Shown one piece after another: positions 1 through 33,230 of a stretch of DNA of 33,230 nt; the first letter of the stretch is position 1; each line of letters starts with the position of its first letter. The notes below the pieces were generated by a model. The model had not been told where the DNA came from and ran no database searches. It saw only the letters and a program-made list of their open reading frames with translations. Source of the stretch: Nitrospirota bacterium (GTDB lineage Bacteria; Nitrospirota; Leptospirillia; Leptospirillales; Leptospirillaceae); assembly GCA_027314645.1 (NCBI GenBank), contig DAHVAL010000004.1, positions 1-33,230 of the forward strand. Direction: 5' to 3'. The position numbers and the translations under genes were made by a program.

Positions 1-137
1 GAGATATGCCCTCCCATATAACCCGATGTAACAGATTTGACTCCCCTTACTCTTCTGTAAACGGCATCCAGGCACCAGAAACAACCCCCTCCCAGTGTGG
101 CCAATGAGTCTTTTTCTCCATTTTCTCTATTTTCCAT
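1..137 (-). CDS. msrA: Peptide methionine sulfoxide reductase MsrA, N-terminal part (cut by window edge)
   Basis: Only the first 45 codons are in the window; the gene continues past position 1. The translation contains [16 protein letters not shown] followed by VTSGYMGGH. This is the MsrA signature: GCFWC carries the catalytic cysteine (residue 19 here), and the downstream SGYxGGH motif is also conserved. MsrA reduces methionine-S-sulfoxide in proteins with thioredoxin as electron donor and is usually cytoplasmic. The ATG at 137-135 is preceded by AGGA about 9 bases upstream. A TATACT -10-like box at 218-223 could serve it, but no good -35 accompanies it. The fragment is too short to show the resolving cysteines or a fused MsrB domain. 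Confidence 0.9.
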
Positions 138-181
138 TGCGTTTATCCTGCTCGAGCCGGTTTTAAAAGCCTGAAGAGCGC

Positions 182-202
182 TTGTCGTCGGGGATACGAC
201 AA
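182..202. other. Stem-loop between tRNA-Thr and msrA
   Basis: TTGTCGT (182-188) and ACGACAA (196-202) form a perfect 7-bp stem around a 7-base loop. It lies 75 bases beyond the 3' end of tRNA-Thr and just inside the probable msrA leader, so it could end tRNA transcription or structure the msrA 5' leader. No T-tract follows on either strand. Confidence 0.4.
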
Positions 203-276
203 TGATCTGTTTTGAGGAGTATACCGGAGAACCTTGATATCAGGAATGGGACAAAGATTTTTATGCCAATCAGGAC

Positions 277-351
277 TGGAGCCGGCGGTCGGGATTGAAC
301 CGACGACCTGTCGATTACGAATCGACTGCACTACCACTGTGCTACGCCGGC
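277..351 (-). tRNA. tRNA-Thr (anticodon CGT), CCA encoded
   Basis: A full cloverleaf can be folded by hand on the minus strand. The acceptor stem is GCCGGCG with CGCCGGC, the D stem GCAC/GTGC, and the anticodon stem GTCGA/TCGAC with loop TTCGTAA. The T arm is GTCGG-TTCAATC-CCGAC. The anticodon is CGT, which reads the threonine codon ACG. The discriminator is T at 280, and the genome encodes CCA at 279-277. Position 351 is the mature 5' end. Confidence 0.95.
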
Positions 352-360
352 AGATTTGAT

Positions 361-366
361 TTTATA
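361..366 (-). promoter_or_regulatory. Putative -10 element for tRNA-Thr
   Basis: Read on the minus strand this is TATAAA, 9 bases before the mature 5' end of tRNA-Thr. The best -35 candidate 17 bases upstream (TTCAGC) is weak. Its position between the upstream stem-loop and the tRNA suggests the tRNA has its own promoter. Confidence 0.35.
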
Positions 367-396
367 GCAGACTGAAGATCATAGCTGAACATCAAG

Positions 397-443
397 GGAG
401 AGGCAAGAGATCCAGTGGTTCCAATAGGATCTCCTGCCTCTCT
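397..443 (-). terminator. Long stem-loop after the rodZ-like gene, no U-tract
   Basis: Bases 397-413 pair with 427-443: 16 pairs (one of them G-T at the base) interrupted by one A-C mismatch at 406/434, around a 13-base loop. It sits between the stop of the rodZ-like gene at 512 and tRNA-Thr. That is where transcription of the long tol-to-rodZ run should end. No run of T follows on the minus strand (CTTGATGTTC), so it would be a U-less terminator or an RNA 3'-end stabiliser. Confidence 0.55.
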
Positions 444-511
444 GCAAAGGGACACTTCCGGAGGTTTTTTCTTTTCATCGACATTCAGCCCAAATTCAAT
501 TCCGATCCTCT

Positions 512-1675
512 TTAAAACTGCTGGCCAGAAGATACCCCCTGATTCTGTTGCGGCGGGGTGGGAATAAGCGGAATCACCTTGGGTTTTGGCTTTGCAGCAG
601 CCTTGCCTCCCACCGCCGGGCTCTTTGGTCCAACTTTCTTCACCGCCCCCTGGACATTTCCCTTCTTGACCACATTCATTGGGGCGGATTTCTTTTGATT
701 GTGAAGCGGGCGAAGGCTCAATCTGTTGATGCGACGACGAAGGACGGGATCAGCATTTTGTCCAGCAAACCCCAATCTCCTTCCGTTTAGAAACAAGACA
801 ACTCCATCTCCATATTGCGCGGACAGCGTCATAAAGTTTCTCCCGAGGACAACCCTGCTGTCTCCGGGATTCAAACGAAACCGGTGAACGATCCCGTCAT
901 CCACACCGACGACGACCCATTCACTTTTTAATGCAACAAGCCTTAAGGTCAGGCCATCTTTCACAATTGCAGGCGGATTGGATTTTCCTTGGGTTTTTTT
1001 CGGTCCCTGCACACCTGCATGGGAAGTCTCGGACAGAGGGTTGCTTTCAGATCTCACGGCCAATTGATCCCCTTTTTGAGCGGTGTCGGACGGGGCGGTG
1101 GCATTCGAAATAGCGTTCTTGTCATCGGTTGGTTGAGGGGCTGGAGCGGGAGGAGGAGGGATCGGGGCTGGGTTGACCTGAACAAGAGACTGCTTTTCCT
1201 CACGCGGCTCATGGTCGCTCATAACATACTTTGAGCCTACCGCCAATCCCAAGAGAAGGAGGACAACTCCTCCTCCCCATGCCAAATAATTGGGACTATT
1301 CCCGCTCTGACGAACGTTCACCCCCGACTGGGTTTGAAGGGTCCCATTTTCGTGGGGATCCACCTTCACCATTTCATTCCATTCACTGGTGAAGTGCTCC
1401 ATGAGCTCATTGACATTTAAGCCCAGCAGTTGGGCGTATAGCTTCACGTGTCCTTTGGCGTAGACCATGCTGGGGTATTGTGTCCACGTTCCTTGCTCAA
1501 TGACCTGAATCCATCCAGGACTGATACGGGTGATTTCATCGACATCATCGACCGTCAACTTCTTTTCAAGTCTGGCCCTTTCCAAGATTTTACCGATCCT
1601 CTCCCTCGGCACCGGTAACGGTTCAGGGTTAGCAGGAAGTTCTTCCCCTTCCCTTTCTTCGGCCTCTTCTGTCAT
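512..1675 (-). CDS. rodZ: RodZ-like membrane protein (HTH_25, one TM, DUF4115-like)
   Basis: A 387-residue protein with the RodZ layout. The acidic N-terminus is followed by a cytoplasmic helix-turn-helix (about residues 25-90, LTVDDVDEITRISPGWIQVIEQGTW region). Then come one transmembrane helix (VVLLLLGLAVG, near residue 140), a Pro/Ala-rich periplasmic linker and a beta-rich DUF4115-like domain (VGVDDGIVHRFRLNPGDSR region). The C-terminal tail is rich in Lys and Pro. RodZ links MreB filaments to the elongasome and sets rod shape. The ATG at 1675 is preferred because AAAGGA lies 7 bases before it; an upstream in-frame TTG at 1705 has no better site. It is the last gene of the run, 38 bases after the TPR lipoprotein gene. 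mreB is not in the window, so the symbol rests on architecture. Confidence 0.75.
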   Translation of the reverse strand: MTEEAEEREGEELPANPEPLPVPRERIGKILERARLEKKLTVDDVDEITRISPGWIQVIEQGTWTQYPSMVYAKGHVKLYAQLLGLNVNELMEHFTSEWNEMVKVDPHENGTLQTQSGVNVRQSGNSPNYLAWGGGVVLLLLGLAVGSKYVMSDHEPREEKQSLVQVNPAPIPPPPAPAPQPTDDKNAISNATAPSDTAQKGDQLAVRSESNPLSETSHAGVQGPKKTQGKSNPPAIVKDGLTLRLVALKSEWVVVGVDDGIVHRFRLNPGDSRVVLGRNFMTLSAQYGDGVVLFLNGRRLGFAGQNADPVLRRRINRLSLRPLHNQKKSAPMNVVKKGNVQGAVKKVGPKSPAVGGKAAAKPKPKVIPLIPTPPQQNQGVSSGQQF

Positions 1676-1713
1676 TTTCAGTCCTTTTTTTAAATTTCCT
1701 GGCAATCTTCGCC

Positions 1714-2550
1714 CTATTTTCCCCCGCCGGTCCTGATACTGCCGGTATTTCCGGATACGGACTTCTTATGGCTCTGGAAGCTCTTAGGAAGAATCAAAAG
1801 AAACCGTTTCGCTTTAATGCCGATGCTTGAATTTGGATCGAGACGGACAGCTTCCTCAAAGGCTCTCGTCGCCTTTTCCTGATTTTCCAACTTGAGATAG
1901 GCCCTCCCCAACTCATAATATCCGGCGGAAAAATTCGGCTGAATCCTGATCGCCGCAGAAAAATCCAGCAATGCCTTCTCGTAAGCCCCTTCTGACAAAT
2001 GCACCTTTCCCATCCAATAATGGGCGGGAAGGAAATTTTCATTCCGGAGAAGGGCCTTCGAAAAATATTCCTTTGCCAATTCAAACTTCCCCATTTGCAG
2101 GTACACCTTGCCGATGTTGGCAAGAGGGTAATACGGGGTTCGATTCAAGGTATTTTCAAGGGCCTTACGGAAATCGATCAGAGCCTCCTCCAGATTCTTC
2201 TGCTCAAGGGCGATTTCGCCCAGGTAATTGTAAGTCGAAGATTTGTCCGGGTTGTTTCTTAAGGCCTTGTGAAGTTCTTTTTTTGCATCTTCAAGGTCAT
2301 GCATGAGGTAATACACATGCCCCAGAGAGTAATGGACCTTCGCAATCCCCGGATCAAGATGGTTGGCATATTCGAAATCCCAATAAGCTCCCTGGAGGTC
2401 ATGTTGCCGCAGTTTCCGAAGGCCGGAATTATAATGCTCGATGGCCAAGTTATGATTCTTCTGGGACACGGCCCCTTGACACCCAATCATTATGGCCAGT
2501 ACCACAAAGAGGGAGGAGGAGAGAAAATGGCGTCTCCATCGCTCGAACAC
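1714..2550 (-). CDS. TPR-repeat lipoprotein, PilF/NlpI-like
   Basis: A 278-residue protein with a basic N-terminus, a hydrophobic segment and a probable lipobox ending IMIGC at Cys24 (Met at -3 is unusual). It should therefore be lipid-anchored in the envelope. Residues about 33-250 form six tetratricopeptide repeats, for example AKVHYSLGHVYYLMHDLEDA and SAGYYELGRAYLKLENQEKA. The NRTPYYPLANIGKVYLQMG stretch resembles the fourth-repeat region of PilF/PilW pilotins, but no pilus genes are near. The GTG start at 2550 has GGAGG 8 bases upstream. The gene begins 2 bases after the kinase stop, so the two are co-transcribed. The function is probably scaffolding of an envelope complex; the client is unknown. 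Confidence 0.75.
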   Translation of the reverse strand: MFERWRRHFLSSSLFVVLAIMIGCQGAVSQKNHNLAIEHYNSGLRKLRQHDLQGAYWDFEYANHLDPGIAKVHYSLGHVYYLMHDLEDAKKELHKALRNNPDKSSTYNYLGEIALEQKNLEEALIDFRKALENTLNRTPYYPLANIGKVYLQMGKFELAKEYFSKALLRNENFLPAHYWMGKVHLSEGAYEKALLDFSAAIRIQPNFSAGYYELGRAYLKLENQEKATRAFEEAVRLDPNSSIGIKAKRFLLILPKSFQSHKKSVSGNTGSIRTGGGK

Positions 2551-2552
2551 AG

Positions 2553-3491
2553 TCAGAGCCTCCGTTCCTCATAGTCGATTCTGCCAAATCCGGTCAAATC
2601 GCCAAACTCCCTGATCCGCCCTGAAATTTCATCCATGGAAAGGGACAGCGTCCCGGTCACACCAAAGTCCGACACACAAAAGGAGGCCATGACCGATCCG
2701 ATGATCGACGCCTGTTTCAAGAGCTCCGGACTGCGGTGGCTATGAGAGGTCAAATACCCTAGCAAGCCTCCGGCAAACGAGTCTCCCGCCCCTGTCGGGT
2801 CCTTGACCACCTCAAGCGGCATCGCCGGGGAGGCAAACACTCCCCCCTCATAAAACACCAAAGCCCCGTGCTCCCCCTTCTTGATCGCGACCATCGAAGG
2901 TCCGAGGGACCGTATGGCACGTGCGGCGAGAACGAGGTTAAACTCTCCTGTCAGCATGCGGGCCTCTGATTCATTGATGGTCAGAAGATCGATTTTTTTC
3001 AGGACGCGAAGAAGGGACGTCCTTTTCGAGTCAATCCAGTAGTTCATCGTGTCCAGGGCGACGAGAGCGGGACGGGTCGGGAGAGAATCCAGAATGCCCC
3101 CCTGAATGTCAGGGTCGATATTGGCCAAAAACAAGGTTTCCGGATTGGGGTAATACCGTTCTACCTTGGGATTGAAGGAAAGAAGGCAATTGAGTCGGGT
3201 TTCCTTGGTGATCGCGGTATTGAGGTCGTATGTATATTCCCCTGTCCACGCAAATGTTTTCTCGAGACTTTTCTCGATGCCCCGAAAATCGACCGCTCGG
3301 CGGGAGAGCACCTGAAACCCCTCGTCAGGGTAGTCGTTCCCCACGATGGCCACAATGCCGACGCTTGTCCAATAGGAGGCCGCAACACTTCCATAAAAGG
3401 CGGAGCCTCCGAGTGCCCGTGTCACCGATCCAAACGGTGTCGTCACATCGTCCAAGGCCACCGTTCCAACGATCACCAGCTTGGGACTCAC
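2553..3491 (-). CDS. PfkB/ribokinase-family carbohydrate or nucleoside kinase
   Basis: About 312 residues, normal for the PfkB family. An N-terminal sheet contains GGSAFYGSVAA, the usual substrate-binding GG region. The C-terminal signature DPTGAGDSFAGG supplies the anion hole and catalytic Asp. The gene follows mtnP directly (3-12 bases, depending on the start). PfkB kinases sit beside MTA phosphorylase in several bacteria, so a role in 5-methylthioribose, 5-deoxyribose or purine-nucleoside salvage is plausible. It is not MtnK, which belongs to a different fold. Three starts are possible: GTG 3500, ATG 3497 and GTG 3491. AAGGAG is only correctly spaced (8 bases) for 3491. The substrate cannot be read from the sequence. 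Confidence 0.85.
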   Translation of the reverse strand: MSPKLVIVGTVALDDVTTPFGSVTRALGGSAFYGSVAASYWTSVGIVAIVGNDYPDEGFQVLSRRAVDFRGIEKSLEKTFAWTGEYTYDLNTAITKETRLNCLLSFNPKVERYYPNPETLFLANIDPDIQGGILDSLPTRPALVALDTMNYWIDSKRTSLLRVLKKIDLLTINESEARMLTGEFNLVLAARAIRSLGPSMVAIKKGEHGALVFYEGGVFASPAMPLEVVKDPTGAGDSFAGGLLGYLTSHSHRSPELLKQASIIGSVMASFCVSDFGVTGTLSLSMDEISGRIREFGDLTGFGRIDYEERRL

Positions 3492-3503
3492 CCTCATCAC
3501 TCC

Positions 3504-4409
3504 TTATGATCGCGGTTTCAAAATTCCGAGAAATTCCAACCGTTTTTTGGTTTCCTGCGGAATACAGTCCGGATTGGTCACGAGTGCATTATTGGGCGCT
3601 TCCTGGCAATGACACTTTCCAGTGGCTTCAACGGTTTGAAGCGCCCTTTCCAAAATCCTGTTGGCGGCCGCTATATTTTTTTCCATCACGGCCAGCACGT
3701 CGGAAACCGTGACGGCGTCATGGTCCGGATGCCAACAATCGAAATCCGTGGACAGCGCCAATGTACTGTAGCAAAGACCCGCTTCCCGGGCTAATCGCGC
3801 TTCGGTGACGTTCGTCATTCCGATGACGTCCGCCTTGAATTGTCGATAAAGGAACGACTCGGCCTGCGTGGAAAATGCGGGACCCTCCATACACAGATAC
3901 GTCCCCTTCCGGTGAAACTTCGCCCTGGAAAATTCACATGCCTTCACGAGCGTTTCCCCAAGATCGGGACAGATCGGATGGGCGAACCCCGTATGACCGA
4001 CTGCTCCTTGGCCATAAAAGGTGGACGGCCGTCCTTTCGTCCAATCGATGAACTGGTTCACGATCACCATGTCGCCCGGAATGATGGATTCGCTCAAGGA
4101 CCCGACCGCCGACACGGAAAAAATCCGGCGGACCCCCAGCGCCACAAATCCTGCAATATTCGCCCGATAGTTGATTTCCCCCGGAAGATACCGATGGCCT
4201 GCACCGTGGCGCGAGAGAAACGCGACGGGAACATCGCCGATCTCCCCCAGCATGAAGGGATCCGAAGGTTGTCCCCAGGGGGTTTCGACCATCGTGGGAA
4301 CCAGACCGGAAAGTCCCTTGAGTTGATAGAGCCCCGAGCCTCCGATAATTCCGACCCTCTCTTTTTGACCTTTTCTTTCCACCGATCCGGTCTTCCCCCG
4401 TGTGCGCAT
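3504..4409 (-). CDS. mtnP: S-methyl-5'-thioadenosine phosphorylase
   Basis: A 301-residue member of the MTAP/PNP family. The motifs GIIGGSGLY (phosphate loop), FLSRHGAGHRYLPGEINYRAN, CMEGPAFSTQAES and VIGMTNVTEARLARE are the classical MTAP signatures. It cleaves methylthioadenosine, the by-product of polyamine synthesis and of some SAM reactions, with phosphate to adenine and 5-methylthioribose-1-phosphate. NVTEARLAREAGLCYSTLALSTDFDCW matches MTA phosphorylases rather than guanosine-type PNPs. The ATG at 4409 is preceded by AAGGAG about 10 bases upstream. It lies 35 bases after miaA and just before the PfkB kinase. The usual mtnA-mtnK salvage genes are not in the window. Confidence 0.93.
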   Translation of the reverse strand: MRTRGKTGSVERKGQKERVGIIGGSGLYQLKGLSGLVPTMVETPWGQPSDPFMLGEIGDVPVAFLSRHGAGHRYLPGEINYRANIAGFVALGVRRIFSVSAVGSLSESIIPGDMVIVNQFIDWTKGRPSTFYGQGAVGHTGFAHPICPDLGETLVKACEFSRAKFHRKGTYLCMEGPAFSTQAESFLYRQFKADVIGMTNVTEARLAREAGLCYSTLALSTDFDCWHPDHDAVTVSDVLAVMEKNIAAANRILERALQTVEATGKCHCQEAPNNALVTNPDCIPQETKKRLEFLGILKPRS

Positions 4410-4444
4410 TAACTGTATTCTCCTTCCCGCTTCTCAGTCACAAA

Positions 4445-5389
4445 TCAACAAGAAATCTTTCCGATCGTACCACACACCAACGAGAGGTCCAAGGGAACAT
4501 CCCCGTCTTTTTCGGGGCGAACCCACGTGATTTCTTGCATGTGCCGAAACCATGTCATCTGGCGCTTCGCGTATTGCCGGGTTTTTACGAGGACTTTTTC
4601 CTCAAGGTCCGCCCTTGATTGCTCCCCTTTCAGAAAGGACACCACATCCCGATACCCCAAACTGTTGAACCCCGGAACGTCAGGCGAGGTTCCGGCCTTC
4701 AACAGACTTTCCACTTCTTCGATCCACCCCATCTCGAACATCTGATTCACCCTGGCCCGAATGCGCTGGTGGAGATTCTCCCTCCCGGGATCCAAGCCGA
4801 TGACCCCTCCATAGGCGACTCCGTCTCCCCGAAATGTTTTATACAGATCGGTCGGAGAAAGGGAAAACTCGTCCATGAGGTAAAGAGCTCTCAAGATCCG
4901 GAACCGGTCATTGGGGTGAATGCGATCAGATCTCGTTTGATCAAGGGTTTTTAATTTCTCGAAGAGATCGGTCGTCGCCACCGATTCCCAGCGCTTCCGA
5001 TACGCTTCATAGTGGGCGAGAGGTCTTTCGGGAAGGTCGACAAGGCCAAAGAGGAGCGAATCGATGTAGAGCCCCGTTCCCCCGCAAAGAATCACCTTTT
5101 TCCCGCGCCGCCGGATGTCACGAATGGCGGTTTGCGCATCGCGAACAAAATCCCCTGCGCTATAAGGCTTATCAATCGCATAGAAATCCATGAGGTGGTG
5201 CGTGATCCCCCTCTGTTCCTGAAGAGGAACCTTCCCCGTCCCCACCGATATCTCCCGATAAATCTGCCGGGAGTCGGCCGATATGACTTCCGCGTTTAGG
5301 GTGTGCGCCAAGGTGCGCGCCAAGTGACTCTTTCCGGAGGATGTGGGGCCCACAATCACCAAATCGATCACTATCATCGGCCGAACCAT
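4445..5389 (-). CDS. miaA: tRNA dimethylallyltransferase MiaA
   Basis: A 314-residue protein of typical length. It has a Walker A GPTSSGKS, the substrate motif ISADSRQIYREISVGTGK, the GGTGLY segment, and the C-terminal GYRDVVSFLKG and TRQYAKRQMTWFR motifs. It transfers a dimethylallyl group to N6 of A37 in tRNAs reading UNN codons. It overlaps the end of mutL by 16 bases. A second in-frame ATG at 5377 overlaps the mutL stop (ATGA). Neither start has a clear ribosome binding site, so initiation is probably coupled to mutL termination. The mutL-miaA pair is a common bacterial arrangement; hfq, which often follows, is absent here. Confidence 0.95.
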   Translation of the reverse strand: MVRPMIVIDLVIVGPTSSGKSHLARTLAHTLNAEVISADSRQIYREISVGTGKVPLQEQRGITHHLMDFYAIDKPYSAGDFVRDAQTAIRDIRRRGKKVILCGGTGLYIDSLLFGLVDLPERPLAHYEAYRKRWESVATTDLFEKLKTLDQTRSDRIHPNDRFRILRALYLMDEFSLSPTDLYKTFRGDGVAYGGVIGLDPGRENLHQRIRARVNQMFEMGWIEEVESLLKAGTSPDVPGFNSLGYRDVVSFLKGEQSRADLEEKVLVKTRQYAKRQMTWFRHMQEITWVRPEKDGDVPLDLSLVCGTIGKISC

Positions 5390-7221
5390 TGGTCGATGGC
5401 TTCTTTGGGAAATCGGATCATCGTCGGTCGTCCATGCGGACAGGTGTAGGGATGGGGAGTGGCCAGAAGCTCCCGAAGGATCCTCTCCCCGTCCATCACA
5501 TTCAATTGGTCATTCCTCCGGACGCTTTGATGGCAGGAAAGGGTCATCAGGGCCTCATCAATCCGATCCGAGCGCAGGATGGGGAGATCGAAATCCTCCG
5601 ATGTCTCTCGAAGGCCATTGAGGGAGTCGATCGGGTCCTCTCCTTCCAGAAGAAAAGGGACCGATCGGATCCTGAACACCTCGGGACCGGTCCGATCCAT
5701 ATCGAACCCGATCCGTCTCAGCTCATCTAAGCGGTTGTCGAGGCTGTCCGCCACGTGGGGAGGAACACGGTAGACCGCCGGAAAGAGGAGGGCGATCGTG
5801 GAGACACCTTCGCTGGACACCTGATGGCGGAATTTTTCGTAGTTGATTCTCTCGTGAGCGGTGTGCCAATCCACCAATGCCAGATCCTGCCCAAGGACGA
5901 TGACGAGATAGGTTCCTGCAATCTGACCCAGAACCGTCGCCTTTCCCGGCTCGGAAAAGCGGTCCACCGGAGGAAGGCCTTTCAGGATTTCCGGAAGTCG
6001 ATGGAGATTCGTGGAACGATCCTTCTCATAAGACGGCAGAGGGCCCCTTACGGACGGCGGTGGGGACTGCTCCTTGCGAGGAAAATCGGGTGCGGGTCCC
6101 CATTGTTCCCCCGTCGCCGCGGGTCCTGAAACGATTTCGGAGGCACGATGCGAAGGTGTGAAGCTTGAGGACGGTTCTGCCGCCAATTGAGGCGCGAAGG
6201 AATCGGAAGATTGCGGCCCAATCACCTGGGCGTCAAAGAGAGAAAATGACTCATCGACCGCTCTCCTCACAAGGGAGAAGAGGCGATCTCCATCCAACAA
6301 ACGGACTTCCCGCTTTGTCGGATGGACGTTGACGTCCAACTTCTCCGGGTCGATCTCCAGATAGACCCAGGCCCCGACGTACACATCACGCGATAGCTTC
6401 CCCCCCATTCCCTGCGTGATCGCCTCGAAGAGTCCGGGGTGGCGCACCCAGCGGCGGTTGATGAAAAGATGCTGGTAATGTCGATCTTTCCTGAGCTTGT
6501 CCGGTCGAAGCAGGTAGACCGAGACGCGCCGTTCCTCCCCTCGTATTTCATGGGACACCAAGTCCTCCTCCGAAAAACTGGGGTAGAGATCAAGGAGTCG
6601 AAGGTAATGGGAGGGACGGGGCTCCAGGGAAAGAATCTTTCTCGTCGGCGAGGACATGTCGAATTGGCATTCGTGGAAGCTCAAGGCAAGACGGGTCACG
6701 GATTCAATGAGATGACCCATTTCGGTCTGGGACGACTTCAAGAATTTCCGGCGCACCGGAACATTAAAAAACAGGTCTCTGATGGTGACCGTCGTTCCGA
6801 CGGGCCCGGACCAATCCGTTATGGAGGGGTCCTCCCCGGGAACGAGGCTCATGCGTGATCCGACAGATTCGAACGCATGGCGCGTCTCGACCGTGACCCT
6901 TGAAACGGAGGAAATTGCTGCCAGCGCTTCTCCGCGGAACCCCAGTGTCCTGGCCGACGCGAGATCTTCAAAAGAGGTGATTTTGCTTGTGGCATGCCTC
7001 AGGAAGGCACGGGGAAGGTCGTCCCGGAGAATCCCGCACCCGTTGTCTCGAACCTGAACCAGACCCTCTTCGCTGGTCTCGACCGCCACCGACACCCGCG
7101 TCGCCCCGGCATCAAGACTATTTTCGATCAATTCCTTAAGGACCGAGGCAGGACGTTCCACCACCTCACCGGCGGCGATTTGATTGACAAGCGAAGGAGG
7201 GAGTTCCTGAATGATTCCCAT
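5374..7221 (-). CDS. mutL: DNA mismatch repair protein MutL
   Basis: 615 residues from the ATG at 7221. The N-terminal GHKL ATPase is clear: NQIAAGEVVERPASVLKEL, DNGCGI, RHATSKI and GFRGEALAAISSV. A Ser/Pro-rich linker spans about residues 325-420. The C-terminal dimerisation and nuclease domain contains DWHTAHERINYE (near residue 450) and TCPHGRP close to the end. In MutL nucleases the first motif is DQHA-x2-E-x4-E. Here Q and A are replaced by W and T, but D, H and both E are kept, so metal-dependent nicking is plausible. An in-frame extension to 7296 exists, but the 7221 start matches the conserved N-terminus and lies 4 bases after the cpoB stop. Confidence 0.95.
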   Translation of the reverse strand: MGIIQELPPSLVNQIAAGEVVERPASVLKELIENSLDAGATRVSVAVETSEEGLVQVRDNGCGILRDDLPRAFLRHATSKITSFEDLASARTLGFRGEALAAISSVSRVTVETRHAFESVGSRMSLVPGEDPSITDWSGPVGTTVTIRDLFFNVPVRRKFLKSSQTEMGHLIESVTRLALSFHECQFDMSSPTRKILSLEPRPSHYLRLLDLYPSFSEEDLVSHEIRGEERRVSVYLLRPDKLRKDRHYQHLFINRRWVRHPGLFEAITQGMGGKLSRDVYVGAWVYLEIDPEKLDVNVHPTKREVRLLDGDRLFSLVRRAVDESFSLFDAQVIGPQSSDSFAPQLAAEPSSSFTPSHRASEIVSGPAATGEQWGPAPDFPRKEQSPPPSVRGPLPSYEKDRSTNLHRLPEILKGLPPVDRFSEPGKATVLGQIAGTYLVIVLGQDLALVDWHTAHERINYEKFRHQVSSEGVSTIALLFPAVYRVPPHVADSLDNRLDELRRIGFDMDRTGPEVFRIRSVPFLLEGEDPIDSLNGLRETSEDFDLPILRSDRIDEALMTLSCHQSVRRNDQLNVMDGERILRELLATPHPYTCPHGRPTMIRFPKEAIDQWFGR

Positions 7222-7225
7222 CGTC

Positions 7226-8059
7226 CTATTCGTCAAGCCTGGAAAGACGCCTTTTTGCCAAATCCCCCAATTGCTGTTCCAGGGGAAAGAGCTCAAGGAC
7301 GCGACGGTAATTGTGAACGGCGAGCTTTCTATCGTTCAAATGCTCGTAAACCTGCCCCTTTTTATAATAAGCCGTGGCTTTTTTGGGACTGCCCACATAT
7401 TTGTGGATCACCGCGTCATACAAGGCAAGGGCGCGATGATAATGCTGGAGGTTATAATTGGATTGCGCTTCCCAGAACACCGCCGAAGAGGCGAGGTGAG
7501 AGTCGGGATACTGCTCGACAAGGGACCCGAACTCATGAATCGCCACATCAAAATGTCCTTGCTGATAATCCGAATAGGCCTGATGATAGATCATGTCGGG
7601 GGATTCCGTCGGCTGAGAGGGCCCCTTGACTACCGCCACCCCAGGAACCGCAGAAGGAGCGGGCGAAGGCGCCGACGCCCCTTTGCCGGGCGGCGAGGCA
7701 ATCGGCGTGGCAGGACCTTTTGGCCCGTTTGCTCCCGCTTTTCCCAAGGAAGACAGCTGGGCATTTTGGGTTTCGATCTTGTTCATCAATTGATCAAGAC
7801 GATGATTGATGCGCTCCATGCGGTCCCGGAGACGGGCGATCCTGAGCTTCTGATTGTCAAGGCGCGTTTCCATATCCGCCAATTGGCTTCCCCCGCCACC
7901 AGAACCCGGAGAGTGTGTTTCGACCTTCGAAACCCGGGTTGAAAGGGAATCCATCTGGGCCCTTAAATCGGACATATCGCTCTGAGTTGCACAGGCCGAG
8001 AGCGCAATCCCGAAAACACAGACAATCCCGACCCCTGCAAGAGCCTTTTTTTTCTTCAT
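7226..8059 (-). CDS. cpoB: Tol-associated TPR lipoprotein CpoB (YbgF)
   Basis: 277 residues. The lipobox LSAC at Cys23 is unusual, since E. coli CpoB is a soluble periplasmic protein. Next comes a coiled coil (about residues 25-105, MDSLSTRVSKVE and RMERINHRLDQLMNK regions), a Pro/Ser/Gly linker, and three TPR units in the C-terminal 125 residues (YHQAYSDYQQGHFDVAIHEF, AQSNYNLQHYHRALALYDAV, GQVYEHLNDRKLAVHNYRRV). CpoB coordinates the Tol machine with peptidoglycan synthesis at division. The ATG at 8059 has AAGGA about 8 bases upstream. The gene follows tolB by 44 bases. pal, which normally stands between them, is missing. Confidence 0.88.
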   Translation of the reverse strand: MKKKKALAGVGIVCVFGIALSACATQSDMSDLRAQMDSLSTRVSKVETHSPGSGGGGSQLADMETRLDNQKLRIARLRDRMERINHRLDQLMNKIETQNAQLSSLGKAGANGPKGPATPIASPPGKGASAPSPAPSAVPGVAVVKGPSQPTESPDMIYHQAYSDYQQGHFDVAIHEFGSLVEQYPDSHLASSAVFWEAQSNYNLQHYHRALALYDAVIHKYVGSPKKATAYYKKGQVYEHLNDRKLAVHNYRRVLELFPLEQQLGDLAKRRLSRLDE

Positions 8060-8103
8060 TCTGCATCCTTTCCGATCATGGATTCTTTCACACACCAGGG
8101 TTA

Positions 8104-9420
8104 TTAGGGTCCAGACCACGCAGGGGTCAAGACACTTCGGGGAAAGTGTCCCACTGTTTCACGCCCATGGCCATCCATCCAAATCTTCATCAAGGAGGAG
8201 TGGCCACGAATCTGTCGGGAATAAATCAGAAAACGGCCGTCGGGAGACCAGCTGGGACTGTCATCCCTCCCCGTTCCATGGGTAATCTGGATATGAGCAG
8301 AACCGTCAGGACTCGTGAGGCATATCTTAGGACGATGAAGATCATTCATGCAAACATAGGCAATCCAGTCCCCCCTGGGCGACCACGCAGGCGCAACGTT
8401 GTAATTTCCGTCGAACGTCAGGCGGCGCACGTTGGATCCGTCCGAATCCATGACAAAGAGCTGGGGGTGACCGTCTCTGTCCGACACGAAGGCGAGGGAA
8501 TGCCCTCCCGGATCCCATGTGGGAGAGAGATTGTTGCTGTGCGAATAGGTGAGACGCTCAAGAAATTGAGACCCGTGGGAGTAAACGTAGATTTGCGTGT
8601 GCTGGGAGGATCTCCCTTTCGACAGGGCCACCGCCAGCTTCGATCCCTTCGAGGAAAACTGCGGGGTGATATTGAGCCCGGGATATGCAAAAAGCATTTT
8701 TCTGTGACCGGTCTTGAGCTCATAATCAATGATCTGCGGCTCCCCGTGAAGGTATGTCACGTACACGATATGCTTTTTATCCCTGGACCACGTCGGGTTG
8801 AAGGCCAACACGTTGTCGTAGGTCATCCGGCGCAAGTTTTCTCCGTCAAAATCCATCGTAAACAGGTCATATCCTCGATGCGTTCTTCCGATAAAGGCCA
8901 ATCGGCTTTCGGCCAACCCGCGGATTCCGGCAAACTGAAAGAGAACGTCGTCGATGAAGCGATGGATGATCAGCCGGACGTGTCCGTGGGTGGTATAGAT
9001 CTTGTCGAGCAAGACCGACCCATTGATCGGATCTCGGACGATGCCGTGAAGATGGACGCCGTTCGCTCCGATCGAAAACTGAGTCCCGATCACTCCCTCC
9101 GCACCAAGTGGTCCCACGGCCTTCGCCAGGGTCGTATCGAGGGGCTCATGATCCAGCATGTCTTGAATATTTTGGGGAGGCGTCAGTATCTGGAAATATC
9201 CGGTGGATTCCAAATCCTTCCGGACAAGGGCTTCGGCTTTTCGGGTCCAAAGGGTTTCCAGGCTGTGTCCCATATTTTGAACAGTCACAATTTTAAAAAA
9301 GAGGGTCGATTCATTGGTGATGACCGACAGATCCAACGCGTGAGCCCTGCCGGGACACCCAAGTAGCCCAAAAGAGATCACCCCCAAAGAAAGGAGTGTC
9401 AGAACACATTTTTTCAGCAT
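8104..9420 (-). CDS. tolB: Tol-Pal system beta-propeller protein TolB
   Basis: 438 residues, typical for TolB. A signal peptide (LLSLGVISFGLLGCPGRAHA) is probably cleaved after AHA; it also contains an LLGC sequence that could be read as a lipobox. The N-terminal domain binds TolA or Pal. The C-terminal six-bladed propeller has repeated FTMDFDGENLRRMTYD, LFVMDSDGSNVRRLTFDG and PTWDPGGHSLAFVSDRDG type strands. The ATG at 9420 overlaps the tolA stop by one base (TGATG), with AAGG and GGG stretches upstream; an upstream TTG at 9423 is less likely. The protein transmits TolQRA energy to outer-membrane Pal and peptidoglycan. Confidence 0.94.
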   Translation of the reverse strand: MLKKCVLTLLSLGVISFGLLGCPGRAHALDLSVITNESTLFFKIVTVQNMGHSLETLWTRKAEALVRKDLESTGYFQILTPPQNIQDMLDHEPLDTTLAKAVGPLGAEGVIGTQFSIGANGVHLHGIVRDPINGSVLLDKIYTTHGHVRLIIHRFIDDVLFQFAGIRGLAESRLAFIGRTHRGYDLFTMDFDGENLRRMTYDNVLAFNPTWSRDKKHIVYVTYLHGEPQIIDYELKTGHRKMLFAYPGLNITPQFSSKGSKLAVALSKGRSSQHTQIYVYSHGSQFLERLTYSHSNNLSPTWDPGGHSLAFVSDRDGHPQLFVMDSDGSNVRRLTFDGNYNVAPAWSPRGDWIAYVCMNDLHRPKICLTSPDGSAHIQITHGTGRDDSPSWSPDGRFLIYSRQIRGHSSLMKIWMDGHGRETVGHFPRSVLTPAWSGP

Positions 9421-10229
9421 CAAAGCCCTTGCCTTTTTGTCGCCTGAAGCGTGACTGTCACACTCTCCTTATCCCGACCGTAGGACGGGGGAAAGGGAGG
9501 AAAAGGAACCGACCTAAGAATGGCGTACCGGGCTGCGTCATCGAAAACCCGGGACCCTGAGGAGGACATCAGAACGGGGCCGGATTCCAGAGTCCCATTC
9601 TTTTTTAGCACAAAATGGATCGTCGCCGTCATCCCATGGGATCCGGGAGGCGGAGACCAATTGGATTTGATCCGGGAGATCAAAACATGTTGGAGATAGG
9701 TCGGAAACCTCTCTCCTGCGAGATCCAAGCGAACGGGAACGGTCATCTGTTGATTGGAGGGCGAAGATTTTTTGGATGCATGAAGCGGTTTCGGTTTCTT
9801 GGCAATCGCGACCATCTCCGGCTTCTTGAACACCGAAGGATGCGGAGCGGCTTTACTTTGGACGGAATGGATCTTTTTTTGAACCGGACGCGGCTTAGGA
9901 CGCACGCGCGGCCTGCTGACCGGGGATTTTTGAATGCGATCGGGAGTGGGATGCGGGTGGACAACAGGCTTCGGACGGCTGTGGACCTTGCGTTCAACGG
10001 CCTTCATCACTGGAACCTTGTGTGCCTGAACATTTTGAGCAGGCTGCCCCGCATTCTTCAGAACATCCTCCGAAACCAGGGAGACCGTTGTCTCAGTCTG
10101 ATAACCGATGGACAAAGACTTCCATTTAAGGAGGACAAGGACAAGAAAAAGACCATGGAGCGAAAGAGAAAAAATTAGAAACCACCCGATCCCCCGTTCA
10201 CCGGTAGATCGGACTCTCGTGCGGATCAC
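9420..10229 (-). CDS. tolA: TolA/TonB-like energy transducer
   Basis: 269 residues. One N-terminal transmembrane helix (WFLIFSLSLHGLFLVLVLL) contains the Ser and His that TonB/TolA proteins use to contact the TolQR motor. A long basic, Pro/Lys/His-rich periplasmic arm spans residues about 65-175. The C-terminal TonB/TolA domain includes RIKSNWSPPPGSHGMTATIHF and DDAARYAILRSVPFPPFP. The arm is Pro-Lys rich, more like TonB than the Ala-rich helix of E. coli TolA, but position between tolR and tolB identifies it as the TolA of this system. The GTG start at 10229 lies 5 bases after the tolR stop with a weak GGA site. Confidence 0.88.
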   Translation of the reverse strand: MIRTRVRSTGERGIGWFLIFSLSLHGLFLVLVLLKWKSLSIGYQTETTVSLVSEDVLKNAGQPAQNVQAHKVPVMKAVERKVHSRPKPVVHPHPTPDRIQKSPVSRPRVRPKPRPVQKKIHSVQSKAAPHPSVFKKPEMVAIAKKPKPLHASKKSSPSNQQMTVPVRLDLAGERFPTYLQHVLISRIKSNWSPPPGSHGMTATIHFVLKKNGTLESGPVLMSSSGSRVFDDAARYAILRSVPFPPFPPSYGRDKESVTVTLQATKRQGL

Positions 10230-10234
10230 GGCAA

Positions 10235-10657
10235 TTATTCCGGATTTTTTGGTGTCGGTGCTGTAATCATCCCAAGTCGATCAATGCCTGCCGTCTTGAC
10301 CACATCCATCAGATGAACCACTGTCCCATAATCGACGTTCTTGTCGGCCTTCAGGTAGACGATAACACGCTTGTCCTCTTTGTACTTGCGCTCGAGGATG
10401 GCGGCAAGGGCTTCCCACGTCACGGTATGTCCATTGACAAAAACCTCTTTTCCTTTCGTCACGCTGACAATAACCTTTGGAACAGGCTTTTTCAGACTGT
10501 TCGCGCTTGTCTTGGGAAGGTTGATCTTGAGTCCGCGATAAAGAAGGGGGGTCGTCACCATGAAGATGATCAACAACACCAGGACGACGTCGATAAACGG
10601 AACCATGTTGATTTCCGAAAGCATGCGGTTCTTTGGAGAGGAGGATTCAAACTTCAA
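10235..10657 (-). CDS. tolR: Tol-Pal motor subunit TolR (ExbD family)
   Basis: 140 residues, typical for ExbD/TolR. One transmembrane helix follows the motif INMVPFIDVVLVLLIIFMVTT; its Asp is the conserved proton-carrying residue of the TolQR channel. The periplasmic domain has the usual ISVTxxGxxxVNG-like segment and the KADKNVDYGTVVHLMDVVKTAGI motif. The start appears to be TTG at 10657, with AGGAGG 5 bases upstream. The gene follows tolQ by 42 bases. Confidence 0.94.
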   Translation of the reverse strand: MKFESSSPKNRMLSEINMVPFIDVVLVLLIIFMVTTPLLYRGLKINLPKTSANSLKKPVPKVIVSVTKGKEVFVNGHTVTWEALAAILERKYKEDKRVIVYLKADKNVDYGTVVHLMDVVKTAGIDRLGMITAPTPKNPE

Positions 10658-10699
10658 TGGGCCTCCTATGAGTAAAAGAAGTGATCATGACTCACGTCC

Positions 10700-11371
10700 T
10701 TATTCTTTCCACCGGCCTTCGGCCATGACATTCAAGAGTTCCATGTTAAAGGCTTCGGCAAGGGCTTCAATTCCCCGAATCCGTTGTAGGAAATAGTTGT
10801 AGGCGATCACGGCCGGAATCGCGGCAAAAAGGCCGGCGGCGGTGGTCACCAGAGCATCGGCGATTCCGGGGGCGACCGATGCAATGCTTGCGGAGGATTG
10901 GTGACTGATATCGCGGAACGCATGGATAATTCCCCACACCGTCCCGAAGAGGCCCACGAACGGAGAGATATTGGCCGTAGTGGCGAGGATCGGCAAATAG
11001 GATTCAAGGCGGGTCAATTCTTCTTGACGCGCTTGAAGAAGGGTTCGATGAACAATGTCGATGTCCCCATCCCGGACGGCTTCTTCGCGGGCCATGGCCC
11101 GTTCCTCGATCCCCTTGATTTTCTCGTAGGCGCTCCGGAACATGAAAGCCAACGTGGAGCGTCGAAAATCCCCCGCCTCTTGATACAATTTGGAAAAACG
11201 GTCGATTCTTTTGAAAATGCGAATAAAACCGGTATTTTCCCGACCTGTTTTCGAAATAATGTACCACTTATAAAATATGACCCCCCAACTCAGAGAGGAC
11301 AGGAAGAGCAGGAACCCCAGAACAGCTTCGGCAAGAAGGCTGATCTGGTTCATAAAAGTAAAAAGGTTCAT
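10700..11371 (-). CDS. tolQ: Tol-Pal motor subunit TolQ (MotA/ExbB family)
   Basis: 223 residues with three transmembrane helices: LLAEAVLGFLLFLSSLSWGVIFY near the N-terminus, and a pair around residues 130-210. The motif ATTANISPFVGLFGTVWGIIHAF and the segment GIADALVTTAAGLFAAIPAV are the ExbB/TolQ signatures. TolQ forms the pentameric proton channel around TolR. The ATG at 11371 is preceded by AAGGA about 9 bases upstream. It is the first gene of the long minus-strand run and has a putative promoter about 75 bases upstream. Confidence 0.95.
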   Translation of the reverse strand: MNLFTFMNQISLLAEAVLGFLLFLSSLSWGVIFYKWYIISKTGRENTGFIRIFKRIDRFSKLYQEAGDFRRSTLAFMFRSAYEKIKGIEERAMAREEAVRDGDIDIVHRTLLQARQEELTRLESYLPILATTANISPFVGLFGTVWGIIHAFRDISHQSSASIASVAPGIADALVTTAAGLFAAIPAVIAYNYFLQRIRGIEALAEAFNMELLNVMAEGRWKE

Positions 11372-11445
11372 TGGGCAGATTCCTTAGGTCAGGAGATGGA
11401 AAAACTCGAAGGCCGAGGTCGAAAGGACGGCCATTCCAAGGAAAG

Positions 11446-11474
11446 AGGATACGGCAAGCGAATTGGCTCTCCAA
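11446..11474 (-). promoter_or_regulatory. Putative sigma-70 promoter of the tol run
   Basis: On the minus strand TTGGAG (11474-11469) and TATCCT (11451-11446) are separated by exactly 17 bases. Transcription would start near 11439, giving a leader of about 68 bases before tolQ. A very similar pair (TTGGAG, 17 bases, TATGAA) precedes tRNA-Asp. Confidence 0.45.
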
Positions 11475-11562
11475 AACCGCCGGACTTACCGCGGCATCAA
11501 GACAAGCAAATCGGACCGATTCAATAAACGGACAGGAAATGAAAGGAAGGGACCCACATATA

Positions 11563-11639
11563 TGGCGGGGCCGACGGGGCTCGAACCCGCGACCTCTGGC
11601 GTGACAGGCCAGCGCTCTAACCAACTGAGCTACGGCCCC
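11563..11639 (-). tRNA. tRNA-Asp (anticodon GTC), CCA encoded
   Basis: The minus strand folds into a canonical cloverleaf. The acceptor is GGGGCCG with CGGCCCC, the D stem GCTC/GAGC, and the anticodon stem CTGGC/GCCAG with loop CTGTCAC. The T arm is GCGGG-TTCGAGC-CCCGT. The anticodon GTC and discriminator G (11566) are those of tRNA-Asp. CCA is encoded at 11565-11563. Confidence 0.97.
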
Positions 11640-11649
11640 CTGAGATCCT

Positions 11650-11678
11650 TTCATACGACAAACGGTCAATCCCTCCAA
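11650..11678 (-). promoter_or_regulatory. Putative promoter of tRNA-Asp
   Basis: TTGGAG (11678-11673), a 17-base spacer and TATGAA (11655-11650) on the minus strand. The -10 lies 10 bases before the mature tRNA 5' end, so the start site would fall within a few bases of it. Confidence 0.4.
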
Positions 11679-11843
11679 GCAAAGACCTTTGAATGCCGCA
11701 TCGAAGCGCGTGCTATCCCTTGTTTTCGTGACCGACGCAAGATCACCGCTGAATTGTAGGTATGTTCTCCGGGAATGTCAACACTAACGGGCCGTCGTCA
11801 CAAAACCCCGGGAATGATCTTTACCAAGGACTTAGGCGTTGTC

Positions 11844-11867
11844 GTAAAGCGTCCCCTTCCGCTTTAC
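11844..11867. terminator. Perfect 8-bp stem-loop after the AsmA-like gene
   Basis: GTAAAGCG (11844-11851) and CGCTTTAC (11860-11867) pair around an 8-base loop, about 80 bases beyond the stop of the minus-strand gene ending at 11948. It is probably the 3' end of the rmuC transcript, again without a T-tract. The rest of 11679-11947 holds no gene I can support. Confidence 0.45.
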
Positions 11868-11947
11868 ACGAACAGCCTGTCCCTTGCGCACGGTCTCTAT
11901 TCCATCAGAAGGTTTCACTTATGGCCGATTGCGGGCCCTTCGACGTT

Positions 11948-12559
11948 TCAGAAAACTTTCCGATTCCCAAGTGTGAGGTGAAGGACATCCCCTTCCCCCC
12001 ACATTCTTCCCCGCATTTTCCCGAACCCCAGGAATTGTCCGAGTTTGCCCCTCGACTCCAACATAAATCGGAAATCATACGTGGACGTTTTTCCCCCCGT
12101 TGGTTCTCGAATCACACCCGTCCCATCAAGGCGGAGCGGGCCTTCGTTCATGTTGATTTTACTGAACGCGACCCTTCCGGGAAATTCCTTGACGATAAAG
12201 GACCCATCCACGTTATCGAGTGAGGTGAGAAGCAGGCTTTTGAAAGGATTGCGACTTTCAAGATTCAGGCCATAAAAACGAATCTTCGCCGAATGAAGTC
12301 CGCGCGCAGAAAGAACGGCATGATCAATGTTGAGGGTGACCCCATGACCCGAAGGATCGCGAGGAGGTCCGATGCGCAAATCTTCGAAGGACAATCGATA
12401 AAGGAGGCCCGCAGATGTCTTGTGCGCGGTGAACAGGAGCCCTGTTTGCCGGGAGAGGCCCGATAAAAATCGATCAGGTTGAGAGGAGAGCCATACGGGG
12501 TACAGGACCAGAGCAACCAATGCACCCCCAAGTAGCAGAAGTAAGTGAAGCCTTTTCAT
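11948..12559 (-). CDS. Membrane-anchored protein, possibly AsmA/GspN-like
   Basis: 203 residues with no family I recognise firmly. The N-terminus is a signal anchor (LHLLLLLGGALVALVLYPVWL). The rest is predicted to be beta-rich and periplasmic, with alternating strands such as FEDLRIGPP, LNIDHAVLSARGLHSAKIRFYGLNLES and VAFSKINMNEGPLRLDGTG. This pattern, with its layer-by-layer strands, resembles AsmA/TamB/GspN repeat-beta-groove proteins that handle lipids or secretins, but the similarity is only of style. The ATG at 12559 has GAGGA close upstream. It starts 19 bases after the rmuC stop and is surely co-transcribed with it. Confidence 0.6.
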   Translation of the reverse strand: MKRLHLLLLLGGALVALVLYPVWLSSQPDRFLSGLSRQTGLLFTAHKTSAGLLYRLSFEDLRIGPPRDPSGHGVTLNIDHAVLSARGLHSAKIRFYGLNLESRNPFKSLLLTSLDNVDGSFIVKEFPGRVAFSKINMNEGPLRLDGTGVIREPTGGKTSTYDFRFMLESRGKLGQFLGFGKMRGRMWGEGDVLHLTLGNRKVF

Positions 12560-12578
12560 TTTTCCTCACGGGCGATGG

Positions 12579-14069
12579 TCATGTTCGCTCTGGGTCAGGC
12601 CCGGTTTTCCGCCGTTCATTCACCAAATGATCCCCACCATGCTCTTCAGGGGTTTCTTCCTCTGGAGTCTCTTCTCCAAAAAGTTGCCGGGTTTCCTCGC
12701 CAGGCAGCCTTTCAACGCTTCGAAGGGTGCGGTCCATGGCGCGGGTTCGGGTTCCAAGCTTCTTCACGGAGTTCGCGGCGGCGTTAAGCTGGCTCGACAG
12801 TTTGTCCACCACCTCGTGATATTTCCCAAATTCCTGCCGAACTGCGCTTAAAATCTTCCAGACCTCCCCGGATCGTTTCTCGATCGCCAGGAACCTGAAT
12901 CCCATCTGGAGGGCGTTGAGCATCGCCGTGAGCGTGCTTGGCCCGGAGAGGGTGATGTGGAACTCCCGTTGAATTTGCTCGAAAAGCCCCGGTCGCCTCA
13001 GAACTTCCGCGTAAAGCCCTTCGGTGGGAAGAAAGAGCATGGCGAAATCAGTGGTTCTGGGGGGATCGATATATTTTTCACGAATGGATCGGGCAAAGGC
13101 GCGGATCCGGTTCTCAAGCTCCTTCGACGACTGGGCCACCCCCTCGGCATCCCCTTTCTCCGTCGCCTCGATCAGTCGCTCGTAATCTTCCTGGGGGAAT
13201 TTGGCATCGATCGGAAGAAGCACTTCTCCATCGTCGTCCCGCCCCGGAAGGCGGATCGCGAAATCCACCCGTTCCTGGGAATGTTCTTTGATCTGGACGT
13301 TCTTCGCATATTGATCCGGGGCAAGAAATTGTTCCAAAAGGGCTTCCAGCTGGACTTCACCGAACGTTCCCCGGGTCCGGACATTCGACAGGACCCGTTT
13401 CAAATCCCCGACCCCGATGGCAAGAGTTTGCATCTCTCCGATGCTCTTGTGAACGCGTTCAAGCTGCTCGACCACCCGCGCAAAGGATTCTCCCAACCGG
13501 GTCTCGAGGGTCGACTGAAGTTTTTCGTCGACCGTTTTCCTCATTTCCTCGAGTTTCAAACCATTTTCTGTCCGCAGGGCATCGAGCCGTCCTTCTACGC
13601 TCTGACGAAGCTGATCGAGCACGCGCTCATTTCTCTCCGAAAGCCCCACCAGCGCCTGAGTCATCGCATCAAGAATTTCCTTCTGCCGGGACCCCGATTG
13701 CTGCAGGGACTCGATCAGGCTTTGTCCCAGAACCGACATATTTCCGGCAAGTTCCTCCCGAAGCGTTTTGGAAAGAATATCCTGGCGGGTTGACGCTTCC
13801 CCGAGCTTGCCGGAAATGCTCTCTCCAAACTCCATCACCATTCGCCGGCTGGAGTCGGACATCCCCCGCAAGGTGTCCGCCATTTCGCTTCGAAGATGGC
13901 GGATTTGCTCTTCCCCCGATTGCCGGACCCGCTCGGACTCTTCTCTCAGGAGCCGGGAAAATCTTTCCGAGTCCATCCCTTGGGAAGGGCGGAGGGATCG
14001 GAAAAGCGCCACAAGAGAAAATAACGCGGCCAATCCAGCAAATACGGCCGAGAGGGTGTTCATGGACAC
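12579..14069 (-). CDS. rmuC: DNA recombination protein RmuC homologue
   Basis: 496 residues. A short N-terminal membrane helix (FAGLAALFSLVALF) is followed by a long coiled coil (about residues 35-230, rich in Glu, Arg and Leu heptads). The RmuC domain spans about 215-440: GVGDLKRVLSNVRTRGTFGE, DFAIRLPGRDDDGEVLLPIDAKFP, DFAMLFLPTEGLYAEVLR and GPSTLTAMLNALQMGFRFLAIE. These motifs, including the PIDAKFP nuclease-fold motif, are diagnostic. RmuC limits inversion at short inverted repeats and has been linked to anti-invader activity. The acidic C-terminal tail is low complexity. GTG 14069 and ATG 14063 are both possible; GGAG lies 4 or 10 bases upstream respectively. Confidence 0.93.
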   Translation of the reverse strand: MSMNTLSAVFAGLAALFSLVALFRSLRPSQGMDSERFSRLLREESERVRQSGEEQIRHLRSEMADTLRGMSDSSRRMVMEFGESISGKLGEASTRQDILSKTLREELAGNMSVLGQSLIESLQQSGSRQKEILDAMTQALVGLSERNERVLDQLRQSVEGRLDALRTENGLKLEEMRKTVDEKLQSTLETRLGESFARVVEQLERVHKSIGEMQTLAIGVGDLKRVLSNVRTRGTFGEVQLEALLEQFLAPDQYAKNVQIKEHSQERVDFAIRLPGRDDDGEVLLPIDAKFPQEDYERLIEATEKGDAEGVAQSSKELENRIRAFARSIREKYIDPPRTTDFAMLFLPTEGLYAEVLRRPGLFEQIQREFHITLSGPSTLTAMLNALQMGFRFLAIEKRSGEVWKILSAVRQEFGKYHEVVDKLSSQLNAAANSVKKLGTRTRAMDRTLRSVERLPGEETRQLFGEETPEEETPEEHGGDHLVNERRKTGPDPERT

Positions 14070-14545
14070 ATTTCTCCATTGTCAATTTTGACGAATTTGG
14101 TCATCTCTCCCCCGCCCCTTGTCTGCTCAAAAACGATATTTCATTCTTCCAGACATTCTCCCGCACGCGATGGGGACAACCACATTCCAAAAGAGTGCGG
14201 AACGATTCACTTCATTGTGGGACCATTATCGTCGGCTGTCCACCGGCCCTTTATCCACACAAAATTCCTCCCGGTCTTTTTGCCCCGTCCGACAGGGGTC
14301 AAGGGAGGATACATCCGTCATTGAGAGAGACATTTCAAGGGAATCAATGAGGAAAAGCTCGTCTTGTCCATCCGATCAATAAGAACCTTTGAAAAAGAGG
14401 TTCTAGGACTCTTCCGAATTGTCATGATGGTCCTGATTTAAGGCCATACCCGTGATGATAAGAAGCGTTCCAATATTAAGCTTCCAGGGGAGGGATGAAA
14501 TCTTAAGACAGGCAATGGCAAACATTTTCGGAGCGAATTATGAAA
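14070..14545. other. 476-base region without a supported gene
   Basis: Short open frames here lack ribosome binding sites and family features. The region holds one consensus DnaA box (TTATCCACA at 14251-14259) and a 7-bp stem-loop (14382-14404). Its right part is AT-richer than the genes around it. It must contain the rmuC promoter, but I cannot place it. Confidence 0.5.
14382..14404 (-). terminator. Weak stem-loop downstream of tRNA-Val
   Basis: AGAACCT (14382-14388) pairs with AGGTTCT (14398-14404) across a 9-base loop. It is a candidate end for the slp-ybgC-tRNA-Val transcript, but it is 140 bases away and has no T-tract. Confidence 0.3.
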
Positions 14546-14621
14546 TGGTAGGCGGAACGGGGCTCGAACCCGTGACCCCAGCTGTGTAAGAGCTGTGCTC
14601 TACCGACTGAGCTATCCGCCT
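14546..14621 (-). tRNA. tRNA-Val (anticodon TAC), CCA encoded
   Basis: The minus-strand cloverleaf has acceptor AGGCGGA with TCCGCCT, D stem GCTC/GAGC, and anticodon stem CAGCT/AGCTG with loop CTTACAC. The T arm is ACGGG-TTCGAGC-CCCGT. The anticodon is TAC (valine) and the discriminator A (14549). CCA is encoded at 14548-14546. The ybgC stop is only 24 bases upstream, so the tRNA may be cut from the slp-ybgC messenger. Confidence 0.97.
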
Positions 14622-14645
14622 ATACAAGAAAGATCGAGGGGAGGG

Positions 14646-15074
14646 TTAGTCCTTCTCCACGGAGGCGGGAATTTCTTCACAGGGAGAAAGAAGCCAAAAC
14701 ACAGTGTCCGGGAGAGACACCACCCGGCCTTCACTGTCCACAGGGACAAGGACCGTCGATCCAACAGCCGCGACTTCCTGCGTGTTCGCATTATACACGC
14801 GATAGGAGAACTCGAGGATTCTCCGGCCGACCCTCACCAACCGCGTTTCGATCTCCGCGAGATCGTCGTACTGGAGGGCGCCGACATACCGGCATTCGAG
14901 CTTGGCGACCACGAGAAAGATGCCCCCTTCCTCCATGGCCGAATAGTCGAATCCCTTGGCACGACAATACTCCGCACGCCCCATCTCGAACCAGACAGGG
15001 TAATGGGAGTGGTGCGCGCGTTTCTGGGCATCGGTTTCGGAGTAGCGAACCCGGAAGGAAGTGGTGATCGGCAT
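14646..15074 (-). CDS. ybgC: Hotdog-fold acyl-CoA thioesterase, YbgC/4-HBT family
   Basis: 142 residues from the ATG at 15074. The sequence FRVRYSETDAQKRAHHSHYPVWFEMGRAEY matches the YbgC/4-hydroxybenzoyl-CoA thioesterase signature, with the catalytic Asp in SETDAQ. The Gly-Val residues that usually follow (DAGGVVYH) are replaced by QKRAHH, so substrate preference may differ. In many proteobacteria ybgC begins the tol-pal operon. Here it is 3.3 kb upstream of tolQ and paired with a slp lipoprotein gene. An in-frame TTG at 15110 is possible; neither start has a good ribosome site. Confidence 0.85.
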   Translation of the reverse strand: MPITTSFRVRYSETDAQKRAHHSHYPVWFEMGRAEYCRAKGFDYSAMEEGGIFLVVAKLECRYVGALQYDDLAEIETRLVRVGRRILEFSYRVYNANTQEVAAVGSTVLVPVDSEGRVVSLPDTVFWLLSPCEEIPASVEKD

Positions 15075-15125
15075 AACCGAATCATGCCATGTTCTTCCGG
15101 GTAAATTCAAGAGAACTGCGCGCTG

Positions 15126-15722
15126 TCACCACATCATCGGTCCCATGAACCCGGGTCCCATCATGCCGGGATCCATAAATCCCGGATCCATGAACATGGG
15201 ATCGCCCATATACGGATCGGGAGGCGGCGCGGGTGCCTGGGCATGAAGATGGTGGGCCCTGACCACAGGGATCCTTTCGACGCTGTTTCGACCCATCGCG
15301 ACCTTCATCGGCGCACGGATCTCTCCGATCACTTCAATTTTGTGGCCGGGCTTATAACGGTCTGCGGGAAGGGGCAAATCGGTTTCGATGGCGAAGTCTC
15401 CCTTCGACGGCATGCTCGTCTCGGGAATGAATTCCGGATCAAGAGGGTATTCGCGGACAAATACCAGGGATTCCGGTGTCCCCCGGCGAACGCTGATGAT
15501 CTTCCCCCCCAGAATCACGCGTTGGCCCTCCATGGACTTCTGGTGGTGGTTGAGGTCACTGAAAAAGATGTCCCTATCCGCCCACTGGATTTCAGTTTTC
15601 GAGAACGGGGGAGATGGCTCAAAAAGCGAACAGGCGGAAAAAGCGCTGACCACTGCCAAGAATCCGGCAAGGGTCAGGGCTTTGGTCGCCCCCCGATTTT
15701 GGGAGAATCGTAAAAGGTCCAT
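15126..15722 (-). CDS. slp: Slp-family lipoprotein with Met-rich C-terminal tail
   Basis: 198 residues. A signal peptide ends in lipobox FSAC with Cys31, so it should be an envelope lipoprotein. The middle (about residues 45-165) resembles Slp/YeaY proteins: WADRDIFFSDLNHHQKSMEGQRVILGGKIISVR and a GHKIEVIGEIR strand typical of this OB-like fold. The last 29 residues are a separate low-complexity tail built of Pro, Gly, Asp and 9 Met (PYMGDP, MDPGFMDPGMMGPG). Such Met-rich tails can bind Cu(I) or Ag(I) in other proteins. The ATG at 15722 has AAGGAGG 6 bases upstream. It is followed after 51 bases by ybgC. Confidence 0.82.
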   Translation of the reverse strand: MDLLRFSQNRGATKALTLAGFLAVVSAFSACSLFEPSPPFSKTEIQWADRDIFFSDLNHHQKSMEGQRVILGGKIISVRRGTPESLVFVREYPLDPEFIPETSMPSKGDFAIETDLPLPADRYKPGHKIEVIGEIRAPMKVAMGRNSVERIPVVRAHHLHAQAPAPPPDPYMGDPMFMDPGFMDPGMMGPGFMGPMMW

Positions 15723-16179
15723 TCATGCCTCCTTCGGATGACATCTGATGAGAATAAGCCGGTAAACCGGTCGATTTTCATGTGAGCGACGATGGGCCGA
15801 TCCTTTTCGAGGCCGACGAAATGGGGCGGGACGTCTCCGGTCCTTCCCGAAAGGGGATCCGGCCAACGGGTGCCCTGTCCGAGTCGTCCTGTGGCGATGG
15901 CCCAGCTTCCATCCATCATACACAAAATCGACCGGGGGGGGTGAGGGAGGGAGCCGTTCATTCACAACAGCAGGCGCCCTGGTAACACATCCCGACGGAT
16001 TCCGTGCCGTCAATCCGACCACAACGGACCTCCCTCCCGGATCAGGAGAAAGAGGAGAAGGGATGGCCAAGTTTTGGTCCCAAGACCTGGACTCCCGTAA
16101 TCGACGACTCCATGGTAGGATATCCGTTGATTAAAAAGGTGCGACCATAGTCCTCCACGATCGTCCAAAGGAACGGAAG
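15723..16179. other. 457-base intergenic region between slp and queF
   Basis: This divergent region must contain promoters for both slp and queF. Apart from the inverted repeat at 15759-15770, I see no firm signal. Minus-strand frames at 15674-15961 and 16042-16290 read as protein-like in patches ([34 protein letters not shown]) but lack ribosome sites and overlap real genes. They could be remnants of a decayed gene. No preQ1 riboswitch is evident upstream of queF. Confidence 0.4.
15759..15770. promoter_or_regulatory. Inverted repeat CCGGTAAACCGG upstream of slp
   Basis: A perfect 5-2-5 palindrome 37 bases upstream of the slp start. A possible -10 box (TATTCT on the minus strand, 15756-15751) adjoins it, which would place the palindrome within the promoter spacer. 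It may be a regulator's operator; the factor is unknown. Confidence 0.35.
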
Positions 16180-16632
16180 ATGCCCAACCTCTCTTCTAAG
16201 GGTGCCCCAAAAACCCCGGATAAGGCCTACGGAACCCGCGCTATTGAAGAAAATGTTCTGGAGCGGTGGCCCAATCCGGAAAAAGAGCAATGCTACCGTG
16301 TCTCGATGTCTTTTCCGGAATTCACCTGCCTATGTCCCCGGTCCGGCTATCCGGACTTCGCCACCATCCGGATCGAATACGATCCCGCGGATTTCATTGT
16401 CGAACTCAAATCGCTCAAGCTTTATCTCAACGCCTTCAGGGACCTGAGAGTCTCCCATGAGGGATCGGTCAACACCATATTTCGAGACTTGATGGAACTC
16501 CTCCATCCCCGATTCATGGAGGTGACGGGGGATTTCAATGTGAGAGGAAACCTCAAAACCGTCATTACCGTCAATACCGAGATGAATCCTCCCGCCCGCC
16601 GGCGCAAGCCTTCTCCCACCGTCAGAAAATAA
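16180..16632 (+). CDS. queF: NADPH-dependent preQ0 reductase QueF (short YkvM type)
   Basis: 150 residues, the length of the single-domain QueF. The signature [23 protein letters not shown] contains the catalytic cysteine in [16 protein letters not shown] supplies the substrate Glu and NADPH-binding motif, and [13 protein letters not shown] and [14 protein letters not shown] complete the T-fold core. It reduces the nitrile of 7-cyano-7-deazaguanine to preQ1 for queuosine in tRNA. The extra Cys in TCLCP is a small variation on TSLCP. The ATG at 16180 has AAAGGA 7 bases upstream. It is on the opposite strand from its neighbours and has no other queuosine gene beside it. Confidence 0.95.
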
Positions 16633-16681
16633 CCGCAAGACGCCCCTTCCCCCCTCTTGCCCTCCATGCGGCCGGGGGAAT

Positions 16682-16720
16682 CTCGAGACGAACCTCTCCG
16701 TTTGGGGAGGCCGGGTCGAG
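16682..16720. terminator. Compound stem-loop between convergent genes
   Basis: CTCGA/TCGAG (16682-16686 with 16716-16720) encloses CCTCTCC/GGGGAGG (16693-16699 with 16704-16710, one G-T pair) around a GTTT tetraloop. It lies between the stops of queF (plus) and the exported protein gene (minus), so it can serve both directions. No T-tract is present. Confidence 0.5.
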
Positions 16721-16729
16721 TGGGACGGA

Positions 16730-17521
16730 TCACGGCGATCGGAAGGAAAAATGACACCCGCGATAGTCGATCCGCTCCCAAAATTGGCCCGACGGCCCCA
16801 GGGACACCACGGAGATCGGGAGGGTCGTGTCGCGGTCCAGAAGGAGCCACATGCGCCCGAACACCGGCCGTGCCTCCAACTGGTCGGGAGCAATATTGAG
16901 GACCTCCACCCGGCGGCCTTCAAAGACCCCGGAGCCCAAGTAAAGGCAGGAATGGGTCAGGCACGCCGGCCGCAAGACCCTTTTATCGAAATTCCGGAAG
17001 TCGGAATGGTCGATCGAATGCCCGAACCGCGAGGTGATCAGGGAGCTGTGAGGAGAAAGGGAAATGGAAAAGGGAAGAAAATGAAACGGCCGCACTTGGG
17101 CGACCTGATCGACAGAGCGATAGAAAATGGTCGCCCCCTTTCGGGGGTGAGAGAGACGGACAAACGCCGTCATCGGATGGTAAAACACCGTCAAGGAGAA
17201 TTCTTCGTTGGGGCGTTTATGGTCCTTCGTCCCCAATCCGAGGGCGCCGAGTCGGGCAGTCGAATAGAATGTCCGGACATTGCAGGAGTATGAGGAGAGC
17301 CGGCGAACCTGTTCAAGAAACCGATCGGAAAGTGCGACGGCCTTTTGACTGTCGTATCTCCATACGGTCCCAAGCCCTTTGAGGTCGGGGAAGGCCTGGC
17401 CTATCCCTTCCGCGTAAGCGGCCCCGGGCGCCCCACACACCCCGGCAGCAACGCCGGCGAAGGTGGCAATAGCCACTGCGGACCGGACGAACCGCGCTGG
17501 AAATCCTCCAATTCTTCTCAC
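16730..17521 (-). CDS. Exported protein, possibly DUF1571/LolA-like fold
   Basis: 263 residues. A long Ala-rich signal peptide ends AYA-EG near residue 38. The mature part opens with LSDRFLEQVRRLSSYSCNVRTFYS. It ends with a series of beta strands, FGRMWLLLDRDTTLPISVVSLGPSGQFWERIDYRGCHFSF. That ending (stored value, 'LPISV', then 'WERIDYRG') is reminiscent of DUF1571 and LolA/LppX-type lipid-carrier folds. Cysteines at SCNV, ACLTHSC and RGCHF could form disulfides in the periplasm. The GTG start at 17521 has AGGA 4 bases upstream. It is the last gene of the lpt-rpoN-aro run, 25 bases after the small membrane protein gene. Function unknown. Confidence 0.6.
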   Translation of the reverse strand: MRRIGGFPARFVRSAVAIATFAGVAAGVCGAPGAAYAEGIGQAFPDLKGLGTVWRYDSQKAVALSDRFLEQVRRLSSYSCNVRTFYSTARLGALGLGTKDHKRPNEEFSLTVFYHPMTAFVRLSHPRKGATIFYRSVDQVAQVRPFHFLPFSISLSPHSSLITSRFGHSIDHSDFRNFDKRVLRPACLTHSCLYLGSGVFEGRRVEVLNIAPDQLEARPVFGRMWLLLDRDTTLPISVVSLGPSGQFWERIDYRGCHFSFRSP

Positions 17522-17546
17522 TATGTCCTGGCCCTCGCCTTCCGCG

Positions 17547-17906
17547 TTATGATCGGTGAGTCAGCTCATAGATCACGAATCCCAATCCCGAAAGCCCCAA
17601 CGTTCCGTGAAGCACCGTCACGGTCCGGATCATGGACCGCCTCCGGAATCCCCGGATCAAAAGGATGAGTCCCCCCAAGGCGGCCCCGACGAGGAGAATC
17701 AGCCCGATGTTGAACCAATGCGCCCCTCCTCGGATAAAGAAACGTGCAATGAGCATCAGAAGGCCTGCCATGGCCAATGTTGGATGGATAAAGCCCAGGA
17801 CCTGGGGAAAATCTTTCCGCGCCATCTCGAATCCCCAGAGAACGAGTCCCACCAGTGCCGCGAGACTGACGATCACCGCACCCACCACCATCAAGCCTTG
17901 GTCCAT
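17547..17906 (-). CDS. Four-helix membrane protein with repeated His motif
   Basis: 119 residues forming four predicted transmembrane helices, family not recognised. Two helices begin with a related motif: FIHPTLAMAGLLMLIARF and VLHGTLGLSGLGFVIYEL (H-x-T-L-x-x-x-G-L). This suggests an internal duplication with one His per half at the same membrane depth, as in small haem-binding membrane proteins; that is only a structural hint. The ATG at 17906 lies 22 bases after the GAF/ANTAR gene. Confidence 0.65.
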   Translation of the reverse strand: MDQGLMVVGAVIVSLAALVGLVLWGFEMARKDFPQVLGFIHPTLAMAGLLMLIARFFIRGGAHWFNIGLILLVGAALGGLILLIRGFRRRSMIRTVTVLHGTLGLSGLGFVIYELTHRS

Positions 17907-17928
17907 GTCCCCTCTCTTTCTTCTGCGA

Positions 17929-19155
17929 TTAGTCGACTTTCAAATCGTGCGCCAGAAGGACCGCGTCGGCAATCTCCCGCATGGATTTCCGCAGATTCAT
18001 GCTTTTTTTCTGCAGGAGCCGGTAGGCGTCCTCCTCCGAGATCCGGTGTTTTTTCATGAGGATGCCCTTCGCCCGATCAATGCGCTTGCGGCTTTCCAAG
18101 GCCTCTTCCATTGCGAGGGTCCGCTCGAAGAGCGCGGTGTTTTCCCAGGCGATCGCCGCCTGGTTCGCGACCGACTGGAGAACCTTGAACTCGTCCCGCG
18201 TGAAGTGATGGAGATGGCTCGTATACACATTGACGACGCCGATCGCCCTGTCCTTGATCATCATGGGAACGGAGAGCATGGAGACGAGGTTCTCTTTCTT
18301 TGCAAGCTCCTTTGCGGTATAGCGGGGATCTTTCTGGACATTCTCGACAGAAATGGCGCGGCGTTCTCCGAAGACGACGCCGGCGATGCTCTCCCCCACC
18401 TGGAGGGGGGGCTTTTTGCGGTATTCGTCCGAAAGAGTCTGGGTGGCCCGGACGACCAATCCTTTCTCCGGATCGTAGATCATGATCGAACAAAGCGTCG
18501 AATTGGTCATTTCGGCGGTCACGGTCACGATCAGATGAAGAATCTCCTCCAGATAGCGGCTTGACGTGATGGACTGGCTCACCTGCGAGAGGGCCTCGAT
18601 CTGACGCGCCTTCTTTTGGGCTTCTTCAAAAAGGTGGATGTGGCGAATCATGAATCCCATTTCCTGGGACAGGAGGATCAACAGTTCGATATCGGTATTG
18701 TTCGGGGTGAAGGTGGACCGGAAATGAAGGTTCATGACGCCGACCAGATTCTCCTTGGCCCGAAGGGGCAGGGACAGGAAGGATTCGAAGCGGTCTTCCG
18801 GAAACATCTGGAAAACCTTCGCGCGCGGATCATCATAGGCACGTTCCGGAATAATGACAGGCGATTCCTCCTGGGCCACCCATCCGGTCAGGCCTTCCCC
18901 CAGGCGAATCGAAAAATTTCCGACGAGATCGGGAAGATAGCGGGACGCGGCACGCAGGATCAGCACCGGGGCATCCTCCTCCAGCAGATAGATAAAGACC
19001 CCATCCGCGGGGAGGATTTCCAAAAGAAGGCGGATAGCATTGTCGAGAAGGACGGACAACGAGTCGACGGAGATCGTAATTCTGAGAAGCCCTTTTAAGA
19101 GTTTCAGTTCCTTCTGAAGATCGATGGCGTCTAACGGCGCCCGGGTTGGTGTCAT
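17929..19155 (-). CDS. GAF-GAF-ANTAR RNA-binding antiterminator regulator
   Basis: 408 residues. GAF domain 1 spans about residues 25-165 (GVFIYLLEEDAPVLILRAAS, ESFLSLPLRAKENLVGVMNLH) and GAF domain 2 about 195-340 (LCSIMIYDPEKGLVVRATQ, MLSVPMMIKDRAIGVVNVY). The C-terminal three-helix ANTAR domain spans about 343-400 (SRKRIDRAKGILMKKHRISEEDAYRLLQKKSM, with conserved RAKGILM and the Ala/Tyr core). ANTAR proteins bind paired hexaloop RNA hairpins and prevent termination, often in nitrogen control. Here GAF domains replace the receiver or nitrate sensor. The start overlaps the aroB stop by 4 bases, so the regulator is translated from the shikimate transcript. Confidence 0.9.
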   Translation of the reverse strand: MTPTRAPLDAIDLQKELKLLKGLLRITISVDSLSVLLDNAIRLLLEILPADGVFIYLLEEDAPVLILRAASRYLPDLVGNFSIRLGEGLTGWVAQEESPVIIPERAYDDPRAKVFQMFPEDRFESFLSLPLRAKENLVGVMNLHFRSTFTPNNTDIELLILLSQEMGFMIRHIHLFEEAQKKARQIEALSQVSQSITSSRYLEEILHLIVTVTAEMTNSTLCSIMIYDPEKGLVVRATQTLSDEYRKKPPLQVGESIAGVVFGERRAISVENVQKDPRYTAKELAKKENLVSMLSVPMMIKDRAIGVVNVYTSHLHHFTRDEFKVLQSVANQAAIAWENTALFERTLAMEEALESRKRIDRAKGILMKKHRISEEDAYRLLQKKSMNLRKSMREIADAVLLAHDLKVD

Positions 19156-20240
19156 GCAAAAATCCCTCGTGAAAGTAATGTCGGGTCGTACTCTGTCACG
19201 ATCCTGACGCGGCCGACCTCTTCCGGCAGGACCAGGGACACCCGCCCTCCCAAAAGCTTCTTGTCGCGCCCAAGGTAGGGAAGGATCGCCTCATAGGCAA
19301 CCTCTTTTGGCCAGGTGTCCGGGAGCCCAGCGCGATGGATCAAGGAGCGCATTGCCATGAAGGTCGCAGGAGAGGTGATCCCGGCCGCCACCGCGACCTT
19401 CGCGGCGGAAAGCATTCCGATCGCGACGGCTTCCCCGTGGAGGATTCCGGAAAAGTCCATCGCCCCCTCCAGCGCATGGCCGAAGGTATGGCCGAAGTTT
19501 AACACCATCCGCATTCCCGATTCTTTCTCGTCGGCGGACACGATTCGTGCCTTGTCGGAAGCGCACAGGGAAACGACCTCTTCCCACAAAGATTCGTTGA
19601 ACTCGGGATGCGAGAGCTCTTCGACGCGTCGGTCGAGCAGGGACAGGAGCGCCCCGTCCCCGATAAAGGCATATTTGAGAACTTCGCCCAAGCCTGCGCG
19701 CCGCTCATTAAGGGGAAGCGTGGACAGGAGGGTGGGATCGGTCAGGATGAAGCGGGGAGCATTGAAGACACCGATGAGATTCTTTCCCAGGGGGTGATCG
19801 ACCCCGGTTTTTCCTCCGATGGAGGAATCGACCTGGGCGACGACGGTGGTCGGGACATGGATCAGCGGAACACCGCGGAGAAGGAGGGCGGCGGAGAGGC
19901 CCCCCATATCCCCCGTCACCCCTCCTCCGACGACGATAAGCGGCTCCCTCCGCTCCCAATGCCGCTGGAGAAATTCGGTCAAAAGGCCGATGACCGACTC
20001 CATTGTCTTGTAGCGCTCTCCGTCCGGATGGAGCGCCGCGACGGTCGTGACCCCCCCCTTATTAAGGGTGGCCAGGACCCGCTCACCGTGGAGGCCCCAG
20101 ACGACGGGATTCGAGATGATGCCAACCCGCCCGACGGCCGGGAAAAGCTCCCGGATGCATGGTCCGAGAGAGGCCAAGCTCCCTCCCGAAATACGGATCA
20201 GGTACGAGCCTGCCGCAGCGTCAACGGAAACCTCCGTCAT
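19152..20240 (-). CDS. aroB: 3-dehydroquinate synthase
   Basis: 362 residues, normal for AroB. Motifs GGGVTGDMGG (NAD site), VPTTVVAQVDSSIGGKTGVD (metal and phosphate site), LNFGHTFGHALEG and HGEAVAIGM (zinc-binding His residues) are all intact. It converts DAHP to 3-dehydroquinate, step two of the shikimate pathway. It overlaps aroK upstream and the GAF/ANTAR gene downstream by 4 bases each, which indicates coupled translation. Confidence 0.97.
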   Translation of the reverse strand: MTEVSVDAAAGSYLIRISGGSLASLGPCIRELFPAVGRVGIISNPVVWGLHGERVLATLNKGGVTTVAALHPDGERYKTMESVIGLLTEFLQRHWERREPLIVVGGGVTGDMGGLSAALLLRGVPLIHVPTTVVAQVDSSIGGKTGVDHPLGKNLIGVFNAPRFILTDPTLLSTLPLNERRAGLGEVLKYAFIGDGALLSLLDRRVEELSHPEFNESLWEEVVSLCASDKARIVSADEKESGMRMVLNFGHTFGHALEGAMDFSGILHGEAVAIGMLSAAKVAVAAGITSPATFMAMRSLIHRAGLPDTWPKEVAYEAILPYLGRDKKLLGGRVSLVLPEEVGRVRIVTEYDPTLLSRGIFA

Positions 20241-20806
20241 GCGTTCTTTTCCTCGACCATGGCCTCGCTCCCCCGAAGCGTCCTCAAAATCTCCTCGACC
20301 GTCCCCTGGATCGAATTTGAGGCGGTCTCAACCACATGGTTGGCCACCGACCGGTAAATCGGGTCCCGTTCCTCCGTGACTTGACGAACCTCTTCGGAAA
20401 GAGACAGCCCTTCCTTCAAACGGGGTCTCTTTTCGAAGGCCGAGGAGAGCCGCGACACCAAATGCTCGACGGGCACATGGAGATAAAAGACCGGTCCGAG
20501 TTCCCGAAGAATCTTGCAGTTTCCAGGATCAAGCACAATCCCCCCGCCCGTCGACACAACCCCCCGGGGAAGCGCCTCAAGGGATTGAAGCACACGGGAC
20601 TCCATGTCGCGAAATCTGCGCTCGCCCCCCCTTTCCCAAAGGCGGGAGATCGATTCGCCTGCCACTTCCTCAACCATCCGGTCGGTATCGTACACCGGGG
20701 AGTCGATCGAGCGGGCAAGCGCATGGCCCAGGGTTGTCTTTCCCGACCCGCGAGGTCCCACGAGGATGACAAATTGCGCAAGACGGGCGGTCATGGCGAC
20801 GCCCAT
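20237..20806 (-). CDS. aroK: Shikimate kinase
   Basis: 189 residues. Walker A GPRGSGKTT, substrate Asp in VYDTDRMVE, GERRFRDMES, STGGGIVLD and the lid region KRPRL are all present. It phosphorylates shikimate at the 3-position with ATP. The ATG at 20806 gives a 16-base overlap with aroC. A second ATG at 20794 overlaps the aroC stop as ATGA, the pattern used by other pairs in this run, and may be the true start. Confidence 0.95.
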   Translation of the reverse strand: MGVAMTARLAQFVILVGPRGSGKTTLGHALARSIDSPVYDTDRMVEEVAGESISRLWERGGERRFRDMESRVLQSLEALPRGVVSTGGGIVLDPGNCKILRELGPVFYLHVPVEHLVSRLSSAFEKRPRLKEGLSLSEEVRQVTEERDPIYRSVANHVVETASNSIQGTVEEILRTLRGSEAMVEEKNA

Positions 20807-21981
20807 GGATGCATGCGTTCCTGGGCGATTTCCATGGTGACGCGATAATGCGCCAGCGCTTCCTCCACCGAGTCCCCCCCGATTTTTTCGGAGATCGCCT
20901 GGGCCAACATGAGGCAGACCATCGCTTCGCCCACAACCGACGCGGCCGGCACGGCGCAGATATCCGAGCGTTCCACGGTGGCCGGGCTTTCCCTCCCGGT
21001 GCGGATGTCCACCGAGGCAAGGGGGGAATAGAGCGTCGCGATCGGTTTCATGGCCGCCCGCACCACGAGGGGCAATCCGTTCGTGACGCCCCCTTCAAGC
21101 CCACCGGACCCGTTCGAGGCGCGGGAGATCATGCCGTCACGGACAAGGATGGGATCATGAACACGGGAACCCGGAAGGCCCGCGGCGGAAAAGCCAAGAC
21201 CGATCTCCACCCCTTTGATGGCCTGGATCGACATCAACGCCTGCGCCAGGCGGCCGTCCAGTTTCAGGTCCCACTGGGTGTAGCTCCCGAGGCCGACCGG
21301 AAGGCCGAACGCCCGCACCTCAAAGACCCCGCCCAAGGTGTCTCCCGCTTTCTTTGCCGCCCGGATTTCTTCGACCATCCGTCCACTGGTCTTTGGGTCG
21401 GGGCAAAAGACTTCCGAGGACAAAATGGCTTGGGAGAAGAGATCCGGGTCGTTCCACACCTCATCGGGAGGCCCTTGAAAGCCCGCGTTGCCGATTGAGA
21501 GGACGCAAGACCGGACAAAGACACCGAAAAGGGAAAGATATTTTCGGGAGATGGCTCCCAGGGCCACGCGTGTCGCTGTTTCCCGCGCGCTCGCCCGTTC
21601 CAGGACATTTCTCAGATCCCGGTGGCCAAATTTGACGCCGCCGACAAAGTCGGCATGGCCGGGACGCGGGACATTGACCGCCCGCACGCCATCCTCGGGC
21701 GCCGGGTCGGCCCCCATGATCTGGTCCCAATTTTTGAAATCCCGGTTTTCGATCCAAAGCGTCACCGGCCCGCCCAAGGTGCGGCCCTTCCGGATACCCG
21801 ACACAAACCGGACGGCATCGGTTTCGATGGCCATCCGTCCCCCCCGGCCGTACCCCATTTTCCGCCGGGCCATATCGGGTTCGAGGTCTTTTGCGGAGAC
21901 CTCGAGGCCCGCCGGAAGCCCTTCGATCACCCCCGTCAACCCCGGGCCATGCGATTCGCCGGCCGTAAAAAAACGGATCAC
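20791..21981 (-). CDS. aroC: Chorismate synthase
   Basis: 396 residues, slightly longer than the common 360-390. Signature segments are FTAGESHGPGLTGVIEGLPAG, ARRKMGYGRGGRM, RPGHADFVGGVKFGHRDLRNVLERASARETA and ERSDICAVPAASVVGEA. It makes chorismate from EPSP using reduced FMN. The start overlaps the stop of the Met-tailed lipoprotein gene by 4 bases. The aroC-aroK-aroB order is a compact shikimate cluster. Confidence 0.97.
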   Translation of the reverse strand: MIRFFTAGESHGPGLTGVIEGLPAGLEVSAKDLEPDMARRKMGYGRGGRMAIETDAVRFVSGIRKGRTLGGPVTLWIENRDFKNWDQIMGADPAPEDGVRAVNVPRPGHADFVGGVKFGHRDLRNVLERASARETATRVALGAISRKYLSLFGVFVRSCVLSIGNAGFQGPPDEVWNDPDLFSQAILSSEVFCPDPKTSGRMVEEIRAAKKAGDTLGGVFEVRAFGLPVGLGSYTQWDLKLDGRLAQALMSIQAIKGVEIGLGFSAAGLPGSRVHDPILVRDGMISRASNGSGGLEGGVTNGLPLVVRAAMKPIATLYSPLASVDIRTGRESPATVERSDICAVPAASVVGEAMVCLMLAQAISEKIGGDSVEEALAHYRVTMEIAQERMHPWASP

Positions 21982-22538
21982 GGCATCATCGGCATCATCG
22001 GCATACCGCCTCCCATGCCTCCTCCTCCCCCTCCCTTGGCCGTACTGGCGCCACGAATTTCCTTCTTCTTGTGAGGAACGAGATGGAGCGTCACCCCGAG
22101 AAGCGACTGGAAATCCGACCCGAGATACGCCACCTCCTCAAGATAGAGCCCCTGTCCGGGATGATAGGTCACGGACCGGATTTTCGCATGGTTTAAGAAG
22201 GTTTCAATGCGTCTTCTGACCGCCGGCTTCCTGTCCAGGACCTGGCCGATGGTCACCTTCCCTGCAAGCGGAAGGGATCGGATCGTCTCCATGTAGAGGG
22301 TGTTGATTTTTTTCCTGGCTTCGAGGTAGGCCGAAAGACGCGCCGATCCGTCAAAGGCCCGGTCGTTCGGGAGAGGAACGGTCACGGAGCGAACCAGGTC
22401 GCTTCCGGACCAGGGCAGCTGATACGAATAGATCGGCGGCGCCTTCTTCTTTTCAGAGACGCAAGAAACCATCGCCGTTGAGAAAATAATGGTCAACAAA
22501 AGAACTGTCAGGGGGGTCCCCATTTTGGAGCGATTCAT
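21978..22538 (-). CDS. Hypothetical lipoprotein with Gly/Met/Pro tail
   Basis: 186 residues, not a family I recognise. The signal peptide ends in AMVSC with Cys26 (Met at -3, as in the TPR lipoprotein). The body is mixed alpha/beta (RSVTVPLPNDRAFDGSARLSAYLEARKKINTLYM; KVTIGQVLDRKPAVRRRIETFL). The last 18 residues are pure Gly, Met and Pro: six Gly, then MGGGMPMMPMMP. This is the second lipoprotein in the window with a Met-rich tail. The ATG at 22538 has GAGGA about 7 bases upstream; an upstream TTG at 22556 is less likely. It sits between rapZ and aroC. Confidence 0.65.
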   Translation of the reverse strand: MNRSKMGTPLTVLLLTIIFSTAMVSCVSEKKKAPPIYSYQLPWSGSDLVRSVTVPLPNDRAFDGSARLSAYLEARKKINTLYMETIRSLPLAGKVTIGQVLDRKPAVRRRIETFLNHAKIRSVTYHPGQGLYLEEVAYLGSDFQSLLGVTLHLVPHKKKEIRGASTAKGGGGGGMGGGMPMMPMMP

Positions 22539-22562
22539 CGAACGGTCCTCATTCAAGTTATT

Positions 22563-23459
22563 CTACTTTTCTTCATCCGGGGTATAGCGTTCCGTGTCCT
22601 TGGAGATATCCCGATGGGCAACCCTTATGCGGTATCCTTCCTTTTCCAGCCTGAGTCCCAGATGTTCGGCGATACCCACCGAACGGTGCCGCCCTCCCGT
22701 GCATCCAACGGCGATCGTGAGCGTCGAGCGGCGTTCTTCGGCAAATCTTTGGAGGAGCGTCGAAAGAAATGCCGAAAAATCTTTCAGAAACGATTCGGCT
22801 CCCCGGTCCGCAAGAAAAGACCATACCTCCGGATCCTTTCCCGTCCTGGGTCGAAGACGGGGATCGTAATTCGGGTTCGGCAGAAAGCGGACGTCAAACA
22901 CCATGTCGGCATCCATCGGGAGTCCAAATTTGTACCCGAACGACAGGAGGTAGACGACCAAGCCGCCCTCAGGTTCGGGCACTCCATAAGACTTTCCCAC
23001 AACAATCCGAAGTTCAGCCACCGAGAGGGGGCTGGTGTCGATCACCTTGTCCGCCTTGCCCCGAAGCGATGACAGTCTGTGACGCTCCTCCCGTATCGCC
23101 TCGAGAAGGGGAAGTCCCGCCGACATCGACAGCGGGTGCGGGCGCCGTGTCTCAGAAAAACGGCGCATCAGGACATCATCTCCTGCATCGAGGAAGAGGA
23201 CCTCGGCCACATGCCCTTCGGTCTTCAACCGGTCAAAACACTGCCAGAATTCCTGGAAGAAGGTCCCTTCCCGAATATCCACCCCGATCGCCACCCGCGC
23301 GAACTCGTTGGGCTTGTGGGAAGCCAGGGAGGCGAATTCCGACACGAGGGGAATCGGAAGATTGTCGACACAGAAATACCCCAAATCCTCAAGGACCCGC
23401 AGCGTCTGACTTTTCCCGGCCCCCGAAAGCCCTGTGACGAAAAGAAAGCTGAGACCCAC
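22563..23459 (-). CDS. rapZ: RNase adapter / nucleotide-binding protein RapZ (YvcJ family)
   Basis: 298 residues, as expected. Walker A GLSGAGKS near the N-terminus, CVDNLP, the second nucleotide motif FLDAGDDVLMRRFSETRRPHP, and the C-terminal sensor domain with SFGYKFGLPMDADMVFDVRFLPNP and GCTGGRHRSV. In enterobacteria RapZ guides RNase E to the small RNA GlmZ and controls GlmS; in other phyla the role is less defined. It follows hpf by 41 bases, as in the conserved rpoN neighbourhood, but ptsN is missing between them. GTG start at 23459 with GGAGGG close upstream. Confidence 0.94.
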   Translation of the reverse strand: MGLSFLFVTGLSGAGKSQTLRVLEDLGYFCVDNLPIPLVSEFASLASHKPNEFARVAIGVDIREGTFFQEFWQCFDRLKTEGHVAEVLFLDAGDDVLMRRFSETRRPHPLSMSAGLPLLEAIREERHRLSSLRGKADKVIDTSPLSVAELRIVVGKSYGVPEPEGGLVVYLLSFGYKFGLPMDADMVFDVRFLPNPNYDPRLRPRTGKDPEVWSFLADRGAESFLKDFSAFLSTLLQRFAEERRSTLTIAVGCTGGRHRSVGIAEHLGLRLEKEGYRIRVAHRDISKDTERYTPDEEK

Positions 23460-23500
23460 TGTCCCTCCCCGATTGGACCCGCTTACCTGGGTGGCCGTCG

Positions 23501-24025
23501 TCAGACGGGCTCGATTTGTCCCAGGGAGCCGTCCCGGCGCCGATAAAGGATGCGCATGGACGAGCTTTCCGGATCGAGGTAGAGAAAGAAATCTTTGTCC
23601 AACAGCTCCATTTGAACAATGGCGTCCTCAAGGGACATCGCCTTGACTGGAAACTTCTTCGTCTTGACAAGAGAAGGAAGGGCGAACGGTTTCGTTCCCG
23701 CGAGATGCGGCAACACTTCTTCGTGCTTTGAGTTTGTGCGGTTTGTCAGGAATTTTTCCTTGAACCGGTGGATCTGGCGCTCCAGCTTGTCCACGACCAG
23801 ATCAAGGGATCCATAGAGGTCGGAGGTCACGGACTCCGCATGAATCATTTTTCCGTGGGTATGGAGCGTGATCTCGATTTTCTGACGATATTTCTCAACC
23901 GCGAGCACGACCTCCGCCTTGGCCGACTCGCTGACAAGGCGGCCCACCCGCTGCAGTTTTTCCGTCACTTGATTCCTGATGGCATCGGTGAGATCGATGT
24001 GGCGTCCGGTCAAAAGTATTTCCAT
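23501..24025 (-). CDS. hpf: Ribosome hibernation promoting factor, long form
   Basis: 174 residues from the ATG at 24025. The N-terminal HPF/YfiA domain (about 1-95) contains LTGRHIDLTDAIRNQVTEKLQRV and the KIEITLHTHGKMIHAES strand. The C-terminal dimerisation domain of the long form is also present (KKFPVKAMSLEDAIVQMELLDKDFFLYLD to the end). Long HPF dimers join two 70S ribosomes into inactive 100S particles. GGAGG lies 4 bases before the start; upstream ATGs at 24040 and 24046 lack a site. The gene begins 24 bases after the rpoN stop. Confidence 0.94.
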   Translation of the reverse strand: MEILLTGRHIDLTDAIRNQVTEKLQRVGRLVSESAKAEVVLAVEKYRQKIEITLHTHGKMIHAESVTSDLYGSLDLVVDKLERQIHRFKEKFLTNRTNSKHEEVLPHLAGTKPFALPSLVKTKKFPVKAMSLEDAIVQMELLDKDFFLYLDPESSSMRILYRRRDGSLGQIEPV

Positions 24026-24049
24026 TGGTCCTCCAAACATGGTCATTAT

Positions 24050-25531
24050 CTAGGGCTTCAGGTCCCGAGGACCTTTCCTGCGTTGGCTGACAGACGGGAT
24101 ATCGAGTTCCGTTCTGTACTTGGCGACCGTCCTGCGGGCGATGACAACTCCTCCCCCCGCCAACTTTTTCACAATTTCCTGATCGGTCAAGGGATCGGAG
24201 AATGATTCCGCGCGTACCATTTGACGAATCTTTTCCCGTACGCTGACAGCGGAATGCTCGCCCCCTCCTGCGGAGGGAACGCCGCCGGAAAAGAAATACT
24301 TCAATTCGACGATGCCGAACGGCGTTTCCGCATATTTCTGGTTCGTCACCCGTGAAATCGTGGATTCGTGAAGCCCCAGCTCCTGCGCGATGGTCCGAAG
24401 AACCAGCGGACGAAGGGCCGTCGGGCCATGACGAAAAAATTCCTCTTGATACTTAAGTATACTCTCTCCCACTCTCAGAATCGTTCGTCGGCGCTGATCC
24501 ACACTTTTCAAAAACCATTGGGCGGCCCGCATCTTTTCTTCCAGGTAGTCCCTGAGTTCATCCTTCTTGGGGGCGGCCTTGAGCATCGCCCGGTAGGACG
24601 GCTGTATTCGGAGACGGGGAAGCCCCTGCTCATTCATGGCCACGCGCATCACCCCATCGTTGTCCTCGTAAAATCTGAGATCGGGGACGATGATGGAAGG
24701 GCTTTCCCGGTAGTAAGGCCGGCCGGGTTTCGGTTCAAGGGAGCGGATAAAGGAAATGGCCTCCTCCACCTCCTCGATCGGAACTTTCAGGGCTCGCGCG
24801 AGCCCCTTCGTCCGCATCTCCATGAAATCCTCGAAATGCTCGGAAAGGATGCGCCCCGGCAGCCCCTTTTCTTCTCCAAGGAGACGCACCTGAATCATCA
24901 GGCATTCTTGAAGCGAGCGGGCGCCCACCCCCAGAGGGTCGAACCCCTGAATGGTCTCCATGACATGGGTCAACGAGACGTTCTTTAAAAGCGAGACAGG
25001 GATTTCCTCCGGCTCGATATGAAGGTAGCCGTCCTCGTCCAGATTCCCGATGAGAAATGTCGCCAGAGCTCTCTCCGCGGACGAGAGATCGGTAAAGGAG
25101 AGCTGCCACTCCAAATGGTCCGCCAGCGACGTGGGGGCCGCGAGAACCTTCTCGAAGGAAAACTCTCCGGAATCCGCCTCGCGAAGGGTCCTTTCTTCCC
25201 GCTGATAGGACTCTTCATCGAGATTTTCATCGACGGAATATTCCCAGTTCGACATGGGATCCAGAACGCGATCCTCGTCTTCCGGGGCCGGAACATCTTG
25301 GCGGGCATCCTCTCCCATGGAATGGAGCGATTCCCCATCCCCACCCTGGGCCGACCATTCTTCCGGCTCCACGGACTCCTCTTCGATTTCAAGGACGGGA
25401 TTCTCAAGGACGACCTCGCGCATTTCCTGGGCCAGGTCGAGACGATTCAGCATCAACAGGTGGATGGCCTGCTGAAGCTGGGGCGTCATGACCATTTTTT
25501 GCGAAAGCCGGACTTCGAGTTGCTGCTTCAT
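24050..25531 (-). CDS. rpoN: RNA polymerase sigma-54 factor
   Basis: 493 residues with full domain order. Region I is Gln/Leu-rich (RLSQKMVMTPQLQQAIHLLMLNRLDL). A very acidic region II covers about 50-115. The core-binding domain follows (ADHLEWQLSFTDL, GFDPLGVGARSLQECLMIQ), then the HTH (IAQELGLHESTISRVTNQKY). The invariant RpoN box ARRTVAKYR is at about residues 465-473. It directs polymerase to -24/-12 promoters and needs an AAA+ activator, none of which is encoded in the window. The start overlaps lptB by 4 bases. Confidence 0.97.
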   Translation of the reverse strand: MKQQLEVRLSQKMVMTPQLQQAIHLLMLNRLDLAQEMREVVLENPVLEIEEESVEPEEWSAQGGDGESLHSMGEDARQDVPAPEDEDRVLDPMSNWEYSVDENLDEESYQREERTLREADSGEFSFEKVLAAPTSLADHLEWQLSFTDLSSAERALATFLIGNLDEDGYLHIEPEEIPVSLLKNVSLTHVMETIQGFDPLGVGARSLQECLMIQVRLLGEEKGLPGRILSEHFEDFMEMRTKGLARALKVPIEEVEEAISFIRSLEPKPGRPYYRESPSIIVPDLRFYEDNDGVMRVAMNEQGLPRLRIQPSYRAMLKAAPKKDELRDYLEEKMRAAQWFLKSVDQRRRTILRVGESILKYQEEFFRHGPTALRPLVLRTIAQELGLHESTISRVTNQKYAETPFGIVELKYFFSGGVPSAGGGEHSAVSVREKIRQMVRAESFSDPLTDQEIVKKLAGGGVVIARRTVAKYRTELDIPSVSQRRKGPRDLKP

Positions 25532-26274
25532 CCTGAAACCCTGGAAATGTCCTGGTTTAACAGGAATCGTTCTCCAAGATAGAATTCCCGGACCTTCGGG
25601 CTCGACGCGATCTGTTGCGGCGTCCCTTCTTCCAGGATCTGCCCCTGGTTGATGACATAGCCCCGATCTGTGATTTCAAGCGTTTCGCGCACGTTGTGGT
25701 CCGTGATCAACACTCCGATTCCCCGGGACTTCAGCTGGGCGATGATTTTCTGGATTTCGATCACGGCGATGGGATCGATTCCCGCAAACGGTTCGTCCAG
25801 AAGGATGTATTCCGGCTTGGTGGCAAGAGCCCTGGCCACCTCGACCCGTCTCCTCTCTCCGCCCGAAAGCGTGTAGGCTTTGCTTGAGGTCAGATGCGCG
25901 ACATTCAATTCCGAGAGCAGAGTCCGAAGGCGCTCTTCCCTTTCGGACGCGGTCAGATCCATGAACTCAAGAACGGCCATGATGTTTTCCCGGACCGTCA
26001 ACTTCCTGAAGATGGACGACTCCTGAGGGAGATAGCTGATTCCAAGCCGGGCCCTCTTGTGCATGGGATATTTCGATATATCCACTCCCCCCATCATGAT
26101 TCGTCCGCCATCCGGCTTCACCAGACCGACAATCATGTAAAAGGAGGTCGTCTTTCCCGCCCCGTTGGGACCGAGAAGGCCGACCACCTCGCCCGGATTC
26201 ACACGGAGATTGACCCCGTTGACCACCTTCCTTTTGTGATAGGCCTTCTCGAGGCCGATGGCCTCAATGGACAT
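25528..26274 (-). CDS. lptB: LPS export ABC transporter ATPase LptB
   Basis: 248 residues. Walker A GPNGAGKTT, Q-loop LPQESSIFRKLTVRENIMAVLEF, signature LSGGERRRVEVARAL, Walker B ILLDEPFAGIDP and the H-loop ITDHNVRETLEI are present. This sequence style and the lptC-lptA-lptB-rpoN order identify LptB. It powers extraction of lipopolysaccharide from the inner membrane through LptF/G, which are not in the window. It overlaps lptA by 11 bases. Confidence 0.97.
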   Translation of the reverse strand: MSIEAIGLEKAYHKRKVVNGVNLRVNPGEVVGLLGPNGAGKTTSFYMIVGLVKPDGGRIMMGGVDISKYPMHKRARLGISYLPQESSIFRKLTVRENIMAVLEFMDLTASEREERLRTLLSELNVAHLTSSKAYTLSGGERRRVEVARALATKPEYILLDEPFAGIDPIAVIEIQKIIAQLKSRGIGVLITDHNVRETLEITDRGYVINQGQILEEGTPQQIASSPKVREFYLGERFLLNQDISRVSG

Positions 26275-26932
26275 TGGGCTTGCCCCCGCCGGCCGATGGG
26301 GGCGTTCCTTCCGTCGTCGGCGATTTACGCCGCGGAGCCAGAAGCATCAGGCTGTGTCCCTGGATGACGCTCTTGTTGAGCCGGGTAAAAAATGTAATGC
26401 GCTCTCCGGACATCCTGTCTCCGTTTTGAATCACCACCGGCTCCTCCGTAAGGACAAACAGATGAGCCTCCTGAACATAGACCGCTCGCCCCGCATAGGC
26501 CACGCGGCGCGGGGTATGAATCACCACATGCCCCGTGGCGACCATGGTTTCGACTCTCTGAGAGGAGGAGGACCCCTTCGTCTGCTCCATCAATGTCTGC
26601 CCCTTGCCGGCCTTTTTGAGGTAGACGATCAATTCGTCGGACCGGAGTCTCAGCGTTCCTTTGACGAGATGAACATGGCCGGTAAAGGTCATTTCATTTT
26701 CGATGTTGCGGGCCAGCATATGGTCCGCCCGCACGACCATCGACACCGGAACTTTCTTCGGAGATTCCTCATTGTTGGCGTTTGGAACGGGTGCCGTTTC
26801 GGCGATTGATCTCCCGTTCGCTCCCGCCATCAGGGCAAGAAACGCCGGAATCATCAGCGCCCCTTTCATCCATGGCGACAAGCCCCCTCCGGACCTCCCG
26901 CCTCCCATCGATTTATCCGGCAAAGACGGCAT
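26264..26932 (-). CDS. lptA: LPS transport periplasmic bridge protein LptA
   Basis: 222 residues. The N-terminus has an unusual 20-residue Gly/Ser-rich lead before the signal peptide (MKGALMIPAFLALMAGANG). The OstA domain covers about residues 60-190: VSMVVRADHMLARNIENEMTFTGHVHLVKGTLRLRSDELIVY and MVATGHVVIHTPRRVAYAGRA. LptA forms the beta-jellyroll bridge that carries LPS across the periplasm. It overlaps lptC by 20 bases. The Thr/Pro/Gly-rich C-terminal tail is extra. Confidence 0.9.
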   Translation of the reverse strand: MPSLPDKSMGGGRSGGGLSPWMKGALMIPAFLALMAGANGRSIAETAPVPNANNEESPKKVPVSMVVRADHMLARNIENEMTFTGHVHLVKGTLRLRSDELIVYLKKAGKGQTLMEQTKGSSSSQRVETMVATGHVVIHTPRRVAYAGRAVYVQEAHLFVLTEEPVVIQNGDRMSGERITFFTRLNKSVIQGHSLMLLAPRRKSPTTEGTPPSAGGGKPNVH

Positions 26933-27491
26933 GCACGTCCCTCTCGATCCTAAAGGATTGGGACTTCGGATAAGACTCGAGTCCGATCCCGTGAATCACC
27001 ACGCCACGACTGATAAGAGTGACCTGTCCCTTCGTTGTGATGGTATCGGAGGAGTCATGGTAATGCAATTGTCGGGCCACGAGAAGCAATCCGCTTGAAA
27101 AGGCGGCCGAAACAGGAATGGATGGGCCGGCCACGAGGAATTGGTGGCCGACCCGATCGATGACCCCCTGCTGACTTTTAATATCCAGCGACAACGTCGA
27201 ACTCAGAATGATATGCGCGGTCAACTCCGACAATTTCGTCTGGGATTGCTCTTCCCCGACCACGGCGGACTTCGCTTTGACGAACCACCTTGTCTTGGCC
27301 TTGTATGTCCTGGAATAGGTGAAATTCCGGATGATGACCGCCGGTTTGGCGAGGGGATGAGTATCGGTCGGAACGGTTCCCTGATAGGACACATGACGCC
27401 GAGCCAAAAAGCCGAACAAAGCGATGGCCACGATCAACGGCAAAAGGGAAAGGAAGACGACAATGGATCTCTTTCGAAGAAGCGTCAGCAC
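26913..27491 (-). CDS. lptC: LPS export system protein LptC
   Basis: 192 residues with a single N-terminal membrane anchor (IVVFLSLLPLIVAIALFGFLA) and a periplasmic jellyroll. Typical LptC strands are present: IRNFTYSRTYKAKTRWFVKAKSA, LDIKSQQGVIDRVGHQF and DTITTKGQVTLISRG. It receives LPS from LptBFG and hands it to LptA. GTG start at 27491. It is 62 bases downstream of mdh and may be read from the mdh promoter or its own. Confidence 0.88.
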   Translation of the reverse strand: MLTLLRKRSIVVFLSLLPLIVAIALFGFLARRHVSYQGTVPTDTHPLAKPAVIIRNFTYSRTYKAKTRWFVKAKSAVVGEEQSQTKLSELTAHIILSSTLSLDIKSQQGVIDRVGHQFLVAGPSIPVSAAFSSGLLLVARQLHYHDSSDTITTKGQVTLISRGVVIHGIGLESYPKSQSFRIERDVHAVFAG

Positions 27492-27553
27492 TTGCCCCGC
27501 CCCATTGGCTCCCTCCTCAGGAGGGATTTCGTTCGCCCGCTGGCGGCCAAACG

Positions 27554-28531
27554 CTACTCTGAAAAATCTTGAAACAGCCGTTTGAGGGCATCGATCCCGT
27601 CGGAAATGGCCGCCGCGGATTTTTTCAACTGCTGGTCTTCGTCATCGGAAATGGGAAGTTGGACGATTTCCTCGAGCCCCTGATTCCCGATCCGGACAGG
27701 AACCCCGACAAAGGCGTCCTTGATCCCGTATTCTCCTTGAAGATAGACGGAACTTGGAATGATTCTGTGGCGATCGTGAAGGATCGATTCGATCATCGAA
27801 TAAATCGCCGCCGCCGGAGCGAAGTAAGCCGAAGAATCCTTCATCAGGTGAACGATTTCCGCCCCTCCGTCCCGCGTTCTTTGAACCAGCGCAGCCAGAC
27901 GGTCAGGAGGAACCATTTTGCGGACGGGAACGCCCGCGATCGTCGAGAAATCGAGAAGGGGAACCATTTGGTCTCCATGGCCGCCCATGACAAGACTCTG
28001 GATATTGGACACCGATGTGTGGGTTTCCTCGGACAGGAAAAATGCAAAGCGGGAGGAATCGAGCGCCCCCCCCATTCCGAGGACGCGTTCTCGAGGAAAG
28101 CCGGTCACGCGCCAAAGCACATAGGCCATCAGATCCATCGGGTTGGTCACAACGATGACGATGCTGTCCGAGGCATACTTTCGGACGTTGAAGGCTACAT
28201 CGCGGATGATCTCCCCATTCTTCGTCAGAAGGTCGTCGCGGGACATCCCCGGCTTTCTCGAAAACCCCGCCGTCACCACCACAACCGAAGAATCAGCGAT
28301 GTCTTCAAAGGAGCCGGTTCCATGGATCCTCGTATCAAATCCAAGAAGGGGCCCAGCTTCAAGAATATCGAGCGACTTTCCCTGGGCCACCCCATCACGA
28401 ATGTCCAGAAGGACAACATCGGCCAACCCGTTCTCAACAATTTTCTGGGCCGTGGTCGCTCCGACGTTTCCTGCCCCGATAATGCTGACCTTTCGTCTCT
28501 TCTTGATTGTTCGCACAAACCTCTCCTTCAT
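27554..28531 (-). CDS. mdh: Malate dehydrogenase (LDH-like type)
   Basis: 325 residues from the ATG at 28531 (340 if ATG 28576 is used). The NAD site is VSIIGAGNVGATTAQKI with Asp ending the second strand (VVLLDI), which indicates NAD preference. The specificity loop AGFSRKPGMSRDDLL has Arg where lactate dehydrogenases have Gln, so oxaloacetate/malate is the expected substrate pair. VTNPMDLMAYVLWRVTGFPRERVLGMGGALDSSRF and the catalytic His in MGGHGDQMVP are intact. It is a TCA-cycle enzyme. The promoter and leader upstream are described separately. Confidence 0.93.
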   Translation of the reverse strand: MKERFVRTIKKRRKVSIIGAGNVGATTAQKIVENGLADVVLLDIRDGVAQGKSLDILEAGPLLGFDTRIHGTGSFEDIADSSVVVVTAGFSRKPGMSRDDLLTKNGEIIRDVAFNVRKYASDSIVIVVTNPMDLMAYVLWRVTGFPRERVLGMGGALDSSRFAFFLSEETHTSVSNIQSLVMGGHGDQMVPLLDFSTIAGVPVRKMVPPDRLAALVQRTRDGGAEIVHLMKDSSAYFAPAAAIYSMIESILHDRHRIIPSSVYLQGEYGIKDAFVGVPVRIGNQGLEEIVQLPISDDEDQQLKKSAAAISDGIDALKRLFQDFSE

Positions 28532-28595
28532 ACCATCCGAACAGATGCATTCCACCTGTCCGGTACCTCTCCTCATGAGTTGAAAGGGCCCGTTT

Positions 28596-28622
28596 CCGGA
28601 ACCTCAGGTCGTTCCGGCGACC
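28596..28622 (-). other. Two mutually exclusive hairpins in the mdh leader
   Basis: Hairpin A pairs GGTCG with CGACC (28607-28622, 6-base loop). Hairpin B pairs CCGGAAC with GTTCCGG (28596-28617, 8-base loop). The loop of A supplies one arm of B, so only one can form at a time. They lie in the predicted mdh 5' leader, 20 to 90 bases before either start codon. I do not recognise a known riboswitch class. Confidence 0.4.
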
Positions 28623-28647
28623 GCAACGAAACCTTTCCGGGATCAGA

Positions 28648-28662
28648 CACATCGATGATGTG
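28648..28662. promoter_or_regulatory. Palindrome at the predicted mdh start site
   Basis: CACATC-GAT-GATGTG is a perfect 6-3-6 inverted repeat directly downstream of the mdh -10 box, covering the expected +1. This is a typical place for a repressor operator; alternatively it forms a hairpin at the very 5' end of the messenger. Confidence 0.4.
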
Positions 28663-28691
28663 ATCATACGCAAACGGAGGAAGAAAGGCAA
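28663..28691 (-). promoter_or_regulatory. Putative sigma-70 promoter of mdh
   Basis: On the minus strand TTGCCT (28691-28686), a 17-base spacer and TATGAT (28668-28663, five of six consensus bases). The start would be near 28656. It is the best sigma-70-like promoter I found in the window. Confidence 0.6.
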
Positions 28692-28778
28692 GCCGGAGAG
28701 CCGTTTCTGAGCATTGATCCATTGGATAGCAAAGGATTTTTCATTTCGGTCCCGAAGAACCCCTCCGGGGAAGGAGCG

Positions 28779-30131
28779 TCAATACCCTTTCCGGGCTCCG
28801 ATTTCCCTGTCAAGGCTGTCCCGAATCATTGAAAGGCGGAAGCGATCCGCGATCAGCCTCTCCCGGCTCGTTAAAACCTCCGTCTCCGCATCCACCGCGG
28901 TCACTCCGTCCACGAGGCCGCGGGAAAAACGCCGCTCCACCAATCGCTGATTGACAAGGGCATTGTCGTAACGGGCCTGGTCAAGCGACAGTGTCTGCAT
29001 CTGCGTTTCAAGGTCGTCGTAAAGCTTCCTCACATTCCGGATGATCTGGATCCGGACGAGGCGCGTTTTTTCAGACTCCCGCAACGCCTCCATCCGTGCC
29101 TTCTCGGTATCGTGCATGATCGCCCCGCCAACGAAAATGGGGACAGTAAATCCCACTCCGCTCTGAAAGGTCGGCAGGAACAGGCCGGCTCCGGGAGGTG
29201 CCCCCGATATCGTGGGCGGCACGCCCCAGAGGATGTACCCCTGGGCAAAAAGGGAGAAGTGGGGGTAATTCTGTGACCGGACCACCTCAACCCTCGCCAC
29301 TTTTTCACGATCCCGGGCCTGCTCCGAAAGAAGAAGAGGACGGTGGTGCAGGGAATAGTCGATCAGACGGTCGAGCGGCCAATCGGGGGCCAATGTTTGA
29401 GGGGACCCGTGCGTGCGGTAGGGGACCATCCGTTCCCCTCCCATGGCATAGGCAAGATCGGCCTGAGCCTTTTGGAGGGCATTGTGTTCACGGACCCGTT
29501 CGAGCCGCGTCTTCTCAAGCAGAAGCCGGCTCATCGTGACATCGGTGATCACGCCGAGCCCCCGGGCCAATCGCTCCGCAGCGCGCCGGTAGTGAAGAGC
29601 GGCATCCTCCTCGTTCTTCTTCGCCGCACGGTAGAGGTGTTCGAACATCGCAAGTTGATCATACGCCACATTTGCGTGATAGACGACCGTGAGACGGGCC
29701 TCATCGAGGTCTTCCTGCCGGCTTTCGAGCAGGGAACGCTCCGCTTTCACCCGGGCATGGCGGAGCCCAAAGGTTGTAATATCCTGCGTCAACGTCGGGT
29801 TCAACAGTTCCGGCGCAATCGGCTCAAAGTCCGGAAAAACTCCCCCGATAAAGGCCGTATTGAGGAACAGCTGATCGATGGAGAGCGTGAGGTGGGGATA
29901 ATAGTCGGATCGGGCCGTCCCGACTTGTTCTTTCTGCGAACGGCTCTCTGCCGCGGCGATGGAGACGAGGGGATGGGAGGAAAGCGCGGCTTGGATCACC
30001 GCCGTTCGATCGATCAGAACTCCTTCTTGGCCGCGGGCGGTTTGGACTCCCCCCACCGACGACACGACAAGGAGACTCAGCAGAAGAGGGATTCCTCCCC
30101 GCCCCGACCGGCCCTCACCCCTTCCTGACAA
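28779..30131 (-). CDS. tolC: TolC-family outer-membrane efflux protein
   Basis: 450 residues. After a signal peptide (IPLLLSLLVVSSVGGVQTARG) two related OEP repeats follow. Each has long coiled helices and a beta segment, for example HARVKAERSLLESRQEDLDEARLTVVYHANVAYDQL and FSRGLVDGVTAVDAETEVLTSRERLIADRFRLS. FVGGAIMHDTEKARMEAL is the usual 'FxGG' segment. TolC trimers form the outer-membrane channel of tripartite exporters. The start is TTG at 30131, with GAGG 6 bases upstream, overlapping the MFP gene by 17 bases. It therefore shares the riboswitch-bearing leader of that gene. No inner-membrane transporter gene is adjacent. Confidence 0.92.
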   Translation of the reverse strand: MSGRGEGRSGRGGIPLLLSLLVVSSVGGVQTARGQEGVLIDRTAVIQAALSSHPLVSIAAAESRSQKEQVGTARSDYYPHLTLSIDQLFLNTAFIGGVFPDFEPIAPELLNPTLTQDITTFGLRHARVKAERSLLESRQEDLDEARLTVVYHANVAYDQLAMFEHLYRAAKKNEEDAALHYRRAAERLARGLGVITDVTMSRLLLEKTRLERVREHNALQKAQADLAYAMGGERMVPYRTHGSPQTLAPDWPLDRLIDYSLHHRPLLLSEQARDREKVARVEVVRSQNYPHFSLFAQGYILWGVPPTISGAPPGAGLFLPTFQSGVGFTVPIFVGGAIMHDTEKARMEALRESEKTRLVRIQIIRNVRKLYDDLETQMQTLSLDQARYDNALVNQRLVERRFSRGLVDGVTAVDAETEVLTSRERLIADRFRLSMIRDSLDREIGARKGY

Positions 30132-31062
30132 TGGCCACCTCTGCGGACATTCCGGGGAAGATCGCCTGACCCTTCAAATCATCGAAGACGATCCGGACCG
30201 GGATCCTTTGGACCACCTTCACGAAGGTTCCGGCCGCATTCTGGGTCGGGAGAAGGGAGAAGGCCTGGCTCGCCGCCGGAATGAACTCCAGGACGTGCCC
30301 CGTAAACCGGAGGTGAGGAAAGGCGTCAATCCGAATGAAGACCTTTTGCCCGGGATGCACCTTCCAAATCTGCGTTTCTCTCAGGAAGGCGTCGAGCCAC
30401 ACGTTGTTCAGGTCGCGGGAATCGATGATGCTGACCAAGGGCTGATTCGGACGAACGGTTTCCCCGAGATTGGCGAGCCGCTGTGCCACCTGACCGGCAA
30501 TGGAGGCGAACACCGTCCGGTTCCGGGGATGGACCTCCGACACCTCCAGGGACTGCCGGTCGGCGCGAATCAGACGCTGGATCTCCCGAAGCTGGGCTTC
30601 CATTTTTTTGTAGTTCGTTTCCAGGTCTTCCAGCCTCTGCTCGGAAATAAACCGATTTTTGAGAAGATCCTTTCCGCGCCGGAAATGGTCTCCGGCATCT
30701 CGGACCTCATGCTCGATGCGGACCTTGGTGGCCAAGTCGCGCTCGAGCCTCTGGTAGGGGGAGAGATTCTTTTGGGTATTGTGGCGGCGGTTGTATCGGT
30801 CCCCCGTGGTGTCGATCGTCGCAATGACCTCTCCGAATCGGACCGGATCGCCTTCGTTGACATTGAGCGCAAGGAGGCGTCCTCCGACGGGGGAAGCAAT
30901 CAGGGTGATCTTGCCTTGGACATAGCAATCCACGGACCGGACAAATCGTTCCTGATCGAGGACGAAGACCCCCCCCCATATCAGGGTCCCGGCGAGGCCG
31001 GCCAAAGGGAGCAGGATCCTCCAGTTTCGCAGCGTCAGAGATTTTTGGGTATCCTCGGGCAT
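30115..31062 (-). CDS. EmrA/HlyD-type membrane fusion protein
   Basis: 315 residues from the ATG at 31062 (GGAGG 7 bases upstream); an in-frame TTG at 31119 is less likely. The N-terminal transmembrane helix (LLPLAGLAGTLIWGGVFVL) is followed by a lipoyl half-motif (ASPVGGRLLALNVNEGDPVRFGEVIATID). A coiled hairpin covers about 105-185, then the second lipoyl half (VFASIAGQVAQRLANLGETVRPNQPLVSI) and beta-barrel. The AFSLLPTQNAAGTFVKVVQRIPVRI segment is characteristic of EmrA-like adaptors. These normally join a DHA2 major-facilitator pump to TolC; here only TolC is present. Upstream lies a fluoride riboswitch. Confidence 0.92.
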   Translation of the reverse strand: MPEDTQKSLTLRNWRILLPLAGLAGTLIWGGVFVLDQERFVRSVDCYVQGKITLIASPVGGRLLALNVNEGDPVRFGEVIATIDTTGDRYNRRHNTQKNLSPYQRLERDLATKVRIEHEVRDAGDHFRRGKDLLKNRFISEQRLEDLETNYKKMEAQLREIQRLIRADRQSLEVSEVHPRNRTVFASIAGQVAQRLANLGETVRPNQPLVSIIDSRDLNNVWLDAFLRETQIWKVHPGQKVFIRIDAFPHLRFTGHVLEFIPAASQAFSLLPTQNAAGTFVKVVQRIPVRIVFDDLKGQAIFPGMSAEVAIVRKG

Positions 31063-31209
31063 CAGACGGCCTCCGATGGAATGCGTCCATACAGTCTTCC
31101 GGCACAAATGAAGCGTCAACTGGAAGATTCAAAGGAATTTGAGGATAAAAAGCAAGCTGTATGGGAGGAATCGAAAGGTCAGGAGGGAGATCAAGGATTC
31201 GCGGCTTAT

Positions 31210-31261
31210 AAAAGGGGCCGACTCTCCCACCACACGCATGCCTTCACCCATGGTAGGAGTC
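31210..31261 (-). terminator. Expression-platform terminator of the fluoride riboswitch
   Basis: GACTCCTACC (31261-31252, the 3' side of the aptamer) can pair with GGTGG-GA-GAGTC (31231-31220): 10 pairs with one G-T and a 2-base bulge. A loop of about 20 bases closes it. CCCC then TTTT (31213-31210) follow 2 bases later. This is the same design as the Bacillus cereus crcB switch: the terminator stem steals the aptamer pseudoknot strand, so ligand binding should let transcription proceed. The U-run is short (4). Confidence 0.65.
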
Positions 31262-31305
31262 ATCACCCTGCGCGAAAGCAGGGACAGGCGAACCCCATCG
31301 CCGTT
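31249..31305 (-). ncRNA. Fluoride riboswitch aptamer (crcB motif)
   Basis: The minus strand reads GGCGATGGGGTTCGCC (31302-31287), a short linker, the stem CCCTGC/GCAGGG (31283-31266), then TGATGACTCCTACC (31265-31252). This matches the known crcB aptamer element by element: first hairpin GGCGAUG-loop-CGCC, variable second stem, and terminal AUGACUCCUACC. The required pseudoknot forms between loop GGGGU and ACUCC (one G-U pair). The loop bases and the terminal strand are nearly identical to the B. cereus aptamer. It lies about 190 bases upstream of the membrane fusion protein ATG on the same strand, with no gene between. Confidence 0.9.
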
Positions 31306-31333
31306 TATTCAGTAGCGTGCTGATCCTACCATG
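31249..31333 (-). repeat. 10-bp inverted repeat enclosing the aptamer
   Basis: CATGGTAGGA occurs at 31249-31258 and its exact reverse complement at 31324-31333. In the RNA the upstream arm could pair with UCCUACCAUG at the aptamer 3' end, closing a four-way structure with the two aptamer stems and a third hairpin (31309-31323). It overlaps the pseudoknot by 3 bases and the terminator arm by 7, so it could act as an antiterminator or third state. Confidence 0.55.
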
Positions 31334-31425
31334 ATGTTTTTCAAAAATCCAGCCCTCGAATAACGGGCCTTCCCCCTCCCGACCCGCGGTCTTCATCGAC
31401 CCGTCATGCCGGACGTGTACGCCTG

Positions 31426-31462
31426 TCGAAAAACTCACGAAAGTCGAAAATATTCCGAAAAG
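31426..31462. repeat. Imperfect tandem repeat TCGAAAA-N5-CGAAA
   Basis: Two adjoining copies: 31426-31443 and 31444-31462, each TCGAAAA, five variable bases, then CGAAA(A)G. The four CGAAA units start at 31427, 31438, 31445 and 31456. The array ends 21 bases before the start codon of the small membrane protein, a suitable place for an operator or UP-like element. Confidence 0.45.
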
Positions 31463-31483
31463 GTACCTGAAAGGAGGTTCCCC

Positions 31484-31645
31484 ATGGACACCATCATCCC
31501 ACTGTTGTTCGGCTTGTTGAGCATATTCGGTTTTTTGGTCACCTCGGCGCTTCTTTATCTGATCGTAAAACCTGCGCCTGAGAGAAAATGGTCCCCCACA
31601 CAAAAATCCCCTCACCTTCCGGCGAGAAAGCTCCTCGCGCCGTAA
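31484..31645 (+). CDS. Small single-helix membrane protein, 53 residues
   Basis: The ATG at 31484 has an ideal ribosome site, AAAGGAGG with 7-base spacing, the strongest in the window. This supports a real gene despite its size. The product starts MDTIIPLLFGLLSIFGFLV, continues with a hydrophobic helix to about residue 27 (VTSALLYLIV), and ends in a basic, Pro-rich tail (PHLPARKLLAP). The topology is probably N-out or N-periplasmic with a cytoplasmic basic tail. I do not recognise a family. It reads opposite to its neighbours and its 3' end overlaps the convergent coaX by 34 bases. Confidence 0.65.
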   Translation: MDTIIPLLFGLLSIFGFLVTSALLYLIVKPAPERKWSPTQKSPHLPARKLLAP

Positions 31646-32403
31646 TGCAAGAGCTGGCGATTCACGAGAACCCTCGGCGGAAAGAGCGGAGTGACGAGCC
31701 ATGAGAGGCCGCCGGTCAGCACGATCGGCAAGGATCTCTTATACGTCTCCTCCGCTCTTCTCCTTAGACCCAACACCGCATCCACGCTCCCCCCCACGAC
31801 TCCCGCAAAGATCCCTTCCTCGGTCGTCATCCCAACAACCGGGGCACGCCGAATCAGCTCTTTTCTCAACACATCCTTTCCGCGCAATTGGTCGACCCGC
31901 CCTCCTCCAAGACTCTTTTGCATAAGGAAAAGTCCCGGAAGAATGCCGCCCCCCAAAAGCTCCCCACTCACGCAGACCGTTGCCACGGTGTGCGTCCCGA
32001 TATCGGCAACGACAAAGGAATTCCCGATCGTCTCCCCGAAATGGGCCAGAACCCCCCACACACAGGCGGCCCGATCCGCGCCAAGACTTTCCGGAGGGCG
32101 ATAGGCGACATGAAAGGGGGCATCTTCCAAGGAGAAATCGATCGGCTCTTTTCCTGTCCGTTCCCGCCAGCTCGCCCGGACCCACCTTCGAAGGTCGGGA
32201 ACGACACACACAAGAGCTGCGGGAAGGTCCTTCAGGGAAAGATCGCTCCAAAGGCTTCCAAAAAATGCGCGGAAGGTCTCGGAATCGTCGGCGGTCGGGG
32301 TGGGCCAGTGCGCAAGCCGCGTGATCCCGGCCCCCTGATGAAACGCCACCGACATCCGGGAGACCCCGACCTTGATCGTGACCGAGGCCTGTCTCTCACT
32401 CAC
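31612..32403 (-). CDS. coaX: Type III pantothenate kinase, CoaX-like, degenerate motif 1
   Basis: 263 residues from GTG 32403 (AAAGGGA 5 bases upstream; TTG 32418 is an alternative). The CoaX core is recognisable: GADRAACVWGV, the catalytic-Asp motif VVADIGTHTVATVCVSG, the ILPGLFLMQKSL segment following GGG, and GMTTEEGIFAGVVGGSVDAVL. The first motif should be D-x-G-N-T at the N-terminus, but here reads IKVGVSRMSV, with Lys for the metal-binding Asp. Activity is therefore uncertain. It would catalyse the first step of CoA synthesis. It overlaps the end of birA by 8 bases; birA-coaX is a common pair. Confidence 0.82.
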   Translation of the reverse strand: MSERQASVTIKVGVSRMSVAFHQGAGITRLAHWPTPTADDSETFRAFFGSLWSDLSLKDLPAALVCVVPDLRRWVRASWRERTGKEPIDFSLEDAPFHVAYRPPESLGADRAACVWGVLAHFGETIGNSFVVADIGTHTVATVCVSGELLGGGILPGLFLMQKSLGGGRVDQLRGKDVLRKELIRRAPVVGMTTEEGIFAGVVGGSVDAVLGLRRRAEETYKRSLPIVLTGGLSWLVTPLFPPRVLVNRQLLHYGARSFLAGR

Positions 32404-33230
32404 GGGGGTCCCTTTCAAGGGTCACGGGGCGTATTGTTCTGGCGGTGGGGCCGACATGCCGAAGAACTCCTTCCGCATCTTCGAGACACAGCTCCCCTTT
32501 GGGGGACAATCCCACAATTTTGCCGATCCCCGGAAGTCCGTCCTGGCGAAAGACGACCCATCGTCCCTTCCACAGGAGCCGCCGCTCCAGATCGTTCCTG
32601 ACACCCTCCGGCGATGTCTCCGACAAGACACCTCCGATATGTTTTGTAAGGATCCGCCCAAGCAATATTGGCCCACAGGGGGACGCGCTCTGACGGGAAA
32701 TGTCGCAGAGCGACATCGGCAATAGATCGGAACCCGAGAAGGGCTCGCCCGGCACATCCTTCCTTGGCCGAAGATTGACCCCCACCCCCGCGATCCATCC
32801 CATCGCGCGCCCTTGTTCGTTCCTTACCGGCTCCACCAGGATTCCCCCGATCTTTCCGACCCGGTCCTCCTGTCCATCGCAAGCGATTTGCGCGCACAGG
32901 TCATTTGGATATTTCCACAGGATCCCGTGAAATCCCAGTTCATCGAAGGTTCGAAGACACGCATCCGCCACGGCAAGGGAGAGGAATGGAAGGGCGGCGG
33001 ACCATTTGGCGTCGGGTAGGATCGAACGGCTCATCATCAAATCGCCCCGACTCGAAAGCCACCGATTTCCAGGTCTTCCCCGGCCGCGGGTCTGAACTGC
33101 GCACAGAAGGGTGCTTTCGGGAGGGAGCATTCCCGATGCGACGGCCGTTTTGAGGACATCGCTGGTCGAGGGAAGCTCCCGGGCAAAAAATATTGGCGGA
33201 TCAGAAAAAATCTTACGGATGACCGGTCCC
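32396..33230 (-). CDS. birA: Biotin-[acetyl-CoA-carboxylase] ligase BirA (start beyond window)
   Basis: 277 residues are visible. The reading frame stays open to the right edge with no start codon between 33130 and 33230, and the conserved ELPSTSDVLK segment lies in that stretch. The start is therefore outside the window, and an ATG at 33130 would cut off a needed motif. Other motifs are TRGRGRPGNRWLS (ATP/biotin loop), KYPNDL (usually KWPND), GKIGGILVEP, AGVGVNLRP, and a C-terminal SH3-like domain (WVVFRQDGLPGIGKIVGLS). It attaches biotin to the carboxyl carrier protein. It is unclear whether an N-terminal DNA-binding domain exists. Confidence 0.93.
   Translation of the reverse strand, partial: GPVIRKIFSDPPIFFARELPSTSDVLKTAVASGMLPPESTLLCAVQTRGRGRPGNRWLSSRGDLMMSRSILPDAKWSAALPFLSLAVADACLRTFDELGFHGILWKYPNDLCAQIACDGQEDRVGKIGGILVEPVRNEQGRAMGWIAGVGVNLRPRKDVPGEPFSGSDLLPMSLCDISRQSASPCGPILLGRILTKHIGGVLSETSPEGVRNDLERRLLWKGRWVVFRQDGLPGIGKIVGLSPKGELCLEDAEGVLRHVGPTARTIRPVTLERDPRE

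Follow-up and report, generated by a model that had tools for sequence, protein, structure and literature searches.

Fluoride riboswitches in the Leptospirillaceae stand in front of genes for an EmrAB-TolC-type efflux pump. Whereas the pump type and the riboswitch are both already known, the fluoride-riboswitch regulon of pump genes is real, systematic and new, and some of the pump parts are specific to the lineage. We consider it probable that a fluoride-ON riboswitch controls this tripartite module, namely the adaptor and outer-membrane channel in the window (the whole 33,230-nucleotide stretch of Nitrospirota DNA analyzed here) and additionally the MFS transporter in relatives, and that the pump relieves fluoride stress.

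A fluoride aptamer upstream of an EmrA-type adaptor gene and tolC

Using cmscan against Rfam model RF01734 (gathering score 34), we detected one fluoride aptamer in the window genome (2.04 Mb, 95% complete). It matches the model over its full length (positions 1-64 of 64) at 31311-31247 on the minus strand, with 39.9 bits and an E value of 7.4e-8. A preliminary description of this DNA, made by reading the letters, had recognized a crcB-type aptamer at 31249-31305 (minus strand) upstream of an EmrA-like adaptor gene and an overlapping tolC gene, and had proposed a covariance-model search as a check. The earlier interval is the core of the Rfam match, whose score exceeds the gathering score, and the gene order, on the same strand, is as described (Table 1). 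A chance match is ruled out by the E value and because the aptamer stands upstream of the orthologous adaptor in many genomes, 15 besides that of the window.

Table 1. Coordinates of the riboswitch and pump features in the window
Feature	Position	Strand	Evidence
Candidate promoter: TGGATT 31351-31346, spacer 17 nt, TAGGAT 31328-31323, TG before second hexamer	31323..31351	-	Sequence reading
Fluoride riboswitch aptamer, P1-P3 linker 3 nt	31247..31311	-	RF01734 39.9 bits; P1, pseudoknot and core kept in 20/20
Predicted anti-pseudoknot hairpin: pseudoknot 3' strand CUCCUACCAUG pairs with downstream segment	31220..31265	-	Minimum-free-energy fold, z -2.37
EmrA-type periplasmic adaptor (MFP), 315 aa	30115..31062	-	TIGR00998, HlyD_3, HlyD_D23; structures; alignment
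TolC-type outer-membrane channel, overlaps end of adaptor gene	28779..30131	-	PF02321 133 bits; TIGR01844 E 5e-32 (below cut-off)

Promoter-like elements similar to the tentative candidate in the window, which a generic sigma-70 scan did not call, also lie just 5' of the aptamer in same-genus leaders. The adaptor gene most likely starts at the ATG at 31062, preceded by the Shine-Dalgarno sequence GGAGG (31074-31070) and separated from the aptamer by 184 nt, so that its product would have 315 residues rather than the 334 of an open reading frame beginning with TTG. The adaptor matched TIGR00998 with an E value of 2.4e-43 (below the curated cut-off) and PF13437 with 60 bits (above the cut-off). 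Its best subfamily match is EmrA/EmrK, and the nearest solved structures are those of EmrA from Aquifex and E. coli; the channel encoded together with it carries PF02321. The adaptor also retains the segment FIPAASQAFSLLPTQNAAGTFVKVVQRIPVRI, which we interpret as corresponding to a loop conserved in the beta-barrel of EmrA homologues. Given that this loop is part of the EmrB docking region (PMC13139468), its retention speaks for a partner of the EmrB type. In the window, the adaptor-TolC pair has no adjoining MFS gene; the neighbors are genes for biotin ligase and type III pantothenate kinase upstream and for malate dehydrogenase and Lpt proteins downstream.

Divergent from the riboswitch lies a small open reading frame (31484-31645, plus strand; MDTIIPLLFGLLSIFGFLVTSALLYLIVKPAP...) with a strong Shine-Dalgarno sequence and no Pfam match. 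Over the first ~32 residues, its product shares 67-91% identity with sequences at the same place in other same-genus loci, and it probably encodes an undescribed one-helix membrane protein.

Aptamer-led pump genes across the family

Our family set comprised 21 Leptospirillaceae genomes, mostly incomplete MAGs, with G015 and G017 99% complete. Twenty aptamers scored above threshold, spread over 17 genomes, and all 20 precede pump genes: an adaptor gene in 13 cases and an EmrB-like MFS gene in seven. The count of 13 includes G007, in which the contig ends after the aptamer and the adaptor, presumably the next gene, begins another contig. Viewed from the adaptor, an aptamer lies upstream of the orthologous gene in 15 other genomes, directly in 12 (G007 again presumed) and with the MFS gene between in three. 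The survey of homologous loci that the preliminary description had recommended therefore reveals the same leader and a conserved association of the aptamer with the adaptor-TolC pair, which in relatives extends to the inner-membrane EmrB-like MFS.

The arrangement of these parts differs among genomes. Each of the seven MFS-type loci consists of the aptamer, a small open reading frame and then the EmrB-like MFS gene. In three Leptospirillum genomes (G015, G019 and G020), a single aptamer heads a small two-helix reading frame, the MFS gene, the adaptor gene and tolC, the order in G020 being shown by the MFS and adaptor positions. G009, G010 and G016 carry two aptamers each, one per pump half. 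The surroundings of the locus vary between genera, while the aptamer and the pump genes remain together. The four aptamer-less genomes (G002, G005, G008 and G018), three of which are incomplete, are also without the window-type adaptor. The exception is G017, in which a partial adaptor gene at a contig end has no upstream aptamer, but the MFS gene has one. A contig scan with narrow peptide patterns returned matches from Leptospirillaceae only, the narrowness of the patterns saying nothing about wider distribution, and a plasmid search gave matches only about 23-30% identical.

The small two-helix protein (66-85 aa; L047:7375-7626, plus strand, with equivalents in L028, L030, L031, L039, L041 and L049) has two stretches predicted to be hydrophobic, carries the motif ..E...(D/Q/N)WP... 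in its C-terminal part, and is always encoded between aptamer and MFS gene. It has no above-threshold Pfam match and is possibly an accessory pump subunit.

Paralogues and other Nitrospirota served as controls. At all 67 aptamer loci sampled from other Nitrospirota families, relatives of the adaptor, TolC or MFS were absent from the downstream stretch checked (1.5 to 3.6 kb, shorter in a few). By eye, many of these aptamers lead Na+/H+-antiporter-like genes, and others lead genes for CrcB, a dynamin-like GTPase or a NuoH-like subunit. Within the family, there was no aptamer at the canonical EmrA (~40% identical) or EmrB (~28%) paralogues, nor at the orphan clade-B MFS (~42% identical), where a second, divergent aptamer was sought and none appeared up to E 1 at L095 and three other loci. 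In the tree, the aptamer-led MFS proteins form one clade (support 99/97) that neighbors clade B, and among 296 Nitrospirota genomes, including the 21 of the family, they had no match at E <= 1e-50 outside the family.

These other Nitrospirota provided three further observations. G097 (six), G245 and G199 carry several fluoride aptamers per genome, which suggests large fluoride regulons. In several families, aptamers precede genes for the dynamin-like GTPase (...VVVGQFKRGKTSLINALLG...; L022, L123, L126, L132, L136, L145 and L148, by eye), which to our knowledge is not a recognized fluoride riboswitch target. In one other family, aptamers lead a conserved membrane protein of ~493-568 aa (...LGIIASYAVAIGLFLLCVPIAVQELVSTFSFA...; L019, L020, L021, L023, L024, L139, L146, L150, L153, L156 and L160).

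Known fluoride exporters and the possible cargo of the pump

The usual membrane proteins under fluoride riboswitches are Fluc/CrcB and CLC-F, which are unrelated to the parts of an EmrAB-TolC-type pump and reside in the inner membrane only. CrcB (PF02537) was found neither near the aptamer nor elsewhere in the window genome, whereas the same search detected it in 10 of 14 control genomes. It is missing from 20 of the 21 family genomes. The sole family CrcB (L082, G019:C99:21621-21956) occurs in a genome that also has an aptamer-led pump, and may reflect true retention, transfer or contamination. Each family genome has one CLC. The reading of that of the window genome as a CLC-F is not supported: its best matches are Cl-/H+ exchangers (84 bits, versus 60 bits for the CLC-F structure), its family-level matches are ClcB/ClcA, and it looks like a chloride exchanger. 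No CLC-F candidate was seen. The incompleteness of most of the MAGs limits these absences, although completeness reaches 99% in G015 and G017.

HF has a pKa of 3.2, and in a cytosol near pH 6.5, F- would be about 2000 times as abundant as HF. At low pH, HF enters cells and dissociates inside (PMC12831704). Fluc channels require a positive-outside membrane potential (PMC11139923) and leptospirilli are predicted to have an inside-positive one (PMC7231039). A proton-coupled MFS antiporter could still exploit the large pH gradient, and cells gain resistance to CCCP, a weak acid, from EmrAB-TolC (PMC13139468). On these grounds, a pump that fluoride induces and protons drive is a coherent idea. We suggest that these energetics may explain the use of a different exporter more economically than the crossing of the outer membrane, in which the preliminary description had seen the point of a TolC-dependent system. 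That argument is weak: small, neutral HF would re-enter from the medium as it would from the periplasm, and export beyond the outer membrane alone is therefore no cure for re-entry.

What the pump carries is less certain than its regulation. The likeliest cargo, although short of probable, is a fluoride species, with fluoride itself plausible and a metal-fluoride complex a further candidate. More tentatively still, and on balance doubtfully, the aptamer-led MFS, adaptor and TolC might constitute a further, unrelated class of fluoride exporter, proton-coupled and replacing Fluc/CrcB in extreme acidophiles, whose inverted membrane potential would render a passive F- channel useless. A substantial possibility, although again not one we would call probable, is that the module is fluoride-induced, as in our preferred explanation, and exports something else, either for pH balance during HF flooding or to remove secondary toxicants such as lipophilic weak acids, uncoupler-like compounds, metal complexes or damaged metabolites. 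Known fluoride riboswitches also control non-exporters, including Na+/H+ antiporters, enolase and pyrophosphatase (PMC11139923), the aptamers elsewhere in Nitrospirota also lead antiporter-like genes, and the EmrAB-TolC pump of E. coli, whose exports include drugs and the protonophore CCCP, is not known to move F- (PMC13139468). However, with CrcB nearly absent and no CLC-F candidate in view, another fluoride exporter would be required, and in this family no aptamer leads anything but pump genes.

A candidate MFS partner

The family pump resembles EmrAB-TolC (MFS, DHA2 type) in the conserved EmrA loop, in the retention of EmrB residues D29 and R109 in its MFS and, in Leptospirillum, in the operon order MFS-adaptor-TolC. 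It differs in its riboswitch control, in forming clades separate from the resident canonical EmrAB, in the additional two-helix protein and at position 112, which is E in all seven aptamer-led MFS proteins, whereas the remaining 22 and E. coli EmrB have Q there. A further difference concerns the genus of the window, where any MFS partner lies apart from the adaptor-TolC pair. The EmrB-type MFS gene that is in the operon in the three Leptospirillum genomes is missing from the window locus, and the window genome has no aptamer-led MFS; an orphan clade-B MFS is encoded elsewhere (G000:C7:16455-17858). Because no other EmrB-type MFS found in the window genome lacks an adaptor of its own, our best guess is that the window adaptor and TolC work with this orphan in trans. 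The presence of a clade-B MFS in G002, a genome without the window-type adaptor, counts against the partnership.

Alternatively, the switched adaptor and TolC could feed the shared canonical EmrB of the window genome (G000:C22) and so raise general efflux under fluoride. The lack of an adjoining MFS gene fits this idea, as does the TolC:EmrA:EmrB stoichiometry of 3:6:1 (PMC13139468), by which adaptor and channel could be limiting. Nevertheless, the canonical EmrB has its own EmrA next to it and the orphan clade-B MFS is closer to the fluoride-switched MFS clade, and we regard the shared arrangement as unlikely.

Aptamer structure and the predicted expression platform

The family aptamers have the sequence, P1, pseudoknot, core and 5' leader position of the fluoride (crcB) riboswitch. 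P1 is paired in all 20, with G-C to A-U and C-G to U-A changes at two positions. The pseudoknot is likewise paired throughout, with three pair types at position 3, and AUGG and UGAUGA are invariably present. The residues around what we take to be the Mg2+/F- site of the aptamer crystal structure are also kept. Two sub-threshold matches (G004:C25 and G012:C65, 22 bits) lack the canonical core and were rejected. Unlike known fluoride riboswitches, the Leptospirillaceae aptamers appear to control adaptor, TolC and EmrB-like MFS genes and not CrcB, CLC-F, antiporters or fluoride-inhibited enzymes. Among leaders of the adaptor type in the genus of the window, moreover, the linker between P1 and P3 is shortened to 3-4 nt (usually 5-7) and the usual AACC is missing. 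This divergence, together with family scores of 35-45 bits versus up to 64 elsewhere in the phylum, could mean that the window aptamer binds another ligand or is a functionless relic, which is very improbable given that core, P1 and pseudoknot are unchanged among loci whose adaptors share just 66-81% of residues, a sign of selection, and that in relatives the same genes are under aptamers with linkers of ordinary length.

Structures that compete with the pseudoknot have been reported for many crcB RNAs (PMC2864571), and the Leptospirillaceae leaders likewise have one downstream. The predicted hairpin and the pseudoknot are mutually exclusive in the window and in nearly all related leaders. The pairing in the window was equalled by 3 of 200 shuffles, within the range of 0-3 observed for the MFS-type leaders, the window and the adaptor leader of G016. 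In the remaining same-genus leaders, 7-29 of 200 shuffles did as well; in G014 it was 71 of 200, which is no better than chance.

The blocking step may differ between leader types. In 7/7 MFS-type leaders, the segment competing for the pseudoknot contains the Shine-Dalgarno sequence of the small open reading frame (GTAGGGGGAG, GTAGGAGG, GGGAGGAG and similar), whose stop codon overlaps the MFS start. Such sequestration, a difference from the RF01734 riboswitch as described, suggests translational control of the MFS-type leaders. In the adaptor-type leaders, that of the window included, the start codon is distant from the hairpin, and the blocking step is perhaps termination. Intrinsic termination was considered and rejected for these leaders as a group: the short U run 3' of the hairpin in the window is missing in most relatives. 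With respect to Rho, the window leader is C-rich and G-poor to a degree equalled by 6 of 552 window segments; its relatives are less so.

Proposed mechanism and implications

In the mechanism that we favor, a rise in cytosolic fluoride would close the aptamer pseudoknot (GGGGU with ACUCC) and thereby withdraw its 3' strand from the competing hairpin that blocks expression, by hiding the Shine-Dalgarno sequence in MFS-type leaders and perhaps by termination in adaptor-type leaders. Fluoride binding and the direction of switching are inferred. Once induced, the pump, powered by proton flow along the large pH gradient of these acidophiles, would then relieve fluoride stress where the potential-driven Fluc/CrcB channel was lost.

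A 2024 review attributes bacterial fluoride resistance to two exporter families, Fluc and CLC-F, and a search of its text for MFS, TolC or the outer membrane came up empty (PMC11139923). Reviews name other fluoride riboswitch targets. Our literature search, with subscription papers mostly outside its scope and an earlier mention therefore possible, found among the papers listed no report pairing a fluoride riboswitch with MFS or EmrA/EmrB/HlyD/TolC genes, and with the same limited coverage no paper joining fluoride, riboswitch and Leptospirillum.

In the Leptospirillaceae, which live at the very low pH that makes HF uptake strongest, Fluc has been nearly lost and a two-membrane pump placed under a fluoride sensor. 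There is a credible chance that the module is a new fluoride exporter. In bioleaching, fluoride is known to poison Leptospirillum (PMC12831704), which gives the system practical relevance. It also makes testable how a cell copes with fluoride if its membrane potential is unable to drive a channel, and for extreme acidophilic iron oxidizers, our findings point to an undescribed way of handling fluoride at very low pH.
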